This document shows positions 1 to 64,000 of a stretch of 64,000 bases of DNA, one piece after another. The notes below the pieces were generated by a model. The model was not told where the DNA came from, ran no database searches, and saw nothing but the letters and a program-made list of their open reading frames with translations. This stretch comes from Halobellus litoreus (GTDB lineage: Archaea > Halobacteriota > Halobacteria > Halobacteriales > Haloferacaceae). The position numbers were made by a program, and so were the translations under genes. How positions within the stretch are numbered: the first letter of the stretch is position 1; each line of letters opens with the position of its first letter. The DNA lies in assembly GCF_024464595.1 (NCBI RefSeq), contig NZ_JANHAW010000002.1, positions 124,001-188,000 of the forward strand, written 5' to 3'.

Positions 1-1112
1 TCGAGGATCCAGTTGAGCCGGCTCACGATCGGCGCGGAGATTGAGTCCTCGTAATCGAACTCCGCGATCATCGCCTTGCCTTGCTCGACGAGGATCGGAC
101 AGGCGGTGTAGCCGTCGTAGTCGGCGACCAGCGACCGGTCCTCGAGGTACCGCTCGACGTTGTCGACGACGACGTGGGACTGCTTGCGCGCGGCCGAGGC
201 GGTCCGCGAGGTAGGCACGTCGGCGTTGTCACCCAACGCGAACACGTTCGGGTACGTCTCGTGCTGGAGCGTGTGGTCGTCGACGGAGACGTACTCACCG
301 CCGTCGGTCAGCGGCGAGTTGTCGACGACGAACTCGTGGCCGTATTGGGGCGGCACCGGCGCATACAGGTCGTACTCGAGCGCGTCCCCCTCCTCGGAGT
401 GGACCGTCCGGCTCTCGTAGTCGACTTCGGAGACGGTGAACTCGGGGACGAACGTGATGTCGCGCTCGTCCCAGATCTCCGCGATCCGCTCCTGGTACGG
501 CGCCTTCGGCCCCGTGCCGAACACCTCCGAGCCGGGCTTCGTCATCACGAGTTCGGCGTCCTCGCGCACACCGCGCTCGCGGAGGTACCCCTCCATCAGC
601 ATCGTGAGCTTCAGCGGCGCGCCGCCGCACTTGATCGGCGTGTCCGGGACCGTCACCAGGAACCGTCCGCCGTCGAATTCGTCGACGGCGTCACCCAGTG
701 CCCGCGCCGCGGAGGCGTGATAGAACGGATAGACCGAATCCGTTCGGTTCCAGCCCTCGAGCATCCCCGGCACCGATCCCGGGCGACGGTCGTTCCCGAC
801 CGCGGAGACGAGGACGTCGTACTCGTAGGTCCCCGACTCTCCGGCGACGGTCCGGTCGTCCGGATCGATCCCGACGACCTCGTCGTGGACGAACGAAATC
901 TCGTCGTGGAGCAACTCGCGCGTGTCGCGCTGCTGCTCGTCGAGGTCCATATAGTCGAAGGGGATCAGGTAGTACGCGGGCTGGTAGCTGTGCGTCCGAC
1001 GCTTGTCGATCACTGCCACGTCGGCGTCGATGCGCCGACGGAGCGCGTTCGCCGTCATCGTCCCCGCGGCGCCGCCGCCGAGGACGAGAACGGTGGGTCG
1101 TGTTGCTGTCAT
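1..1112 (-). CDS. SQR-like NAD(P)/FAD-dependent oxidoreductase (3' end outside window)
   Basis: The ATG at 1112 opens about 370 residues that read off the left edge, so the C-terminus is missing. An N-terminal dinucleotide-binding loop (VLGGGAAG) and a second FAD-binding motif (ALGDNADVPTS) place it in the sulfide:quinone oxidoreductase / type II NADH dehydrogenase superfamily. Two cysteines, Cys162 (in KCGGAP) and Cys338 (in TACP), sit where SQRs carry the disulfide that takes up sulfide sulfur; the third SQR cysteine is not evident. It is the last gene of a leftward set after tusA, a paralogous SQR and DUF1641. Sulfide or sulfane-sulfur oxidation with quinone as acceptor is inferred from family and context. 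Confidence 0.85.
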   Translation of the reverse strand, partial: MTATRPTVLVLGGGAAGTMTANALRRRIDADVAVIDKRRTHSYQPAYYLIPFDYMDLDEQQRDTRELLHDEISFVHDEVVGIDPDDRTVAGESGTYEYDVLVSAVGNDRRPGSVPGMLEGWNRTDSVYPFYHASAARALGDAVDEFDGGRFLVTVPDTPIKCGGAPLKLTMLMEGYLRERGVREDAELVMTKPGSEVFGTGPKAPYQERIAEIWDERDITFVPEFTVSEVDYESRTVHSEEGDALEYDLYAPVPPQYGHEFVVDNSPLTDGGEYVSVDDHTLQHETYPNVFALGDNADVPTSRTASAARKQSHVVVDNVERYLEDRSLVADYDGYTACPILVEQGKAMIAEFDYEDSISAPIVSRLNWIL

Positions 1113-1131
1113 AGTTCTGTGTACTCGGTCG

Positions 1132-1794
1132 TCATTCGTCGTTCGGTCCGTCTACGGCGGTGCCCACGGTTCCGATCCCGCGGGCGACCGCGACGAGGTA
1201 CCCCATCCCGGCCTTGACCTCGGGATCCCGCAACGCCCCGAGCAGGCCGACCGGACCGATCGGCTCGGCCTCCTCGGCGCCGGCCGCACCGACGCCCTCC
1301 AGCATCCGAACGAGCCCGCGGCGCACCTCGTCGTCGGCGGCCGTGTCGGCGATCTCGCCCATCGAGGTCCCGGTCGCGGCGACCGTCTCGACCATCTCGT
1401 CGTCCATCGCATCAGTCAGTAGCGCGACCGCGTCCGCGATCTCGGTGAGCCGGTCGAGCGTGCCGCTCCGCTGGAGCGTCGCGACGCGTTCTACGGCGTC
1501 GGCGAGGTCGTCGCCGTTCCGGCCCACGGCCGAACTGAGCTCGACCGTTTCCTCACCGGCGAGTTCCGTCGCGACCAGCCCGAGCGTCGTCGCGTCGCTC
1601 GTGAGCGACTCGACCATCTCGTCGTCAAGGCTGTCCGTCACGAGCGCAAGCGCGTCGAGAAGCGCTGACAACTGGCCAGACTGCTTCAGCAGTGCGGCGA
1701 CGGTCTCGGGGTTGTCCGCGATCGCCTCGCGGATCGCCGGCGGGACCGGCTCCGTCTCGGCGGCCGCGCCGTCTTCCTCGTCGGTCGCGCTCAT
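1132..1794 (-). CDS. DUF1641 domain protein
   Basis: This acidic helical protein of 220 residues is of the DUF1641 type found beside SQR-like and formate dehydrogenase genes. The ATG at 1794 shares one base with the upstream stop (TGATG), which suggests translational coupling; a GTG one codon earlier is less likely. Two segments are near copies: residues 45-63 and 119-137 both contain DDEMVE preceded by an ALxLxTD helix, so the fold looks like a duplicated helical unit. No cofactor motif is visible. An accessory or scaffold role for the two flanking flavoproteins is an inference. Confidence 0.85.
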   Translation of the reverse strand: MSATDEEDGAAAETEPVPPAIREAIADNPETVAALLKQSGQLSALLDALALVTDSLDDEMVESLTSDATTLGLVATELAGEETVELSSAVGRNGDDLADAVERVATLQRSGTLDRLTEIADAVALLTDAMDDEMVETVAATGTSMGEIADTAADDEVRRGLVRMLEGVGAAGAEEAEPIGPVGLLGALRDPEVKAGMGYLVAVARGIGTVGTAVDGPNDE

Positions 1795-2939
1795 CACAAC
1801 ACCCCGCGGGCAGTCAGCCAGTACGACTGGTTGTAGCCGAGCTTCGACCAGTGGATCAGCTTCGAGGGCGGCTTCGGCGTCGGCTCCGACTCGTAGTCGA
1901 AGGCGATGTAGGTCGCCTCGTCCTCGCCGCTCTCGATGAAACAGACGGTCTTGCCGTCGTACTCCGTGGTGGGGCGCTGACCGCGGACGACGCTGGCCAG
2001 CCGGTCCGCCAGCGACGTGGCCGCGTAGTGGGCCGCGCTGCCCGCCTTGCTCGTCGGGAGGTCGGCGACGTCGCCGAGGGCGTACACGTCCGCCGCGTTC
2101 GTCGCCTCCAGCGTCGCCGGGTCGACGTCGACCCAGCCGTCGTCGCCGAGTCCCGCCTCCCGGACGACGTCGCTGCCGTCGTGCGGCGGGATCGCCACCA
2201 GCAGGTCGTAGGACAGTTCCCGACCTTCGACGGTGTGGAGGACCTCCTCGTCGGGGTCGACCCGCTCGGGGTTGAAGAACGTCTCCACGCCGATGTCGCG
2301 CTCGTCCAGCAGCGGTCCGGCCCAGTCGGCGACCGACTGGATCCCGTGGGCGCGGTTGATCGGGTACGTGTACGTGATGTCGATGTCATCGCGCAGGCCC
2401 CGCTCGCGGAACCAGGTGTCCGCGATAAGCGGGAACTCCAGCGGCGCGACCGGGCACATATGCGGCACGCCGATGACCGACAGCACGAGGTGTCCCTCGG
2501 TGAACTCCGCGAGCGCCTCCCGGAGTTCCTCGGTCGCTTCGGGTCCGTAGAAGTGGTGGCCTCCCGCGGCCAGCCCCGGCGTCTCCGCCGGTGTCACTTG
2601 CGCGCCCATCGCGAGCACGAGGTGGTCGTAGGCGAGATCGGAACGCGGTCCGTCGAACGACACCGTCTTCGCGTCGGTGTCGACGGCGTTCACTCGGTCG
2701 ATCAGCAGGTCGACCCGCCGGTCGATCAGGTCCGCGAGCGGACGTTTCGCGTCCGCGGGCGTCTTCTCGCCGAAGGGCACGTACAGCCACGTCGGCTTGT
2801 ACACGTGCTCTTCGCTGTCGTTTACGAGGACCACCTCGACGTCGCCCCCGTCGATCTCGGCCGCGACCTCGTCGGCGAGGTTGTTCGCCAGGACCGACCC
2901 CGCGGTCCCCCCGCCGACGATGACGACGCGTTCAGTCAT
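1794..2939 (-). CDS. Sulfide:quinone oxidoreductase-like flavoprotein
   Basis: This 381-residue flavoprotein opens with VVIVGGGTAGS (FAD dinucleotide fold) and has a second FAD motif YALGDVADLPTSKAGS. Cys162 (in HMCPVAP) and Cys333 (in TVCFIES) match the two cysteines of the partial paralog at the left edge. The family transfers electrons from sulfide to quinone at the membrane; the C-terminal stretch (SKLIHWSKLGYNQSYW) resembles the amphipathic membrane-binding end of SQRs. It overlaps tusA by 8 bases upstream and DUF1641 by one base downstream, so these genes form an operon. The exact substrate (sulfide, polysulfide or another thiol) cannot be read from sequence. Confidence 0.88.
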   Translation of the reverse strand: MTERVVIVGGGTAGSVLANNLADEVAAEIDGGDVEVVLVNDSEEHVYKPTWLYVPFGEKTPADAKRPLADLIDRRVDLLIDRVNAVDTDAKTVSFDGPRSDLAYDHLVLAMGAQVTPAETPGLAAGGHHFYGPEATEELREALAEFTEGHLVLSVIGVPHMCPVAPLEFPLIADTWFRERGLRDDIDITYTYPINRAHGIQSVADWAGPLLDERDIGVETFFNPERVDPDEEVLHTVEGRELSYDLLVAIPPHDGSDVVREAGLGDDGWVDVDPATLEATNAADVYALGDVADLPTSKAGSAAHYAATSLADRLASVVRGQRPTTEYDGKTVCFIESGEDEATYIAFDYESEPTPKPPSKLIHWSKLGYNQSYWLTARGVL

Positions 2940-3177
2940 CGATCCGTACGTACAGGTCCCAGTGGTCGCCGCTGTCGACCACGTCGACCAGTTCGTTTCC
3001 GGACTCGTCGGCCCACTCCGCGACGTCCGGTTCGGTCCCCTCGTTCGAACTCTGAAGTCGGATCACTGTTCCCGGATCGACGTCTTTCGCCTTGCCGATC
3101 AGTTCCATCATCGGACCGGGGCAGGACGATCCGATCGCGTTCACCGTCACGTCAGCTTCGAGTTGTGTATCGCTCAT
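2932..3177 (-). CDS. tusA: TusA-family sulfur carrier protein
   Basis: The 81-residue product has the TusA signature Cys19-Pro-x-Pro (SSCPGPMMEL) near the N-terminus and the expected small beta-alpha-beta fold length. TusA proteins bind sulfane sulfur as a persulfide on this cysteine and pass it between sulfurtransferases. It is the first gene of the SQR operon and overlaps the next gene by 8 bases. With a rhodanese at 7657-8574 it supplies a plausible carrier for the sulfur released by the SQR-like enzymes. A 16-base inverted repeat lies about 50 bases upstream of the start. Confidence 0.9.
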   Translation of the reverse strand: MSDTQLEADVTVNAIGSSCPGPMMELIGKAKDVDPGTVIRLQSSNEGTEPDVAEWADESGNELVDVVDSGDHWDLYVRIDD

Positions 3178-3227
3178 TCAATATCGCCCCGTGGTAGATC
3201 CTGCCGATCGATGACTATCTGCATTGA

Positions 3228-3243
3228 GTTGTCGCACGACAAC
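3228..3243. promoter_or_regulatory. Inverted repeat upstream of tusA (candidate operator)
   Basis: GTTGTCGCACGACAAC is a perfect inverted repeat with 7-base arms. It lies 51-66 bases upstream of the tusA start. Its core TTGTC-N4-GACAA recurs exactly in front of the DPS-like ferritin gene (8764-8777), so binding by a common regulator is plausible. No binding data can be seen here. Confidence 0.5.
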
Positions 3244-3339
3244 TGCCGTCGCAATCGCACGTGCCGACGGCGTGTGGCTCTTCACAGAATCACGAGGCGG
3301 ACGTCAGGCGTTCCGCCCTCTCCCCGAAGCGCTTGATCC

Positions 3340-3519
3340 TCATCCGATCGTCTCCCAGTTCCTGTACAAGGCAACACCGAACGCGAGGACGATCCCGCCA
3401 ACTGCGAACTGTCGGCCGACCGTCCCGATCTCACCGTTGAGTCCAGCGATAACGGCCCGGACCGTCATCACGAGCGTAACGACCGCGACGAGCGACAGGA
3501 CGGCGTGGCGCGTTTCCAT
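3340..3519 (-). CDS. Small membrane protein, unknown function
   Basis: From the ATG at 3519 (a GTG at 3540 is an alternative) this gives 59 residues with two predicted membrane segments: one rich in Val/Leu directly after METRH, and a second around VGGIVLAFGVALY. I do not recognise a family. It lies on the opposite strand between the sulfur operon and cydAB. The hydrophobic pattern and clean termination support a real gene, but shortness keeps confidence moderate. Confidence 0.5.
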   Translation of the reverse strand: METRHAVLSLVAVVTLVMTVRAVIAGLNGEIGTVGRQFAVGGIVLAFGVALYRNWETIG

Positions 3520-3625
3520 ACGCGAACGTAGCGGCCTCACGTCCCAAAAGGATCAGTTGGCGCAGGACAACGCTTCCCGCACGGCAACGTGAGGCATCTA
3601 ATCCCACGACAGCCGGCACACTCGG

Positions 3626-3639
3626 TTGTCCTGTGCCAA
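3626..3639. promoter_or_regulatory. Near-match to the TTGTC-N4-GACAA palindrome upstream of cydA
   Basis: TTGTCCTGTGCCAA differs by one base from TTGTC-N4-GACAA. It lies 108 bases upstream of cydA. On its own it would be chance-level; it is listed because exact copies stand before tusA and the ferritin gene. Confidence 0.25.
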
Positions 3640-3643
3640 AGAG

Positions 3644-3655
3644 GGGGTTAACCCC
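3644..3655. promoter_or_regulatory. GGGGTTAACCCC palindrome in the cydA promoter region
   Basis: This is a perfect 12-base palindrome about 90 bases before the cydA start. It could be an operator for an oxygen- or redox-responsive regulator; the role is inferred only from position and symmetry. Confidence 0.3.
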
Positions 3656-3746
3656 GCCCAGTCAGTAGCTGTATACGAGACGGCAGCGCGCACAGCAATC
3701 GAATCGAGCACAGCGAGACGACTGTCACACCCCCACCGACGAATGA

Positions 3747-5183
3747 ATGATCGACCCAGTAATCGCAAGTAGGCTCCAGTTCGCGCTAACGACTATCGTC
3801 CACATCATCTTCCCGGTGATGAGTATGGGCCTCGCTCCGTTCCTCGTTTACTTCACGTGGCGAGACGTCCGGGGCGGTGATCCAGTATACGAACAGTTAC
3901 GTCGGTTCTGGACCAAGATCTTCGCCATCTCGTTCGTGGTCGGGACCGTCACGGGGATCGTCCTGGAATTCGAGTTCGGGACGAACTTCGCGGCGTTCGC
4001 GACGGCCGCGGGCGAGCTCTTCGGCGGCCCGCTGGCCGTCGAGGGGATGATGGCGTTTATGCTCGAAGCGACGTTCCTGGGGATCTTCATCTTCGGTCGG
4101 GAACGCGTCTCCGACCGATTGTATCTCGTCTCCAGCGTCGCCGTCGGGCTCGGGACGTGGCTGTCGGCGGTGTGGATCCTCATCGCGAACTCGTGGATGC
4201 AGACGCCGCGGGGCTACGAGCTCGCCACCGAGAACGGCCAGACGATCGTCCATCTCACCGACCCGATCGCGGCGTACCTGAACCCGCGGTTCCCGTATAT
4301 GTTCGTCCATATGCAGAACGCCGCCGTCGAGTCGGTGGCGCTGTTTATGGCCGGCGTCGCCGCGTACTACGTCTACCGGCACCACGTCTGGGAGTACCCC
4401 GTCGAGAACGTCGCGTTCTGGGAGAAGACCCTCAAGATCGCGCTCGTGGCCCTGTTGATCACTGCGCCTCTCCAAGTGCTCCAGGGCGACCTCTACGCGC
4501 GTCACGTCTACGAGACACAACCCCAGAAGTTCGCCGCAATGGAGGCCGTTTGGGACACCGAGGCGTACGTCCCCGAGTACATCTTCGCGATCCCCACTGA
4601 CCTGAGCCAGCTCACCGACCCGCGCGCCAAGGAGCTGTTCGGGATCGGCATTCCCGGCGGCGCCTCGTGGCTGGCCAGCGGGGGTGATCCCACAGCCGAG
4701 ATCCGCGGGCTGAACTCCTTCGAGTCGGAGTCGCCGCCGGTCGCGATCGTGTTCTGGTCGTTCCGGGCGATGGTTGGGATGGGCTTTTGGTTCATCCTGC
4801 TGGCGTTCTGGGGCGGATACCGGTGGTTCACCGGCGAGCTGTTCGAGGACGGCCTGCTGCACAAGGCGCTTATGGCCTCCAGCCTGCTGGGGATCCTCGC
4901 GGTCGAACTCGGCTGGGTCGTCACCGAGGTCGGCAGACAGCCGTGGGTGATACAGGGCATCCTCAAGACGAGCGCGGGCGTCTCGCCCGGTCTCACCGGG
5001 ACCGAGGCCCTGACGACGCTCCTCGGATTCGTCGGGGTCTACACGGCGATCCTCGCGCTGTACACCTACGTCGTCGCGCGGATCATCCGCGGCGGGCCGC
5101 CGGGCGAGGAGGACCTGGACTCGGTCCCCGACCAGCGGGAGAGAGACGAGAGGCCAGCCGCGGGGGTCGCCGGGGATGATTAG
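3747..5183 (+). CDS. cydA: Cytochrome bd quinol oxidase subunit I
   Basis: This 478-residue multi-spanning membrane protein carries the CydA ligand set: His19 (heme b595), His188 (in FVHMQNA) and Met342 (in FRAMVGMGF) for heme b558, and the GRQPW motif at 396-400. It is shorter than E. coli CydA (about 520), mainly through a short Q loop, so it is of the short-Q-loop type. CydAB reduces oxygen to water using quinol and is typically resistant to sulfide and cyanide. The neighbouring SQR-like enzymes would feed the same quinone pool. cydB overlaps its end by 8 bases. Confidence 0.96.
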   Translation: MIDPVIASRLQFALTTIVHIIFPVMSMGLAPFLVYFTWRDVRGGDPVYEQLRRFWTKIFAISFVVGTVTGIVLEFEFGTNFAAFATAAGELFGGPLAVEGMMAFMLEATFLGIFIFGRERVSDRLYLVSSVAVGLGTWLSAVWILIANSWMQTPRGYELATENGQTIVHLTDPIAAYLNPRFPYMFVHMQNAAVESVALFMAGVAAYYVYRHHVWEYPVENVAFWEKTLKIALVALLITAPLQVLQGDLYARHVYETQPQKFAAMEAVWDTEAYVPEYIFAIPTDLSQLTDPRAKELFGIGIPGGASWLASGGDPTAEIRGLNSFESESPPVAIVFWSFRAMVGMGFWFILLAFWGGYRWFTGELFEDGLLHKALMASSLLGILAVELGWVVTEVGRQPWVIQGILKTSAGVSPGLTGTEALTTLLGFVGVYTAILALYTYVVARIIRGGPPGEEDLDSVPDQRERDERPAAGVAGDD

Positions 5184-6177
5184 CGTCGAGTCACTCGCGG
5201 CGGGACCGCTCTTGGACCTCCCGCTCGCGGAGCTGTGGTTCGCGCTGATATTCGCCCTGCTGGGGACGTTCCTGTTCCTCGACGGGTTCGACTTCGGCGC
5301 CGGCGCCATCTTCGCGACGCTCGACGACGAGTCGGCGCGCGAGACGGTGCTGTCGGCGATCGGGCCGTTCTGGGACGGCAACGAGGTCTGGCTCGTCGTC
5401 TTCGGCGGCGCGCTGTTCGCTGCCTTCCCACGAGTGTACGCCGGCCTGTTCAGTCGCCACTACCTGCTTATGTTCGGCATCCTCGGCGCGCTCATCCTCC
5501 GGGGGCTCGCCCCCGAAATGTACGAACAACGCCACGACGAGCGCTGGCAACGCTGGTGGGGACGGTCGTTCGTCGCCGGGAGCGTGCTGGCACCGTTCCT
5601 CCTCGGCGCGTTCGCGGGCAACTGGCTCGTCGGGAGCCCGCGGTCGTTCACGCTCGTCGGCATCGTCGTCGGGAGCACCGTCACGGTGCTGACCGTCGTC
5701 TCCGGGGCGGCCTTCCTGGGCCTGAAGGCCGGGAGAGCGCTCCCGGGGGCCGTGCATCGGATCGGCGTCGGCGCGGTCGTCGTGTATCTCCTCTTGGTCG
5801 TCGCGACCCTGGGAACGCTCGCCGTCACTCTCCCGGCCGGAGCCGACGCACTGCTGTCGATGCCCGTGCTCGCGTTGGTCGCGGCTTCGATCGCACTCGC
5901 GATCGCCTACGCGGTCGCGCTCCGACGGGGGGCGAACCTCGCCGCGCTCGTCTCGGCCGCGGGCTTGACCTACGGGCTGGTGGCGGTCGTCGCGGTCGTT
6001 ATGTACCCGCGTATCGACCCGGCGACGGGGCTCGTCGTCGAGGAAGCGATCGTGTCGACCCTCCCGCTGAACCTGATGTCGATCGGCGCCGCGCTGTTGC
6101 TCCCGCTGGTCGCGACGTACTTCGTCGTCCTGTACTCCGCGTTCAGCGGGCCAATCACGGCCGAGGAGTCGTACTGA
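5176..6177 (+). CDS. cydB: Cytochrome bd quinol oxidase subunit II
   Basis: The 333-residue protein is hydrophobic throughout and contains the CydB signatures FLDGFDFGAG and GPFWDGNEVWL near the N-terminus. CydB pairs with CydA to form the bd oxidase core. The start overlaps cydA by 8 bases, and a further membrane-protein gene follows with one base between them, so three genes are probably cotranscribed. Confidence 0.96.
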   Translation: MISVESLAAGPLLDLPLAELWFALIFALLGTFLFLDGFDFGAGAIFATLDDESARETVLSAIGPFWDGNEVWLVVFGGALFAAFPRVYAGLFSRHYLLMFGILGALILRGLAPEMYEQRHDERWQRWWGRSFVAGSVLAPFLLGAFAGNWLVGSPRSFTLVGIVVGSTVTVLTVVSGAAFLGLKAGRALPGAVHRIGVGAVVVYLLLVVATLGTLAVTLPAGADALLSMPVLALVAASIALAIAYAVALRRGANLAALVSAAGLTYGLVAVVAVVMYPRIDPATGLVVEEAIVSTLPLNLMSIGAALLLPLVATYFVVLYSAFSGPITAEESY

Positions 6178-6178
6178 G

Positions 6179-6425
6179 ATGGGCGGCAACGACGACCGGG
6201 ACGACGCGACCGCTGCGCCGCGAGCCGACAGCCGTCTGCTCTCGCGCGTGCTGATCACGTGGGCAGAGTTGCTCCTCGTCGGGTTCGCCGGCGCCGCGCT
6301 GGGGGGGGGCCGCGTCCGGACCACCGCAACTCATCGTCTACCTCGGAACGATCCTCGCATCGGTCGCGGTGCTCCTGTATAACGTCGATCGACTCGTCAC
6401 GACGCGGATCAGAGGCGCCTCGTGA
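6179..6425 (+). pseudogene. Small membrane protein in the cydAB operon, frameshifted in a G run
   Basis: The ATG one base after the cydB stop opens a frame with a first membrane segment (AELLLVGFAGAALGG). Nine consecutive G at 6301-6309 then throw the frame into an arginine-rich tail. If one G is removed the frame continues through a second clear membrane segment (LIVYLGTILASVAVLLY) to TGA at 6423-6425, giving about 81 residues with two helices. This is either a sequencing/assembly error in a homopolymer, phase variation, or a true inactivating mutation. Position suggests a small bd-oxidase accessory subunit, comparable in role only to CydX/CydH; no homology is claimed. Confidence 0.65.
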
Positions 6426-6543
6426 GCGGACCGCGGGCGCACGCGACAGGCACCTCCCGTCGCTCGCCGGATCCGCCCCGGCAATCGGACAGCACGCGGG
6501 GCGGCACGGTAGTCCGATCGCGTGAGGGGTCGACCGGAGGCGG

Positions 6544-6783
6544 TCAGTTCGGTCGACGCCTCGACGGGGCGAACGGACCGACGCCGCGCCGTTTGGCGAC
6601 GATACCGAACAGCAACAGCGCGCTCGGAACGAACAAGAGCGCCCCAAGTGCGGTGACGACGTCGTCGTGGGAGAGCCCGAAGGCGACCCCGCCGATCCCG
6701 GCACCGAGCGCGACGACGGCGGGGATCAGCAGGCGGCTCCGTAGTGTCGCTAGTACCTCTTCGGCCGAAGGGGGGAATTCCAT
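6544..6783 (-). CDS. Small membrane protein, unknown function
   Basis: From the ATG at 6783 the product has 79 residues: a short charged N-terminus, two membrane segments (around VVALGAGIGGVAFGL and ALGALLFVPSALLLFGIV) and a basic tail ending RRRPN. No family is recognised. It is antisense to the cyd operon and lies just before the Bat-type regulator on the other strand. A longer upstream start is possible but would add an unlikely arginine-poor leader overlapping the regulator's promoter. Confidence 0.5.
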   Translation of the reverse strand: MEFPPSAEEVLATLRSRLLIPAVVALGAGIGGVAFGLSHDDVVTALGALLFVPSALLLFGIVAKRRGVGPFAPSRRRPN

Positions 6784-6940
6784 ACGGGACGAGATAAGTA
6801 CGTTGAACCCATATCGTCGGTGTTGTCGAGATCCAACCGCGCGGCCCGCTGTGAGACCGTTCAAACCCCCCACCCGGACGAAGACGGCCCGACCAGTCAG
6901 AGCGAACGTCACAGATTCCGATGCACGAGTTCAGTTCCTG

Positions 6941-7660
6941 ATGTACGATTTTAGCTTCCAGATAACGTACGACCCCAGCGCCGACGAGTACGTCGACCTG
7001 TTCATCGATCGCGAGTCGCTTCGATCGGAAGCGATTTACTCGTGTCTCGATCCCGGCGAACTGTGGACCCTGGAGTCGGTGACGGGTGATCCGGACGACC
7101 TCACGGCCGTCGACGAACTCCTCTTGGACGAGTCCGTCGACAGGGAGTCGATCAGCAGTCGGGAGTGCAGTGCTACGCGAACGACGAGTCTCCTGACCGA
7201 CGAGCACCGGCGGCGGGTCGCATACACCTACGTGTCCGACGTGGACTTCTGCGAAGCCGTTCCGCTCATCGTGGCGAAGTACGTCGACGGCGGCGTGCTC
7301 TTCGAGCAGACGCGGACGGGTGATACGGTTCGGTGGCGGGTACTTCTGCAGGACGACTCGAAGGTCGGACACCTGTACGATACGCTGTCTGCGAAACTCG
7401 GCGACGGCCTGTCGTTCTCTTTTGAACATCTGACGGAAGTCGATAACTGGGAGAGCGGCCTCCTCCCGCGGGCCGACATCCGTGCGGAACAGCGCGAAAT
7501 CCTGACAGTGGCCGTCGAGCGTGGCTACTTCGAGACGCCCCGCGAGGTAACGCTCGACGAACTCGCCGAAGAGCTTAACATTCCCCGCTCGACTGTGTCG
7601 TACCGGCTTCGGCGCGCGACGGCGGAGCTGGCGAAACGGTTCTCGAACCGACAACTATGA
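6941..7660 (+). CDS. Bat-type helix-turn-helix transcriptional regulator
   Basis: I chose ATG 6941, giving 239 residues; the open frame extends upstream but without coding character. The C-terminal 50-60 residues contain the bacterio-opsin-activator HTH (HTH_10) with TLDELAEELNIPRSTVSYRL as the recognition region. The N-terminal ~170 residues form a haloarchaeal sensor-type domain without recognisable ligand motif. The stop overlaps the rhodanese start by four bases (ATGA), so it probably regulates or is co-regulated with sulfur transfer. Confidence 0.85.
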   Translation: MYDFSFQITYDPSADEYVDLFIDRESLRSEAIYSCLDPGELWTLESVTGDPDDLTAVDELLLDESVDRESISSRECSATRTTSLLTDEHRRRVAYTYVSDVDFCEAVPLIVAKYVDGGVLFEQTRTGDTVRWRVLLQDDSKVGHLYDTLSAKLGDGLSFSFEHLTEVDNWESGLLPRADIRAEQREILTVAVERGYFETPREVTLDELAEELNIPRSTVSYRLRRATAELAKRFSNRQL

Positions 7661-8574
7661 CTGCCGATGACTCCCCGGATGCCGGGACACGGCCGGAACC
7701 CGACGAACCGCTCGAGTCACAGTACCCCACAGACGTCCTCGTTAGCCCCGAGTGGGTCGAATCCCGACTCGACCGGTTCGACTCCGCGGAAACCGACGCC
7801 AGGTTGCTCGAGGTCGACGTCAACACTGAATTCTACGAGACCGGTCACGCTCCCGGTGCCGTCTGCGTCGACTGGCAGGAGGACCTCCGCTCGGCAGACG
7901 CTCACGACATTCTCGGCCCGCAAGAAATGGAGTCGTTCCTGGGTGCCTGTGGGATCACCGAAGAGACGACGGTCGTCGTCTACGGCGACAACTCGAACTG
8001 GTTCGCGACCCATCTCTACTGGCAACTCACCTACTACGGCCACCCGGATGTCCGGGTTATGGACGGGGGCCGCGAATACTGGGTCGAACACGACTACCCG
8101 CTCTCGACAGCCCCGGTCGATCCCCCGACTGTCGCGTACGGGAAGACGCTCGATCACCCGGCCGAGGAGGTGCGAGCCTACCGTGAGGACGTGCGTGACG
8201 CGCTCGACACCGAGACGGTCCTCGTCGACGTGCGCCTCCCCGAGGAGTTCCGCGGCGAGATCGTGAAGCCGCCGGGAATCGACGAGGGCGCCGTCCGCGG
8301 AGGGCACGTCCCTGGCGCAACGAACGTCTTCTGGGCCGAGAACGTCCGTCCGGACGGCCGGTTCAAATCACCGGATCGGCTCCGCGCCGTCTACGAGTCG
8401 CGGGGGATCACGCCCGACGACGACATCATCGTCTACTGTCGGATCGGCGAGCGGTCGTCCGTGACGTGGTTCGTCCTCGCGGAACTACTCGGGTACGATC
8501 GCGTCCGGAATTACGACGGCTCCTGGACTGAGTGGGGGAATATGATCGGCGTCCCGATCGAAAACGGAGAATGA
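7657..8574 (+). CDS. Two-domain rhodanese (thiosulfate/mercaptopyruvate sulfurtransferase)
   Basis: This 305-residue protein has tandem rhodanese domains. The second contains the active-site loop CRIGERSS with Cys261, the CRxGE form typical of thiosulfate sulfurtransferases; the equivalent loop of the first domain (YGDNSN) has Asp in place of Cys and is inactive, as usual in this family. It moves sulfane sulfur from thiosulfate or persulfides to acceptors such as cyanide, thiols or TusA. The start overlaps the preceding regulator by four bases. With TusA and two SQR-like enzymes nearby it completes a sulfane-sulfur handling set. Confidence 0.92.
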   Translation: MTADDSPDAGTRPEPDEPLESQYPTDVLVSPEWVESRLDRFDSAETDARLLEVDVNTEFYETGHAPGAVCVDWQEDLRSADAHDILGPQEMESFLGACGITEETTVVVYGDNSNWFATHLYWQLTYYGHPDVRVMDGGREYWVEHDYPLSTAPVDPPTVAYGKTLDHPAEEVRAYREDVRDALDTETVLVDVRLPEEFRGEIVKPPGIDEGAVRGGHVPGATNVFWAENVRPDGRFKSPDRLRAVYESRGITPDDDIIVYCRIGERSSVTWFVLAELLGYDRVRNYDGSWTEWGNMIGVPIENGE

Positions 8575-8763
8575 TCGTCGGATCCAGTGGCTCGTGCCCG
8601 ACGGCTCCGTTCGTCCGCGTCCCGTCCGCAGACGGCTCGTAGCGGTTCGGTCCCGATGCGGAACGGTCGAACGAGACTCGTCTGTGCGCTCTGGCTCACG
8701 AGCGTATGCGAGACAGGATGATATTTTCATTCTAGGCCACCTCAATCTTGCTAAATCAAAAAA

Positions 8764-8777
8764 TTGTCTTGCGACAA
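8764..8777. promoter_or_regulatory. TTGTC-N4-GACAA palindrome upstream of the ferritin gene
   Basis: TTGTCTTGCGACAA has perfect 5-base arms and sits 41-54 bases before the DPS-like ferritin start, directly after an AT-rich stretch (8749-8763) that can serve as TATA region. Its core equals the palindrome upstream of tusA. A repressor bound here would cover the promoter. Confidence 0.5.
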
Positions 8778-8817
8778 ACCAAGTCTAATTCCCATCGCCC
8801 GTGTACGTTGAAATGCG

Positions 8818-9477
8818 ATGTCCGAAGAGAAAACGCACGGAAGCGGCGCTGTCGAACCGGGAGATACGAGCAAGCGAGTCGGCGCGGAAGTCATTCGCGA
8901 GCGTGGCCTCGACCCCGAAGAACTCCGCGAGAAGCTGATCGATGCCATCGGCGCGGAGTTCACGACGTACTACTACTACACGAACCTCCGGATGCACCTC
9001 GCAGGTGAGGAAGACTACAAGGAGATCACCGAAGACGCGCGTCTCGAAGACCGCGCGCACTTCGAGCTCGTCGTCCCGCGGATCTACGAGTTGGAGGGGT
9101 CACTCCCGAACGACATCCGTGATTTCGCGGACCGTGCCTCCTGTCCGGATGCGGAGGTGCCGACGCCGATGGACGACAGCGGCAACTTCGACACCAGCGA
9201 CCTCGAAGTCGAAGATATCCTGGAAGTGTTGCTCGAAGCCGAACGGTGCGCCATTCGGACCTGGAGCGAGATCTGCGATATGACTCGCGAGGCAGACCCA
9301 CGGACGTACGATATGGCCCAGCGGATCCTCAACGAGGAGATGGACCACGAAGCCTGGTTCATCGAGCTCCTGAGCAAGGAACGCGACGACGAGATCAACC
9401 CGGCTGGCCACTTCGCCCGCGGCGAACCAGGTGATGCACCGTACTCGACGAACAACCGGTTCAACGACTCGGCCTGA
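8818..9477 (+). CDS. DPS-like ferritin (thioferritin-type)
   Basis: The 219-residue protein matches the archaeal DPS-like ferritin family. Carboxylate/histidine ligands of the di-iron site are visible (Glu47 in [10 protein letters not shown], the EDRAHFE segment, the EEMDHE segment). Two cysteines, Cys109 (RASCPD) and Cys144 (AERCAIRTW), match the cysteine pair that marks thioferritins. These proteins form 12-mer cages that oxidise and store iron with peroxide. An unstructured hydrophilic N-terminus of about 30 residues precedes the bundle. It follows the rhodanese after a 243-base gap with its own promoter. Confidence 0.9.
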
Positions 9478-9520
9478 GTCCGGTAGTCGGCCTTCCCATC
9501 CTCTCTACACTCTCATCCGT

Positions 9521-9904
9521 ATGACACAGTCGTCAAACGAAACGTGGACCGTCACGATCGTCGTGCCCGCGGAATCGTCGCTGGATGGGGCCGGTGAAAC
9601 GTTCGAACTCGACGTGAATACGGACGAGACGATCCTCGCTGCCGCGCGTGCTGCGGGGGTCTGGCTGCCGGCCGACTGTCAGCAGGGCTGGTGTACCACC
9701 TGTGCTGCTCGCCTCGTCGACGGCGACGTCGTCCATCCCAACGCGCGTCGATATTTCGACGAAGACCGCGAGGCTGGGTACGTACTCCTCTGCACTGCGA
9801 AGCCTCGGGCCGATACGACCGTCGTCGTCGATCAGTACGACGACTTTCTCGAGCTCAGGGCAGCCAACGACAACCCACCGGGGAACTCGAAACTGGACTC
9901 ATAG
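9521..9904 (+). CDS. [2Fe-2S] ferredoxin
   Basis: From ATG 9521 the product has 127 residues with plant-type ferredoxin cluster ligands Cys53, Cys58, Cys61 and Cys91 (C-x4-C-x2-C-x29-C). The preceding TILAAARAAGVWLP helix and following VLLCTAKP segment are typical. It is acidic and soluble. It lies 43 bases after the ferritin gene and could carry electrons for iron release or for sulfur metabolism; the partner is not evident. Confidence 0.9.
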   Translation: MTQSSNETWTVTIVVPAESSLDGAGETFELDVNTDETILAAARAAGVWLPADCQQGWCTTCAARLVDGDVVHPNARRYFDEDREAGYVLLCTAKPRADTTVVVDQYDDFLELRAANDNPPGNSKLDS

Positions 9905-10310
9905 ACGGAACAACGAGTACGAACGGCGCACAGTCGGCCGGGACTGCCGATCGGGATCACGGGGAGCCAACGTACGAGGCAGCCTCCGTTTTGCACGGGG
10001 AGTACCACTCTGTTCGGCAGCGGCGAGGACACGCCGACGGTCTCCCGAGGTCGGTGTCGCCGCGTGGGACCGCGATGCCGCGCAGCAACGTTCACCGATC
10101 CGCGATGCAGTTCGAGGAGTTCTTCAGAGGGTTCCGCAAGCTGAAAGCCGAACGCAGGGTACCGATGCCGCAAGCGGCCTCAAATCATCCATCTCGCTCG
10201 CCGTGCTGGTCGTTGAACACGAAGGTGAACAGCGCGTCGTCAGTCCGCCACATCGGGTATTCGAGATTCTGGCAAGCCTTGGACCATCAACCGTCACCGA
10301 AACGTCTAAT
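9905..10310. other. Intergenic stretch without a supported gene
   Basis: About 400 bases separate the ferredoxin from the HxlR regulator. Several frames are open in both directions, but none shows a recognisable motif, acidic haloarchaeal composition or consistent codon bias. It may hold decayed coding sequence at the edge of the accessory region. Confidence 0.4.
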
Positions 10311-10667
10311 TCAGATAGTTCTAGGAACGGTCAGGAGAGGTCGCCAGTCCGGCTCCAGCTCATCGAACATAATAGCGAGTGATTCGCCTTTCTCGGTCAG
10401 GTCATAGTACGTGGCAATGGGGCGATCTTCTAAGCGCCGGCGAATGAGGACTCGCTCCTCCAGTTCCTTGAGAACCCGTGAGAGAGTAGAGGAATCGGCA
10501 GGCCTCTCTTCCTTTATGCTGTTGAATCGCTGTTCACCATTCATCACGAGGTAGTGCAAGATGACGAGTCGCCATTTCGATCCGATCTCCTCGAAGGCTT
10601 GTGTCATCGGGCACACCGAAAAATGGTCCTCGTCGCCGCTTTCGGACTCGTGGGAATCTGGTGGCAT
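10311..10667 (-). CDS. HxlR-family winged-helix transcriptional regulator
   Basis: From ATG 10667 the protein has 118 residues. The HxlR pattern is clear: Cys19-Pro near the N-terminus (FSVCPMTQAFEEIGSKW), a core helix, LSRVLKELEERVLIRRR recognition region, and a wing ending TYYDLTEKGESL. HxlR proteins are dimeric and often sense aldehydes, thiols or oxidants through the conserved cysteine. A GTG start at 10691 would add eight residues but falls inside a palindrome, so it is less likely. Codon use is more AT-rich than in the flanking core genes. Confidence 0.88.
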   Translation of the reverse strand: MPPDSHESESGDEDHFSVCPMTQAFEEIGSKWRLVILHYLVMNGEQRFNSIKEERPADSSTLSRVLKELEERVLIRRRLEDRPIATYYDLTEKGESLAIMFDELEPDWRPLLTVPRTI

Positions 10668-10681
10668 CAGCGAACACCTAT

Positions 10682-10698
10682 GTGTTAACACCTAACAC
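10682..10698. promoter_or_regulatory. Inverted repeat upstream of the HxlR gene
   Basis: GTGTTAACACCTAACAC contains the perfect 10-base palindrome GTGTTAACAC and an outer pair GTGTTA/TAACAC. It lies 15-31 bases before the HxlR start, where an autoregulatory operator would be expected. Confidence 0.4.
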
Positions 10699-10809
10699 AC
10701 ACAGCCACAAAAAAGAACCACCCACCAGCATAGAGAAGCATTAGATATTCTGATCCGATGACTACGGCACTCGCCACACCTTTTTCTCCAATGCGTGGTA
10801 ATAAATCAC

Positions 10810-12315
10810 ATGGTAGAGCCAGATTCCCATATACCCGAATCTCCACTTGATTCAGCTGCAGGGGCCGCCGAATCCCACGTCATCGAGGCGTTCAAACTGT
10901 TGAGCGACGAAATTCGATTGGCAATCCTGCTGGCACTGTGGGAGGTGTACAATCCCTATGCCGAGGACAACGCTGTCTCGTTTTCGCGGTTGTTCGACCG
11001 CATCGGCGTCCAGGACAGCGGCAATTTCAGCTACCACCTCGACAGACTGGTCGGTCACTATGTCGAAAAAACCGACGCCGGCTACCGACTCCGAAACTCC
11101 GGGCTCAAAATCGTCCGGGCAGTCATCGCAGGCTCGGGCCTCGAATCGCGCCGTCTGCTACCAACCGAGATTCCTCGGTCCTGCTACCACTGTGGTGCTC
11201 CAGTGGAACTCAGTTACGAAGACGAGCGACTCTACCAGATCTGTACCGAGTGCGAGGGGAATATCGGCCCCGAGTCTACCGAACAGACGCGTGAGGGAAC
11301 GCTCATCGTCTACGATGACTTCAACCCCGCCGGCTTGTCCCATCGGACGCCCGAGGAGGTATTCGTGGCAGGAACGATCGAGTACGTTCAAACCGTCAAG
11401 TTACTCATCAGGGGTGTTTGTCCGGAATGTTCCGGACCGATCGAGGAATCCCTGGAGATCTGTGATTCCCACGACGCTCCGGCGGGGGAACTCTGCCCCA
11501 ACTGTGGCACGTCGATGCGTGGTGGCTGGAACGAAGCCCGGGTCAGTTACGTGTGCTCGGTCTGCAAGCACAGCGCGTCCTATCCGGCGTGGGTGGCTGT
11601 ATTCGACCATCCTGCGGTCGTCGCGTTTTACCACGAACACGGATTCGATATGACCTACGGCCTTGACGACCCCGAGGTCTGTGGCCGGTTGTTCGATCGC
11701 CTCAAAAAGGAACAGACGGTCGTGTCCAGAGATCCAGTTCGGATTCGCGTGACCGCCACATATGATGGAGCGGAGCTCCACCTGACCCTCGATGAGAATC
11801 TCACTGTCGTAGGTGTCAGCCGCGACGACTCCGGGACGGATCGTGACTTGGATGCGGCTGCGAACAAACGGGTTGCGAGCAGTTCCTCTCCTGAGATCTC
11901 CTCCACAGACAGTGGGGAGAGCGATGAGTCGGTCAGTCTTCCAGACACTGATGACTGCCTACAGACGCTCCGACGCTCTCGTTGGCCGGATGGAACTCGA
12001 TGTCCGAACTGCGACAGTATGGATACGATCAAGAAAGGAACGACGAGCAAGGGCGCACAACGGTACAAGTGCCAGACTTGCGATGGCAAATTCAACGACC
12101 TGACGGGGACGCTCTTAGCCGATCATCAACTTTCTATTCCGGAAATGGTCCATATCATCCGAGAGATGAACACGACAGAGGTCACGCAAATTGCGCGACA
12201 ACTCGACCGTTCCTACAAAGCCGTGCTGGAATTCGCTCACGAGGTCCGAGATAGCGGTACCGCGAGTTTCGAATCCACTGTTGTGACAGCCGTATCTCGG
12301 TCGAACTCAGTCTGA
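10810..12315 (+). CDS. Winged-helix / zinc-ribbon regulator fused to a transposase-type zinc ribbon
   Basis: From ATG 10810 (GTG 10795 is possible) the product has 501 residues. Residues ~25-105 form an ArsR-like winged helix (AFKLLSDEIRLAILLAL). Residues ~120-270 hold several CxxC pairs (CYHCGAP, CTEC, CPEC, CPNC, CSVC) as in a haloarchaeal regulator family. After an acidic Ser-rich linker (~350-375), residues ~385-485 hold a different ribbon (Cys398, Cys401, Cys421, Cys424) followed by a helix-turn-helix. That segment matches the N-terminus of IS1595-type transposases (RWPDGxxCPNC ... TSKGAQRYKCQTC ... FNDLTGT). There is no DDE catalytic domain. It is read as a DNA-binding regulator that has captured a transposase DNA-binding module. 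Confidence 0.8.
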   Translation: MVEPDSHIPESPLDSAAGAAESHVIEAFKLLSDEIRLAILLALWEVYNPYAEDNAVSFSRLFDRIGVQDSGNFSYHLDRLVGHYVEKTDAGYRLRNSGLKIVRAVIAGSGLESRRLLPTEIPRSCYHCGAPVELSYEDERLYQICTECEGNIGPESTEQTREGTLIVYDDFNPAGLSHRTPEEVFVAGTIEYVQTVKLLIRGVCPECSGPIEESLEICDSHDAPAGELCPNCGTSMRGGWNEARVSYVCSVCKHSASYPAWVAVFDHPAVVAFYHEHGFDMTYGLDDPEVCGRLFDRLKKEQTVVSRDPVRIRVTATYDGAELHLTLDENLTVVGVSRDDSGTDRDLDAAANKRVASSSSPEISSTDSGESDESVSLPDTDDCLQTLRRSRWPDGTRCPNCDSMDTIKKGTTSKGAQRYKCQTCDGKFNDLTGTLLADHQLSIPEMVHIIREMNTTEVTQIARQLDRSYKAVLEFAHEVRDSGTASFESTVVTAVSRSNSV

Positions 12316-12828
12316 CGATTGGTCTCCAACACAACGGACGTGATCCGATGTCCGAAAGAGTGCTCCGGGATCACTGAAATCAGTCTCCACCTGTTCTATT
12401 ACCCGGTCACAAACGAAGCCAGGTCCGCGATGAATTTTCTCGGACGGCAAATCGAGTTCGCCCGACGAAACAGAACCAGGATACGATGCCTCATTCGGAT
12501 CTCGTCCGAGTCCTGGTTTCTACATATGACTTCGTAGAGACTTCGGACCCCGTCCCCCGCGTCATCAGAATCGCGCCGTCACCAGCAACGCACCTGTGTC
12601 GCCAAGACACGGCGAACAGAGTGGATCAGACAGACAGTGTGCTTACTGAAATTTCATACAGATTATACTTTTGGTCCGTCCAATAGTATCAGTAGGTGAG
12701 TCGTGAGGGCACGATGCCGGCCGCCAATGCCCGCTAAACGACCCCGTGGACGACCAGTGGCACAGAGTATCACGTAGAACGTGACGCGGAAGCACAACCG
12801 ACGCCGGCCGACTACACGGTGAGTACTC
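12316..12828. other. Intergenic stretch, AT-richer, no supported gene
   Basis: This 513-base gap has short open frames without recognisable motifs. It contains an AT-rich segment near 12655-12675 (possible TATA region) and an inverted repeat at 12770-12784 before the methyltransferase. It is probably a long regulatory region or remnant DNA. Confidence 0.4.
12770..12784. promoter_or_regulatory. TCACGT-AGA-ACGTGA inverted repeat upstream of the methyltransferase
   Basis: A perfect 6-base-arm inverted repeat with a three-base spacer lies 45-59 bases before the O-methyltransferase start. It is a candidate operator; the regulator is unknown, although the fused regulator just upstream is a natural suspect. 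Confidence 0.4.
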
Positions 12829-13893
12829 ATGGCAGAAACCACACCAGACGATAGAGAACACACGCCCGAAGAAACCGAACCGAGTCCGGAACACATTATG
12901 CAGGTTGCGACCGGATTTTGGGGGACGAAAGTTTTGGGTGCAGCCGTCGATCTAGAACTATTCACCGTCCTCGCAGACGGAGGGCTTCGAGCCTCCGAGA
13001 TCGAACGGGAACTCGGCTTGCATCCCCGGGCGACCAGAGATTTCCTCGACACGCTCGCGTCGCTCGGATTCCTCGAACGTGACAACGGGGACGATCCCCG
13101 GTATCGGAACACGCCGGAGACTGCGGCATTTCTGAACAAGGCCGATCCACGCTACATCGGTGGCGCGATCAACATCTTCAACCAGCAAACCTACGACGTG
13201 TGGGGAGGGCTCGAAGAGAGTCTGCGAACAGGCGAACCACAGGGAGTCATCGATGAGACGGGCGAACCGCTGTGGGAGGAGATGTACGATGACCCTATGG
13301 AACTAGAGGCGTTCGCCGAGGGGATGGCCGGGCTGTCAAAGGGGAACTTCGTCGCGTTTGCCGAGCAGTTCGATTTCTCGGACTACGACTCGATGACGGA
13401 CGTTGGAGGTGCTCTCGGCGACCTGTCTCGGATCGTGGCCCGACGCGAATCCCACCTTTCGATCACTACGACGGACCTGCCGGAGGTGGCTGAACTGGCC
13501 CGCGAGCGCATCCATACTGACGGCCTTGAGGATCGGATCGACGCCGTCAGCAGCGACTACAACGAGGAGCCCATCCCCGACGCGGACCTCGTAACAGCGA
13601 GTCTGGTCCTCCATCAGGAGAACCTGGAGACGAAAAAGACGCTCATGGAGAAGTTCTACGATGCCGTCAACCCGGGCGGAACCTTCGTCGCTATCGACCA
13701 CATCATCGACGACGAGCGCCAGGCGAATACTATGGGTCTGATGATGTCGCTGAATATGCTCGTATACTACGGTGACGCATTCGACTACACCGGGCAACAG
13801 TTCGTGTCGTGGGCGGAGGACGCAGGCTTCGAGGACGTCCAGATTCAGCATTTGAAGGGGCCAGCGAGTATGGGGATTGCACACAAGGGTTGA
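12829..13893 (+). CDS. SAM-dependent O-methyltransferase (acetylserotonin OMT / CrtF-like family)
   Basis: The 354-residue protein has an N-terminal winged-helix dimerisation domain (residues ~25-110, VATGFWGTKVLGAAVDLELF and a following wing) and a C-terminal Rossmann methyltransferase domain. The SAM-binding loop reads MTDVGGALGDLSRIV, a slight variant of the usual DVGGGxG, with Ala in one Gly position. A catalytic-region segment VLHQENLETKKTLMEKFYDAVNPGG is typical. Such enzymes methylate hydroxyl groups of small molecules; the substrate is unknown. It lies in the accessory region beside regulators, which suggests a specialised or detoxifying role. Confidence 0.85.
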   Translation: MAETTPDDREHTPEETEPSPEHIMQVATGFWGTKVLGAAVDLELFTVLADGGLRASEIERELGLHPRATRDFLDTLASLGFLERDNGDDPRYRNTPETAAFLNKADPRYIGGAINIFNQQTYDVWGGLEESLRTGEPQGVIDETGEPLWEEMYDDPMELEAFAEGMAGLSKGNFVAFAEQFDFSDYDSMTDVGGALGDLSRIVARRESHLSITTTDLPEVAELARERIHTDGLEDRIDAVSSDYNEEPIPDADLVTASLVLHQENLETKKTLMEKFYDAVNPGGTFVAIDHIIDDERQANTMGLMMSLNMLVYYGDAFDYTGQQFVSWAEDAGFEDVQIQHLKGPASMGIAHKG

Positions 13894-13896
13894 ATT

Positions 13897-14140
13897 TCAG
13901 AGAGTATCCTCATCAGGCGGTTTCGCCGGTCTCGCTCCGCGTAACAGCACCAGGATGATCCCGGGCGCGTGGAGTTCGGGTCGTAGTTGCAGTTCGGACA
14001 GTAGAGGTCGAACGTCATCGCATAGCATCTCTCGCATTCGTCACAAATCCCGGTACTGGCGTCGTGGTTTTCACACACATCAACGGACGTTTCGAGTTTG
14101 GCAGAGCACCGCGAGCAGACGCCAGCACTGTCGATAAAAA
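13897..14140 (-). pseudogene. Degraded zinc-ribbon regulator fragment
   Basis: The minus strand encodes AGVCSRCSAKLETSVDVCE followed by more CxxC pairs ending YCPNCNYDP. This aligns with residues ~205-255 of the fused regulator at 10810-12315 (GVCPECSGPIEESLEICDSHDA). No winged helix or start is present upstream. After YDP the frame drifts into unrelated sequence, but a one-base shift gives PGIILVLLRGARPAK and a stop at 13897, four bases from the convergent methyltransferase stop. It is read as the 3' relict of a regulator paralog with a frameshift. Confidence 0.5.
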
Positions 14141-14253
14141 GTCTGCGTGTCGCCACTCGCCTGAATTGGCTGCTTAGGCAGAGACAGCAAATTACTCGGC
14201 ATCGTATTGTAAGTGGAACCAATCGTTTTCAGGCTCGTATACGTACTTAGCTT

Positions 14254-14865
14254 ATGGGCCACGATAGCATACCACACCAAAATACTGAGTCTCCAATCGG
14301 TGACATCGCGTATCTCGCGCGGTCCGAACACCGCGTCCCGACACTCGTCGCGCTGACAGAGCGTCCCCGGAGTCGCTCTGAGCTCTGTGAGTTGGCCGGT
14401 GTTTCGTCCTCGACGATACGGCGAACGCTAGACGAATTCGAAGACCGAATCTGGATCCGCAAGGACGGCTACCAGTACGAAATCACACAATCGGGGGAAG
14501 CAATCGCGTTCGCAATGGAAGAGCTGATTGCTCTGGTCAGCGCCGAGCGAAAGCTGCGTGACGTCTGGCACTGGCTTCCTGACGATGCGATCGAATTCGC
14601 ACTCGAACCGAGTTCAGGAGTGACCGTGACCGTCCCCGAATACGACGCCCCGTACCGTCCGATAAACCGATACAGATCGCTGCTCGAAGGGACCGACCGG
14701 TTCCGGTACCTCGGAGTCGGCATTACCCTGATTGAACCCTGTCGAGAACTGTCCAGACTAAATCAGGATGAATCTTGTCGACGGGCTCGCCTCGATCGAG
14801 GACGGGCACCGAGTGACAGGATTCACACTCGCGATACCTTGTACGCGAGTATGTCCGAGGATTGA
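14254..14865 (+). CDS. Winged-helix transcriptional regulator, probably truncated
   Basis: The 203-residue frame begins with a typical haloarchaeal winged helix (residues ~18-90: SEHRVPTLVALTERPRSRSEL, then VSSSTIRRTLDEFEDR) and continues with a domain containing YRSLLEGTDRFRYLG. Homologous regulators of this architecture usually run to about 260 residues. Here the frame leaves family-like sequence around residue 165 (LIEPCRELSRLN) and ends in an arginine-rich tail. It therefore seems to be a 3'-truncated gene, possibly still able to bind DNA. Confidence 0.65.
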   Translation: MGHDSIPHQNTESPIGDIAYLARSEHRVPTLVALTERPRSRSELCELAGVSSSTIRRTLDEFEDRIWIRKDGYQYEITQSGEAIAFAMEELIALVSAERKLRDVWHWLPDDAIEFALEPSSGVTVTVPEYDAPYRPINRYRSLLEGTDRFRYLGVGITLIEPCRELSRLNQDESCRRARLDRGRAPSDRIHTRDTLYASMSED

Positions 14866-14938
14866 TACACCCCGTCGCACAGATCCGGCAATAGTACTGG
14901 GTGAACCCAGAAACCGGGGTGCTATCCATCGAAACCAC
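14723..14938 (-). CDS. Possible small zinc-finger protein or relict
   Basis: A 71-codon frame antisense to the end of the truncated regulator encodes two cysteine pairs, YYCRIC and CESCH, separated by about 17 residues, as in zinc-ribbon microproteins. A second ATG at 14929 is an alternative start. The location inside decaying sequence makes it equally likely to be a fragment of a larger gene. Confidence 0.3.
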   Translation of the reverse strand: MVSMDSTPVSGFTQYYCRICATGCINPRTYSRTRYRECESCHSVPVLDRGEPVDKIHPDLVWTVLDRVQSG

Positions 14939-15101
14939 CCCGATTTGCTGAGGAAATCGCCCGACATCGACGGGGTGCGTTTAGATTCCACTTGGTCGCA
15001 GTTTGAGACGGATTTTTTGAAACGCTAAAAACGGAGAATACGTCCGAATAGACGCCTCTACGAAGTGATTTGGTTTTACTTCGATTCGGGCAAAGTTCGC
15101 A

Positions 15102-15176
15102 TGGGCGCTGCAGGATTTGAACCCGCGACAACTTGGTCCGAAGCCAAGCACTCTGTCCAAACTGAGCTAAGCGCCC
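15102..15176 (-). tRNA. tRNA-Arg (anticodon TCG)
   Basis: The 75-base transcript folds as a complete cloverleaf: acceptor stem GGGCGCT/AGCGCCC, D arm GCTC...GAGT, anticodon stem CTTGG/CCAAG with loop CTTCGGA, and T arm GCGGG-TTCAAAT-CCTGC. The anticodon is TCG, which decodes CGA/CGN arginine codons. The discriminator base is A; the CCA tail is not encoded and no intron is present. Its 3' end faces the accessory region at 9.9-15.1 kb. Confidence 0.95.
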
Positions 15177-15299
15177 TCACTCCTGGATACCGGCGTCGGT
15201 TAATTTAAACCCACGGATTCGCGCCCGATGTCGTCCTACTCCCGACACTACAATCTGATTCCCCACCCTCTGAGACGGCGCACACACTGGTTCCGATGC

Positions 15300-15605
15300 T
15301 TAGCGATTCTCGCGTTGCTCTACCTTGTTCAACTCGATGAGTAGCCGGAAGACGGCCTTCACGAGATTCGAGTCCACGTCGAACTGTTCGGCATTCCGCC
15401 CCGCACGCTCCATCACGCGTTCTTCCTGGTTCTCGTCGGTCGTTGGTAGATCCTGTTCGGCTTTCACCTGGGCGACCGAGTCGGCGACGTAGGTCCGTCG
15501 CGCAATCAGTTCAACGATCTCCCGGTCGATGTCTTCGATCTCCTCACGCAGTTCGTCCAGGGACGGGTCTTCGTCGTCGGAGGTGGTGTATTCGTTTCGA
15601 GTCAT
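15300..15605 (-). CDS. Chorismate mutase (AroQ class)
   Basis: From ATG 15605 the product has 101 residues: a disordered acidic start, then the all-helical chorismate mutase domain beginning LDELREEIEDIDREIVELIA with RRTYVADSVAQVKAEQ and a last helix FRLLIELNKVEQ. It converts chorismate to prephenate for Phe/Tyr synthesis. The start overlaps the shikimate kinase stop by four bases (ATGA), so the two shikimate-pathway genes are cotranscribed. Confidence 0.92.
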   Translation of the reverse strand: MTRNEYTTSDDEDPSLDELREEIEDIDREIVELIARRTYVADSVAQVKAEQDLPTTDENQEERVMERAGRNAEQFDVDSNLVKAVFRLLIELNKVEQRENR

Positions 15606-16456
15606 TGGATGCGTGCTCCGTCGTTTCGCGTCGTCGTTCGCCACGTCCGACCGCTGCGTTCGTCCCACCGCACTTGGACGCGGTCGAGGCCCTCGCTATC
15701 GCCGACGGCGACGACGCTCGGACCGGTCCCCGACAGCGACACGCCGGCCACGTGCGGCATCGCCTCGATCGCGGGGTCAGGAGAGAACCCGAGCGCGGCC
15801 GAAAAAGCCAGCCCGTTCACGGTCATCGCCTCGGCGTACCGGCCGTCGAGAGCCAGGTCGGCGACCAGTTCGGCCATCGACGCGACGTTCGCACACCGCT
15901 CGACGTCGGCATCGGCGCTGTAGGCGCGTTCTTCGGGCGTCCAGACGAGGACGTCCCAGGACACCTCGTCGCGGGCGAGCATCTCGTCTGCGTCGTTGTC
16001 GGTGACGGTCACGCCGCCGAGCATCGACGCCGAGGCGTCGTCGAACGCGCCGGTCACGGTGACGCCGACGTCGCGTGCGGCTTCGACGCCGAGGCGGCAC
16101 GCTTCGAGTCGGTCCGGATCCGCGTCGAGGGCGTCAGCGGTGGCGAGCACCGTCGCGTTGGCCGCGGCACTCGAACTCTTCAGCCCCGCGGCCATCGGGA
16201 CGTCGCTCTCGGTCCGCACCGATCCCCCGGAGGGGGCGTCGCCGCCGCCGTAGCGCTCGACCGCGAGTTCGACGCAGCGCTCGATGAGACGGGTGTCGGC
16301 GTCGACCGTCCCGGCAATCTCGCCCGTCACCGCATCGGAGTCGTCGAGTTCGACCGTAGCGGCCGTCTCGGCGTCGATGGCGAAGGCCGACCCGGTCCCC
16401 GTCGAGAGGGCGTTCAGCACCGTCCCCGCCCCCAGTGCGACTGCGTGGCCGTGCAT
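15602..16456 (-). CDS. aroK: Shikimate kinase, archaeal GHMP type
   Basis: The 284-residue enzyme belongs to the GHMP kinase superfamily, which replaces the bacterial P-loop shikimate kinase in archaea. The ATP-binding motif PMAAGLKSSSAAANA is central and a C-terminal GHMP glycine motif SLSGTGPSVVAVG is present. It phosphorylates shikimate at the 3-hydroxyl. A TATA-like CTTTTAGG about 27 bases before the start suggests a leaderless transcript. Chorismate mutase follows with a four-base overlap. Confidence 0.94.
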   Translation of the reverse strand: MHGHAVALGAGTVLNALSTGTGSAFAIDAETAATVELDDSDAVTGEIAGTVDADTRLIERCVELAVERYGGGDAPSGGSVRTESDVPMAAGLKSSSAAANATVLATADALDADPDRLEACRLGVEAARDVGVTVTGAFDDASASMLGGVTVTDNDADEMLARDEVSWDVLVWTPEERAYSADADVERCANVASMAELVADLALDGRYAEAMTVNGLAFSAALGFSPDPAIEAMPHVAGVSLSGTGPSVVAVGDSEGLDRVQVRWDERSGRTWRTTTRNDGARIQ

Positions 16457-16519
16457 ACATGGATGCTATCGAGCGACCTAAAAGGAGTAGCGATTGACAC
16501 GCGCTCCCAGAGAGGGGGG

Positions 16520-17101
16520 TCACGCCCCCGACGTCGACGCCGCGTCGCGGCGTCGGAGCATCCCCAACACCCGCCAGGTGACGACGGCGTCACCGTCCGG
16601 AGTCCGTCCAGTCACGTCGACGTCGACGTAGCCGCGGCGAGGATCGGAGTCCGAGGGCCGCTTGTCGACGACTTCGACGTCGACCGCGAGCGTGTCACCC
16701 GGATTTACCGGTCGGTGCCACCGCAGGTCGTCGACGCCGCGCCCGCCGAGGAACGCGACGCGGCCGAAGAACGCCTCCGTCGCGAGTCGGTTACAGGCGC
16801 AGTAACTGTGCAGGCCGCTGGCGACGAGACCGTCGAACGGCGACGCCTCGTCGGCGGCGTCGCCGAGGTGGAACGGCTGGGGATCGTACTTCCCGGCGAA
16901 GTCGACGATCGACTCGCGAGTGAACGTGACTGTCCGGTCGGCGACGAAGCGGTCGCCGACGGCGACGTCCTCGTACGTCAGTCGCTCCGTTGCTGTCCCG
17001 TCGTCGCGTGCGCCGGCAGAATCGAGCGGCGTGACGGTCTCATCAAGCGAATTCGTGTCGGAGACGCCGGTGTCGGGGACGTCCGTATCGCGACCGGTCA
17101 T
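16520..17101 (-). CDS. MaoC-family (hotdog-fold) dehydratase-like protein
   Basis: From ATG 17101 (ATG 17125 is an alternative) the product has 193 residues. After a hydrophilic N-terminus of ~45 residues, the segment YEDVAVGDRFVADRTVTFT and the hydratase motif YDPQPFHL...DGLVASGLHS are typical of MaoC/R-hydratase hotdog proteins, with Asp and His of the active site present. These act on enoyl-CoA thioesters. It is divergent from the PQQ-repeat protein; its specific substrate is unknown. Confidence 0.88.
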   Translation of the reverse strand: MTGRDTDVPDTGVSDTNSLDETVTPLDSAGARDDGTATERLTYEDVAVGDRFVADRTVTFTRESIVDFAGKYDPQPFHLGDAADEASPFDGLVASGLHSYCACNRLATEAFFGRVAFLGGRGVDDLRWHRPVNPGDTLAVDVEVVDKRPSDSDPRRGYVDVDVTGRTPDGDAVVTWRVLGMLRRRDAASTSGA

Positions 17102-17213
17102 ACGAGACCACTCGAGGTCGGCCATCAAAGCCGCTGCGCTCCGGACAGGGGGACGCCGCGAGTCCTCCCGATCGTGCCGAAGACACTTACACTGCCGATG
17201 CGGGGCGTATGGT

Positions 17214-18626
17214 ATGTCGCCCGACGCGACCGGCGATACGCCCGCCGGACCGTCCCTCCGCGAGCGGGCCGAACGAGCGATCACGCGGCGGCGGCTCCTC
17301 CTCGCCGGTGGTCTCGGACTCGGCGCTGGAGCGCTCACACAGGTGCGAACCGAGCCGCCTGCCCCGCCCGACGTGTCCGCCGGAACGTGGCCGTTCACCG
17401 ACCGCGACCCGCAGCGAACCGACGCGGCGCCCGGTGCGACCCCACCCGCGGACCCGTCAGTCGCGTGGCGGAAACGGCCGGTTGCGTCGGTCGATGCGCT
17501 CGTTGTCGGTCCCGAGCGCGTGTACGTCGGGAGCGGGCGGACGGCGGCCGACCCGCCGGTCGTCGCGGCGCTTCGCCGCGCAGACGGCGCCGTCCAGTGG
17601 ACCCGGCAGGTTCCCGCGCGGTGTCTCGCCGCGGTCGCCGGCGCCGTCTACGCCTGCGGCGAGTCGGGTCCGGCGGCGGACCGCAGCGACGGCGGACGGT
17701 CAGGTGTCGTCACGCGACTCGCGGCCGACACCGGGGCGACGCAGTGGCGGCGGGACCTCCGCGAGTACGGTGAGCGACTGGCCGCGAGCGAGCGGGCGGT
17801 CTACGTCGGCTACCACGACGGCGTGACGGCGTTCGGCCGACGGGGCCGGCGGCTGTTCCGCACCTCGACGTGGGGCGTCCCCGTGACGCCGCTTCTCGTC
17901 GACGACGCACTCCTCCTGGCGGGCGGGCGCGTGGCGCGGTTAGGCGCCCGTCGGTGGAGCGAGGTGCTTCTCGAACAGCCGCCGGATTCGGCCTGGGAAC
18001 GGAACCCGCCGGACTACACGCTGGATCCGACTGTCGTCGCGCGGACGGGCGCCCCCGACCTCGTCGTGACGGGGACGCTCTCGCTCAACTCGGGGACCGA
18101 CGAATCGCCGTCACTCCGAGCGTACGAACTCGACGGTGGCGCGCAGCGCTGGGCAACGGTCGACGCGACCCCGCTGGCCGAACCAGTGATCGTCAAAGAA
18201 CTCGCGGTGCGCGAAGACCGACTGTTTCACGCGATTCGAACCGGACGGGACGACGGCCGCCGGCGGACTGTCTGCTGTCGCAGCGCGACGACGGGCGAGG
18301 AGCGCTGGCGCGTCGATTTCTCGAACTGGATCCGATCGGTCGTCGTCTCCGGTGACCGCGTTCTCGTCGGCACGCGCTGGGACTCAGTCACGCCGGATAC
18401 AGACTCGCCCGTCGGGAGTGCAAGCGTCGACGGCGCGGACACCGAAACCCCGCCGCCGGGCCGCGTGACGGCGCTCTCGCTCGACGGCAACGTCCGGTGG
18501 CAACAGTCGATTGCCGGCTCCGTCTCGAACGTCGCCCCGGTCGGTTCTCGGCTATTCGTCGGCACCGACGACGCGAGTTACGGCGGCGAGACGGCGGCGT
18601 CGGGCCGCCTCGTCGCCCTCGAATGA
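17214..18626 (+). CDS. PQQ-like beta-propeller protein, Tat-exported
   Basis: From ATG 17214 the protein has 470 residues. The N-terminus has a twin-arginine signal (AITRRRLLLAGGLGLGAGAL), so it is exported folded, as usual in haloarchaea. The mature part consists of repeated blades of the type VGPERVYVGSGR...VVAALRRADGAVQWTRQVP, as in BamB-like PQQ propellers. No catalytic residues for a dehydrogenase are evident; a scaffold or binding role at the cell surface is likely. Confidence 0.85.
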   Translation: MSPDATGDTPAGPSLRERAERAITRRRLLLAGGLGLGAGALTQVRTEPPAPPDVSAGTWPFTDRDPQRTDAAPGATPPADPSVAWRKRPVASVDALVVGPERVYVGSGRTAADPPVVAALRRADGAVQWTRQVPARCLAAVAGAVYACGESGPAADRSDGGRSGVVTRLAADTGATQWRRDLREYGERLAASERAVYVGYHDGVTAFGRRGRRLFRTSTWGVPVTPLLVDDALLLAGGRVARLGARRWSEVLLEQPPDSAWERNPPDYTLDPTVVARTGAPDLVVTGTLSLNSGTDESPSLRAYELDGGAQRWATVDATPLAEPVIVKELAVREDRLFHAIRTGRDDGRRRTVCCRSATTGEERWRVDFSNWIRSVVVSGDRVLVGTRWDSVTPDTDSPVGSASVDGADTETPPPGRVTALSLDGNVRWQQSIAGSVSNVAPVGSRLFVGTDDASYGGETAASGRLVALE

Positions 18627-18758
18627 GACGAGATGTGGACCGGCTGGACCGGCTGGCGACACCGAGCGGACGATCGAGCCTTCGCCGCAACCCTGCCGTC
18701 GCCCCGGCCCGGTCCTGGCATCGCGGTCCTTTTGAGCGGCCCACCCGAACTCTGGGGT

Positions 18759-19235
18759 ATGAGCGCGCGCAACGACGTCCCGCCGAGCACCGTCGGCGTC
18801 GAACTCCTCGAGCACGGCGTCGAGGTGGAGTACACCGACGGCCGGACGACGCTGTACCGGGGCGTTCCGGAGCCAGTCACCGACACGCTCACCACGCCCC
18901 CGAAGAAGGAGACGCACGTTCTCGTCACCGACCCCACAGAGACGGAGGGCGTGATGCTGTACGTCAACGACCTCAAGACCCACGACGACATCCTCGAAGC
19001 GACCGGCGTCGGCCGCGTCGTCCTCGATGACGGGGAGGAAGAGGAGATATTCCCGGGCGTCACCGTCCGCCGGCCCGGCGGGATGCGGACGGAGGTCGAG
19101 GCCGACCCCGAAATCGCCCGCGGGCGGGTGTTCGTCTTCGTCGAAGACGACTGGAGCGAGCGTTCCTACGAGTTCGTGGGCGAGGAGTCTGAAAAGACGG
19201 GCGACTCCGAGACCGACGAGAGAACCGACGCCTGA
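18759..19235 (+). CDS. DUF5796-like conserved haloarchaeal protein
   Basis: The 158-residue acidic protein has no catalytic motif that I recognise. Its core (VGVELLEHGVEVEYTDGRTTLYRGVP ... KKETHVLVTDP) corresponds to a conserved haloarchaeal family I associate with DUF5796. The ATG at 18759 follows a short spacer. Its TGA shares one base with the start of the next small gene. Confidence 0.8.
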   Translation: MSARNDVPPSTVGVELLEHGVEVEYTDGRTTLYRGVPEPVTDTLTTPPKKETHVLVTDPTETEGVMLYVNDLKTHDDILEATGVGRVVLDDGEEEEIFPGVTVRRPGGMRTEVEADPEIARGRVFVFVEDDWSERSYEFVGEESEKTGDSETDERTDA

Positions 19236-19465
19236 TGGCACTCCGAAAGCGCTGGAAACAATTGACCCGCGAGACGGTCGCCTCCGCCCCCGACGCCTAC
19301 GCGCTGATCGAGTTCGGAGACGACGATGGCACCCTCGTCCGCACGACGGCGGGGCTGCTTCCCGACGAACTCCGCGAGGCGTTGGCCTACGGCGACGCCG
19401 CACAGGTCCGCTGGGAGCGAGCGCAGTCCGCGGAGCACGCCGAGCGACTGCTCGACGAGCGGTAG
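19235..19465 (+). CDS. Conserved haloarchaeal protein, unknown function
   Basis: This 76-residue protein begins with a basic helix (MALRKRWKQLTRETV) and continues as a small acidic domain. No family function is known to me. Translational coupling to the DUF5796-like gene through TGATG, together with the convergent DR2241 gene 46 bases away, supports a real gene. Confidence 0.7.
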   Translation: MALRKRWKQLTRETVASAPDAYALIEFGDDDGTLVRTTAGLLPDELREALAYGDAAQVRWERAQSAEHAERLLDER

Positions 19466-19511
19466 GCGTCGGCGTTCGTTTCGCGGCGACGGGTCGGTGG
19501 CGCCGGGCCGC

Positions 19512-20678
19512 TCAGTGCCCGTCGTCGTGGCCGCCGTCCTCGACGTCGTGCTCGTCCGGGTGCGTCGGCGTCCCCGAGAGGTTCCCGTCCCCGTCGAATC
19601 GCTTCGCGCGGAGGAACCGCGCCCGGTAGCGGTTCGCGCCCTCGTAGACGTCTGCCTCGCGGATGTCGTCGGTGCTGCCGTCGGCGACGGCGTCGACGAT
19701 GGCCTCGACCTGCTCTTTCTCGGACGGCGTGAGGTCGAACTCGTAGGTGTGAGTCTCTTCCTCCTCCAACTTCGTCCACTTGCGCGCGGCGGCGACGACG
19801 AGCGAGCAGGGCTCCCGACAGGGGAACGTCCCCGCGCCGCCGTCGGCCGCCAGGTCGTGATCGGCGTCGTACTCCCACTCGCGGCGCTTGAGACACTGCG
19901 AGTCGACGCAGCAGGCCTCGGCGACCCAGTCGACCGCCTCGGGAGCGAGGTCCTCGATGACGTCGTAGATCCCGGTCTGCCGCTCCGCGGTCTCCCGCCA
20001 GTGGGTCACGTCGAGGTCGCCCTCGCGTTCGAGGTTCCAGTTGGCGACCGAGGCGGGGTAGAGGACGTCGAGCGTCTCGACGGCGTCGCGGCCGTCGAGG
20101 TCGGGGAAAACCCACCCCGATACGAGCGTCGGGGCCGTCTTCAGCGGCCGGTATCGGCCGCGGTCGTCGTACGTCGCGATCTCCCGGGCGTCGAGCGGGT
20201 CGTGGTGGGCGTCCAGTTCGGTGGCTTCGATCCCGGTATCGTCGGCGTGACGGATCTCGTACCGGCGGTGACCGGCCGAGGCGAGCGTCGCGGTCACGAC
20301 GACGTCGCCCCACTCCGTCTCCATTCCGGATTCGAGCGCGTCGTACCGCTCCGGGACGGCGTGGTCGTGGGCGGCCTCGGCGTGTCGGAGGAACGCCTGC
20401 CGGTGCCGGCCGCGGTGGCCGACGACCGCCTCCCAGTAGTACCAGTTCGTGACGAACGGCGCGACGTCGTCCCCGCTCGCGACCGTCCGGAGCTCGGATT
20501 CGGAGAGGTCGCCGTGACGAACGGCGGGGGTTTCGATCGCGAACGTCGTGCCGTCGTCGTCCGCAGTCGCGTGCAGGCCGTCGAACTCGATCGGGTCGGG
20601 ATCCGTTCTCAAGTGGTCACACAACGTGTCGACCTGGTCGTCGCGGACGTCGAACTGTTCGGACTCCACGTCAGTCAC
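19512..20678 (-). CDS. DR2241-family iron-sulfur protein
   Basis: The 388-residue protein contains a C-terminal cysteine cluster (EACCVDSQCLKRREW and FPCREPCS, residues ~255-290) that fits a [4Fe-4S] site of the DR2241 type. The N-terminal ~200 residues are acidic with no clear motif. Such proteins are encoded beside CbiX chelatases. The start overlaps the cbiX stop by 8 bases, so the two products probably act together in siroheme or cobalamin-related tetrapyrrole synthesis. Confidence 0.85.
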   Translation of the reverse strand: MTDVESEQFDVRDDQVDTLCDHLRTDPDPIEFDGLHATADDDGTTFAIETPAVRHGDLSESELRTVASGDDVAPFVTNWYYWEAVVGHRGRHRQAFLRHAEAAHDHAVPERYDALESGMETEWGDVVVTATLASAGHRRYEIRHADDTGIEATELDAHHDPLDAREIATYDDRGRYRPLKTAPTLVSGWVFPDLDGRDAVETLDVLYPASVANWNLEREGDLDVTHWRETAERQTGIYDVIEDLAPEAVDWVAEACCVDSQCLKRREWEYDADHDLAADGGAGTFPCREPCSLVVAAARKWTKLEEEETHTYEFDLTPSEKEQVEAIVDAVADGSTDDIREADVYEGANRYRARFLRAKRFDGDGNLSGTPTHPDEHDVEDGGHDDGH

Positions 20679-21564
20679 CCGCCGCCGGCGTCTCGCCGTC
20701 AGCGTCGGTCTCGCGAGTCTTCTCCCGAACCGTCGCGATGGCTGACTCGATGTCCGCGCCGGCGTCGGCGGCGCGTTCCAGCACCACGTCGGCCATCAGC
20801 CCCTCGGTGCCGACCGCGCCGGCGTACCAGATGCGGTGGCCGTCAACCTCGGCGGGGACGTCGTAGCCCGTCCGGTAGTCGTCGGTCAGTCCCATGTCCT
20901 CCGGGATGTCCTCCTGCGTGTGGAACCCGTCGGCGATGAAGAGCGGGACGACGACGACGTCCTCGCTCTCGAAGTAGTCGGTGACGTCGTCGACCTCCGG
21001 TTCCTCGTCCATATACAGCGCCTGCACCTCGTCGAATCGGTCCATCTCGCGGACGCGGTCGGCGTGGTACTCGATGGCCTTCGCGGAGTTCTCGTTGCGC
21101 TCGGTGCCGTGGCCGACGACCGCGAGCCCGAAGCCCTCGCCGACATCGGGGTCGCCCGTCACCGTCTCGGCGCGTCGAACGAGCACGTCTGTCATCGCCT
21201 CGTGCGTCCCCGCCGGCCCGCAGTAGTGCACCGTCTGGCCGGTGTCCTCGGCGGTGAACGTCGCCGTGTCCGCGCTCAGTCCGTCGGAGTCCCAGGCGGA
21301 GACGTCCCACCCCGACAGGCGGAGTTCCCGCGGGATCACCTGCTCGGTGAAGTACCCCTCGCTGATGAACAGCGGGACCACGTAGACCTCCTCGGACTCG
21401 ACGGTCCGGAGGACCTCCCGCAGCGAGGGCTCCTCCTTCCAGAACCCCGTCTTCACCTCGTCGAACGCGCCCGTCTCGCGGATGGTGTCCGCGTGGGCGT
21501 GCGTCGGTGCCGACGAATCGGGATTGAGATGCGATCCGTGCGCCACGATGACCAGCGCTTGCAT
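20671..21564 (-). CDS. cbiX: Sirohydrochlorin chelatase (CbiX, two-domain form)
   Basis: This 297-residue protein is a tandem duplication of the CbiX fold. The first half has the metal-binding histidine in VIVAHGSHL, the second in AVVGHGTE; matching segments VVPLFISEGYFTEQ and VVPLFIADGFHTQ follow, with His retained only in the second. CbiX inserts cobalt (or another divalent metal) into sirohydrochlorin. It is the first gene of a pair with the DR2241-family protein. Confidence 0.92.
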   Translation of the reverse strand: MQALVIVAHGSHLNPDSSAPTHAHADTIRETGAFDEVKTGFWKEEPSLREVLRTVESEEVYVVPLFISEGYFTEQVIPRELRLSGWDVSAWDSDGLSADTATFTAEDTGQTVHYCGPAGTHEAMTDVLVRRAETVTGDPDVGEGFGLAVVGHGTERNENSAKAIEYHADRVREMDRFDEVQALYMDEEPEVDDVTDYFESEDVVVVPLFIADGFHTQEDIPEDMGLTDDYRTGYDVPAEVDGHRIWYAGAVGTEGLMADVVLERAADAGADIESAIATVREKTRETDADGETPAAGD

Positions 21565-21718
21565 ACCTGATTCAGAGGGCGGAACGCCCTTAGGGACTTC
21601 GGGTTCCGCGAACGAATCTTCGCGTTTCGACAGTCGAATTTTTTCTGCCGCGGCTCGCAGACTCCTCTCCCACCCGCCGACCCGCGGATTTTTCTCTCCC
21701 TCGTTCCTGGCAGGGCGT

Positions 21719-22234
21719 ATGTCACTTGCCGCCGAGACGCGGGCCGCGGTCCGGGCCCGTCCGTGGCTCCTGCGGGCGCTGCGCGCGGGCGTCGTGAACT
21801 ACACCGCCGCCGCGGAGGCGCTGGACGTCGAGGGCGATACCGACTCTATCGCGACCGCGCTCCGTCGGTTCGCCGACGACCTCTCGCCCGGCGAGTCCAG
21901 CGACCGCGACGTCACCGTCAGGATGCGCAGCGGCGTCGGGCTCGCGGGCGTCGACGTCGACGACGGTGAATCGGCCTCGAACGACACCGAAACGCTCCTG
22001 TCGGTCGGCGACGCCGCCATCGTCACCGCGGACGGCAGTCTGACCGCCATCGTCGTGGCGGGCGACGTGGACTCGGCGGCGCTCGCGGTCGTCGTCGAAC
22101 GCCTCGCCGCGGAGAACGTCGTCGTCGACGCCGCGGGCGTCGCCGGCGACGAACTCGTCGTGGTCGTGCCGCGGCGCGACGGCGCGAACGCGCTTCGGCT
22201 CGTCGAGTCGGCGCTGGAGTCGGTGCCGTCCTGA
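21719..22234 (+). CDS. Conserved haloarchaeal protein (DUF7523-like)
   Basis: From ATG 21719 the product has 171 residues. The first ~70 residues suggest a helix-turn-helix-like domain (RPWLLRALRAGVVNYTAAAEAL); the last ~70 form an ACT-like alternation (LTAIVVAGDVDSAAL ... DELVVVVPRRDGANALRLVE). I associate it with a family of unknown function in haloarchaea. A regulatory, amino-acid-sensing role is conceivable but unproven. Confidence 0.75.
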   Translation: MSLAAETRAAVRARPWLLRALRAGVVNYTAAAEALDVEGDTDSIATALRRFADDLSPGESSDRDVTVRMRSGVGLAGVDVDDGESASNDTETLLSVGDAAIVTADGSLTAIVVAGDVDSAALAVVVERLAAENVVVDAAGVAGDELVVVVPRRDGANALRLVESALESVPS

Positions 22235-22305
22235 AGAGCCGCCGACACCGCTCTCCCGGGGCTATCGTCGCCGCACTCGGCCGGCCGTGGTTCTCACAGG
22301 GACAC

Positions 22306-23283
22306 TCAGTCGGCGGCGAGTTCGTCGAGGTCGAGCCTGTCGAGCGACTCGCGGATCACCGCCGCCGACTCCTCCAGGTCGGTCTGCTCGGCCTCCGAGA
22401 GGTCGAATTCCAGCACGTCCCGGACGCCGCCGCGGTTGACGGTACAGGGCAGGCTCAGGTAGGCGTCCTCGATGCCGTGCTGGCCGTCGACGAGCGTCGA
22501 GACGGTGAGGATCGAGTCGTCGTCGCCGAGGATGCGCTCGACGGTCGCCGTCACCGAGCGAGCGACGCCGTAGTTCGTCCGGCCCTTGCGCTCGATGATC
22601 TCGTAGGCGGCGTTGCGGACGTCGTCGCCGATCCGCGACTTGAGCGCGTCGACGTCCTCGACGCCCCGGTGCGCACAGTACCGCTCGAACGGGACACCGC
22701 CCAGGTTCGCGGAACTCCAGACGAGCACCTCGCTGTCGCCGTGCTCGCCGATCACGTACGCGTGGACGTTCGCGGGATCGAGGTCGAACTCGCGGCTCAG
22801 CGCGTGGCGGAACCGCGACGTGTCGAGGACGGTCCCCGACCCGATCACCCGCTCGGCCGGGAGGTCCGAGACCGCCCAGGTGACGTACGCGAGGACGTCG
22901 ACCGGGTTGGTGACGACGAGAATCACGGCGTCGTCGTTCAGTCCCGCGGTGATCTCCGGGACTATCTCGGCGAAGATCTCGGCGTTGCGCTCCATCAGTT
23001 CGAGTCGAGTCTCGCCGGGGTTCTGGCTGGCACCGGCGGTGACGACCACGACGTCCGCGTCCCAGCAGTCCTCGTAGTCGCCCGTCCTGACTCTAACGGA
23101 GGAGGTGAAGTACGCGCCGTGATCGAGATCCATCGCCTCCCCCTCGGCGCGCTCGTCGTCGATATCGACCAGGACGATCTCGCCAACCAGACCGCTGTCC
23201 ATCAGGGCGAAAGCGGTGCTCGAACCGACCGCCCCCGCACCGCCGACGATCGCCACAGTCCCCTTCCCGCGTGCTGCGCTCAT
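22306..23283 (-). CDS. L-lactate/malate dehydrogenase-family protein, LDH-like
   Basis: The 325-residue enzyme has the NAD-binding loop IVGGAGAVGSS, catalytic His in VIGEHGDSE, and the substrate-arginine segment GSGTVLDTSRFR. The specificity loop reads TAGASQNPGETR, with Gln87 at the site (classical residue 102) where lactate dehydrogenases have Gln and malate dehydrogenases have Arg. On that basis L-lactate dehydrogenase activity is more likely than malate dehydrogenase. Asp40 at the end of the second strand favours NAD over NADP. It is divergent from cysS. Confidence 0.9.
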   Translation of the reverse strand: MSAARGKGTVAIVGGAGAVGSSTAFALMDSGLVGEIVLVDIDDERAEGEAMDLDHGAYFTSSVRVRTGDYEDCWDADVVVVTAGASQNPGETRLELMERNAEIFAEIVPEITAGLNDDAVILVVTNPVDVLAYVTWAVSDLPAERVIGSGTVLDTSRFRHALSREFDLDPANVHAYVIGEHGDSEVLVWSSANLGGVPFERYCAHRGVEDVDALKSRIGDDVRNAAYEIIERKGRTNYGVARSVTATVERILGDDDSILTVSTLVDGQHGIEDAYLSLPCTVNRGGVRDVLEFDLSEAEQTDLEESAAVIRESLDRLDLDELAAD

Positions 23284-23465
23284 ATCTATCGATTATCTCA
23301 TCAGAGAGTAAATTTTGGGGGCGATTCCCGGCCGCCCGGAACCGCCCGCCTCGGCGCGTCACGCTCGCGGAACCCCACACGGTGTCGTCCGCTCCAGGAA
23401 CGGGCGACGGGAACCACACCGGCCTTCCGACGGGTTGAAAAACGCGTCCGGAGAAGGAGACGGTG

Positions 23466-24953
23466 ATGACGCTGTCCGTGACCAACACCCTGACGGGCGA
23501 ACGCGAGGAGTTCGAGCCGCGGAACGACGACGAAGTCCTGCTGTACGTCTGTGGGCTCACGGTCTCGGACGACGCCCACCTCGGTCACGCGCGCCTCTGG
23601 GCGCAGGCGGACGTGATGCACCGCTGGCTGGAACACGAGGGCTACGACGTGCGCCACGTCGAGAACTTCACCGACGTCAACGAGAAGATCGTCGCGCGGA
23701 TCGGCGAAGACGACCTCGGCGAGAGCGAGGCGGCGGTCGCCGAGCACTTCACCTCGCACGTGATCCGGGACATGCGCGGCCTGAACCTGAAGCGCGCCGA
23801 GGTGTACCCCCGCGTGTCCGAGCACGTCCCCGAGATCGTCGAACTCGTCGAGACCCTCGTCGATCGGGGGTACGCCTACGAGTCCAACGGATCGGTGTAC
23901 TTCGACGTCACCGCCTTCGACGACTACGGCAAGCTCTCGAACCAGCGACTCGACGAGATCGAGTCCCAGGGAGCCGACGCGGAGCGCTCGGAGAAGCACC
24001 ACCCGGCCGACTTCGCGCTCTGGAAGGCCGGCGCGGTCGATCCAGACGACGTCGCCGAACACCGCCACTCGGACCTCCCCGCCCTCGACGACGCCTGCGG
24101 ACAGACCTGGGAGTCGCCGTGGGGCGAGGGCCGACCCGGGTGGCACGTCGAGTGCTCGGCGATGTCGATGTCGCACCTCGACGACACCATCGACATCCAC
24201 GTCGGCGGCCGGGACCTCGTGTTCCCGCACCACGAGAACGAGATCGCCCAGAGCGAGGCCGCCACGGGCCAGCAGTTCGCCCGCTACTGGCTCCACGTCG
24301 GCCTCCTACAGACCGCCGGCGACAAGATGTCCTCCAGCCTCGGCAACTTCCTCACCGTCGTCGACGCCCTCGAGGAGTACGGCGTCGACGTCGTCCGGAC
24401 GTTCTACTGCTCGACCGGCTATCGCAGCGAACAGACGTTCGGCGAGGACGAGATGCGCGAGGCCGAGGAGCGCTGGGAGCGCCTCGAACGCGCCTACGAG
24501 GCCGCCGTCGACGCCTGCGACAGCACCGACGCCTACGCGAAGGTGGAGGACGAAGCGTTCCGCGAGTCGCTGGCGGGGGCTCGCCAGGAGTTTTCGGCGG
24601 CGATGAACGACGACTTCAACGTCCGCGAGGCGATGGCGGCGCTTCTGGAACTGGCGACGGCGGTGAACCGCCACGTCGATAGGGATGAGAAGTACGACTT
24701 CTGGGCGCTCCGAGAGTCCGTCGAAGCCTTCGAGGAACTCGGTGGCGACGTCTTCGGGCTCTCCTTCGGCGAGAGCGAGCGCGGGGGGACGGTCGTCCTC
24801 GCCGAGGAACTGGTCGAACTCGTCTTGGAGATCAGAGAGGCCGAGCGCGAGGCCGGCAACTACGAGCGCGCGGACGACCTCCGCGACGACCTCGCCGCGC
24901 TCGGCGTCGAGGTGCAGGACAGCGACGACGGCCCGTCCTTCCGATTCGAATAG
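23466..24953 (+). CDS. cysS: Cysteinyl-tRNA synthetase
   Basis: This class I synthetase has 495 residues from ATG 23466; a GTG codon directly precedes it. The signatures are present: zinc-site CGLTV near residue 31, HLGHARL for the HIGH motif, the zinc-binding WHVECSAM, HHENEIAQSEA, and DKMSSSLGN in place of KMSKS, with the second lysine replaced by serine. It charges tRNA-Cys with cysteine. The gene stands alone, convergent with the DUF357 gene. Confidence 0.96.
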   Translation: MTLSVTNTLTGEREEFEPRNDDEVLLYVCGLTVSDDAHLGHARLWAQADVMHRWLEHEGYDVRHVENFTDVNEKIVARIGEDDLGESEAAVAEHFTSHVIRDMRGLNLKRAEVYPRVSEHVPEIVELVETLVDRGYAYESNGSVYFDVTAFDDYGKLSNQRLDEIESQGADAERSEKHHPADFALWKAGAVDPDDVAEHRHSDLPALDDACGQTWESPWGEGRPGWHVECSAMSMSHLDDTIDIHVGGRDLVFPHHENEIAQSEAATGQQFARYWLHVGLLQTAGDKMSSSLGNFLTVVDALEEYGVDVVRTFYCSTGYRSEQTFGEDEMREAEERWERLERAYEAAVDACDSTDAYAKVEDEAFRESLAGARQEFSAAMNDDFNVREAMAALLELATAVNRHVDRDEKYDFWALRESVEAFEELGGDVFGLSFGESERGGTVVLAEELVELVLEIREAEREAGNYERADDLRDDLAALGVEVQDSDDGPSFRFE

Positions 24954-24995
24954 CCGTCTCGACGCGTCCCGCTGCCTGGACGCGCGCTCGTCTCC

Positions 24996-25283
24996 CTATT
25001 CCATCGTGAACAGGTGCGTCTCGTCGGGAACCTCGAACAGCCCCATCCGGACGCCGGCGTCGAGCCACCCGTAGCCGTAGGAAAAGGCCGCCAGCGCGTT
25101 CACGGGGTCGTCGTTCTCGCGGAAGTGCCGGCCGTCTTCCAGGTACGACAGTGCCATCTCTCGGATCTCGCCGGCGGCCTCGCCGAGCGGCGTCGACGCC
25201 GGGACGGCGACGTCGGCCGCCGCGAGCGCGTCGGCGAACATCCCCTCGTAGCGGTCGGTCTTCTCGATCAGATCCGCGGGCAT
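24996..25283 (-). CDS. DUF357-family protein
   Basis: From ATG 25283 the product has 95 residues and is helical: MPADLIEKTDRYEGMFADAL, then ALSYLEDGRHFRENDDPVNALAAFSYGYGWLDAGVR, the signature of the archaeal DUF357 family. The function is unknown; the fold suggests a TPR-like helical hairpin. The longer upstream frame is cysteine-rich but overlaps the divergent trxB promoter and is unlikely to be translated. Confidence 0.85.
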   Translation of the reverse strand: MPADLIEKTDRYEGMFADALAAADVAVPASTPLGEAAGEIREMALSYLEDGRHFRENDDPVNALAAFSYGYGWLDAGVRMGLFEVPDETHLFTME

Positions 25284-25417
25284 ACGGCCATCTCGGTTCT
25301 CACGCGGTAAGAACCCCACCACACTACGGCAGTATTGGCAAGATTGCACAATACAGTATGGCGAGGGGCGCGCACGACAGCGGAATCTAAAAGGGCGGGT
25401 CCACCATAGGAGACGAT

Positions 25418-26488
25418 ATGACAGCAGACGCTGACGACGTCGTCGAACACCGACCGCTCATCGTCGCGGGCTCCGGTATCGCCGGGCTCTCGGCGGCGAT
25501 CTACGCCGGCCGTTCGAACAACGAGCCCCTCGTCTTCGAGGGCGACGAGCCCGGCGGACAGCTCACGCTCACCACCGAGGTCGACAACTACCCCGGCTTC
25601 CCCGAGGGGATTTCGGGGCCGGAACTGGTTCAGAATATGAAGCAGCAGGCCGAGCGCTTCGGTGCGGAGATCAAAAACGGCATCATCGAGTCGGTCGAGG
25701 CGAAGGAACGGCCGTTCACGGTGCGTCTGAAGAACGGCGACGTCTACACGGCCGACGCGATCATCGCCGCCTCGGGCGCCTCCGCCCGCACCCTCGGCAT
25801 TCCCGGCGAGGACGACCTGATGGGCTACGGCCTCTCGACGTGTGCGACCTGCGACGGCGCGTTCTTCCGCGACGAGAAGATTATGGTCGTCGGCGGCGGC
25901 GACGCCGCGATGGAGGAGGCGAACTTCCTCACCAAATTCGCTTCCACCGTGTACATCGTCCACCGCCGCGAGGAGTTCCGGGCGGAGGACTACTGGATCG
26001 ACCGCGTGATGGAGAAGGTCGAGGCGGGCGAGATCGAGATTATGCGTAACACCGAGGTGACCGAACTCCACGGGAGCCGCGAGGAGGGCGTCGACCACGT
26101 CACGCTCGTCGAGCACCCGGAGGGCCACCCGACCGACAGACTCGACGACCCCGACACCGAGGAGTTCGACTTCGACGTCGGCGCGGTGTTCTACGCCATC
26201 GGCCACACGCCGAACACGGCGTACCTCGAAGGCACGGGCGTCGAACTCGACGACGACGGCTACCTCAAGGCGAAGGGCGGGGAGGGCGGCGGCCAGACCG
26301 CGACCGACGTCCCCGGCATCTTCGGCGCGGGCGACGTCGTCGACTACCACTACCAGCAGGCCGCCACCGCCGGCGGGATGGGCGTGAAGGCCGCCCTCGA
26401 CGCCGACGACTACCTCGAAGAACTCGAACGCGGCGAGGCGACCGCCGAGGCCGGCGAGGTCGCTGCCGCCGCCGAGAGCGACGACTGA
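25418..26488 (+). CDS. trxB: Thioredoxin reductase (NAD(P)/FAD disulfide reductase)
   Basis: The 356-residue flavoprotein has an FAD loop (IVAGSGIAGLSAAIYAGR), the redox-active CATC at Cys142/Cys145, a second nucleotide-binding loop (VVGGGDAAMEEANFL) and the C-terminal FAD motif IFGAGDVVDYHYQQA. It is somewhat longer than bacterial TrxB because of an Ala/Glu-rich tail. It reduces thioredoxin-type proteins. A TATA-like TCTAAAAG about 30 bases upstream suggests a short or no leader. Confidence 0.93.
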   Translation: MTADADDVVEHRPLIVAGSGIAGLSAAIYAGRSNNEPLVFEGDEPGGQLTLTTEVDNYPGFPEGISGPELVQNMKQQAERFGAEIKNGIIESVEAKERPFTVRLKNGDVYTADAIIAASGASARTLGIPGEDDLMGYGLSTCATCDGAFFRDEKIMVVGGGDAAMEEANFLTKFASTVYIVHRREEFRAEDYWIDRVMEKVEAGEIEIMRNTEVTELHGSREEGVDHVTLVEHPEGHPTDRLDDPDTEEFDFDVGAVFYAIGHTPNTAYLEGTGVELDDDGYLKAKGGEGGGQTATDVPGIFGAGDVVDYHYQQAATAGGMGVKAALDADDYLEELERGEATAEAGEVAAAAESDD

Positions 26489-26812
26489 ACACCTACCTCT
26501 TTCGCACCCACCTTTTTCCGCCTCGGGTGCGCTTCGCGCACCGCTCTTCACGGGCGACCGCCGGTCGCCCGTGAGGAAGCGAGACGGCGAAGCCGTCTCG
26601 CCCTCGGCGCAAAAACCTGTCTTGCTGAGCGAAGCGAAGCAAGGCTCGTGAGACGCTTCGCGTCTCACGGTGGAGGAAAAAAGGCCGCTCGCTTCGCTCG
26701 CGGGGAACGCCGCGCTGCGCGCGGCGATGCTTGCGACACAAATTCGTTCTGCGCTCCGGCCGCTCCGTCCGCGAACGGAATCCATTAGCCCCCGCGGCGA
26801 CTTCCTCCTGCT
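26489..26812. repeat. Cluster of perfect hairpins in a gene-free stretch
   Basis: Between trxB and the MATE gene lie several inverted repeats in succession. Examples are 26526-26542 (7-base stem, TTC loop), 26548-26574 (12-base stem), 26581-26599 (8-base stem, GAA loop), 26621-26643 (6-base outer stem) and 26648-26668 (9-base stem, TTC loop), with further G+C palindromes to about 26715. The GCGAAGCG/CGCTTCGC core recurs. No gene is supported here. They could act as terminators or RNA-processing sites or be a mobile palindromic repeat. Confidence 0.75.
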
Positions 26813-28237
26813 GTGTCTCGGCTCCGCCGAATCGGCTCGAGGATCGCCCGCGGACTGGCCAGCGCGGGCGTCATCGACGAGCGACGACTCGACGCGACCG
26901 TCGAATTGGCGTGGCCGCGCGTCGTCACCGGCTTCGCCATTATGTCGAAGCGAACGGTGGACCTAGCGCTCGTCGGACTCGTCATCGGCCCGACCGCCGT
27001 CGCCGGGCTGACGCTCGCGAACGCCTTCTGGATGGTCGCGAAGTTCCTCGCGATCGGTCTCGCCGGCGGGACCGTCTCCCTCGTCTCGCAGAACTACGGC
27101 GGCGGCGACGACGAGCGCGCGGCGTCGGTGGTTCGACTGAGCGTCGTCCTCGCCGTCGCGCTCGGCATCCCGATCGTCGCGTTCCTCGGACTCGCGGCCG
27201 AGCCGCTGGTCGGGCTCGTCGGCGACGATCCGACGAGCATCGGTTACGGCGCGACCTACCTCGCGGTCGTCGCGCCCGGCCTGCTCTTCGAGTTCCTGAA
27301 CCTGATCGCCAGCCGGACGTACGCGGGCGTCGGCGACACGGTCACGCCGATGGTGGCCCGCGCGGGCGGTGCCGTCGCCAACATCGCGCTGTCGGCGACG
27401 TTCGTCCTCGAGTTCGATATGGGCGTCGCGGGCGCGGCGCTCGGAACCGCGCTGGCGACGGCGCTCGTGACAGTCGCGTTCTCGTGGGGGATGACCGGCC
27501 GGAACTACGTCCGCGGGCGCGGTGCGAGCCCGGTCCCGCTCACGCTCGCGAGGCCGTTCTTCGACCTCGAACTGCTCCGCCAGATCGCGCGCGTCTCGAC
27601 CCCGCTCGTGGCCCGACGGGCCGCCCAGGGGCTGGTCGTCTTCCCCCTGCTCGCCATCGCGGCGACGTTCGGGCCGGTCGCCGTGGCGGCCATCGGCATC
27701 GGGCGGCAGGTCCGCGCGCTGCTGGCGAGTTTCTCCTGGGGCTTCTCCATCGCGGCCTCGACGCTCGTGGGCCAGGAACTCGGCGCGGGCGAGGAGCGGG
27801 AGGCCGAAGCCTACGGCTGGGGCATCGTCAAACTCTCGGCGGTGGTGTATGTCCTGGCCGCGGCCGTCGTGGTCGTCTTCGCCGACCCCATCGCCGGCGT
27901 GTTCGTGAACGAGGCCGAGAACCGCGCGCTCTCGGCGCAGTTCGTCCGCGTCGCCGCCATAAGCGTCGTCGCGATGGGGATCGACGGCTCGGTCACCGGC
28001 GCGCTGCGTGGGGCGGGTGACACGCGAATCCCCTTCATCTCGGCGCTCGCAGGCCTGTACCTCGTGGCCGTCCCGGTCGCGTGGCTGGGCACTGTCGTTC
28101 CACTGCTCGGGATCTCTGGGCTCCTCGTCGCACTCCTCGCCGAAACCGGCGTGCCGATGGTGGTGAATCTCTGGCGATTCCGCTCGAACCGCTGGAAGGC
28201 GATCAGTCGGGAGTATCGCCCGACAGTGGGCGACTGA
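26813..28237 (+). CDS. MATE-family efflux transporter
   Basis: From GTG 26813 the protein has 474 residues and twelve probable membrane segments in two homologous halves. MATE-typical motifs are visible, such as VSQNYGGGDDERA in the first half, VGQELGAGEEREAEAYGW in the second, and GAGDTRIPF. It exports cationic compounds in exchange for sodium or protons. A later ATG would delete part of the first helix, so GTG is preferred. A second MATE gene lies at 57968-59344. Confidence 0.9.
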   Translation: MSRLRRIGSRIARGLASAGVIDERRLDATVELAWPRVVTGFAIMSKRTVDLALVGLVIGPTAVAGLTLANAFWMVAKFLAIGLAGGTVSLVSQNYGGGDDERAASVVRLSVVLAVALGIPIVAFLGLAAEPLVGLVGDDPTSIGYGATYLAVVAPGLLFEFLNLIASRTYAGVGDTVTPMVARAGGAVANIALSATFVLEFDMGVAGAALGTALATALVTVAFSWGMTGRNYVRGRGASPVPLTLARPFFDLELLRQIARVSTPLVARRAAQGLVVFPLLAIAATFGPVAVAAIGIGRQVRALLASFSWGFSIAASTLVGQELGAGEEREAEAYGWGIVKLSAVVYVLAAAVVVVFADPIAGVFVNEAENRALSAQFVRVAAISVVAMGIDGSVTGALRGAGDTRIPFISALAGLYLVAVPVAWLGTVVPLLGISGLLVALLAETGVPMVVNLWRFRSNRWKAISREYRPTVGD

Positions 28238-28321
28238 CCGCGATCTCGCGCACTGGGACACTTCAACGGGTTATCTATGTAGTATCAGGTTTGACAACGT
28301 ATCACTCGGAGACGGAACTGT

Positions 28322-29929
28322 ATGCATTCGGTGCGTGCGAGTCTGAAACAGTTCGTGGACGAACTCGACTCCGTGGTGTTCGGCGTCGGGTTCTCAGTGT
28401 CGCTGATCGCCATCCTGGTCTTCTTCCTGAACCCGGAGGCCTCGGCGGAGCGGATGGGGCAAATAAACGAGTACCTCTGGACCGAGTTTATGTGGGTCTA
28501 CGTCGGGACGATGTTTCTGATGGTGTCGTTCAGTCTCTGGCTGATGTTCGGCCGGTGGGGCGACATCAAACTCGGCAAACCCGACGACGACCCCGAATTC
28601 AGTCTGCTGTCGTTCTTCTCGATGATGTTCTCGGCGGGCATCGCCGCTGGAATCGTGTTCTGGGGGCCGGCGGAAGCCCTGGCGCACTACGAGAGCGTCC
28701 CGCCGCTGATCGGTGCGGAAGCCGGGACGCCGGCGGCGGCGGTCGGCGCGATCCAGTACACGCTCTTTCACTGGGGCATCTCCTACTGGGTCCCGTACCT
28801 GATCGTCGCGCTGCCGATCGCCTACTACGCGTTCCGGAAAGACGCCCCGATGCGCGTCTCCACGCTCATCGCACCCTTCGTCGGCGTCGACAACCTCGAC
28901 GGGTTCTGGGCGAAGACGATCGACGTGCTCGCGGTGTTCGCGACCATCGGCGGGATCGCGACGACGCTCGGTTTCGTTGGTAGACAGTTCCTCACCGGCC
29001 TGCAGTACACCCTCGGCGTCTCGCTCGGCGACGCCGGGACCGTGTTGGTGATCACCGGCCTGACGGTCGCCTTCACCGTCTCGGTGACCCTCGGCGTAAA
29101 GAAGGGAATCGCGCGCGTGTCGCTGTTCAATATGGCCGTCTTCGCCGCGCTGGCGGTCGCGACGTTCCTCCTGGGGCCGACCAACTACATTATGAACACC
29201 GGACTCCAGGCCGTCGGGGGCTACTTCGGGGAGTTCCTCACGATGAGCCTCTACACCAACGCCACCGGCACCGGTGAGTGGGTCGGCAACTGGACGGTCT
29301 TCTACTGGGCGTGGGTGTTCTCGTGGGCGCCCTTCGGCGGGCTGTTCGTCGCTCGCATCTCGAAGGGGCGGACGATCCGGCAGGTCGTCGCGACGGCGCT
29401 CATCGGCGCCACGGCCTCGACGATCCCGTGGTTCCTCACGATGGGCGGCAGCGCCATCTTCTTCGAACGCAACGACATCGCGCCGATGCTGCAGATGGTG
29501 GATCAGTACGGCGTCTCCGTCTCCGGATTCCCGCTGTTCGGGGCGCTTCCGTTCGGTGACGCGCTGGCGGCGGTGTTCATGTTGCTCGTGGTGACGTTCT
29601 TCGTCACCTCGGCGGACTCCTCGACGCTGGCGCTCGGCATGCTCACCACCGGCGGCAAGCAGCACCCTTCGACGGTCAATCGGCTGATCTGGAGTGGACT
29701 GATGGGCGGCCTCGCGTCGCTGCTCATCGTCGGCGGCGGCATCGACGCGCTTCGCTCGTCGGCAATCATCACGGGGTTCCCCTTCGCGCTCATCTCGGTC
29801 GTCGCCATCGCGGGGATGGCCTGGGAGTACCAGTCGGTTTCGCCGCTGCTCTCGTCGGAGCCGGACGGGACAGTCGGTACGTCGAACGACTCGGTGGGGA
29901 TGTCCTCACCGACCACCGACGACGACTGA
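28322..29929 (+). CDS. BCCT-family osmolyte transporter
   Basis: The 535-residue protein has the twelve-helix BCCT pattern. The signature WAWVFSWAPFGGLFVARISKGR with tryptophans of the substrate box is intact, and the second binding-site tryptophan region FHWGISYWVPYL is present. The glycine-rich stretch of TM3, GMGIG in betaine carriers, reads AGIAAG here. It probably imports betaine or a related trimethylammonium compound, which suits a halophile. N- and C-terminal extensions are short, so osmosensing domains are reduced. Confidence 0.9.
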   Translation: MHSVRASLKQFVDELDSVVFGVGFSVSLIAILVFFLNPEASAERMGQINEYLWTEFMWVYVGTMFLMVSFSLWLMFGRWGDIKLGKPDDDPEFSLLSFFSMMFSAGIAAGIVFWGPAEALAHYESVPPLIGAEAGTPAAAVGAIQYTLFHWGISYWVPYLIVALPIAYYAFRKDAPMRVSTLIAPFVGVDNLDGFWAKTIDVLAVFATIGGIATTLGFVGRQFLTGLQYTLGVSLGDAGTVLVITGLTVAFTVSVTLGVKKGIARVSLFNMAVFAALAVATFLLGPTNYIMNTGLQAVGGYFGEFLTMSLYTNATGTGEWVGNWTVFYWAWVFSWAPFGGLFVARISKGRTIRQVVATALIGATASTIPWFLTMGGSAIFFERNDIAPMLQMVDQYGVSVSGFPLFGALPFGDALAAVFMLLVVTFFVTSADSSTLALGMLTTGGKQHPSTVNRLIWSGLMGGLASLLIVGGGIDALRSSAIITGFPFALISVVAIAGMAWEYQSVSPLLSSEPDGTVGTSNDSVGMSSPTTDDD

Positions 29930-30037
29930 GAACCACGGTCGTATCCGCTCGGCGGTAATCTGGATTTCCAGAGCCCCGACGTCCCCGTCTCCACCCGCTT
30001 CCCACAGAGCCTTATGTCGAGACGCCACAGAGACGGT

Positions 30038-30322
30038 ATGGTCGAAACCGAGACCTACACGATCGAAGCGCCGAACGGCGACATCGAGGAGATCGAACTG
30101 CCCGAGGGCCTCGCGGACGTCTTCACCGAGCAGGGCGAGTCACCGACGGCGGTCGTCGGCGACCTGCTCATCCAGTCGTTCGCCCAGCAGGCACACGGCG
30201 TCGTCCATCACGGCCAGGGCGACACGCCGGCGGACCTGGAAGCGCTCAACGAGAAGATGGAAGAACTGTTCGAGGAGCGGTTCGGCGTCTCGCTCTCGGA
30301 AGCGATGGGCCACAGCCACTGA
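30038..30322 (+). CDS. Conserved small haloarchaeal protein (DUF7545-like)
   Basis: From ATG 30038 the product has 94 residues (ATG 30014 in frame is an alternative). It is acidic with a beta start (ETYTIEAPNGDIEEIELP) and helices containing several histidines (AHGVVHHGQGD, MGHSH at the end). The histidine-rich ends and convergence with a ZIP transporter gene hint at metal binding, but this is inference. Confidence 0.7.
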   Translation: MVETETYTIEAPNGDIEEIELPEGLADVFTEQGESPTAVVGDLLIQSFAQQAHGVVHHGQGDTPADLEALNEKMEELFEERFGVSLSEAMGHSH

Positions 30323-30358
30323 ACGAGAGCCCCTCGGGACGAAGTTTTTGTGACGCGA

Positions 30359-31204
30359 TCAGACGAACGCCAGCGGGACCATCGCGAACACGCCGAACGC
30401 GAGGCCGACGAGTAGTTCCCGACGGCCGTTGCCAGGGAGCCCCCGGCCGACCGCTCTGGCTTCCGGAATGAACTCGGTGAGCACCAGATAGATCATCGCC
30501 CCGGCGGCGAAGCCGAACCCGGCGGGGAGGAACTCCCGAGCGATGCGGACGAAGTAGAATGCGAGCACGGCACCGATGGGTTGGGGGAGACTCGAGAACA
30601 CGGACCACCAGACGAGTTTCCAGTTCGCGACGCCCATCGAGCGCAGCGGGATCGAGATCGCGACGCCCTCGGGCACGTTGTGGATCGAGATCGCGATCGT
30701 CATAAATATCGCCAGGAGCGGCACGACGAACCCTAAGATCTGGGTGCCGCCTTCGATCCCCAGGTCGGCGAACGAAACGCCGACGGCGACGCCCTCGGGG
30801 AACGAGTGAACCGTCAGGACCCCGAGGATCAACACCAGCTTCTTGAAGTCCGCCTCGGCGTACTGCTTCGGATCGACGTCCGTGGCCTCGATGAAGTCGT
30901 GGGCGACGTAGACGAGGACGACGCCCGCGAGAAGGCCGAGCGCCAGAAGCGACAGGTCACTCCGCGGAATCGGATCGACAGCGACCCCGCTCAGCGAGAC
31001 GTGCACGTACGCCCCGAGCGCCTCCAGCACCAACCCGAACACCGACGCCGAGAGCATAATGCCCGAGGCGATCCCCCACAGCGCGACGTTCCAGCGGTCG
31101 CTCACCTCGTCGACGAAAAAGAAGGGGACCGCGCCGAGGCCCGTCGCCAGCGCGGTGATGAACCCCGCGACGAAGACAAATCCCAGAGACCAGAGTTCGA
31201 CCAT
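30359..31204 (-). CDS. ZIP-family metal transporter
   Basis: The 281-residue membrane protein has eight predicted helices. The metal-binding signatures HSFPEG and HNVPEG in TM4 and TM5 are both intact. ZIP proteins import Zn2+, Fe2+ or related ions. The AT-rich promoter at 31225-31245 and an imperfect repeat TTTTGGCAGGCCTAAAA at 31252-31268 lie just upstream and could be a metal-responsive control site. Confidence 0.92.
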   Translation of the reverse strand: MVELWSLGFVFVAGFITALATGLGAVPFFFVDEVSDRWNVALWGIASGIMLSASVFGLVLEALGAYVHVSLSGVAVDPIPRSDLSLLALGLLAGVVLVYVAHDFIEATDVDPKQYAEADFKKLVLILGVLTVHSFPEGVAVGVSFADLGIEGGTQILGFVVPLLAIFMTIAISIHNVPEGVAISIPLRSMGVANWKLVWWSVFSSLPQPIGAVLAFYFVRIAREFLPAGFGFAAGAMIYLVLTEFIPEARAVGRGLPGNGRRELLVGLAFGVFAMVPLAFV

Positions 31205-31464
31205 ACCGCGTCTTGGCCGCCGGTAACCATAAATATTTCATATTTCTTAACTTTTGGCAGGCCTAAAAACTCGACCACCAGCGGTTCGGAGAGACGAGAT
31301 GACGCGAAATCATATCAGATTCCAATATATTTCGTTCGTCGGTGCTCACACACGACGAGAGCGGTGCACAGCTACCCGTAGCAAGCGCGTCGTTGCCGGC
31401 AGTCGCGTCGGTCTCCTACGGCGATGGCGAAGCGTTCTTCGGAGTCGCGGTCACAGGGGGTCGT

Positions 31465-31929
31465 ATGCACCGGCGAGCCGCCGATTTCACCAGTCAGGCA
31501 CGGGAACGGTACGGCCTCGACCTCTCCGTCGAGGAGTTCCCCGAGGGAACGAAGACCGCGGCCGACGCCGCAGAGGCAGTCGGTTGCGACGTCGGACAGA
31601 TCGCGAGCAGCCTCGTCTTCGAGGCCGACGGCGACCTCGTCGTCGTCGTGACCAGCGGGTCGAACCGCGTCGACGAGTCTCGGCTGGCGGGACACATCGG
31701 CGTCGAGGCGGTCGAGATGGCCGATCCGGAGACGATCAGCGAGATCATCGGGTGGAGCATCGGCGGGGTTCCGCCGCTGTGTCACGAGGCGGACGTGCCC
31801 GTGTTCCTCGACGAGTCGCTTCTGGGCTACGAGCGGGTATGGGCCGCCGCGGGGACGCCGACCGCGGTGTTTCCGATCGGCCCTGAAAAACTGCGACGGA
31901 TCGCGGGCGCGACGCCGATCGAGGTGTGA
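31465..31929 (+). CDS. YbaK/ProX-type aminoacyl-tRNA deacylase
   Basis: From ATG 31465 the product has 154 residues of the YbaK/EbsC fold: TKTAADAAEAVGCDVGQIASSLVF with the conserved lysine region, the GSNRVDE loop, and IGGVPPLCH, the GxxPP signature. These proteins hydrolyse mischarged tRNA-Pro or tRNA-Cys in trans. The open frame continues upstream, but a start there would add non-conserved residues. Confidence 0.9.
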   Translation: MHRRAADFTSQARERYGLDLSVEEFPEGTKTAADAAEAVGCDVGQIASSLVFEADGDLVVVVTSGSNRVDESRLAGHIGVEAVEMADPETISEIIGWSIGGVPPLCHEADVPVFLDESLLGYERVWAAAGTPTAVFPIGPEKLRRIAGATPIEV

Positions 31930-31941
31930 CGTCGGTCGCCG

Positions 31942-33048
31942 TCACTCGACGACCGTGACTCCGGTGAACTCGAATCGCGCACCGCCGTCCTCGCCGTCGG
32001 TCACGGCGACGTCCCAGCCGTGTGCCTCCGCGATCCACCTGACGATCGAGAGCCCGTAGCCCGTCCCCGCTTCTGCGGTCGAGTACCCGAGATCGAACAC
32101 CTGTTCACGCTCCTCGGGAGGGATTCCGGGGCCGTCGTCCGCGACGTAGAATCCGGACTCGATTCCGTCGATCGCTCCCACACGAACCGTTACGCTGTTA
32201 TCGTGCGCGGAACCGTGTTCCACGGCGTTCCGGATCAGGTTCTCGAAGAGGTTTCGGAGCCGATCGGGATCGGCCTCGATCGTGAGTTCGGTCTCGAGGG
32301 TCAGCGTCGCGTCGCCGGTGTCGACAGTCGCCCAGCACTGTTCGAGAAACGTCGACAGCGACACGTGCTCGTTCGTCCCGACGTACTGGCCCTGTTTGGC
32401 CAGCGTGAGCGTGTCGTCGATGATTCGCCACATCCGTCCGAGCGCCGTTTCGGCCGCTTCGAGATGGGTCGATTCGCACTCCTCTCCGGCGAGTTCGAGG
32501 TGTCCCTCGGCGACGTTCAGCGGGTTCCGGAGGTCGTGTGCGACGACGCCCGCGAACTCCTCTAACCGCTCGTTCTGCCGCTCCAGTTGTCGTTCGTAGG
32601 CCTTTCGGGTGCCGATCTTCCGAAGCGAAACGATCACGCCGTCGACGCCGTCGTCGGTTGCGTCGGCCGTCTCGTCGCCGACCTCGTCAGCACCACCGCC
32701 GTCGAATCCGTCCTCGAGACGAATCGGTGTGGCCCTCGCCTCCGCCGGCAGCCGCCGCGGGACCGGTGCCTCCTCCGGATGACGCATCGAGAGTTCCACT
32801 CGCTCTGCCGTCGAGTCGCCCGACAGCACCGACTTCACCGCCGTCTCGAGCGCCTCGAAGCCCGCTTCGACGATCCGACCGAACACCGCGAAGTCGGATC
32901 CGACAACCGTCTCCTCGGCGAGTCCCGAGATGGCGTAGAAGCGCTCGTTCGCGAAGGCGACGGTTCCGTCGGTGTCGACGGCGACGACCGGCTCCATCTG
33001 GTTCCGGGAGACGGATTCGACGTCGATCCGACCCTCGCCTCGCGCCAT
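31942..33048 (-). CDS. PAS-domain sensor histidine kinase
   Basis: This 368-residue soluble kinase has an N-terminal PAS domain (residues ~15-140, AVDTDGTVAFANERFYAISG), a dimerisation/phosphoacceptor helix with the H box FAGVVAHDLRNPLNVAEGH, and a HATPase domain with N box LIRNAVEHGS, G1 ADDGPGIP and G2 GTGYGLSI. No membrane segment is present, so it senses an intracellular signal. No response regulator is adjacent. Confidence 0.92.
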   Translation of the reverse strand: MARGEGRIDVESVSRNQMEPVVAVDTDGTVAFANERFYAISGLAEETVVGSDFAVFGRIVEAGFEALETAVKSVLSGDSTAERVELSMRHPEEAPVPRRLPAEARATPIRLEDGFDGGGADEVGDETADATDDGVDGVIVSLRKIGTRKAYERQLERQNERLEEFAGVVAHDLRNPLNVAEGHLELAGEECESTHLEAAETALGRMWRIIDDTLTLAKQGQYVGTNEHVSLSTFLEQCWATVDTGDATLTLETELTIEADPDRLRNLFENLIRNAVEHGSAHDNSVTVRVGAIDGIESGFYVADDGPGIPPEEREQVFDLGYSTAEAGTGYGLSIVRWIAEAHGWDVAVTDGEDGGARFEFTGVTVVE

Positions 33049-33153
33049 AGTCGAACTACAGGGGAAGACCGTGTTAAAATGTACCTACTCCGCTGCAAAT
33101 TCGATCGCGGTCCGTACTCGAACTTTTCTCTCCGGGCGGTGTATCTCACGCCG

Positions 33154-33471
33154 ATGTCAGAACCACCAGCGACCAGCAGTGATACGGACGAATCTTCTGA
33201 AGACGGACGCCAACGCGTTTGGCTCGTCGAACGAACCTACTCCGACGACGAACAGAACATCGTCATCCTGGTGTATGCCACGCCCGACGGGTCGCGGTAT
33301 CTGCGAAAAGAGCGCGCCCTCACGAGTTTCGACGATTCGCGCGACACCACGGCAGCGATCCGAGCGCGCGAGTCGAGTCTGGGACCGGTGACCGATCCGG
33401 ACGAGCGGGAGCGGTATGCCAGGGAAGCGACCCGCACGCGCGAGCAGTACGACCCCGACGAGCCGATCTGA
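33154..33471 (+). CDS. Hypothetical haloarchaeal protein
   Basis: From ATG 33154 the product has 105 residues. It has a Ser/Asp-rich start, then a small beta-rich core (RVWLVERTYSDDEQNIVILVY, ATPDGSRYLRKERAL) and an Arg/Glu-rich helix. No known family is recognised. Composition and reading frame fit a real haloarchaeal gene located between a kinase and the acyl-CoA synthetase. Confidence 0.7.
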   Translation: MSEPPATSSDTDESSEDGRQRVWLVERTYSDDEQNIVILVYATPDGSRYLRKERALTSFDDSRDTTAAIRARESSLGPVTDPDERERYAREATRTREQYDPDEPI

Positions 33472-33609
33472 CCCCGGGAGACCCGTCTCGCGCCGACCGG
33501 TTCCTGCGACCCACTCGCTGGACGTCCTCGCCGGGCCGACCGCAGCCGTCGTCGGTCCGGACAGCACGCTCGTCGGAGACGTACTCGGAACCGAGTACGA
33601 ATACCCGAA

Positions 33610-33615
33610 TTTAAG
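33610..33615 (+). promoter_or_regulatory. TATA-like box of the acyl-CoA synthetase
   Basis: TTTAAG lies 26-31 bases before ATG 33641. This spacing fits a leaderless haloarchaeal transcript and supports the chosen start. Confidence 0.5.
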
Positions 33616-33640
33616 CACCATCGCGGAGTACTCCCGGACG

Positions 33641-35734
33641 ATGGGAGAGTTATCTCCGTTGTTTGCGCCCGAACGCATCGCCGTCGTGGGCGCGACGGAC
33701 CGAGAGGGGTCGGTCGGCAGAGCGATTATGGAGAACCTCCTCGACGCGTTCGTGGGCGAGGTCGTCCCCGTGAACCCGGGACGAGAGGAGGTCTTCGGAC
33801 TGCCGACGCTCGACAGCGTCGCCGACTCCGAGGCCGACCTCGCCGTGGTGGTCGTCCCACCGACGGTCGCTGTCGACGTTGTCCGCCAGGCGGGCGAGGC
33901 CGGCATCACGAACGTCGTGGTCATCACCGCCGGATTCGGCGAGACGGGCACCGAGGGCGCGACCCGGGAAGAAGAGTTGACGGCGGTCGCCGAGGCCTAC
34001 GACATCGACCTAGTCGGACCGAACAGCCTCGGAATCATGTCGACACCGGTCGGGATGAACGCCTCGTTCGGCCCCGAGAACGCCACCTCGGGTCGGATGT
34101 CGTTCATGAGCCAGTCGGGCGCGTTCATTACGGCCGTGCTGGACTGGGCGAACGACCAAGGAATCGGGTTCAAAGACATCGTGTCGCTTGGTAACAAGGC
34201 TGTCCTCGACGAGTCCGACTTCGTTCGGGAGTGGGGCGACGACGATGAGACTGACGTCATCATCGGGTATCTGGAAGGCATCGACGACGGACAGGCGTTC
34301 ATCGAGACAGCGAGAGCAGTCACACGGGAGACGCCGATCGTTCTCGTGAAGTCCGGCCGCACCGACGCCGGCGCGCAGGCCGCCTCCAGCCACACGGGCA
34401 CCATCGCGGGGTCGGATCAGGCCTACGAGGCGGGCTTAGAGCAGGCTGGCGTCATCCGCGCGGAGTCCGTCCAGGAACTGTTCGACGCCGCGCGCGTCCT
34501 GGAGAGCCAGCCGCTCCCGGAGACCGACGGCGTCGCGGTCATCACGAACGCCGGTGGCCCCGGCGTGATGAGCACCGACTCCATCGGCGATTCGCGGCTC
34601 TCGATGGCCTCCTTCTCCGAGGAGACGCTCGACGCGTTCTCCGAGGCGCTGCCCGCGGAGGGGAACATCTACAACCCGGTCGACGTCGTCGGCGACGCCG
34701 ACAACGAGCGGTTCCGCGACGCGCTCGACGTGGCGCTGGAAGACGAGAACGTCGGCAGCGCGATGGTGTTGGCGTGCCCGACGGCGGTGCTCGACTACGA
34801 GGAGTTGGCGGCGGACACGGTGGCGATGCAGGCGAAACACGAGAAACCGGTAGCGGCCTGTTTCATGGGCGGTGCGCGAGTCAAACCCGCCGCTGAGACG
34901 CTGTCGGAGGCGGGCATCCCGAACTACTTCGATCCCGCGCGGGCGGTCGCAGGCCTCGACGCGCTCTCGCGCTTTCGCGACATCAGCGAGCGCGAGTACC
35001 AAGAGCCGACGACCTTCGACGTCGACCGCGACCGCGCCCGGGAGATCCTGTCGGCCGTCGAGGGACGGACGGACACGCGTCTGGGCGTCGAGGCGATGGG
35101 GCTGCTCGACGCCTACGGGATCCCGACGCCCGACGGCGACATCGTCGACTCGCCGGCTGACGCCCTCGACGTCGCCGAGCGGATCGACGGCGACGTCGTG
35201 ATGAAGATCGTGAGTCCGGACATCCTGCACAAGTCCGACATCGGCGGCGTGAAAGTGGGCGTCGCCGACGAGGACGTCGAAGACGCCTACGAGGACCTCG
35301 TCTCCCGCGCCCGCAACTACCAACCGGACGCGATGATCATCGGCGTGCAGGTGCAGGAGATGGTCGATCTCGACCGCGGCGTCGAGACCATCGTGGGGAT
35401 GAACCGCGACCCGCAGTTCGGCCCGCTGCTTCTCTTCGGGCTCGGCGGCATCTTCGTCGAGACGCTCGAAGACACGACGTTCCGCGTCGCTCCCGTCTCC
35501 GAGCACGAGGCCGAGTCGATGACCCGAGAGATCGACGCCGCACCCCTGCTTCGGGGGGCTCGCGGCCGCGACCCCACCGATGTCGAGGGGGTAGTCGAGA
35601 CGATCCAACGCCTCTCCCAACTCGTGACGGACTTCCCGGCGATACTCGAACTGGACATCAACCCCCTCGTCGCCACGCCCGACGGCGTCGAGGCCGTCGA
35701 CGTGCGACTCACCGTCGATCCCGACGAACTATAG
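33641..35734 (+). CDS. acd: ADP-forming acetate/acyl-CoA synthetase, fused alpha-beta
   Basis: From ATG 33641 the protein has 697 residues: a CoA-binding Rossmann domain (VVGATDREGSVGRAI), a succinyl-CoA-synthetase-like region with phosphohistidine His251 in SSHTGTIAGSDQAYE, and a C-terminal ATP-grasp domain (KIVSPDILHKSDIGGVKVG). It converts acyl-CoA, ADP and phosphate to acid, ATP and CoA, the main energy-conserving acetate-forming enzyme of haloarchaea. The phosphotransacetylase-like gene follows after ten bases. Confidence 0.94.
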   Translation: MGELSPLFAPERIAVVGATDREGSVGRAIMENLLDAFVGEVVPVNPGREEVFGLPTLDSVADSEADLAVVVVPPTVAVDVVRQAGEAGITNVVVITAGFGETGTEGATREEELTAVAEAYDIDLVGPNSLGIMSTPVGMNASFGPENATSGRMSFMSQSGAFITAVLDWANDQGIGFKDIVSLGNKAVLDESDFVREWGDDDETDVIIGYLEGIDDGQAFIETARAVTRETPIVLVKSGRTDAGAQAASSHTGTIAGSDQAYEAGLEQAGVIRAESVQELFDAARVLESQPLPETDGVAVITNAGGPGVMSTDSIGDSRLSMASFSEETLDAFSEALPAEGNIYNPVDVVGDADNERFRDALDVALEDENVGSAMVLACPTAVLDYEELAADTVAMQAKHEKPVAACFMGGARVKPAAETLSEAGIPNYFDPARAVAGLDALSRFRDISEREYQEPTTFDVDRDRAREILSAVEGRTDTRLGVEAMGLLDAYGIPTPDGDIVDSPADALDVAERIDGDVVMKIVSPDILHKSDIGGVKVGVADEDVEDAYEDLVSRARNYQPDAMIIGVQVQEMVDLDRGVETIVGMNRDPQFGPLLLFGLGGIFVETLEDTTFRVAPVSEHEAESMTREIDAAPLLRGARGRDPTDVEGVVETIQRLSQLVTDFPAILELDINPLVATPDGVEAVDVRLTVDPDEL

Positions 35735-35744
35735 AGAGCCCACA

Positions 35745-36929
35745 ATGCACACGAACACCCTACTCGTCACCTCGATCACCGAAAGCACCGGCAAAACGGC
35801 AGTCACGCTCGCGCTCGGCGGCCTCGCACAGGAACGCGGCCTCACCGTGGGCTACATGAAGCCCAAGGGGACGCGGCTCCAATCGAACGTCGGCAAGACG
35901 CTCGACGAGGACCCGATGCTCGCGCGCGAACTCCTGGGACTGGACAGCGAGATGCACCAGATGGAGCCGATCGTCTACTCGCCGACGTTCGTCGACGGCG
36001 TGGTCCGCGGACAGGAGGATCCCGACGAACTCGGCGGGATCGTCGAGGAGTACTTCGCCGAGCTCGCGGCCGACACGGACTTGATGCTGATCGAAGGCGG
36101 CGGCTCCTGGACCACCGGCGGGATCGTCGACCTCACCGACGTCGACATCGCCGACCGTCTCGACGCGAACGTCCTGCTCGTGGCCGACTACGAGCAATCG
36201 CGGGACCTCGACGACATCGTCGTCGCCGCCGAGTCGTTCGGCGACCGCCTCGCCGGCGTGCTGTTCAACGGCGTGACCGACGCCGCCTTCGACGACCTCG
36301 AACAGGAGGCCGTGCCGTTCCTCGAAAGTCGCGGCGTGCCGGTCCTCGGCGTCGTCCCGCGCGAACGCGAACTCGCGGGCGTCCGCGTCGACGACCTCGC
36401 CGACGAACTGGGCGCGAAAGCCGTCACCGAGGGCGACACCGAGGCTTACGTCGAGCGGTTCCTCGTCGGAGCGATGGGCGGCGACGCGGCGCTGCAGTAC
36501 TTCAGGCGGACGAAGAACGCCGCGGTCATCACCGGCGGCGACCGCTCTGAGATCATCGCCGCCGCACTGGAAGCGCCCGGGGTCAACGCCATCATCCTCA
36601 CCGGCGGCCACCGGCCGACCCAGGCGGTGCTCGGGCAGGCCGAACAGAAGGGCGTTCCCGTGCTCTTGGCCACTGGTGACACCCTCTCGGTCGTCGACCG
36701 CGCGGAAGCGGTGGTCAACACCGGTCGGGCCCGCGACGAGGAGACGATCGCACGGATGCGCGAACTCCTCCACGACCACGCGGACGTCGACGCGCTTCTC
36801 GGGGACGAAACGGCCGAGAACGGATCCGATGACGCGGCCGGCGACGAGGCGGCCGCCGGTGAAGAAGGCGGCTCAGACACGGACGGCGCAACCGGAGACG
36901 CCGGCGACGGCGAGCGCGACGCGCAGTGA
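35745..36929 (+). CDS. Phosphotransacetylase-like BioD/DRTGG protein
   Basis: The 394-residue protein starts with a dethiobiotin-synthetase-like P-loop domain (LLVTSITESTGKTAVTLAL, residues ~6-24) and has a DRTGG-type domain at ~215-340 (AVITGGDRSEIIAAAL). It lacks the catalytic phosphotransacetylase domain, so it is the regulatory half of bacterial Pta standing alone. The last ~45 residues are a disordered Ala/Asp/Glu tail. Pairing with acd suggests control of acetate or acyl-CoA flux. Confidence 0.88.
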   Translation: MHTNTLLVTSITESTGKTAVTLALGGLAQERGLTVGYMKPKGTRLQSNVGKTLDEDPMLARELLGLDSEMHQMEPIVYSPTFVDGVVRGQEDPDELGGIVEEYFAELAADTDLMLIEGGGSWTTGGIVDLTDVDIADRLDANVLLVADYEQSRDLDDIVVAAESFGDRLAGVLFNGVTDAAFDDLEQEAVPFLESRGVPVLGVVPRERELAGVRVDDLADELGAKAVTEGDTEAYVERFLVGAMGGDAALQYFRRTKNAAVITGGDRSEIIAAALEAPGVNAIILTGGHRPTQAVLGQAEQKGVPVLLATGDTLSVVDRAEAVVNTGRARDEETIARMRELLHDHADVDALLGDETAENGSDDAAGDEAAAGEEGGSDTDGATGDAGDGERDAQ

Positions 36930-37061
36930 CCCGCCAGGTTCTGTCGCTCCCGCCGGGATCTACGTAGGTGCCGAATTCTGACCCCCAGTGGGAGACAGAA
37001 ATAGAAGCCTTACCGGACGTAACAGGCGATTAATTATTAGACTACCCTCTCCTGTGTAGGT

Positions 37062-37238
37062 ATGGACTTCGACTGGCCGACATACTTCGAGTGCGCGGCG
37101 TGCGGTGCCGAATTCCCGGCGAACGCGGTCCAATACGACGATCTCGGATACCCCGAGTGCCCGGAATGCGAGGCACGCACCGGCCCGCTCGCGAGTCTGG
37201 AGGCCGTCGAAGCGGCCGAGAGTGGGATCGCAGAGTAA
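37062..37238 (+). CDS. Zinc-ribbon microprotein
   Basis: This short gene gives 58 residues starting MDFDWPTYFECAACGAEF. Two CxxC knuckles, CAAC and CPEC, are separated by 19 residues, a classic zinc ribbon like the small CPxCG proteins of haloarchaea. The acidic tail ends IAE. An AT-rich promoter (TTAATTATTAG, 37030-37040) lies about 25 bases upstream, in good leaderless position. Its role is unknown; such proteins often bind RNA or protein partners. Confidence 0.75.
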   Translation: MDFDWPTYFECAACGAEFPANAVQYDDLGYPECPECEARTGPLASLEAVEAAESGIAE

Positions 37239-37334
37239 CGGTCGTCGGCGCCGAGGGATTGCCGCGCACCCGAGCTCCGGTCTGTCGCCCGATTCGTCCC
37301 GATTTCGGTAGTTTCCGGTGGCCGCGATTCGCGT

Positions 37335-37946
37335 TCACCGCTCGTCCTCGTCCATCATCTCGTAATCGCCACCGTATTTCAGGAAGAAGTACGTGAGCGT
37401 GATGACGGCGACGAACGCGCCGGTCACGGTCACGAGTAGCGTCTTCGCGGCGGGGGGAACGGTCGGGACCGCCGCCCCGGCCGCCTCCGTCTCCGCTCCA
37501 CCCGGCACGACGTCGACCGTTCCGAGCATTCCCACGCTCTCGTGAGGGATGCAGAAGTACTCGTAGGTCCCTTCCACCTCGAAGGTGTGTTGATACGTTT
37601 CGCCCTCAGGGACGTCGCCGCTCTCGGGGTCGCCGGCCGAGTAGGCCCCGCGTGCGTCCGCCTCGTTGTCGAACCCGCCCGAAGCGAAATACGCGGCTTC
37701 GCCGGGAATCTCGTCCTCGTAGGCGGTGACGGAGTGTCCGACGGTTCCGACGGTCTCCCAGACGATCGTGTCGCCGGGCGCGATGGTTATCGAATCCGGA
37801 TCGAAGACCAAGTCGTCGGTCATATCGATCCTGTGGGTCGTCCCCTCCTGCGCGGTAGCCGCTCCGGTCGCGCCCCCGGCCGCGCCGACCCCCACTGCGG
37901 CTTGCAGGAGTCTGCGTCGCGAGAGTCGCTTCGAGGTCTGGGCCAT
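37335..37946 (-). CDS. Halocyanin-type blue copper protein, membrane-anchored
   Basis: From ATG 37946 the protein has 203 residues. A Tat signal (SRRRLLQAAVGVGAAGG) leads into a cupredoxin domain with copper ligands His (TVGHSV), Cys and His (YFCIPHE) and a following Met (VGMLG). A C-terminal membrane helix (TLLVTVTGAFVAVITLTYFFL) with a short charged cytoplasmic tail anchors it. Halocyanins carry electrons between membrane oxidoreductases, here perhaps to a terminal oxidase. Confidence 0.93.
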   Translation of the reverse strand: MAQTSKRLSRRRLLQAAVGVGAAGGATGAATAQEGTTHRIDMTDDLVFDPDSITIAPGDTIVWETVGTVGHSVTAYEDEIPGEAAYFASGGFDNEADARGAYSAGDPESGDVPEGETYQHTFEVEGTYEYFCIPHESVGMLGTVDVVPGGAETEAAGAAVPTVPPAAKTLLVTVTGAFVAVITLTYFFLKYGGDYEMMDEDER

Positions 37947-38116
37947 AGGACGGATACGCGGTATCACGAATTAGTAAGTCGGAGATTTCTGGCTTAACCG
38001 ACTCAAAATGATCAAAGTACGAGAAACTCCTCGGATCGCCACCCCCGCAGAAACGCGCCGGAGTGGCGAGCCCGCGTGGTCGGAAGATACAGGCCGACGA
38101 GACCCGATCCGTCGGT

Positions 38117-38362
38117 ATGGAGTGGACGCTGAACCGCGAGGAGGAGGGCCTCGTCGAGTGGACGCGCGCGGACGGGTACGCGACGATCCGGTGCCGACAG
38201 CGGGCTGACGGCGAGTGGGTCGTCAGACTCGACCGACTGTATCAGGCACCCGACGGGAGCGGATACCGCCGCGAACGCGTCGGAAACGTCGATGCGGCGA
38301 AGCGGGTAGCCGAGGCGTGGAGAGACGAGCACGACGGCGAGACGGGCGACGGTGGATCGTGA
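38117..38362 (+). CDS. Conserved small haloarchaeal protein
   Basis: From ATG 38117 the product has 81 residues, starting MEWTLNREEEGLVEWTRADGY, with a beta-sheet core (YATIRCRQRADGEWVVRLDR) and a helical end. I associate this pattern with an uncharacterised haloarchaeal family (DUF7543-like). It is convergent with the CBS-ParB gene. No function can be given. Confidence 0.7.
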   Translation: MEWTLNREEEGLVEWTRADGYATIRCRQRADGEWVVRLDRLYQAPDGSGYRRERVGNVDAAKRVAEAWRDEHDGETGDGGS

Positions 38363-38431
38363 CGCCGTCGCCCGTCTTCGGCGGCGCTTCTCGACTGCGC
38401 TTGATCGACGGACCTCGGCATCCCCGAACCG

Positions 38432-39217
38432 CTACTCCTGGAGCCGATGCGTCGTCTCGATCAGGGGATGGCGGCCGTAATCGGCGATCTCGATGTCTTC
38501 GAGCGACGAGAGGCCCTCTTTGTCGGCCGTCCGCTGCATCCCCAACTCGACGGGTTCGTCGAGGACGATCACGGAGGCGTCCATCTCCTCGATCCCGAGT
38601 TGGTGGGCGGCCATCACGCGGTGGTGCCCGTCGGCTAGGAGGAGTTTGCCGCCGTTGTCGATGACGACGAGCGGCTCGGCGAGTCCCCGTTCGAGTTCGT
38701 ACTGTCTGCCTTCGAGTTCGTCGGCGTACACGCGCCCCTGCGTCGGGGTGAGATCGTCGAGTTCGACGACTCGCGGTTCCTGATGCAGCGTGATCCCGTG
38801 GATCTGTTCGAGCGTCCGCATCAGTTTGCCGACCTTCTCCGGCGTCGCGCGTTCGATCTGCGAGCGAACGACGTCGGTGTTCGAGATGATTCCCACGAGG
38901 TTGTCGGCGTCGTCGACCACCGGGAGCTTCTGGATCCCCGACCGGAGGATGACGCGGGCGGCGTCGATCACGTCCATCTCCGGGTGTGCGACGATGATGT
39001 CCTCTGTCATCACGGTGAAGATCGGCGCCTCGTCGTCGACTAAGAGGAGGTCGCTGGCGGTGACGAACCCCTCGACCTTGCGGCTCTGGGCGACCGGGAA
39101 CCCGTTGTGTCCCTCGCTTTCCTTGATCCGTCGTCCGACGTCTGCGACGGTATCGGTCGGCGCGACGGTCTGCACCTCGCGCGTCATGTACTCCTTGACC
39201 TTCGGGCGCCCACTCAT
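38432..39217 (-). CDS. CBS-domain protein with ParB/SerK-like domain
   Basis: From ATG 39217 the protein has 261 residues: two CBS motifs (residues ~8-125, YMTREVQTVAPTDTVADVG and VMTEDIIVAHPEMDVIDAA) followed by a ParB/sulfiredoxin-like domain (~140-261) with the motif LLLADGHHRVMAA. Canonical chromosome ParB proteins have GERR-type motifs instead; DGHHR is the pattern of free serine kinases (archaeal SerK, staphylococcal SbnI). A CBS-regulated serine kinase making O-phosphoserine is therefore plausible. No parA or parS context is visible. Confidence 0.85.
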   Translation of the reverse strand: MSGRPKVKEYMTREVQTVAPTDTVADVGRRIKESEGHNGFPVAQSRKVEGFVTASDLLLVDDEAPIFTVMTEDIIVAHPEMDVIDAARVILRSGIQKLPVVDDADNLVGIISNTDVVRSQIERATPEKVGKLMRTLEQIHGITLHQEPRVVELDDLTPTQGRVYADELEGRQYELERGLAEPLVVIDNGGKLLLADGHHRVMAAHQLGIEEMDASVIVLDEPVELGMQRTADKEGLSSLEDIEIADYGRHPLIETTHRLQE

Positions 39218-39298
39218 TGTCAGGTCTATGCGGGCGGTCCGCAAAAACGTGCGCCCTCGCCGTCGCTCGCTCGCCGACCGGCCCGCGATGGTCCGCAC

Positions 39299-40774
39299 TC
39301 ACTCCTCGAAGGAGTCGAACGGCGACTCGAACACCCAGTCTGTCCCCTCGGACCCGACGTCGAGAAGCGTCGTCGCGTCTTCGAGCGTCTCGAAAATGCG
39401 GCCGGCGATGACTTCGGTGACGATGGCGGACAGTTCCGCCGGTGACTCGTCTTCCGTCTCCCCGAGGATGCCGAGCGGGACCTGCGCCCCCGCCATATCC
39501 GCGTGGCCGCCGGCGCTGCCGATGGCCCCGAGCGCGTCGCGGAGCGTCTCGCCGAGGTCGACGTCCGTCCCGCGAGCCCGCCCGGAGACGTAGACGGTCC
39601 CGTCTTTGAACCCGTAGACGACGGCGATGCGGATCCCCTCCATATTCAGGAGCCGATCCGCGGCCTGCGCGAGCGCGTCGCGATCGGAGATCGATCCGAC
39701 GTTGGTCGCGAGGGCGTCGCCGCGGACGTCGCGGTCGCGGATCGCCCGCGCCAGCGTCTCCAGCACCGCCGACGTCATACTCGGCGACTCGACGCGGTCC
39801 AGCGCCGAGAGGTCCGCGTGCGTGAGGAGCCACGCCGCGGCCTCGAAGTCAGTCGCCGAGACCTCCCGTGCGAAGTCGTTCGTGTCGATCCGGATCCCGA
39901 AGAGCAGCGCCGTCGCCAGCGACTCCTCGGGGTCGATGCCCGCCCGTCGGAGGTACTCCGCCAGGAGCGTGCTCGTCGCGCCGATGTCGCGTCTGAGGTC
40001 GACGAAGTGCGCCTCGACCGGGGCGCGAGGCGGGTGGTGATCGACGACGATGTCGATCTGGGTGTCCTCAGGGAGCCCGTCGTTGACGCCGGGCCGGGAG
40101 TGATCGACGAGCGCGACGCCCCCGTACGCCTCCAGGTCCGTCTCGGAGTCGAGTTCGATCAGATCGAGGTCGAGGAGGTTCACCAGCGCTCGGTTCTCCT
40201 GGTGAGAGATATCGCCGAAGTAGCAGGGGTCCGCGGAGACGCCGGCGGCCGCGGCCACCCGCGAGAGCGCGAGCGCGCTCGCGATCGCGTCCGGATCCGG
40301 ATTGTCGTGCATCACCACGGCCAACCGACCGTCGATGCGGCGAAGGGCGGCGAACAGTCGCTGGAGGCGGTTCGCACCGAGACCCACCGTCAAATCTCGG
40401 ACCCGGTCGGCGACCACGCGTCTGCCGTCGACGAGTCGGTCTGCGACCTGGTTCACTGTCGCACGCGTCGTCTCGTCTGCGTCGATACCCAGATACACCA
40501 CCAGCGTCGCGGCCGGATACTGCGCGCGTGCCCGCGCCGCGGCGTCGGTGTTCGTCTCGGGATCGTCTCCGGCGACGAACACCAGGTCCGCATTCGGCGG
40601 ATACGCGGCCGGGTCGTCGGGCGCGGCCCGTTCGACCGTGACGCCGCTGCGGCCGGTCTGAAGGCTCTCCACCCCGTTCTCCGCGACGACTGTCAGGTCC
40701 CCGGGCCACTCGGTGAGGCGCTCTACGGCCCCGCGCGCGTCCGACCCGCACCCGAGCACCAGCCGCCGTTGCAT
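39299..40774 (-). CDS. DHH/DHHA1-family phosphoesterase with N-terminal Rossmann-like domain
   Basis: From ATG 40774 the protein has 491 residues. The first ~120 residues form a TrkA-N-like nucleotide-binding domain (LVLGCGSDARGAVERL). The DHH domain follows with DNPDPDAIASALAL, the VDHSRPG segment and DIVVDHHPP, which provide the metal ligands; a DHHA1 region near the end has GSAGGHADMAGAQVPLG. Likely substrates are cyclic dinucleotide linear products or short oligonucleotides, as for NrnA/GdpP-like enzymes. Confidence 0.9.
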   Translation of the reverse strand: MQRRLVLGCGSDARGAVERLTEWPGDLTVVAENGVESLQTGRSGVTVERAAPDDPAAYPPNADLVFVAGDDPETNTDAAARARAQYPAATLVVYLGIDADETTRATVNQVADRLVDGRRVVADRVRDLTVGLGANRLQRLFAALRRIDGRLAVVMHDNPDPDAIASALALSRVAAAAGVSADPCYFGDISHQENRALVNLLDLDLIELDSETDLEAYGGVALVDHSRPGVNDGLPEDTQIDIVVDHHPPRAPVEAHFVDLRRDIGATSTLLAEYLRRAGIDPEESLATALLFGIRIDTNDFAREVSATDFEAAAWLLTHADLSALDRVESPSMTSAVLETLARAIRDRDVRGDALATNVGSISDRDALAQAADRLLNMEGIRIAVVYGFKDGTVYVSGRARGTDVDLGETLRDALGAIGSAGGHADMAGAQVPLGILGETEDESPAELSAIVTEVIAGRIFETLEDATTLLDVGSEGTDWVFESPFDSFEE

Positions 40775-40977
40775 ACGCCCCCGTCTGGTCGCCTGCGCAA
40801 AAACCCTGCCCCTCCCGAGGTGTGAGCGGACGAAATACCGCCGCGAGCAACGTTCGGTCCGTTCGACGTGCGGCCTGCTCAACCGGACCGTCAGAACAGG
40901 TATACGCCGTCTAACCGGACAACTGCCGGTAAGCTGGCGCGTAACTATACTCGAAACGCCCGAACGAAGAGACTCCT

Positions 40978-41460
40978 ATGGCGGATCATCGGCTTCGACC
41001 AGACCCGCAACGAACGTCTGTGATCGATCGGGAAACCGATAGCGCGGTCTCGTCCCGCGTGATAGACACGGTCAGAACCGGGGCGAAGGCGCTGTTTGCC
41101 TCTCGGTCGAGGGTCCTGCTGGTCGAAGAACGACGGGCTGATGGGTCGACCTTCTGGACGTTACCCGGCGGCGGCGTCAAACCGACAGAATCGTTGTGGG
41201 ACGGACTTCACCGCGAACTCAGAGAAGAACTCCGCTGCGCTGCGCGCCTCTCTGCGGAAGTGGACAGCTGTCTGTATCGCCACCGTACGAAATCCGATAC
41301 CGTGACCCACTACACGATCATCGCGGGAACACTACTGACTCCTCCGGACCCCAACCCATCGGAGGACGTCGTCGATTACGAGTGGGTGGACCCGACGCAT
41401 CCACCGGAAAAAACACTCCGCCCGATCCGGCACGTCATTCGGGATTCGGAGTTCCCGTAG
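40978..41460 (+). CDS. NUDIX hydrolase
   Basis: The 160-residue protein has a full Nudix box: GGGVKPTESLWDGLHRELRE followed by EL, with the Mg-binding glutamates in REELRE. The N-terminal ~30 residues are non-conserved, so a later start is possible. Nudix enzymes cleave nucleoside diphosphates linked to another group; the substrate cannot be inferred. It converges with the nuo operon. Confidence 0.9.
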   Translation: MADHRLRPDPQRTSVIDRETDSAVSSRVIDTVRTGAKALFASRSRVLLVEERRADGSTFWTLPGGGVKPTESLWDGLHRELREELRCAARLSAEVDSCLYRHRTKSDTVTHYTIIAGTLLTPPDPNPSEDVVDYEWVDPTHPPEKTLRPIRHVIRDSEFP

Positions 41461-41585
41461 CGTTCCCTAGTGAGTCAAGACCTTCCGACAATCCAGCGTC
41501 GGCGACCCGATCGGAACAGGAAGTCTCGGTGGCGGCGCAGCGCGACGTCGACGAGCCGAGCGGAATTTTTCCTACCAGGTTTTTT

Positions 41586-41645
41586 CGCGGTGGGTTCCCG
41601 CAGCGAGCGCAGCGAGCGAGGAAATCCACCGCATCAAAAAGGTGG
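41586..41645. terminator. Hairpin between convergent NUDIX and nuo genes
   Basis: GCGGTGG (41587-41593) pairs with CCACCGC (41626-41632) around a repeated GCAGCGAGC, with T-runs on both outer sides (ATTTTTC... and, on the other strand, CCTTTTTGA). It could terminate both convergent transcripts. The GCGAGC repeats resemble those in the hairpin cluster at 26.5 kb. Confidence 0.4.
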
Positions 41646-41649
41646 GTGC

Positions 41650-43164
41650 TTAGAACAGCGCCGCGGCGACGGCCTGGGCGGTCTCGATGACCGGGCCGAA
41701 GGCCGGCAGCAGCAGCAGCGTCCCGAGGCCCGCGAACAGGACTGCGGTGTACAGTCCGACCGGGCGACTCGTGATCTCGAAGTCCTGCGCCGGCGACTCG
41801 ATCCACATCGCCTTGACGACGCGACTGTAGTAGAACAGCGACAGCGCGCTGTTGATCGCGCCGACCGCGGCGAGCCACCAGAACCCGGCCTCGATGGCCG
41901 AGTAGAACAAGGCGTACTTCGAGAGGAAGCCGCCGAACGGCGGCAGGCCCGCGAGGCTGAACATGAACACCGTCATCGCCACCGCGGCGATCGGTGCCGT
42001 GGACGCGAGGCCGTTGTAGTCCTCGAACGTCCGGCCGACGCCCCAGTGTTCGACCAGGGCGATGAACAGGAACGCGCCGGTGTTCATGAAGCCGTAGACG
42101 AGCAGGTGCGCCATCGACGCGCCGAGGACGTCGCCGTTCGGTCCGCCGGCGGTCAGGGCCGCGAGGCCGATCAGCGCGTAGCCCGCGTGTCCGATCGAGG
42201 AGTACGCGAGCATCCGTTTGACGTTCTCCTGGGTCGCGGCGGCGAAGTTCCCGAGCGTCATCGTGACGACGGCGAGGATCTGGAACGCCAGCACCCAGTC
42301 GACGCCCGCCGGGATGGCCCCGAGCGGGAACGCTTCGACGAAGACGCGGAAGCCGACCGCGAAGCCGGCCGCCTTCGAAGCCGAGGAGAGGAACGCCGAG
42401 ATCGGCGCGGGCGCGCCCTCGTAGGCCTCCGGCGCCCAGAAGTGGAACGGCACGGAGGCGGTCTTGTAGGCGACGCCGCCGACGATCATCAGCACGCCCA
42501 TCCCGAGGACGCCGGCCATCTCGGTGTTCCCGAGCGCGGCGGCAACGTCGCCGAGCACGAGCGATCCCGTGACGGCGTAGACGAGGCTGATCCCGAAGAC
42601 GAGCACGCCCGAGGAGACCGAGCCGATGAGGAAGTACTTCAGTCCGGCTTCGACGCTGCCGCGATTCTTCTTGAGGAACGCGACGAGCGCGTACGACGGT
42701 AGCGACGCGAGTTCGAGGCTGATGAAGACCGTCGCCAGCGAGTTCGCCATCGACATCATCGTCATCCCGGTCGCGGCGAAAAGCACCAGCGAGTAGAACT
42801 CCGCGCGGTGGGCCTGCTCGCGCAGGTAGTCGTAGGCGGCGACGCTCACCATCGCGGTGACGATGGTGAAGATGAGCGTGAAGAAGAGGCTCATCCCGTC
42901 GACGACGAGCGTGTCGCCGTACAGCGATATCGCGCCGCCCGTCCGCTCCTGGCCGGTGCCGGCGACGAGGAACCACGCCGCGACGGCGAAGGCCGAGAGC
43001 GACCCGGCGGCCGAAACGCCTGCCAGGAGCGTATTGCTCGTCTCCTTCGGCGACAGCGTGTCGATGCCGAGCAGCACCAGTCCGGTCAGTGCGAGGAGGA
43101 GCGCCGGGGCGAGTGCGGTCCAGGCGGCGACGGGTTCGGTCTGGAGTGCGATCGGGTCGAACAT
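41650..43164 (-). CDS. nuoN: NADH dehydrogenase-like complex I subunit N
   Basis: From ATG 43164 this 504-residue antiporter-like subunit has about fourteen helices. Conserved glutamate/lysine positions of the proton channel appear in FISLELASLPSYALVAF and VGGVAYKTASVPFHFWAPE. The start shares one base with the nuoM stop (TGATG), with a GGAGGTG ribosome-binding sequence inside the end of nuoM. It is the last gene of the operon. Confidence 0.95.
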   Translation of the reverse strand: MFDPIALQTEPVAAWTALAPALLLALTGLVLLGIDTLSPKETSNTLLAGVSAAGSLSAFAVAAWFLVAGTGQERTGGAISLYGDTLVVDGMSLFFTLIFTIVTAMVSVAAYDYLREQAHRAEFYSLVLFAATGMTMMSMANSLATVFISLELASLPSYALVAFLKKNRGSVEAGLKYFLIGSVSSGVLVFGISLVYAVTGSLVLGDVAAALGNTEMAGVLGMGVLMIVGGVAYKTASVPFHFWAPEAYEGAPAPISAFLSSASKAAGFAVGFRVFVEAFPLGAIPAGVDWVLAFQILAVVTMTLGNFAAATQENVKRMLAYSSIGHAGYALIGLAALTAGGPNGDVLGASMAHLLVYGFMNTGAFLFIALVEHWGVGRTFEDYNGLASTAPIAAVAMTVFMFSLAGLPPFGGFLSKYALFYSAIEAGFWWLAAVGAINSALSLFYYSRVVKAMWIESPAQDFEITSRPVGLYTAVLFAGLGTLLLLPAFGPVIETAQAVAAALF

Positions 43165-44690
43165 CACAGCCCACCTCCCGTGAGGATCGGGTTAACGGCG
43201 TCCTGGATCATCCCGAAGAAGAGGTCGGGCGCGACGCCGAGCACGATCGTGAGCAGCAGGAGCACCGCCAGCGGTGCCACGTCCTGCGTCGGCGCGTTCG
43301 TGATCTCGTACTCGCCGTCGAAGCTGAACGGCCCGAACAGCGTCCGCTGCATCGCGAAGAGCAGATAGCCCGCGACGATGACGATGCCGAACATCGCCGC
43401 CGCCGTGAACAGGGGCATTCCGGCGTGGACGGTCGACTCGAACGAGCCCTTGAAGATGAAGAACTCGCCCGCGAAGCCGGCCATCAGCGGCAGGCCCATG
43501 TAGCCGAACGCGCCGGCGACGAAGATGCCCGCAGTGAGCGGCATCCGGTCTGCGATCCCGGACATATCGCCGACCATCCGGGTGTGCGTCGTGTTGTAGA
43601 TGACGCCGACCGCCATGAACATCAGCCCCGAGATGAGGCCGTGAGCGATCATCTGGAACGTCGCACCGCCGACTCCGTACGTCGTGTACGCGACGAGTCC
43701 GAGGATGACGTAGCCCATAGAGGACACGGAGGAGTACGCGACGATGCGCTTGAGGTCCTGTTGGGCGAGCGCCAGCATCGCGCCGTAGATGACGCTGATG
43801 ACGGCGATGCCCGCGATCGGGACGACGAGCGCGGTCGCCACGTCGGGCATCATCGTGAAGTTGAACCGGAGCAGCGCGTACGTCCCCATCTTCAGGAGGA
43901 CGCCAGCCAGCATCACCGACACCGGCGTCGGCGCTTCGACGTGAGCGTCCGGCAGCCACGTGTGCAGCGGCGCGACCGGCACCTTCACCGCGAAGCCGAG
44001 GAACGTCGCCACGAAGGCGACCGTCTTCAGCGTCGCGGCGTCGAGGCCGGCGAACGCGCCGAGTTCACCCGCTCGGAGCGCCTGTGCGATCTCCGGCAAT
44101 CGCATCGACGACACCGAGTCGCCGAGGCCGAACACCAGGGCGATGAAGCCGATGAACATCACGAGCGACGCGACGTTCGTGTAGACGAAGAACTTGATCG
44201 CGGCGTAGCGACGGTTCGGGCCGCCCCAGACGCCGATGAGGAAGTACATCGGGACGAGGACGGCCTCCCAGAAGACGAACCACGCGAAGAAGTCGAGCGC
44301 GGTGAACACGCCCAGGAGGTTCGCCTCCATGAAGAGCATCAATCCGTAGAACTGCGACTCTCGCTCCGTGATCGGCGTCCACGCGCTGACGATCGCTAGC
44401 GTGGAGAGGATCGTCGTGAGGACGACGAGCGGGAGACTGATCCCGTCGACGCCGACGAACCAGTGGAGGTCGAGGCCGCCGAGCGTCAGCCAGACGACGT
44501 CCGTCTCGAACGCGATCGAGCCGCCCAGCAGGGCGTTCCCGCTCGCGTCGTACTGTGCCCACATCCAGAGGCTCCCGAGGATCGGGAGCGCGCTGAGTGC
44601 CGCCGCGAGTCGGCCGGCGTACTCGTCGGGGGCGACGAACACGACCAGCGCGGCGAGGAACGTGACTGCGATGAGCGCTTCGATTATCAT
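43164..44690 (-). CDS. nuoM: NADH dehydrogenase-like complex I subunit M
   Basis: From ATG 44690 the protein has 508 residues of the antiporter-like proton-pumping type. Typical segments are FWEAVLVPMYFLIGVWGG (channel glutamate), FLGFAVKVPVAPLHTWLPDAHVEAPT and the central KRIVAYSSVSSMGYV. It is translated from an ATGA overlap with nuoL and coupled to nuoN. It forms part of the membrane arm. Confidence 0.96.
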   Translation of the reverse strand: MIIEALIAVTFLAALVVFVAPDEYAGRLAAALSALPILGSLWMWAQYDASGNALLGGSIAFETDVVWLTLGGLDLHWFVGVDGISLPLVVLTTILSTLAIVSAWTPITERESQFYGLMLFMEANLLGVFTALDFFAWFVFWEAVLVPMYFLIGVWGGPNRRYAAIKFFVYTNVASLVMFIGFIALVFGLGDSVSSMRLPEIAQALRAGELGAFAGLDAATLKTVAFVATFLGFAVKVPVAPLHTWLPDAHVEAPTPVSVMLAGVLLKMGTYALLRFNFTMMPDVATALVVPIAGIAVISVIYGAMLALAQQDLKRIVAYSSVSSMGYVILGLVAYTTYGVGGATFQMIAHGLISGLMFMAVGVIYNTTHTRMVGDMSGIADRMPLTAGIFVAGAFGYMGLPLMAGFAGEFFIFKGSFESTVHAGMPLFTAAAMFGIVIVAGYLLFAMQRTLFGPFSFDGEYEITNAPTQDVAPLAVLLLLTIVLGVAPDLFFGMIQDAVNPILTGGGL

Positions 44691-46705
44691 ACGAACCACC
44701 CTCCGAGAACTCCGAAGGCGAGAAGTAACGCGGTCAGGCCGAGCGTCAGGAGCGCCGCGTAGTTACTCACGACGCCGGTCTGGATCCGACGGACGCGCCC
44801 GCCGGTGAAGAGGCTGACACTCGAGACGCCGTTGACGACCCCGTCGACGATACCGCCGTCGAACTTGTTGGCCGCGCTGGCGACCGGTCGTGTGACGCCG
44901 TTGGCCAGCCAGACCTGGTACTCGTCCTGGTAGTAGTTGTTGTACAGCACCGTCTTGATGCGACCGAGCTCGTCGGTGTGCCGGACCGGCTCCGGGACGT
45001 TGTACAGCAGATACGCCAGTCCCGATCCGGCGAGCGCGAGCCCCAGCGAGAGCGCGGCTCCGACCGCCACCGTCGTCGCCTCAGAGCCGATGTACGACGA
45101 GCTGTACGGGATGAGGTCGGCGTAGTGGTGTGCGGTCAGTCCCTCGAAGCTGCCGTCGAGCCACTGGTGGAGGAAGTCGATTCCTCCGATCCCGAGGAGC
45201 TTCTCAATCGGAACCATATTGACGGCGCCGGCCACGGTGGCGAGGACCCCGAGGACCACGAGCGGTCCCTTGACGTTCCAGCGCACGCCGTGGGGATCTT
45301 CGGCCGTCTGCGTTCGGGGGTTCCCGTGGAACGTCAGGAAGACCATCCGGAAGGTGTAGAACCCGGTGAAGAAGACGGCGAGCAGCCCCATCGCGTACGC
45401 GCCGAACAGGAGCGGGCTTCCGCCGAGTCCGTGGATGAGCGTCTCGTAGAGCACCTCGTCTTTCGACCAGAAGCCGGCGAACGGGAAGATGCCCGCCAGC
45501 GCGAGCGACCCCGCGAGGAACGTGTAGTAAGTGACGGGCATCTTGTCTTTCAGCCCGCCCATATCCCACATATTCTCGTTGTGGTGCATCGCGATGATGA
45601 CTGACCCCGCCCCCAGGAACAAGAGCGCCTTGAAGAAGGCGTGCGTCATCAGGTGGAAGGTCGCGGCGACGTAGCCGCCGCCGCCGAGGCCGAGCATCAT
45701 ATAGCCGTACTGGGAGATCGTCGAGTACGCGAGCACCTGCTTGATCTCGCGCTTGACGACGCCCATCGTCGCCGCGAACAGCGCCGTGAAGCCGCCGATG
45801 AACGCGATGATCGCGAGCGCGGTCGGCGAAATCGCGTAGAAGCCGTACATCCGCGCGACGAGGTAGACCCCTGCGGCGACCATCGTCGCGGCGTGGATGA
45901 GCGCCGAGACCGGCGTCGGGCCCTCCATCGCGTCCGGCAGCCACGTGTGCAGCGGGAACTGCGCGGACTTGCCGATCACGCCGCCCAGCACGAGGAGGCC
46001 GACGATCGTGAACCACGTCTGCGGCGCGAAGCCGAACGTGGTCACCGAGGCCTCACCGTTGAGCGCGGCCTCCGCGAGCGCGGGGAAGGACTCCGAGCCG
46101 GCGAACGCCGCCGTCCCGAACGTCGCGAAGACGGCGACGACGCCGACGAGGAAGAAGTAGTCCCCGAAGCGGGTGACGAGGAACGCCTTCTTCGCGGCGC
46201 TCGGCGGCCCCGGCTCCCGGAAGTGGAAGCCGATGAGTAGGTACGAGCAGAGCCCGACCAACTCGAAGAACATGAACGCCATCAGGAGGTTGTCGGCGAC
46301 GACGAAACCGAGCATCGACGCCGTGAACAGCCCGAGACCGGCGTAGTAGCGCGGCAGGCCGGTCTCGCCCTCGTCGTTCATATAGCCGAGACTGAAGACG
46401 TGGACGAGGAAGGCGATCAGCGTGACGATGAGCAGCATCATCGCCGAGAGCGGGTCGATCAGGACGCCGAACGTCAGATCGACCGCCTCGAGTCCCTCCG
46501 CCCACGTGTAGACGGTCGCTTGGTACGTCTGTCCCCCGGCGACGGTCAGGACCGTCGCGATCGAGAGGACGAGTGAGCCCGCCGTCGCGGCGATGCCGGC
46601 GTACGCGCCGCCCTCCGGGAGGCGGTCGCCGACCGCGAGCGCGACGAGAAACGAGACGAACGGCAACAGTACGATCGCGGGTGCGAAGTCGAGTATCCCT
46701 GCCAT
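44687..46705 (-). CDS. nuoL: NADH dehydrogenase-like complex I subunit L
   Basis: The 672-residue protein is the distal antiporter-like subunit with sixteen or so helices and the long C-terminal amphipathic helix region. Diagnostic segments include FFELVGLCSYLLIGF, IGKSAQFPLHTWLPDAMEGPTPVSALIHAATMV and KQVLAYSTISQYGYM. It pumps protons or sodium at the tip of the membrane arm. It overlaps nuoM by four bases and follows nuoK after one base. Confidence 0.96.
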   Translation of the reverse strand: MAGILDFAPAIVLLPFVSFLVALAVGDRLPEGGAYAGIAATAGSLVLSIATVLTVAGGQTYQATVYTWAEGLEAVDLTFGVLIDPLSAMMLLIVTLIAFLVHVFSLGYMNDEGETGLPRYYAGLGLFTASMLGFVVADNLLMAFMFFELVGLCSYLLIGFHFREPGPPSAAKKAFLVTRFGDYFFLVGVVAVFATFGTAAFAGSESFPALAEAALNGEASVTTFGFAPQTWFTIVGLLVLGGVIGKSAQFPLHTWLPDAMEGPTPVSALIHAATMVAAGVYLVARMYGFYAISPTALAIIAFIGGFTALFAATMGVVKREIKQVLAYSTISQYGYMMLGLGGGGYVAATFHLMTHAFFKALLFLGAGSVIIAMHHNENMWDMGGLKDKMPVTYYTFLAGSLALAGIFPFAGFWSKDEVLYETLIHGLGGSPLLFGAYAMGLLAVFFTGFYTFRMVFLTFHGNPRTQTAEDPHGVRWNVKGPLVVLGVLATVAGAVNMVPIEKLLGIGGIDFLHQWLDGSFEGLTAHHYADLIPYSSSYIGSEATTVAVGAALSLGLALAGSGLAYLLYNVPEPVRHTDELGRIKTVLYNNYYQDEYQVWLANGVTRPVASAANKFDGGIVDGVVNGVSSVSLFTGGRVRRIQTGVVSNYAALLTLGLTALLLAFGVLGGWFV

Positions 46706-46706
46706 C

Positions 46707-47009
46707 TTACCACCTCATCGTCGTCGCCTCGGTGACGTCGACGCCGTCGAAGTTGCGGTACAGCACCAGGATGATCCCGATACCGATCGCGACTTCGGCG
46801 GCGGCGAGCGCCATCACGAACAGCCCGAACGTCTGCCCCGTGACGTTCCCCCAGACGAAGGAGAACGCGACGAGGTTGATGTTCGCGGCGTTCAGCAACA
46901 GTTCGACCGACATCAGGAACAGCAGCGCGTTGCGCCGCGTCAGGATGCCGAACAGTCCGATACAGAAGACGGCCGCGGAGAGGAGCAGGTAGTACTCCGG
47001 CGGGACCAT
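46707..47009 (-). CDS. nuoK: NADH dehydrogenase-like complex I subunit K
   Basis: This 100-residue subunit has three helices. The conserved channel glutamates are in LLFLMSVELLLNAANIN and ALAAAEVAIGIGIIL. The ATG overlaps the preceding stop (TGATG), and GAGGTGAGGAG just before it gives a good ribosome-binding site. It couples quinone chemistry to the antiporter subunits. Confidence 0.95.
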   Translation of the reverse strand: MVPPEYYLLLSAAVFCIGLFGILTRRNALLFLMSVELLLNAANINLVAFSFVWGNVTGQTFGLFVMALAAAEVAIGIGIILVLYRNFDGVDVTEATTMRW

Positions 47010-47368
47010 CACTCCTCACCTCCGCCGAACAGCGTGCGTTTGAGTTCACGACCGCCATCGGCGAGGAGCGTGCGTCCGTCGGCGTCCGCCTCGCGCGTCG
47101 CGAGGTGCACGGCGCCGTCGAGCGCGACGTCCAGCGTCACCGCGATCAGGAGGAAGGCGACGAGGAAGCTCTCCCCGGCGACGTCGCCCAGATCGAGGTT
47201 GAACATCGCGTAGCCGATACTGGCCGTGATGTTCGCGCCCTCGGCGAATCCCTGCGGTTCGGGGTACGACGCCGAGAGGATGGTCGCGGCCATCACGACG
47301 AACAGCGCCGCGGCGGCCAGACCGGGAACCAGGTGCGAACCCAGGTTCAGTTCCGGTTTCGTGGTCAT
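47009..47368 (-). CDS. Complex I subunit J, C-terminal part
   Basis: The 119-residue protein corresponds to the second half of NuoJ. It has a first helix (VPGLAAAALFVVMAATILSA) and a second helix (FLVAFLLIAVTLDVALDGAV), and a hydrophilic tail. In bacteria both halves are one polypeptide; here the N-terminal half is a separate upstream gene that overlaps by four bases. It is called nuoJ2 by analogy with other haloarchaea. Confidence 0.88.
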   Translation of the reverse strand: MTTKPELNLGSHLVPGLAAAALFVVMAATILSASYPEPQGFAEGANITASIGYAMFNLDLGDVAGESFLVAFLLIAVTLDVALDGAVHLATREADADGRTLLADGGRELKRTLFGGGEE

Positions 47369-47625
47369 GTGCTACTCACCTCCGGTTGTGTGCGCGTCAG
47401 CATCACGGCGAACGTGATGAGGATGAGAACCCCGCCGACGTAGACGAGGATCTGCATGGCGGCGAGAAACTCCGCCTGCAACATCACGTAGTGCACCGCG
47501 ACGCTCAAGAGCGCGCCCCCGAGCAGGAGTGCGGAGTGCCAGATGTCCCGCACGAGGACGACGCCCAGGCTGCAGCCCACGGTCACGAGGGCGAACAGCG
47601 CGAACGCGATGGTCTCATAAACCAT
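47365..47625 (-). CDS. nuoJ: Complex I subunit J, N-terminal part
   Basis: The 86-residue protein has three helices and the core NuoJ motif LQAEFLAAMQILVYVGGVLILITFA, which contains the pi-bulge helix region of TM3. It ends in a short hydrophilic tail and overlaps nuoJ2 by four bases. Together the two genes make a complete NuoJ. The 113-base gap between it and nuoI is the largest inside the operon. Confidence 0.92.
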   Translation of the reverse strand: MVYETIAFALFALVTVGCSLGVVLVRDIWHSALLLGGALLSVAVHYVMLQAEFLAAMQILVYVGGVLILITFAVMLTRTQPEVSST

Positions 47626-47738
47626 TGTATGTGTCTCCTTGAGGTATCCCTTTGAAGATTTCGAGAAGTCCCCGGCCGGATGCGCCCGGACCGAGCGGAC
47701 TTTGATCGACTGTCTGTTCCGCGCTGTGAGGGATCACC

Positions 47739-48200
47739 TCACTGGTAGTCCACCTCGCCCTCTCCCTCGCCGATCCACGCGTCGCGATCGGGCTCTCTGG
47801 AGTTGAGCGGGTCGATGTCCTTGTACCACGGGACGTTCTTCAGCTGCTCTTTGTTGTACACGAAGTCGTCCTTCGTGTCGGCGGTGAACTCGAAGTTCTG
47901 CGTGAGCAGGATGGCGTCGACGGGACAGACCTCCTCGCAGAGCCGGCAGTAGATGCACTGCCCGATGTGGAGGTTGTACTGCTCGCCGTTGCGCTGGTCG
48001 TCCTGGACGATCTGGATCGTATCGTTCGGACAGACGTTCTCGCACTGTCGACACCAGATACAGCGCTCCTGGCTGAACTTGTGAACCCCGCGGAATCGCG
48101 GGCTCACTTCGGGCGCGACGTCCGGGTACTCGACCGTGAACGTCTCCCCGTCCAGTGCGTGTTTCATCGTCGTCGCCATCGATTTGAGTACGCCGATCAT
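47739..48200 (-). CDS. nuoI: Complex I subunit I, 8Fe ferredoxin-like
   Basis: From ATG 48200 the product has 153 residues. Two [4Fe-4S] motifs are intact: Cys47/50/53/57 (CIWCRQCENVCP) and Cys82/85/88/92 (CIYCRLCEEVCP). They form clusters N6a and N6b, which lead electrons to NuoB. The start overlaps nuoH by four bases. A longer open frame upstream is a shadow of nuoH. Confidence 0.96.
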   Translation of the reverse strand: MIGVLKSMATTMKHALDGETFTVEYPDVAPEVSPRFRGVHKFSQERCIWCRQCENVCPNDTIQIVQDDQRNGEQYNLHIGQCIYCRLCEEVCPVDAILLTQNFEFTADTKDDFVYNKEQLKNVPWYKDIDPLNSREPDRDAWIGEGEGEVDYQ

Positions 48201-49255
48201 GCTATCACTCCCACGATTACGGCCGTGAGCACCAGGTTCGCGAAGGAGAGCACGAGCATCCCCTTCCAGCCGACGTCGAGGAACTGGTCGACGCGGAGGC
48301 GAGGGATCGCGGAACGCGCCCACTGGGTGAACAGGTAGAAGCCCCAGATCTTGATCAGGAACCACACGAAGCCCGGCAGGAACGGGCCGGCCGGGCCGCC
48401 GAGGAACAGCGTCGCCGCCAGCGCGCCGCCGAGGAAGATGTGGATGAACTCGCCGAGGTAGATGAGCACGAAGTACACCGAGGAGTACTCGGTCTGGTAC
48501 CCGGCGACGATCTCGGTCGGCGCCTCGGGCACGTCGAATGGGTTCCGTCCGACTTCGGCGAGGTTCGCGATCACGAACAGCACGAACGCGAAGGGGTTGA
48601 CGAACGCGAACCACTGCGGGATCGTGACGCCCGCGATCGACAGCAGCGGCTCGGTCTGCTGGGCGACGATCTCGCTCATCTGCAGCGTGCCGGTGAAGAT
48701 GATCACCGACGCCGCGGTGACGATGAGCGGGATCTCGTAGGCGATGTTGGAGGCGATCGCCCGGAGGCCGCCGAGCAGCGAGTACTTGTTGTTCGACGCG
48801 TAGCCCATCATCACGAGGCCGAGCGAGGCGATCGACGAGGCCGCGAAGGCGAAGACGGCACCCGTCTCGGGGTCGGCGAGGTGGATGCCGTTACCCATCG
48901 GGATCACCGCGAACCCGAGCAGCGCCGAGAACGGCACCAGAAGCGGGCCGAGGTCGTACGCCGGTCGGTCGACGCCCTCGGGAATCACGAGTTCCTTCGA
49001 GAGCAGTCGGACGGCGTCGGTGACGATGGTGAGCAGTCCGAACGGGCCGATCCGGTTGACCGCGATGCGGTCAGTGAACGCCGCGGTGATCTTCCGCTTG
49101 GCCCACGGGCCGGCGACGGCCGTCTGGACGAGCAGCAGATTGGCGATCAGGAACGCGCCGAGCAGGCCGCCGACGATCTGGCCGACCGTTCCCGAGAGAC
49201 CCAGGAGGCCGGCGATCCGCTCGGGCAGGAGGACCTGCGACTGCAGCGGTACCAT
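48197..49255 (-). CDS. nuoH: Complex I subunit H
   Basis: The 352-residue protein has eight helices of the NuoH type and helps form the quinone cavity. Characteristic segments are RIGPFGLLTIVTDAVRLLSKE, LGLVMMGYASNNKYSLLGGLRA and the acidic loop NPFDVPEAPTEIVAGYQTEYS. Start and stop overlap neighbours (nuoCD by one base, nuoI by four). Confidence 0.96.
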   Translation of the reverse strand: MVPLQSQVLLPERIAGLLGLSGTVGQIVGGLLGAFLIANLLLVQTAVAGPWAKRKITAAFTDRIAVNRIGPFGLLTIVTDAVRLLSKELVIPEGVDRPAYDLGPLLVPFSALLGFAVIPMGNGIHLADPETGAVFAFAASSIASLGLVMMGYASNNKYSLLGGLRAIASNIAYEIPLIVTAASVIIFTGTLQMSEIVAQQTEPLLSIAGVTIPQWFAFVNPFAFVLFVIANLAEVGRNPFDVPEAPTEIVAGYQTEYSSVYFVLIYLGEFIHIFLGGALAATLFLGGPAGPFLPGFVWFLIKIWGFYLFTQWARSAIPRLRVDQFLDVGWKGMLVLSFANLVLTAVIVGVIA

Positions 49256-50925
49256 CAGCGATCCACCTCGCCGAGCACGATGTCGAGGCTACCGAGCGAC
49301 GCGACCATGTCCGGGATGTACTCGCCGGTGGACATCTCCGGCAGCGTCTGGAGGTTCGAGAAGCACGGACTGCGGATCTTGAACCGACCGGGCTTCTCGG
49401 TGCCGTCGGCGCGGATGTAGATACCGAGCTCGCCCTTGGCGGCCTCGACCGCGCGGTAGATTTCCGTGTCGTCGTCGGGGCGCAGCGTCCGCGGCACGTT
49501 CGCCTGGATGTTGCGCTCGTCCTCGGGCCAGTCTTCGAGCAGGTCGACGCACTGCTCGATGATCTTCGCGGACTCCTCGACCTCGCGAAGCCGAACGAGC
49601 AGGCGGCTGAAGTTGTCGCAGCCGTCCTCAGTGATGACGTCCCACTCGAGTTCCTCGTAGTAGCCGTAGGGGTCGTCGCGGCGCAGGTCGTAGTCGATGC
49701 CGGACCCGCGGGCGACGGGGCCCGTCGCGCCGTAGGACTTCGCGACCTCCGGCGGGAGCACGCCCGTGTCGATCGTCCGCGACTGCAGGATCTCGTTTCC
49801 GGTGATGAGGTCGTGGTACTCCTCGACGGCCTGCGGCAGCTCGTCGAGGTAGTCCCGGATCATCTCGAAGAAGTCCTCGCGCGGTTCGGGGAGGTCCCAG
49901 ACCACGCCGCCGAGGCGGAAGTAGTTGAACATCATCCGCTGGCCGGTGAGTTCTTCGAGGACGCTCTGGACCTTCTCGCGGTCCCGCATCGCGTACATGA
50001 AGATCGCGGTGAAGTCGCCGTAGACGTCCAACGCGAACGTCCCGACGGCGAGCATATGCGAGGCGATGCGACAGAACTCCGCGCCCATCGTCCGGATGAT
50101 TTGGGCATACTCCGGGACCTCGATGTCGTTCAGGTCCTCCGCCGCGCGGGCGTACGCCCACTCGTTGAGGAGGCCCGAAGAGGCGTAGTCCCAGCGGTCG
50201 GGGTACGGCATGATCTGGTGGCGGTACGTCTTCGTCTGACACATCTGCTCCTCGCAGCGGTGGAGGTAGCCGATGTCGGGGTCGACGTCCGCGACCTGCT
50301 CGCCGTCGAGCACCGTCTTGACGTGGAGGACGCCGTGCGTGGCGGGGTGGTGCGGCCCGATGTTGACGTACATCGTGTCGCCCTCCTCCTCGCGGTGGTC
50401 GTCGGCGAGGGGGTTCTCCCACTCTTTGAGCGTGACGATCTGCGGCCGGTCCTGGTCGTAGTTCTGCGAGAGCGGGTGTCCCTGCCACGTGTCCGGCAGG
50501 AGGATCCGACGCAGATCGGGATGGTCCTCGTAGTCGATGCCGATCAGGTCGTACGCCTCTCGCTCGTGCCAGTCGGCCGTCCGAAAGACCGGTTCGGCCG
50601 ACTCGCTGACGGGGTCGTCCTTCGTCGTCGGCACGATGACGCTCACTTCGCGCTGTCGGTCGTCGAAGCTCGTGAGGTGGTAGATCGACTCGTAGCGGTC
50701 CTCGCGCTCCTCGGCGGTGACGCAGGAGAGGTGGTCGAAGCCGGCCTCGTCGCGGAGTCGACGCAGGGTCTCCTGGACCGTGTCCGGTCGGATGACGAAC
50801 CCGGGCGCGTTGACGTGTTCCTCGCGGTCGACGACCAGGTCGCCGAGCAGTTCGGCGATCTCGTCGTCCGTCGTCGGCAGCACTTCGACGGCGCCCTCGT
50901 CCGGAGTCGGTTCTTCGAGGCTCAT
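49255..50925 (-). CDS. nuoCD: Complex I fused subunit CD
   Basis: The 556-residue protein fuses NuoC (residues ~1-175, ending HPDLRRILLPDTWQGHPL) to NuoD (~185-556, starting YVNIGPHHPATHGVLH). The NuoD half has the quinone-site His in GPHHPATHG and the conserved C-terminal LPEMSTGEYIPDMVASLGSLDIVLGEVDR-type end. Fusion of C and D occurs in several lineages. The start overlaps nuoB by four bases. Confidence 0.96.
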   Translation of the reverse strand: MSLEEPTPDEGAVEVLPTTDDEIAELLGDLVVDREEHVNAPGFVIRPDTVQETLRRLRDEAGFDHLSCVTAEEREDRYESIYHLTSFDDRQREVSVIVPTTKDDPVSESAEPVFRTADWHEREAYDLIGIDYEDHPDLRRILLPDTWQGHPLSQNYDQDRPQIVTLKEWENPLADDHREEEGDTMYVNIGPHHPATHGVLHVKTVLDGEQVADVDPDIGYLHRCEEQMCQTKTYRHQIMPYPDRWDYASSGLLNEWAYARAAEDLNDIEVPEYAQIIRTMGAEFCRIASHMLAVGTFALDVYGDFTAIFMYAMRDREKVQSVLEELTGQRMMFNYFRLGGVVWDLPEPREDFFEMIRDYLDELPQAVEEYHDLITGNEILQSRTIDTGVLPPEVAKSYGATGPVARGSGIDYDLRRDDPYGYYEELEWDVITEDGCDNFSRLLVRLREVEESAKIIEQCVDLLEDWPEDERNIQANVPRTLRPDDDTEIYRAVEAAKGELGIYIRADGTEKPGRFKIRSPCFSNLQTLPEMSTGEYIPDMVASLGSLDIVLGEVDR

Positions 50926-51632
50926 GGCGAATCAGCCCAGTTGTAGCGCATCACCAGATCGTCCTCGTCGATCTCCTCGGCGAGTTTCTCGACGATCTCG
51001 TCGCGTTCGAGGTCGTCGAACTGTTCGAGTTCGTACGGCTTGACCGTCACCGGACTCGACTCGCCCTCGGCGATGCGCTGCTGCAGCTTCGCGACGCCGT
51101 AGATGAGGGCTTCCGGACGCGGGGGACAGCCGGGGACGTGGATGTCCACGGGAATGACCTCCTCTGCGCCCTTGATGACGTTGTAGCCCTCTTGGAACGG
51201 GCCTCCGGAAATCGTACAGGAGCCCATCCCGACGACGAACTTCGGCTCGGGCATCTGGTCGTAGACGCGCTTCATCCGCGGGGCGAACTTCGAGACGATC
51301 GTCCCCGGGACGATGATGACGTCCGCCTGCCGCGGCGAGGCGCGCGGGACCCCGGCCGCGAAGCGGTCGAGGTCGTGTTTCACCGAGTAGGTGTGCATCA
51401 TCTCGATGCTGCAGCAGGCGATTCCGAACTGCAGCATAAACATCGAGGAGCCGCGGACCCAGTTCATAAACTGGTCGAACTTGGTGAGGATGAACGGCGA
51501 GGAGCCGAACGCCTCCCGGAGTTTCGAGTTGAACCGGTTGTCCGCGCCGCCGCCCGTCATCCGGGCGTCTCGCGTCTCGGTCTGTACCTGCGTGTCGTCC
51601 GTGACAAATGGTGTGTCTCGTTCGCTGCTCAT
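50922..51632 (-). CDS. nuoB: Complex I subunit B (cluster N2)
   Basis: From ATG 51632 the product has 236 residues. The N2 ligands are present: tandem cysteines in FGIACCSIEMM, then GMGSCTISGG and VPGCPPRPE. A hydrophilic N-terminal extension of ~40 residues and a C-terminal extension of ~40 residues are more acidic than in bacteria. It passes electrons to quinone. ATGA overlap with nuoA. Confidence 0.96.
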   Translation of the reverse strand: MSSERDTPFVTDDTQVQTETRDARMTGGGADNRFNSKLREAFGSSPFILTKFDQFMNWVRGSSMFMLQFGIACCSIEMMHTYSVKHDLDRFAAGVPRASPRQADVIIVPGTIVSKFAPRMKRVYDQMPEPKFVVGMGSCTISGGPFQEGYNVIKGAEEVIPVDIHVPGCPPRPEALIYGVAKLQQRIAEGESSPVTVKPYELEQFDDLERDEIVEKLAEEIDEDDLVMRYNWADSP

Positions 51633-52042
51633 GCGTTTCTCTCCGTCTTCCGGCGGTTCGCCAGCGGGCTTTTGACCCACTTGACTGCGCCGTTGCGCCA
51701 CGCCCAGACCAGTCCGACGACGAGGATGCCGACGAATGCGAGCATCGGCAGCAACACCGTCGAGAGGGCGACACCCTGGTCCAGCGCGGACCGGTAGATG
51801 ACGGCCCACGGGAAGATGAGAACGGTTTCGACGTCGAACACGACGAACAGCAGCGCGACCATGTAGTACTGGATGTTGAACTGGACGCGCGCCGTGCCGG
51901 TCGGTACCTCACCGCTCTCGTAGGTGGCGCGTTTACCTTGTTCGGGTACCGACGGGCGAAGTAGCGCCGAGACGGCCATCATCCCCAGCGGGATGCCGAC
52001 GGCGACGAGCCCAAGGGCCCCGATTGCGATCCATTCACTCAT
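51629..52042 (-). CDS. nuoA: Complex I subunit A
   Basis: The 137-residue protein has three helices. The family segments ATYESGEVPTGTARVQFNIQYY and LLFVVFDVETVLIFPWAV, with the conserved Cys of bacterial loops replaced by Ser, are clear. It is the promoter-proximal gene of the eleven-gene operon. A TATA box stands 54-59 bases upstream. Confidence 0.96.
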   Translation of the reverse strand: MSEWIAIGALGLVAVGIPLGMMAVSALLRPSVPEQGKRATYESGEVPTGTARVQFNIQYYMVALLFVVFDVETVLIFPWAVIYRSALDQGVALSTVLLPMLAFVGILVVGLVWAWRNGAVKWVKSPLANRRKTERNA

Positions 52043-52095
52043 TCCGTAGTCTCCCTGACGTTCGAGGATTAGAAGCGCCCCCCCATAAGCGTTGA

Positions 52096-52101
52096 TTTAT
52101 A
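52096..52101 (-). promoter_or_regulatory. TATA box of the nuo operon
   Basis: TATAAA on the minus strand lies 54-59 bases before the nuoA start. Transcription would begin near 52070 and leave a leader of about 30 bases. It is the only clear promoter seen for the operon. Confidence 0.6.
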
Positions 52102-52134
52102 CCGCGGCTGCGCCCTCGACGGCCCAGGCCGCTG

Positions 52135-52785
52135 TCAGTCGTCGTTTCGACTCTCGACGTAGGCGTCGACCCCCATATCGTGGAGGTCGCGGGAGTCGCG
52201 TGCGACCCCGCCGACGAGGCCCTCGTGGTACTCGACCAGACGCTCTCGAACCACGTCGTGCTCGCGCGAAAGTATCTGTGCGGCCGACAGCGCCGCGTTG
52301 AACGATTTGCCGGCGTCGACGGCGACGATGGGTGCGCCGGTCGGCATCCCGATCACCGAGTCGACGGATTTCTCCTGGACCGGGACGCCGACGACCGGGA
52401 TCGGGTACGCGATGGAGGCGGTCATATTCGGCAGGTCGGCGGACTTCCCGCCCGCGCCCGCGATCAAGACGTCGAGGCCGCGCGCCTCGGCGGTCTCGCC
52501 GTAGGCGTACATCAGCTCGGGCGTTCGGTGCGCGGAGACGACGTACGTCTCGTAGGTGAAGCGCGCGTCGGGCGCGTCGCGGAAGTCGGTCTGTTCCGCG
52601 AAGCCGAGTTCCGCGAGCGCCTCGTGCGCGCCCGACATCGTCTCCAGATCCGAGTCCGACCCCATAATGATCCCCACGTCCGGCGTCGTCTCGGGATCCA
52701 CGTCGGCGTCGGCCTCGTCGCGGAGTCGGTCGATCAGGTCCTGTACGGTCACGTCGGCGTCGTCGTCGGGCGTGTAGTCTGTCAT
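52135..52785 (-). CDS. purE: N5-carboxyaminoimidazole ribonucleotide mutase
   Basis: From ATG 52785 the protein has 216 residues. The PurE core is clear: VGIIMGSDSDLETM, VVSAHRTPELMYAYGE, IAGAGGKSADLPNMTAS and VGVPVQEKSVDSVIGMP. A 40-residue acidic N-terminal extension is present. It rearranges N5-CAIR to CAIR in purine synthesis. It follows purK with a 16-base gap. Confidence 0.96.
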   Translation of the reverse strand: MTDYTPDDDADVTVQDLIDRLRDEADADVDPETTPDVGIIMGSDSDLETMSGAHEALAELGFAEQTDFRDAPDARFTYETYVVSAHRTPELMYAYGETAEARGLDVLIAGAGGKSADLPNMTASIAYPIPVVGVPVQEKSVDSVIGMPTGAPIVAVDAGKSFNAALSAAQILSREHDVVRERLVEYHEGLVGGVARDSRDLHDMGVDAYVESRNDD

Positions 52786-52801
52786 CGTCGGTAATCCGGT
52801 C

Positions 52802-53965
52802 TCACTCGAACCGCAGCGCGTCCCGAACGTCTCTCGCGTGCGCGAGGAGGTCGTCCCCGTCGTGCTCCGCACCATCCGTTCCGTCGCCGGTCACCGTGAC
52901 GTGGCCCATCTTCCGCAGCGGGCGCACCCGGTCCTTCCCGTACCAGTGCAGCGACGCGTCCGGGTCTTCGAGCACGGCTTCGACGTTGCCGAGCCTGGCT
53001 GGCCTGGGCTCCTCGACGGTCCCCAGGACGTTCGCCATCGCGGTCGGACAGCGCAGGCGGGTCGACCCCAGCGGCCACCCGAGCACCGCGCGGACGTGCT
53101 GTTCGAACTGGGAGGTCCGCGCGCCTTCGATAGTCCAGTGACCCGAGTTGTGCGGGCGCGGGGCGATCTCGTTGACCGAGATCTCGCCCTCGTCGGTCTC
53201 GAACAGTTCGATCCCGAAGACGCCGCGGCCCGAGAGCGTGTCGAGGACGTCGCGGGCGACCTCCTCAGCCCGGGCCAGCACCGCGTCGCTCGTGCGCGCC
53301 GGGAGCAGCGTCTCCCTGAGGATCTCCTCCTCGTGAACGTTCTCGCCGGCGGGGAACGTCCTGACTTCGCCGTCGCCCTGCACGGCGATCACCGAGAGTT
53401 CGCGCGCGAAGTCGACGAACGTCTCGGCCATCGCGGGGCCGCCGACGGCTGCCATCGCGTCTTCGGCGTCGGCGGGATCGGTCACGGGGACGTTGCCGCG
53501 GCCGTCGTAGCCGCCGGTGCGCGCCTTCAGCATCACGGAGCCGAACTCGTCGAGCGCGTCCCGGAGATCGTCGGCGTCGTCGACCCGTCGGAACGGCGGC
53601 ACCGGGACGCCCGCGTCCGCCAGCGCGCGCTTCTGGACGAGTTTGTCCTCGATCATCGAAAGGGTCGCCGGGTCGGGGTTCACCGAGAGGTCGAACTCCT
53701 CGGCGACGTCGTCCAACAGCGTGGCGTCCGCGAGTTCGATCTCGAACGTCAGCGCGTCGACCTTCGAGGCCAGTTCGCGGAACGCCTCGGGGTCGTCGAA
53801 GTCGCCGACGATCTGTTCGCAGGCGACGGGCGAGGCGGGACACTCCGGCGTGGGATCGAGGACGATCATCTCGACGCCGAGCGGGGCGGCCGCCTCGGCG
53901 AGCATCCGGCCGAGTTGGCCGCCGCCGACGACGCCGAGCGTGGGTCCGGGTACGGTGACGGTCAC
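52802..53965 (-). CDS. purK: N5-carboxyaminoimidazole ribonucleotide synthase
   Basis: The 387-residue ATP-grasp enzyme starts TLGVVGGGQLGRMLAEAA and has ATP-grasp segments such as VMLKARTGGYDGRGN and EIAPRPHNSGHWTIEG. It carboxylates AIR with ATP and bicarbonate, giving the substrate of PurE. A TATA-like element lies 26-30 bases before the start, so the transcript is probably leaderless. Confidence 0.96.
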   Translation of the reverse strand: MTVTVPGPTLGVVGGGQLGRMLAEAAAPLGVEMIVLDPTPECPASPVACEQIVGDFDDPEAFRELASKVDALTFEIELADATLLDDVAEEFDLSVNPDPATLSMIEDKLVQKRALADAGVPVPPFRRVDDADDLRDALDEFGSVMLKARTGGYDGRGNVPVTDPADAEDAMAAVGGPAMAETFVDFARELSVIAVQGDGEVRTFPAGENVHEEEILRETLLPARTSDAVLARAEEVARDVLDTLSGRGVFGIELFETDEGEISVNEIAPRPHNSGHWTIEGARTSQFEQHVRAVLGWPLGSTRLRCPTAMANVLGTVEEPRPARLGNVEAVLEDPDASLHWYGKDRVRPLRKMGHVTVTGDGTDGAEHDGDDLLAHARDVRDALRFE

Positions 53966-53990
53966 GGGCGAGGATACCCGAGGATAGCGA

Positions 53991-53996
53991 ATAAAG
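53991..53996 (-). promoter_or_regulatory. TATA-like box of purKE
   Basis: CTTTAT on the minus strand lies 26-31 bases upstream of the purK ATG, fitting leaderless transcription of the purK-purE pair. Confidence 0.45.
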
Positions 53997-54089
53997 GTTG
54001 CCGAACGCGGCGGGACGTGTACGCGGGCGTGGCTATTCGGACGGAGAGGATTCGATCGCCACCCGACGCGGTTCGACGGCCGACCTCGG

Positions 54090-56108
54090 TTATTCGCCCG
54101 CCGCCCGCGTCTCGGAGACGCGATCGGGGGCGACGCGCTCTAAGTGGTCGTTCTCGACGAAGACCACGACGCTGTCGCCCCAGAGGCGGAACTCGTGCTC
54201 GAACGCGGAGTATCCCGAGAGCTCTCGGGAGACCGCGTTGCGGTCGTAGTCCTTCGCGATCACGACCGGCGGCGGGTCCGAGAGCGTCTCGCCCATATCG
54301 GCGTCGGGAGCGGAACTGGTCACGTTCGCTCCGTAGCGTTCGAGGTACCACGGGAGCGGCAGGCGGTCGTGCCACGAGGGGCCGCCCGGTGGAGCGGTCG
54401 ACAGCGACGACTCGTTTCTGACGTAGAACACCTCGTCGTCGCCGCCCGGGGGTCTGCTGCCGACGAAGAGCACGTCCGGCCCGTCGTCGTTGGCGGCCGA
54501 TACCTGGCCGACGACCTCTATCGTCGGTTTCAGGGAGTTGTCGGGTTGGGCCCACTGCAGCACCTGCTTGTCGGCCTCGTCGGTGGAGTTGAAGTACGCC
54601 GCGTTGGCGGCGAGCGCGCCGCTCAGGGCCGCGAGAACGACGAGCGCTGCGAGGCCGACGCTAACGGCGTCGCGGGCGCGGAGCGCCTCGCGAGCGGAGT
54701 CGATCACGAACGCGACGCCGACGGCCGCCGGGACGGCCAGCGGCACCACCACGTGGATTGCAGCCCACGGAGCCTGGATGTCCGTCGCGATCGGGTAGCC
54801 GAAGAGCGACGCGACGGCCCAGTACGTCGCGAACGTGACGATCTCGCGCGGCCCGTCGCCGCGAATGCCGTACCGGTCGACGACGAGGCCGACGAGGCCG
54901 AAGGCGATGACCGCCGGCGCACCGTACACGAGCGTCTCCGCGAGGTCACCGAGGTAGGGCAGATACGGGTGGTCCTGGTGACCCCCGCCGCCCCACGTGT
55001 CGAACAGTTTCTCGCCCGCGCCGACGGTCCCGGCGTCGACGACGCCCGGGAGCTGCGCGGGGTTCGCGAGTGCGCCCCAGAGGTCCGGCCGCGGCGCGTA
55101 GAAGAACACGGTGACGACGAGGAAGAGCGCGACCGCGCCGACGCCGGTGCCGAGCACGCGAGCCAGCGAGCCCTTCGGTGTCGGGCCGTGAGCGAGGAGC
55201 CGCTCCCGAATCGAGGCGCGCCACCGCGCGAGGACGGCGCGGCCGGACTCGCCGCGGGCCCGTGCGTCGAGCAGCCGGTGGTCCGCGAGCAGCGCGCCTG
55301 CGCCGAGGAAACAGAGCACGTAGAGCAGCGCGTTCGCCTTCGTCGTGAACGCGAGTGCGAGCGCGACCGTCGCGGGGAACGCGTAGCGGAGCCGACCGGT
55401 GTCGAATCCGCGGACGACGAATCCGAGCGCGACGACCGAGAACGCGGCCACGAGGACGTCGTTGCGCATAAACCGCGAGTAGTAGACGACCAGCGGGTTC
55501 AGCGCGAGCACCGCAGCGAGCGCGACCAGTTCGGTGTCGCGGAGTCGCTCGCGGAAGAGCCACGCGGCGAGCGGGAACAGGCCGCCGACGACCGCGACCG
55601 GCAGCCGCGCCGCGAAGTCCGAGATCGGCATCAGGGCGAACAGCCAGTCGTTGACGATCGGGAGGAAGGGACCGTGGACGATCGGTCGGTACGTGTGCAC
55701 ACCCGTCTCGTGGTACCGGAGGATCCAGTAGCCGACGCGTCCCTCGTCCCAGTGGAAGATCCGGCCGCCGAGCGCGACGAGGCGAAGGACGAGCGCGACG
55801 GCGGCGAATCCGACGACGCCCAGGAGTGCGTGCCGGCGAGCGCGACCTCGGGACGGATGAGGTTTCTCCGTCGAAAGCGTGTCTTCGTCGTCGGTGCGCG
55901 ATCCCGGGGCCGGCTCTGCGGGCTCCTCGCCGGCGGCGCGTGAATCTGAAACCGAATTGGTGGGCTCCTCGCCGGCGACGCGCGCTCCGCTCGGGTCGCT
56001 ATCGCTGGAATCGTCCGCGGCGTCGGCCGTCGGGTCGGCGTCGGGAGGGTCGGCAGCGCCGGGGTCGGGGGCCCCGTCTGTCTCACGCGGGCCCTCGTCA
56101 GGGCTCAT
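54090..56108 (-). CDS. Agl23-like flippase-associated membrane protein (TIGR03663 type)
   Basis: The 672-residue protein has a ~90-residue acidic, disordered cytoplasmic head, then about eleven helices in the GT-C/PMT style and an extracytoplasmic C-terminal domain. The first luminal loop has HWDEGRVGYW and YRPIVHGPFLPIVNDW, typical of this family. Haloarchaeal members are linked to dolichol-phosphate sugar flipping or transfer in N-glycosylation. The head repeats a RxAGEEP unit twice. Confidence 0.88.
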   Translation of the reverse strand: MSPDEGPRETDGAPDPGAADPPDADPTADAADDSSDSDPSGARVAGEEPTNSVSDSRAAGEEPAEPAPGSRTDDEDTLSTEKPHPSRGRARRHALLGVVGFAAVALVLRLVALGGRIFHWDEGRVGYWILRYHETGVHTYRPIVHGPFLPIVNDWLFALMPISDFAARLPVAVVGGLFPLAAWLFRERLRDTELVALAAVLALNPLVVYYSRFMRNDVLVAAFSVVALGFVVRGFDTGRLRYAFPATVALALAFTTKANALLYVLCFLGAGALLADHRLLDARARGESGRAVLARWRASIRERLLAHGPTPKGSLARVLGTGVGAVALFLVVTVFFYAPRPDLWGALANPAQLPGVVDAGTVGAGEKLFDTWGGGGHQDHPYLPYLGDLAETLVYGAPAVIAFGLVGLVVDRYGIRGDGPREIVTFATYWAVASLFGYPIATDIQAPWAAIHVVVPLAVPAAVGVAFVIDSAREALRARDAVSVGLAALVVLAALSGALAANAAYFNSTDEADKQVLQWAQPDNSLKPTIEVVGQVSAANDDGPDVLFVGSRPPGGDDEVFYVRNESSLSTAPPGGPSWHDRLPLPWYLERYGANVTSSAPDADMGETLSDPPPVVIAKDYDRNAVSRELSGYSAFEHEFRLWGDSVVVFVENDHLERVAPDRVSETRAAGE

Positions 56109-56218
56109 TGGTGCTTTGTGTCCGCCAGGTGGTTACAACTCTTGTGTTTATCGACGAGGGGACCTCGTGCTGCCGCCGATCGTGTTGGGGAGCGGATATT
56201 TTATGCTTCGCCGCAGTG

Positions 56219-56232
56219 CCCCGTCGACGGGG
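56219..56232. promoter_or_regulatory. CCCCGTCGACGGGG palindrome upstream of ribH
   Basis: A perfect 14-base palindrome lies 45-58 bases before the ribH start, about 12 bases after an AT-rich TATTTTATG element. It may be an operator for riboflavin-gene control; no known regulator motif is claimed. Confidence 0.35.
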
Positions 56233-56276
56233 GGCGTGCCGATACCTCTTTGACGCCGCCGCGGAACGGCTTCGGT

Positions 56277-56681
56277 ATGGTAACGCTCGGATTAGTGGTG
56301 GCCGAATTCAACGCCTCGGTCACCGAACGGATGGCGTCGGCCGCGCGGGAGGCCGCCGCCGAACTGGACATCGAAATCGCAGCGGAACTGTCTGTCCCCG
56401 GCGCGTACGACTCGCCGCTGGCGGCCGACCGACTGGCACGACGGAGCGACGTCGACGCCGTCGCGGTCGTCGGCGCGATCGTCACGGGCGACACGGATCA
56501 CGACCGCGTCATCGCCGACGCGACGGCGAAATCGCTCACCGAGGTCAGTCTCGATCGGGACGTTCCGGTGACGTTCGGCGTCTCAGGGCCGGGACAGAGC
56601 GGGGCCGAGGCGAGAGAGCGCATCGACAAAGGTGCGGAAGCGGTAAACGCCGCGGTCGATATGGTGGAGACGTTGGCATGA
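56277..56681 (+). CDS. ribH: 6,7-dimethyl-8-ribityllumazine synthase
   Basis: From ATG 56277 the product has 134 residues. Lumazine synthase motifs are visible: VAEFNASVTERM, ELSVPGAYDSPLAADRLA, VGAIVTGDTDHD with the catalytic histidine, and PVTFGVSG. It condenses the ribitylamino-pyrimidine with dihydroxybutanone phosphate in riboflavin synthesis. The stop overlaps the next gene by four bases. Confidence 0.95.
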   Translation: MVTLGLVVAEFNASVTERMASAAREAAAELDIEIAAELSVPGAYDSPLAADRLARRSDVDAVAVVGAIVTGDTDHDRVIADATAKSLTEVSLDRDVPVTFGVSGPGQSGAEARERIDKGAEAVNAAVDMVETLA

Positions 56682-57826
56682 GTTTCGACTTCGCAGCCCG
56701 CGTCGAACGGGTGGAACCGAGCGCGACGCTGGCAATCAGCAACAAGGCGAGCGAACTGGAGGCGGAGGGCGTCGACGTCGTCGACCTCTCGGTCGGCGAA
56801 CCCGACTTCCCGACGCCGGAGAACATCGTCGAGGCCGGACAGGACGCAATGGACGCCGGACACACCGGCTACACGTCCTCGAACGGAATCCCGGCGCTTC
56901 GCGAGGCGATCGCGAGCAAACTCCGCGACGACGGTATCGACGCCGCGAGCGAGGAAGTGATCGTCACCCCCGGCGGCAAGCAGGCGCTCTTCGAGACCTT
57001 CCAGACGCTGATCGACGACGGCGACGAGGTCGTCCTCCTCGATCCCGCGTGGGTCTCCTACGAGGCGATGGCGAAGCTCTCGGGCGGTTCGCTGAACCGC
57101 GTCGACCTCGCGCCCTACGACTTCCAGCTGGAGCCCGCTCTCGACGACCTTGCGGAAGCAGTCTCCGAGGACACCGAACTGCTCGTCGTCAACTCCCCGT
57201 CGAACCCGACGGGCGCGGTCTACTCGGACGAAGCCCTCGAAGGCGTCCGCGATCTAGCCGTCGAGCACGATATCACCGTCATCTCCGACGAGATCTACCA
57301 GCAGATCACCTACGGCGTCGAGCCGACGAGCCTCGCGACGCTCGACGGGATGGCCGAGCGAACGGTCACGATCAACGGCTTCTCGAAGGCGTACTCGATG
57401 ACCGGCTGGCGGCTCGGCTACCTCCACGCCCCCGAGTCGCTGGTCTCGCAGGCGGCGAAACTGCACTCGCACTCGGTCTCCTGCGCCGTGAACTTCGTCC
57501 AGCACGCCGGCCTCGAAGCCATCCAGAACACCGACGAGGCCGTGGTCGAGATGCGGGACGCGTTCCGCGAGCGCCGCGATATGCTCGCGGACCTCTTCGA
57601 GGAGCACGGCGTCGACGTTCCGGTCGGCGACGGCGCGTTCTACATGATGCTTCCGGTCGCTGACGACGATCAGGAGTGGTGCGCCGGCGCGATCGAGGAC
57701 GCCCACGTCGCGACCGTCCCCGGCTCGGCGTTCGGCTCGCCCGGCTACGCCCGGATCTCCTACGCCGCGAGCGAGGAGCGGCTCCGCGAGGCGGTCGACC
57801 GGCTCGCCGAGCACGACTACATCTGA
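56678..57826 (+). CDS. Aspartate aminotransferase-like PLP enzyme
   Basis: From ATG 56678 the protein has 382 residues of fold type I, class I. The cofactor lysine is in TINGFSKAYSMTGWRLGY; the NSPSNPTG and SDEIYQ motifs and the arginine in GYARISYA for the alpha-carboxylate are intact. It likely transaminates aspartate or a similar acid with 2-oxoglutarate. Translation is coupled to ribH by ATGA, an uncommon pairing with riboflavin synthesis. Confidence 0.94.
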   Translation: MSFDFAARVERVEPSATLAISNKASELEAEGVDVVDLSVGEPDFPTPENIVEAGQDAMDAGHTGYTSSNGIPALREAIASKLRDDGIDAASEEVIVTPGGKQALFETFQTLIDDGDEVVLLDPAWVSYEAMAKLSGGSLNRVDLAPYDFQLEPALDDLAEAVSEDTELLVVNSPSNPTGAVYSDEALEGVRDLAVEHDITVISDEIYQQITYGVEPTSLATLDGMAERTVTINGFSKAYSMTGWRLGYLHAPESLVSQAAKLHSHSVSCAVNFVQHAGLEAIQNTDEAVVEMRDAFRERRDMLADLFEEHGVDVPVGDGAFYMMLPVADDDQEWCAGAIEDAHVATVPGSAFGSPGYARISYAASEERLREAVDRLAEHDYI

Positions 57827-57876
57827 GCGGCTGACCGCGCCGCTGTGCGCGGCTACATCTGAATCGGTCGACCGCG
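57816..57876 (+). repeat. Imperfect tandem duplication at the aminotransferase 3' end
   Basis: The segment CTACATCTGAGCGG plus CTGACCGCG, which contains the last codons and stop of the aminotransferase, is followed 35 bases later by CTACATCTGAATCGG plus TCGACCGCG. The copies match over about 24 bases with a few changes. It looks like a small duplication event outside the coding sequence. Confidence 0.6.
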
Positions 57877-57967
57877 TCGCCACGGAGGGCTCCGTCCGAG
57901 AGCCGTCGACGGCGACGCATCGAACCGACGGAAACCTATTTCGTCCGGGCACGCGCAGGCCCAGTCG

Positions 57968-59344
57968 TTGCGCCTCCCACGTCGCGAACGCGTCCGCTCG
58001 GTCGGGAACCGAACGCTCGACCTCGGGTGGCCCGTCGCCGTCCAGCAGACGCTCAACACGTTGATGCGGACGGTCGACATCCTCGTCACCGGCTTCTTCT
58101 CCCCGGTCGCCGTCGCGGCGATCGGACTCGCGGACCTCTACTCGCGGATCCCGCTCCGGATCGGAATGGGCCTCGGCAGCGGGGCGATCTCCCTGTCCAG
58201 TCAGGAGACGGGCCGGGGATCGAGCGACACCCGCGATCGGGCCATCACCCAGGCGCTCCTCATCGGCCTCCTCTGTGGAATCCCGCTCATCGCCGTCGGC
58301 CTACTGTTCAGCGAGGCGCTGATCGGCCTGCTCGGCGCCAACGCCGCCGTCGCGCGGGAGGGCGGCCGCTATCTGGCGATCGTCTTCGCCGCCGCGCCGA
58401 TGCGGATCGTCGGCTTCGTCGGCGCGCGGGCGCTGCAGGGAACCGGCGACACCCGCACGCCGATGGTGATCAACGGCGGGGCGACCGGACTGAACATCCT
58501 GCTCTCGATCGCGCTGGGACTGGGCGTCGCGGGCGCGCCCCGACTCGGAATCGTCGGCGTCGGCATCGCAACGGCGGTCGGTCGGACCGTCGAGGCGGTG
58601 CTCGTCGTCGTCGTGCTTCTCAGCGACCGCACGTCGCTGTCGCTCGCCCGACCGCGGGGGCTGCTCCTCACCCGGCAGTTGCTCGAAGTGAGCGTCCCCG
58701 ACATCGTCGGGGGGCTGGGCACCGAAGTCGCGAACTTCCCGTTCAACTCGCTCGTGTTGCTGTTCGGCACCGAGGCGAACGCCGCCTACCACATCGGAAA
58801 GCGGATCTACCAGCAGTTCATGGCGCCGCTGTTCCGGGCGTTCCGGACCGTTTCGAGCATCCTGGTCGGGCAGGAGTTGGGAGCCGGGCAGCCGGACGAC
58901 GCGCGCTCCACTGCCGGCGTCGTCGCCGGCATCAGTCTCACTACCCTGGGAGCCATCGGCGTCTTGCTCTTCGTCGCGGCCGAGCCGCTGGCGACGCTCT
59001 TCACCCGCGACGCGACAACGATCGGATTCGCGACCGAGTTCAACCGCGCGTTCGCCGTCGCGATGGTCTTCATCGGGATCTACTTCCCCCTCTCGGGCGC
59101 GCTGAAGGGTGCGGGCGACACGCGAACGCCGTTTTACGCCGGCATCGTCGGTTCGTACGTGTTTCTCATAGGGGCGTCGTACCTGCTCGCGGTCGTCCTC
59201 GACTTCGGGCTCACGGGCGTGTACGTCGGCATCGTCCTCTCGTACGTCTCGCGGGCCGCTATCGTCGGCGTCGCGATCCGGAGCGACGAGTGGACGGAAC
59301 TGGCCGCGCGGATGATCGCCGGCCGGGAGTCGGCGGAGGAGTAG
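57968..59344 (+). CDS. MATE-family efflux transporter
   Basis: The frame from TTG 57968 gives 458 residues and twelve helices. MATE segments are present: SLSSQETGRGSSDTRDRA, GTGDTRTPMVINGG, GQELGAGQPDDARSTAG and GAGDTRTPFYAG. No ATG precedes the conserved first helix, so a TTG or another weak start must be used; the exact start is uncertain. It exports drugs or metabolites against sodium or proton entry. Confidence 0.9.
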   Translation: MRLPRRERVRSVGNRTLDLGWPVAVQQTLNTLMRTVDILVTGFFSPVAVAAIGLADLYSRIPLRIGMGLGSGAISLSSQETGRGSSDTRDRAITQALLIGLLCGIPLIAVGLLFSEALIGLLGANAAVAREGGRYLAIVFAAAPMRIVGFVGARALQGTGDTRTPMVINGGATGLNILLSIALGLGVAGAPRLGIVGVGIATAVGRTVEAVLVVVVLLSDRTSLSLARPRGLLLTRQLLEVSVPDIVGGLGTEVANFPFNSLVLLFGTEANAAYHIGKRIYQQFMAPLFRAFRTVSSILVGQELGAGQPDDARSTAGVVAGISLTTLGAIGVLLFVAAEPLATLFTRDATTIGFATEFNRAFAVAMVFIGIYFPLSGALKGAGDTRTPFYAGIVGSYVFLIGASYLLAVVLDFGLTGVYVGIVLSYVSRAAIVGVAIRSDEWTELAARMIAGRESAEE

Positions 59345-59372
59345 AACGCTCGGCCGGTCGGGACTGGCCTCG

Positions 59373-61055
59373 TCAGTCCGCGGCGGTGGACGTCGCGCCC
59401 GCTCCGACGTCGGGGACGACGCCGTCTTCGGTCCATCCGCGGGCCGCGTAGTAGTCGTCGAGCGCCGCTTCGAAGCCCTCGACCTCGTACGGGAGCCGAT
59501 CGTCCGCCCGGTCGAAACCGCGTTGGTTGTTGAAGTGCCGCTCCAGTTCGACGACTCGCGAACCGACGTCGAGGAGGGCATCGTAGTCCGCGTCGAACAG
59601 CGCCTCGAAGCGGTCCGGCGTTATGAAGTCACGCGAGAACCGGCAGACGACCCCGCAGTCCTCTACCGCGCGCGTGTTCTCCAGTTCGACGAGTTTCTCG
59701 GCCTTCGCCGCGTCGAGACCCTCGGGGTCGAACGACTCCTGGCGGGGGACGAGCGGGTACTCGTAGGCGTAGAAGGTCGCGTACATATGGTCCGCACCGC
59801 GGTTGGCAGTCGCGAACGAGAGTCCCTGGCCGTTCAGCGCACGGCCGTCGTGCGCGGGGAACTCGAGTCCCTTGACGGTCCAGTTCTCGACCCCGAGTTC
59901 CTCGTGTGCGCGGTCGATCCCCTCCGCGAGCGTGTCGCCGACGCCCTCGCGCGCGGCGATCTTTTCGACGGTCTCGCGGACGAGGGCCGCGTCACCGAAG
60001 GCGTCCTCGCTGGCGAGGTAGCCGGCGACGGTGTCGCCGCAGGAGATCACGTCCAATCCGAGTCGGTCACACAGTTCGTTCGACCGCATCACGTCGACGA
60101 TGTCGTCGACACCGCAGTTGCTGCCGAAGGACATCACCGTCTCGAACTCCGGGCCCTCCGTCTCGACGCCCGTGGCCTCGTCGCGGGTCGGGAGTTTGCA
60201 GGCGAACGCACACTGCGAGCAGGTCCCCTTCTTGTACTTTTTCTCCTCGACGCGGTCGCCGTTGATCCCCTCGGCACCCTCGAAGGACTGCTCGGCGAAG
60301 TAATAGGAGGGGAGGGCGTCGACCTCGTTGGCGAGGTCCGTCACCGACGTCGTCCCCTGTCGCTTCATAATGTGGTCGTCGGTCGCGGCCTCCCGGTGGA
60401 CCTCCATCTGGACCGACGGGATCTCGACGCCCGGGTCGGCGTCGCCCTCGAACGTGAGGAGTTTGACGTTCTTCGCCCCCAACACCGCGCCGAGACCGCC
60501 GCGACCGAACGCGCGCGACTCGCTGGTCATAATCGACGCGAACCGGACCCGGTTCTCTCCCGCGGGGCCAATACAGGCCGTGTGTTCCGGTTCGAGTCCG
60601 TGTTCGTCGGCGGCGTAGGCGACGACCTCGGGGACCTCCGCCGCCGCCAGTTCCGGCACGTCCTCGAACTCGACGCCGTCCTCGCGGACGTGGACCGCCA
60701 GGAGTTCGTCGCTCTCGCCGGTCACTTCCACCGCCGCCTGCCCCGCGCCGACGAAGTTCCGCGAGAGGAAGCCGCCGGCGTTCGACGAGAAGAGCCCGTC
60801 GGTCAGCGGCGACACGCCCGTACAGTTCATCCGACCGGTGAACGACATCCGCGACGCCTGCATCGGGCCGGTCGTGAAAAACAGGCTGTTCTCGGGGCCG
60901 AACGGGTCCGCGTCGAACGGGATTCGGTCGTGTGCGAGCGCCGTCGCGACCCCCCGACCGCCGATGTACTCGGCGAGCGTCTCCTCGATCGGTTCGGTCG
61001 CGGTCTCGCGGGCGCCCACGTCGATCGTACGGAGCGGTCCCTGCGTGTGCAACAT
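59373..61055 (-). CDS. Aldehyde:ferredoxin oxidoreductase-family tungstoenzyme
   Basis: From ATG 61055 the protein has 560 residues. The N-terminal pterin-binding domain (LAEYIGGRGVATALAHD, GPMQASRMSFTGRMNCTGVSP) and the [4Fe-4S] ligands CSQCAFAC with a distal Cys in EDCGVVCRF are intact. AOR-family enzymes oxidise aldehydes to acids (or reduce acids) with ferredoxin, using a tungsten bis-pterin cofactor. The substrate is unknown. A TATA element and a shared octamer lie just upstream; a cyclase-family gene precedes it. Confidence 0.93.
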   Translation of the reverse strand: MLHTQGPLRTIDVGARETATEPIEETLAEYIGGRGVATALAHDRIPFDADPFGPENSLFFTTGPMQASRMSFTGRMNCTGVSPLTDGLFSSNAGGFLSRNFVGAGQAAVEVTGESDELLAVHVREDGVEFEDVPELAAAEVPEVVAYAADEHGLEPEHTACIGPAGENRVRFASIMTSESRAFGRGGLGAVLGAKNVKLLTFEGDADPGVEIPSVQMEVHREAATDDHIMKRQGTTSVTDLANEVDALPSYYFAEQSFEGAEGINGDRVEEKKYKKGTCSQCAFACKLPTRDEATGVETEGPEFETVMSFGSNCGVDDIVDVMRSNELCDRLGLDVISCGDTVAGYLASEDAFGDAALVRETVEKIAAREGVGDTLAEGIDRAHEELGVENWTVKGLEFPAHDGRALNGQGLSFATANRGADHMYATFYAYEYPLVPRQESFDPEGLDAAKAEKLVELENTRAVEDCGVVCRFSRDFITPDRFEALFDADYDALLDVGSRVVELERHFNNQRGFDRADDRLPYEVEGFEAALDDYYAARGWTEDGVVPDVGAGATSTAAD

Positions 61056-61078
61056 ACGAAATTCAACTCGGGGCTCGG

Positions 61079-61087
61079 TAATAAAAT
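61079..61087 (-). promoter_or_regulatory. TATA element of the AOR gene
   Basis: ATTTTATTA on the minus strand lies 24-32 bases before the AOR start, as in leaderless transcripts. It adjoins the octamer TGGTGGCA at 61087-61094. Confidence 0.5.
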
Positions 61088-61094
61088 GGTGGCA
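61087..61094. promoter_or_regulatory. Octamer TGGTGGCA, copy 1
   Basis: TGGTGGCA sits immediately upstream of the AOR TATA element. Its reverse complement TGCCACCA recurs at the equivalent place before the cyclase gene (61786-61793), suggesting one regulator for both. Confidence 0.4.
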
Positions 61095-61110
61095 TAGATA
61101 TGCCGGCTTT

Positions 61111-61743
61111 TCAGACCACACCGACGGCCCTGACGGGAGCGCCGTCGCCGCCGAGCGCCAGGGGGTAGGCCCGGAGTTCGAAGCGGTCCTCGACCGCGCC
61201 GAGGCCGGTGAGGTTCTCCAGGACGAGGCAGTCGGCTTCGAGCAGCGCGTGGTGGGCGAGGAACCCCTCCGGTTCGTCGCCGTCGGCTGCCGGCGTCGGC
61301 GTCGGATCGGGGTTCAGCGTGTCGGAGGCGACGGCCAGCCCCTGATCGGCACACCGCTTCGCGGCCGCCGGCGAGAGGTAGGGGTGGTCGAGATAGCGAT
61401 CGGAGCCCCAGTGGGCGTCCCAGCCGGTCCAGAGCACCAGACACTCCGCATCGGTCGTGGGAACGCGCTCCGCGGGGATTGCCTCGCGCGCGCCGAGGTC
61501 ACGACAGTCGACGCGGACCGCGTCGAAGGCGAATCGGTCGAGCTGATAGTCGTCGAGCGTCTTCCCCTCCGGGACGACGTGCGACGGGGCATCGACGTGC
61601 GTTCCCGTGTGGCTGCCCAGATCGACGGCCGAGACGCGATAGCCGTCGGCGTCGTGCGACGCGTGAGCGCGCACCGTCACGTCCGGGTCCCCCGGATACG
61701 TCTGCATTCCCGTCTCGATCGGATGGGTGAGATCTGCGTGCAT
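61111..61743 (-). CDS. Cyclase-family metal-dependent hydrolase
   Basis: From ATG 61743 the protein has 210 residues of the cyclase/kynurenine-formamidase-like family. The zinc-binding motif HTGTHVDAPSH (residues ~44-54) is complete, and an early DLTHPIETGMQTYPGDP is typical. Family members hydrolyse amides, lactones or isatin-like rings. It is upstream of the AOR gene with a separate promoter, so a shared pathway for an aldehyde/acid or cyclic substrate is inferred. Confidence 0.9.
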   Translation of the reverse strand: MHADLTHPIETGMQTYPGDPDVTVRAHASHDADGYRVSAVDLGSHTGTHVDAPSHVVPEGKTLDDYQLDRFAFDAVRVDCRDLGAREAIPAERVPTTDAECLVLWTGWDAHWGSDRYLDHPYLSPAAAKRCADQGLAVASDTLNPDPTPTPAADGDEPEGFLAHHALLEADCLVLENLTGLGAVEDRFELRAYPLALGGDGAPVRAVGVV

Positions 61744-61785
61744 ACGAGTCGCGGTTCGTGCTTCGGGTACGTAAGCCATGCCACT

Positions 61786-61793
61786 TGCCACCA
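61786..61793. promoter_or_regulatory. Octamer TGCCACCA, copy 2
   Basis: This copy directly adjoins the AT-rich TATA region (61795-61806) of the divergent cyclase and symporter genes. On the cyclase strand it reads TGGTGGCA downstream of the TATA box, where a bound repressor would block transcription. Confidence 0.4.
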
Positions 61794-61797
61794 CAAT

Positions 61798-61803
61798 TTT
61801 TAT
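61798..61803 (-). promoter_or_regulatory. TATA box of the cyclase gene
   Basis: TATAAA on the minus strand lies about 55-60 bases before the cyclase start. It may also belong to the promoter of the divergent symporter. Confidence 0.45.
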
Positions 61804-61833
61804 ATGTGTCGTCTCACTCTGCTTCTCTTGATA

Positions 61834-61849
61834 TGGTAATACATTACCA
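61834..61849. promoter_or_regulatory. TGGTAAT-AC-ATTACCA inverted repeat before the symporter
   Basis: A perfect 7-base-arm inverted repeat lies 49-64 bases before the symporter start, flanked by a further ATA..CCATA symmetry. It is the most symmetrical element in the divergent region and a strong operator candidate. Confidence 0.5.
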
Positions 61850-61897
61850 CCATAGGTGTCGGACGGGCGATCGATTCTCCGGTCGGGGTGATCGGAC

Positions 61898-63394
61898 GTG
61901 GTAACGCAACTCACTGGCGCCGGGCTGTTGGCAGCCTGGGGGCTCGCGATGATCGCGTTGAGCTACTACATCTTCCGGCGACAGTCGGTGAACGACACCG
62001 AGGAGTTCATCACTGCGGGCGGGCGGGCCCAGGTCGGCCTGACGACGGCTTCGTTCGCCGTGACCTGGATGTGGGCGGGCGACATCTTGGGCGTGCCCCA
62101 GTACGTCGGCATCACCGGCGTCGCGGGCACCTGGATGTACGCCGCCCCCGCCGTGCTCTCCTCGTTCGTGGTCATCCCCTTCGCGCTGCGGATGCGCAAA
62201 CTCTTCCCGCAGGGGCTGACGTACAGCGAGTACTTCATCGAGCGATTCGGGAAGTGGGCCCATCTCGTCGTGATCTTCGTGATCCTGTACACGATGGTTC
62301 TCGGCGGGGTGATCCAGCTGTTCGTCGGTGGGACGGTCATCGGTGGACTGACCGGCATCGATCCTAACGTCGTGATGGCAGTCTTGATGGGCGTCATCGG
62401 GGTCTACATCCTCCTCGGCGGCCTCTGGGGGTCGATGACGACCGACTTCGTCCAGTTCGTCAGCGCACTGGTGTTGACCCTGGTCTTCGTCCCGCTGCTA
62501 CTGTTCGAAACTGGCGGACCGGGGCAGGTGTACGAACAGATGGTCGCGAACCTCGGGTCGCAGGCGTCGTCGTTCCTCTCGATGGCGAACCTCAACGCCA
62601 TCGAGGGGCTGTTCCTCCCCTACGCGCTCGGACTGGGGGTGTGGGGCGTCGTCTCGCTGGCAACCTGGCAGCGAGTGTTCGCGGTCCGCCGCGACAAGAC
62701 CTCCCGGTTCCTCACGATCGGCGGCATCGGCGTGTTCACGACCATCGCGATGTACTCCGTCATCGGGTTCGTCGGCCTCGCGGCGTTCACCGACGTCGCA
62801 CCGGGCAACCTCTCGATCGAGGCGCTCGGGCTGATGCCCGACTGGGCGGCGATCCTGTTCCTGCTCGTGGCGCTCATGGTCTTGGGGTCGTCCGTCGACT
62901 CGTATCTGACGGCGATCGCCAGCCTCACCTCGCGGGACATCTACTACCGGCACCTCAACACCGGGGCATCGGACGATCAGCAACTCCGGGTCGCCCGCGC
63001 CGCGTCGATCGGGTTCGCGGTCGTCATCTTCGTCGCCACGGTGTTCGCGCTCGGTTCGATCAGCTTCGTGCAACTCCTCCTCATCGGCGGCATCGGCGCG
63101 TCCGCACTCGTGGGTCCGTTCGCGCTCTCACTGTTTTGGAAGAAGACCTCGCAGGCCGGGTTCGTCTCCGGCGTCGTCGTCTCACAGCTCGTGACGGGGT
63201 ACCTGCTCGCGGCGAGTTACGGCGTCGTGGTCAGCACGCCGGCGCTCAAACTGTGGGAGATAATGGCCGTCGGTCACCTGGTGTCGACGGGGCTCACGGC
63301 CGTTCTCAGCGCGGCCGCTCCCGACGACTTCCGGTTCGAGTCCATCGCGCAGGAGGGCTCGAAGATCGCCGCTGACGGAGGTGAGGAGCTATGA
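61898..63394 (+). CDS. Sodium:solute symporter (SSS family)
   Basis: From GTG 61898 the protein has 498 residues and about thirteen helices. SSS-like segments are FITAGGRAQVGLTTASFAVTWMWAGD, YILLGGLWGSMTTDFVQF and the sodium-site region VLGSSVDSYLTAIASLTSRDIYYR. It imports a solute, probably an organic acid, with sodium. A small membrane-protein gene overlaps its stop by four bases, an arrangement seen in two-component SSS carriers. It is divergent from the AOR/cyclase genes. Confidence 0.92.
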   Translation: MVTQLTGAGLLAAWGLAMIALSYYIFRRQSVNDTEEFITAGGRAQVGLTTASFAVTWMWAGDILGVPQYVGITGVAGTWMYAAPAVLSSFVVIPFALRMRKLFPQGLTYSEYFIERFGKWAHLVVIFVILYTMVLGGVIQLFVGGTVIGGLTGIDPNVVMAVLMGVIGVYILLGGLWGSMTTDFVQFVSALVLTLVFVPLLLFETGGPGQVYEQMVANLGSQASSFLSMANLNAIEGLFLPYALGLGVWGVVSLATWQRVFAVRRDKTSRFLTIGGIGVFTTIAMYSVIGFVGLAAFTDVAPGNLSIEALGLMPDWAAILFLLVALMVLGSSVDSYLTAIASLTSRDIYYRHLNTGASDDQQLRVARAASIGFAVVIFVATVFALGSISFVQLLLIGGIGASALVGPFALSLFWKKTSQAGFVSGVVVSQLVTGYLLAASYGVVVSTPALKLWEIMAVGHLVSTGLTAVLSAAAPDDFRFESIAQEGSKIAADGGEEL

Positions 63395-63621
63395 TGAGCC
63401 AGGGCCTCTTCACCGGGATGATCGTCCTGTTCTGGGTGGCCGAGGCGCTCTTCGGCGCGCTCGTCGTGTACTGGTTCCTCACCCAGGGGTTCGACAGCGA
63501 TCGAGACACCGCCGACACGGGACCGGTCGAACTCGAAGACAGCGCGGAGACGCTGCGATCGCTGGGGCTCTGGGCCGCGTTCTTCGGCGTGATCATCCTT
63601 GGGATCGTCGTCGGCGCGTAG
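63391..63621 (+). CDS. Small two-helix membrane protein coupled to the symporter
   Basis: The 76-residue protein has two membrane helices (MIVLFWVAEALFGALVVYWFL and LWAAFFGVIILGIVVGA) joined by an acidic loop. The start overlaps the symporter stop by four bases with GGAGGTGAGGAG just before it, so tight translational coupling is expected. It is probably an auxiliary subunit of the transporter. No named family is recognised. Confidence 0.8.
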   Translation: MMSQGLFTGMIVLFWVAEALFGALVVYWFLTQGFDSDRDTADTGPVELEDSAETLRSLGLWAAFFGVIILGIVVGA

Positions 63622-64000
63622 TCACAGCCGTTCGCGGAGCGTCGGCGCCGGCTCGAACGCGGCCCGCGGTCGTACGCCGTCAAGCGATTCCCACTCTTGC
63701 AGCAAACCGTGTTCGTGCAACAGCGCGAACGCCGCCTCGCCGACGCCGCCGTACGTGAGCGAGGCGAACTCCCACCCGGACCGCCCGGCCGGTATCTGGC
63801 CGGTTTCCCGCGGGCGGCGGAAGTCGAGCACGCCGCCGAGTTGATCCCGCGCGGCCGTCGAGAGGTCCCGCGCCTCGTCGAACCGGGTCAGCGGGAACTC
63901 ACGGCTGTCGACGATCAGAATGCCCTCGCGGTCGTCCAAGATCGCTCCGACGTCCGTCCGACCAGCCTCGACGAGCAGGCGTACGACGTCCATCGTCGAC
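63622..64000 (-). CDS. Unidentified protein, C-terminal part (runs off window)
   Basis: The minus-strand frame is open to the right edge; an ATG at 63993 may be internal. The ~125 visible residues start DVVRLLVEAGRTDVGAILDD and end with a Pro/Arg-rich segment (APTLRERL). Acidic composition and codon use look haloarchaeal. No family is recognised. It is convergent with the symporter pair; the stop is adjacent to that gene's stop. Confidence 0.6.
   Translation of the reverse strand, partial: STMDVVRLLVEAGRTDVGAILDDREGILIVDSREFPLTRFDEARDLSTAARDQLGGVLDFRRPRETGQIPAGRSGWEFASLTYGGVGEAAFALLHEHGLLQEWESLDGVRPRAAFEPAPTLRERL

Follow-up and report, generated by a model that had tools for sequence, protein, structure and literature searches.

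The cyd operon of Halobellus litoreus raises the question of whether the short open reading frame (ORF) that follows cydB is the damaged part of a third gene and, if it is, what this gene encodes and how the break in it should be understood. The operon lies in a stretch of 64,000 nucleotides, which we call the window. A reading made from the sequence alone had proposed that the third gene of the operon is interrupted in a run of nine G, and that removal of one G restores a two-helix protein of about 81 residues starting one base after cydB. Both proposals are borne out. The run is present, and the ORF, whose ATG lies one base past the cydB stop codon, is out of frame beyond it; if one base of the run is skipped, the result is an ORF of 81 amino acids, the product of which has two hydrophobic stretches. 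The ORF as sequenced retains the first helix and has a hydrophilic tail in place of the second, and the run would delete the second helix of the gene product in H. litoreus.

Table 1. Features of the cyd region, in positions of the window
Feature	Positions	Strand	Basis
cydA, cytochrome bd oxidase subunit I, intact	3747..5183	+	Pfam PF01654, E 2.7e-146
cydB, cytochrome bd oxidase subunit II, intact	5176..6177	+	Pfam PF02322, E 3.4e-67
Third gene, frame broken; read-through gives an 81-aa protein with two predicted membrane helices, member of a haloarchaeal family that has no name	6179..6425	+	profile, loci, fold model
Nine-G run, site of the frame break	6301..6309	+	sequence
ORF as sequenced, 67 aa	6179..6382	+	ORF list
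Second small two-helix protein, 79 aa, convergent with the third gene	6544..6783	-	homologues tend to adjoin cydB; no Pfam family

Runs of nine G or nine C are rare in this genome: there are two in 3.86 Mb, the one considered here, which is also the longest such run in the window, and another that lies between two minus-strand ORFs. Furthermore, the two halves of the ORF match the profile of the family, in two different frames, with E-values of 3.4e-17 and 9.0e-12 (the profile has 18 rows, one of them being the window's own read-through). For these two reasons, the interruption of the frame at this run is more than a chance arrangement of letters.

The cydB gene of the window is the sole cydB match found by a search of its own genome, and the operon lies within a cluster of sulfur genes (1794-3177 on the minus strand and 6941-8574 on the plus strand). 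The cluster comprises a Pyr_redox_2 protein, which by our reading is sulfide:quinone reductase-like, together with TusA, a regulator with an HTH of the HVO_2928 type and a two-domain rhodanese. On a plasmid of Halobaculum roseum, genes for TusA, DsrE and YeeE adjoin the cyd operon. A scan of the locus for promoters and terminators, built for bacterial promoters and here applied to an archaeal host, returned nothing.

How widespread is the third gene? A search of the window's own genome and 59 relatives, i.e. 60 genomes, identified nine relatives with a strong match (E at most 1.2e-12); the remaining listed matches, at E 0.02 or worse, were taken as chance. A scan of named genomes gave at least eight loci, seven in Halorubrum and one in Haloarchaeobius. 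When the 18-row profile was run against 391 genomes of the class, 89 of them, including that of the window, had a match at E 0.01, roughly one in five of the sampled haloarchaeal genomes; cydB was found in 224 of the same 391. A sample of 392 genomes from the phylum contained ten with a match, the window's included, all from one order. From the 98 rows obtained with the profile we removed three weak ones (G403:C62, G304:C1 and G315) and the two that are halves of the gene in the window, which left 93 strong places outside the window's genome (E 4.1e-10 or better). All 93 lie downstream of a cydB or a cydB remnant, on the same strand. For 74 of them a cydB among the best 150 or so cydB places is found within 1 kb; for the other 19 the downstream placement was checked on the loci themselves, three of which are degraded or rearranged. 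In G160:C103 the third gene is broken in two frames and lies about 1.1 kb after a divergent cydB, in G321 a broken cyd operon is accompanied by a broken or partial third gene, and in G274 there are remnants of both cydB and the third gene. Two other loci have an unusual cydB: in G002:C81 it has an internal TAG and a frame break and is followed by an intact third gene, and in G348:C1 it is contained in an open frame of 830 codons, which could be a cydA-cydB fusion or merely a long open frame in GC-rich DNA.

The converse approach started from cydB. The third gene is present in 83 and absent from 91 of the 174 cydB loci that were fetched, a set that contains some places twice. It is a part of the places obtained in the searches with cydB and with the profile, and it includes all 76 gene-less places among the best 150 or so, and part of the 74 with the gene. 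Thus the oxidase can do without the third gene, at least in other lineages. Where present, the gene is full length and in a single frame in every case (83 of 83), and its start lies between -14 and +5 nucleotides from the cydB stop codon in 80 loci and at +73 to +93 in the other three. The earlier reading had also envisaged that no relative might have an intact homologue downstream of cydB; this is contradicted by the placement of all 93 matches and the integrity of all 83 genes. On a tree of the 155 distinct CydB proteins (a quick tree, with SH-aLRT support only), presence or absence of the third gene requires 8 changes as against about 51 in shuffles. The smallest well-supported clade that holds the window's CydB has 22 members, all with the third gene, and their hosts belong to families f1, f4 and f7; from this distribution it thus seems that cydA, cydB and the third gene move jointly. 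Remnants of the third gene were sought in twelve cydB loci devoid of it, and none was convincing. By the measure of sequence conservation and gene order, the third gene is a real gene, and a dedication of the family to cyd is well supported.

Apart from the start Met, seven residues (S22, R23, W28, G38, G47, V62 and N68) do not vary among the 58 members of the family that were compared, and 55 of the 58 share E30, which lies in the first helix. The AlphaFold model of the protein, of modest confidence (mean pLDDT 68.4), is a helical hairpin with helices at 16-46 and 50-80. From the sequence we infer a membrane hairpin for the third protein; both of its ends would be cytoplasmic and E30 would be placed within the membrane. 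The restored protein matched no family in Pfam or NCBIfam, the 58 members had weak and scattered matches to 17 Pfam and 13 NCBIfam families, none of them the CydX or the DUF2474 model, and the search of solved structures with the family profile gave a best E-value of 0.23. As to the deposited annotation, 14 plasmid records contain a match: nine copies go by the name ‘hypothetical protein’ and one by ‘Rab5-interacting family protein’, no feature is listed for three, and the remaining record is unannotated. The basis of the ‘Rab5-interacting’ name is weak: there is no clear match to PF07019 (EMC6), the hits being limited to 9 of the 58 members (best E 0.012).

Small subunits of bd oxidases have been described in bacteria. 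CydX and CydS are reported to be required for assembly and stability of these enzymes, and CydH/CydY to block a putative oxygen access (PMC8951039). Like CydX, AppX and CydS, the haloarchaeal protein is tiny, hydrophobic, tied to bd oxidase and present in some bd operons only, and like CydX it is encoded together with cydAB, in most cases at or across the cydB stop codon. However, CydX is described as a single helix (PMC8951039), as opposed to two hydrophobic helices here, and none of the 58 members matches the CydX-type Pfam model. The CydX of E. coli has 37 amino acids, and the survey that covers it, limited to bacteria, lists Proteobacteria and two Leptospirillum species (PMC4325964). CydH/CydY (YnhF) is also a small hydrophobic extra subunit, but it has one helix, and its gene is not part of the cyd operon (PMC8951039). 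A further parallel is with the two-helix CydX-like proteins reported to follow cydB in some bacteria: those of angustum and S. hydrothermalis are described as having 77 residues and two predicted helices, and as being encoded immediately 3′ of cydB, although their hosts are bacterial and the likeness is one of description only (PMC5322542). As for archaea, a study of protein modules reports cydA, cydB and three other cytochrome-related families in Halobacteria, with no such small protein in the section concerned (PMC9258230), and the literature searched, mostly at the level of titles and abstract openings and with little subscription literature, listed no account of a small bd subunit in archaea. 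By its place, size and exclusive association, the third protein fits a role like that of CydX; we say that it may act in the manner of CydX, but we do not place it in that family, because it has no more than weak, scattered matches to Pfam and NCBIfam models and matches no solved structure.

The view that we hold as probable is that the third cyd gene is conserved and is present in H. litoreus as a frameshifted copy; its product is most likely a two-helix accessory subunit and less likely an assembly factor. A cydA-cydB-third gene operon would yield a two-helix membrane protein with its start at, or overlapping, the cydB stop codon; this protein would pack against CydA/CydB and stabilise the complex, as CydX does. 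We infer both its presence in the oxidase complex and the effect of the break. Some observations weigh against this view: more than half of the fetched cydB loci are without the gene, the fold model is of modest confidence, and gene order alone can mislead. The last point is illustrated by a two-helix ORF of 67 amino acids that follows cydB in four congeners (G002, G003, G006 and G014) and that we rejected as a substitute subunit; all 17 genomes of the genus have it, with or without cydB, and it is hence a chance neighbour. An assembly factor, i.e. a protein that delivers heme or quinone and has no part in the finished enzyme, would fit the genomic evidence equally, and the absence of the gene from some haloarchaeal cyd operons would agree with it. 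However, a start coupled to the preceding stop codon is typical of subunits, and no known assembly-factor family of Pfam or NCBIfam was matched by the 58 members, so that we consider this role rather unlikely. A more speculative proposal, to which we would give no greater weight, is that haloarchaeal bd oxidase has its own set of small subunits, in which the third gene and a second two-helix protein replace CydX and CydH by unrelated sequences, the organism then being a natural mutant without one of them. The 79-amino-acid protein of Table 1 is a possible second small protein linked to cyd. Among its relatives is the 68-amino-acid ORF that genus g43 has a short way past cydB in 13 of 15 genomes (BLASTP E 5e-5). 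A search across the class gave 81 rows, of which 71 were kept after removal of its own row and nine with E 1e-4 or worse; in 50 of these 71 a listed cydB or third gene is no more than 3 kb away, in either orientation. Most of the weaker matches lie elsewhere, and the link to cydB is therefore partial. Homology between the two small proteins was rejected (hhalign probability 5.7).

How did the frame come to be broken? Comparison with 11 relatives shows that, when the restored frame is applied, most changes 3′ of the run fall on third codon positions, with dN/dS values of 0.10-0.35 as against 0.14-0.25 for cydB. Judged from these substitutions, the restored frame past the run is under purifying selection like that on cydB, so that the break either arose long after these relatives diverged from the lineage of H. 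litoreus or is not real. Either a private mutation of very recent date or an error in the assembly would account for it, and we regard the two as about equally likely, each falling a little short of an even chance. An error of sequencing or assembly, with the gene intact in the organism, is favoured by the length and rarity of the run, by the lack of visible decay past it and by the fact that every third gene of the fetched loci is in frame. The assembly is not generally rich in indels, which speaks against an error: over 25,030 bases aligned with the congener G007 there are six net frame-changing clusters, of which the G run alone consists of a single base within a clear gene. The clusters at 6860-6906 and 35731-35745 are intergenic, as judged by eye from the ORF list, and those at 19477, 21630 and 23329 are multi-gap. 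A generally poor assembly is thus not supported, but homopolymers of nine are sampled in this comparison at this one site only. A real, recent and private loss of function through slippage would be favoured by the site itself, which is G-rich through its own codons (Leu-Gly-Gly-Ala). Broken or partial copies exist in G160, G321 and G274, and the absence of the gene from related cydB loci suggests that loss is possible; however, those three loci are degraded or rearranged, whereas cydA and cydB of the window are intact. The sequence-only reading had named sequencing error and recent loss, and it stands in so far as the break must be recent or not real; the 3′ constraint does not choose between them.

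The same reading had also raised phase variation. G runs of about nine can slip, and a run of this length could act as a phase-variable switch, or expression could be rescued by slippage on it. However, 17 homologues have no G tract at the site, the longest G run in the segments examined being 3 to 6 (one segment, L002, was anchored on another TW and is hence offset). The run is thus private, which makes phase variation unlikely, and, the third genes of all fetched loci being in a single frame, we see little room for either form of this idea. As a conserved feature, a contingency locus was rejected, the repeat tract not being kept in these 17 homologues.

According to the earlier suggestion, the gene, if intact elsewhere, may encode a small bd-oxidase subunit so far unrecognised; as far as a cyd-dedicated family is concerned, these comparisons support it well. 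We find this unnamed family to be of moderate interest and the frameshift itself of small interest. In bacteria, accessory subunits determine how stable bd oxidases are, how oxygen reaches them and how they handle quinone. From its sequences and loci the third-gene family looks like an overlooked helper subunit of bd oxidase, nameless in the databases searched. Its recognition would put an end to the filing of the gene as ‘hypothetical’ or ‘Rab5-interacting’, and a third subunit in about one-fifth of the sampled haloarchaea (89 of 391) would guide purification and structure work on the enzyme.

Follow-up and report, generated by a model that had tools for sequence, protein, structure and literature searches.

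A haloarchaeal regulator fused to the DNA-binding module of an IS1595 transposase and retained in three genera

A regulator of the DUF7347-DUF7351 family of Halobellus litoreus was found to have captured the zinc ribbon and helix-turn-helix (HTH) of an IS1595 transposase in one intact open reading frame, and this fusion has been maintained in three genera of haloarchaea. The protein is best read as a prokaryotic transposase-capture regulator, a two-headed factor that would control an adjacent O-methyltransferase gene and perhaps itself, and a probability of about 0.7 was assigned to this reading. All coordinates refer to the window, the whole stretch of 64,000 nucleotides that was analyzed, and the features are collected in Table 1.

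Table 1. Features of the fusion locus in the window
Feature	Position	Strand	Evidence or remark
Fusion regulator gene	10810..12315	+	single open frame, 501 aa
DUF7347 winged helix, residues 26-105	10885..11124	+	Pfam E 1.4e-28; dN/dS 0.17-0.19
DUF7351 with CxxC zinc ribbons, residues 123-333	11176..11808	+	Pfam E 1.2e-41; dN/dS 0.13-0.15
Acidic/Ser-rich linker, residues 339-376 (38 residues)	11824..11937	+	dN/dS 0.53-1.02
Captured IS1595 module, residues 377-482	11938..12255	+	59% to IS1595 transposase N-terminus; dN/dS 0.11-0.21
C-terminal tail, residues 483-501, then stop	12256..12315	+	no clear homology
Longest invariant intergenic run	12499..12527	.	29/29 columns identical in three genera
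IS1595 inverted-repeat-like site, candidate operator or IS right-end relic	12508..12531	-	17/24
O-methyltransferase gene (Dimerisation + Methyltransf_2)	12829..13893	+	co-inherited with fusion; candidate target
HxlR-type regulator, divergent neighbor	10311..10691	-	common to Salinirubellus plasmid, not Halorarius

Architecture of the fusion and source of its module

A reading made earlier from the sequence alone had described one frame encoding an ArsR-like winged helix and zinc ribbons, an acidic linker and a transposase-type zinc ribbon plus HTH, with no catalytic domain. Each of these parts was recovered by domain searches and by the translation of the window, the ArsR signal being the weak one. 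The matches to DUF7347 and DUF7351 were both far above the Pfam gathering score, and the ArsR-like character was weak but present (HTH_20 at 1.2e-3 in Pfam and NF033788 at 0.019 in NCBIfam). In the module, Zn_ribbon_IS1595 matched residues 380-424 (5e-9, above the Pfam gathering score), the NCBIfam model IS1_IS1595_Zn matched residues 398-430 (5e-10) and the IS1 transposase model reached over residues 398-481. The zinc ribbon is formed by C398, C401, C421 and C424, and the HTH occupies residues 431-482 approximately. Hence, the order of the parts is DUF7347, DUF7351, linker and IS1595 zinc ribbon plus HTH, that is, the winged helix followed by DUF7351 that defines the regulator family and then the IS1595/InsA-type zinc ribbon that stands at the N-terminus of IS1595 transposases. 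The DDE (ISXO2-like) catalytic domain was absent from the fusion protein and from the downstream DNA. The ATG at 10810 was the start kept in all three orthologues, and an in-frame GTG is also present at 10795 (+). No match was obtained when the fusion was searched against PDB sequences, and the structure predictions were of low confidence (pLDDT of 52 for the module alone and 35 for the full length).

Residues 1-343 correspond to a normal haloarchaeal DUF7347-DUF7351 (ArsR/winged-helix) regulator, with up to 48% identity. The ordinary members of this family end near residue 338-343, where the linker begins, and most homologues stop 11 residues or fewer from the end of the homology, whereas the fusion bears about 160 extra residues. 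The H. litoreus genome has three further DUF7347-DUF7351 paralogues, all of them without a C-terminal extension, and no other fusion to an IS1595 module was found among the DUF7351 loci compared. Past the methyltransferase gene, at 14034-14216 on the minus strand, lies what is left of a further DUF7351-type regulator, which matched at 32% over 60 residues, and a longer remnant of this type occupies the corresponding site of the Salinirubellus plasmid.

The assignment of the C-terminus to the IS1595 type, likewise proposed from the sequence alone, was corroborated by its closest relatives. Fusion residues 367-488, approximately, matched the N-terminal ends of IS1595 transposases from haloarchaeal genomes, which formed two groups, one with 55-62% identity and the other, multicopy, with about 40%; genes of both groups are named 'IS1595 family transposase' in annotated plasmid records. 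Identity to the nearest IS1595 elements was 57-62%. An intact relative of 294 aa (genome G063) carries DDE_Tnp_IS1595 at residues 126-274, matches NF033547 (IS1595) at 7.5e-39 and is 59% identical to the module over its residues 3-117, the homology stopping at residue 117 (window position 12255), before the DDE domain. The captured part therefore begins close to the start codon of the transposase and includes the HTH to its end, but none of the catalytic domain. With the haloarchaeal IS1595 transposases (ISNpe28-like and the AArc-T1-2 element) the fusion has the zinc ribbon and HTH in common, at 40-62% identity and aligned near the transposase start, but it is a single copy joined to a regulator, without DDE domain and without a flanking pair of inverted repeats.

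The cognate IS measures about 946 bp and has the inverted repeats GCTCATCTGTAG(C/A)AGT(G/C)A(A/G)TACTT. Paired terminal inverted repeats were not found around the fusion gene, where no left repeat and one weak right-like site were detected. A relic of the catalytic domain downstream was considered and rejected, since the alignment of the 3' part of the IS with the intergenic DNA scored like shuffles; the protein match of the C-terminal tail, weak at E 0.07, was given no weight.

Two further observations were made on the IS1595 relatives. In many copies (L049 about 1955-2000, L052, L074, L075 and L078) the transposase is split at CTCAAAAAAAGGG, with the second part in the -1 frame, so that two products may be made, as in IS1: one that terminates shortly past the zinc ribbon/HTH and the full transposase obtained by frameshifting. 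Additionally, stand-alone proteins of ~130 aa that have the zinc ribbon and HTH, at 49-53% identity, but lack a DDE domain were observed at L067 1345-1854 and L068 (reverse complement) 1483-1872. The two genomes belong to one genus, and in both the gene is flanked by the same pair, leuB-like and homoserine-kinase-like by visual inspection; the IS1595 zinc-ribbon/HTH module was probably domesticated here in a separate or earlier event.

Occurrence in other genomes and selection

The same fusion was sought in other genomes and was found, at full length, in the chromosome of Halorarius halobius ZY10 (L048 1921-3450, 82%, 509 aa) and on plasmid NZ_CP147842.1 of Salinirubellus sp. SYNS196 (89%), in which both the start and the stop of the gene are kept. 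The Halorarius fusion was recovered once again in a search of a family other than that of the window (the family of G119). For NZ_CP147842.1, the PLSDB table, which is incomplete, lists no CDS for the intact fusion gene (L100 11859-14019). The fusion is rare, with three finds in total: no further one was found in a sample of 392 genomes of the order or in the genomes of three families (170, 146 and 125), it was missing from all 169 other genomes searched in the H. litoreus family, and viral contigs and phages gave no relatives. As the same in-frame junction is present in two other genera, the fusion is no assembly error. In a tree of modules the three fusion modules formed one clade with a support of 100/99, which is consistent with a single origin, and one capture followed by horizontal spread would be the simplest history.

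The codons of the three fusion genes were compared in three pairs, which have branches in common and do not represent independent comparisons. The captured module was as strongly constrained as the host regulator part, its HTH being the most constrained part of all (dN/dS 0.08-0.14), and the linker was far less constrained, close to free (Table 1). In the module, synonymous differences exceeded non-synonymous ones in the three pairs (Fisher p of 1.8e-6, 3.8e-6 and 4.7e-5), and all four zinc cysteines were retained in the three genera. A regulator and a transposase DNA-binding domain are thus joined in one frame in several taxa with the module under purifying selection, and a fusion that three genera keep and preserve looks like a working new regulator. 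The sequence-only reading had regarded the C-terminus as a domesticated transposase module, and its reservation that the fusion might be unique to this genome, with a disrupted junction, does not apply given the other genomes and the selection on the C-terminus; nor does its second one, that another family might match the C-terminal segment better.

Methyltransferase neighborhood and candidate operator

The fusion and the O-methyltransferase genes were the only ones present in all three loci, within the stretches compared, and their block showed 86-91% nucleotide identity. The block common with Halorarius (10762-13893) extends from just before the fusion start codon to exactly the methyltransferase stop, and that common with the Salinirubellus plasmid also covers the upstream divergent HxlR regulator and a downstream HVO_A0261-like regulator. 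The methyltransferase is bacterial in type, with a best non-archaeal plasmid match of 48% in Rhizobium. Other haloarchaea almost entirely lack it, a search of 292 further genomes of the order yielding a single distant relative at 37%. The GC content of the region, a low-GC island of 57% versus 66% for the window, fits an acquisition. A tyrosine-recombinase gene was also observed in Halorarius just downstream of the cassette (L048 5317-6336), which hints at a mobile segment; a tRNA-borne integrative element was considered at this locus and rejected, no tRNA being found there. The methyltransferase may be the regulatory target of the fusion, although co-inheritance does not amount to proof of regulation.

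Furthermore, the intergenic region between the two genes was 73% identical by column in the three genera, and an invariant run of the observed length was reached by 215 of 20000 column shuffles (1.1%). This run is overlapped by the best match to the IS inverted repeat in the entire window, which is oriented like the right end of an IS. Dinucleotide shuffling of the region produced its score of 17 once in 400 trials, and about 1.6% of background 513-bp chunks reached it. The Halorarius and Salinirubellus sites scored 16 and 17, values that, given the conservation of the block, do not count as independent evidence. The site lacks the outer CGCTC core, common to elements of both IS1595 groups examined, and could hardly serve transposition as such. 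No second copy was found within 3 mismatches in the H. litoreus genome, and dispersed sites of this kind were sought across that genome and none was found. The resemblance to the inverted repeat is modest and suggestive, a lead with p about 0.003-0.02. The idea that terminal inverted repeats would lie near target promoters thus received suggestive support from one site, which adjoins the fusion gene itself.

Proposed mechanism, alternatives and significance

In the proposed mechanism, an IS1595 element would have come to sit immediately downstream of a DUF7347-DUF7351 regulator gene, whose frame would then have run on into the transposase zinc ribbon and HTH while the catalytic part was lost. 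In the product, a flexible linker would connect two parts that bind DNA. One would be the winged helix and the other the InsA-like zinc-ribbon/HTH, the unit by which transposases recognize the inverted repeat; DUF7351 would be the dimerizing or sensing part. The fusion gene may have spread as a cassette together with the O-methyltransferase. Bipartite binding in the common intergenic region, with the winged helix on one site and the module on another, would place the methyltransferase, and perhaps the regulator itself, under the control of whatever DUF7351 senses. From these comparisons we infer DNA binding by the module and, with it, a target, a sign of regulation and a role for the inverted-repeat-like site; the module may likewise give the regulator a second DNA specificity, as the sequence-only reading suggested. 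A more elaborate version, in which the inverted-repeat remnant of the same element became the operator of the methyltransferase while its transposase domain was fused to the host sensor-regulator, and the pair spread horizontally between genera as a captured circuit, is doubtful.

Other explanations were weighed against this mechanism. The fusion might have a wider regulon or control only itself, the methyltransferase being a passenger of the mobile cassette, and the many other metabolic and regulatory genes around the Salinirubellus plasmid copy fit this explanation; nevertheless, only the fusion and the methyltransferase are common to the three loci, and the match to Halorarius runs precisely to the stop codon of the methyltransferase, so that it was kept as a possible, less favored alternative. 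The module could also have given up DNA binding of its own and be used in oligomerization, partner contact or protein stability. Zinc ribbons are versatile and the linker would allow other roles, but the HTH is the most constrained part, and the corresponding unit of IS1 binds inverted repeats: InsA is a zinc-finger/HTH unit without catalytic domain that acts as a repressor on them (PMC12428005). A module without DNA binding was hence considered unlikely.

The InsA precedent also invites the explanation of a transposon silencer: the module would still bind inverted repeats and would repress or block IS1595 elements related to it, in the way that InsA acts on IS1. The relatives of the module do include multicopy, recently active-looking IS. 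Nevertheless, a closely related element was missing from both of the fusion genomes that were searched (the next best match was 29%, E 0.05, in H. litoreus and the best 35% in Halorarius), and the inverted-repeat-like site is single and adjoins the fusion gene, which makes a silencer quite improbable. Finally, the IS1595 element might simply have landed in frame behind the regulator, leaving a neutral tail whose erosion is pending. The loss of the catalytic domain and of the left inverted repeat and the rarity of the fusion would agree with this, but the purifying selection on the module in the three pairs, strongest in the HTH, beside a drifting linker, together with the four retained cysteines, points to domestication and makes a decaying IS remnant very unlikely.

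As a probable transcription factor of the transposase-capture type, the fusion resembles InsA in that a transposase zinc finger and HTH act without a catalytic domain, and differs from it in that InsA is a free protein of a mobile element that regulates its own IS. Regulators that acquired the DNA-binding domain of a transposase are well documented in metazoans (PMC10027918), including the transcription factors of vertebrates (Cosby et al., 2021, as cited in PMC10027918). There, as in the fusion, a host regulator gained such a domain and the combination was retained. The vertebrate factors arose mostly by splicing, whereas the archaeal fusion is a direct in-frame join that apparently spread horizontally. 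A review of the recruitment of prokaryotic mobile elements treats regulators derived from phages and antitoxins (PMC8987985), and a term search within it revealed no case of a host regulator that had been joined to the DNA-binding domain of a transposase.

In animals, new transcription factors are well known to arise by transposase capture, a route that is little described in archaea within the open-access literature covered here. At this locus, small and readily tested, one can see together the ancestral components, the point at which they were joined, the selection and a candidate operator. The fusion would show that an innovation route of the animal type also operates in archaea and would provide a simple model for the origin of a two-site regulator.
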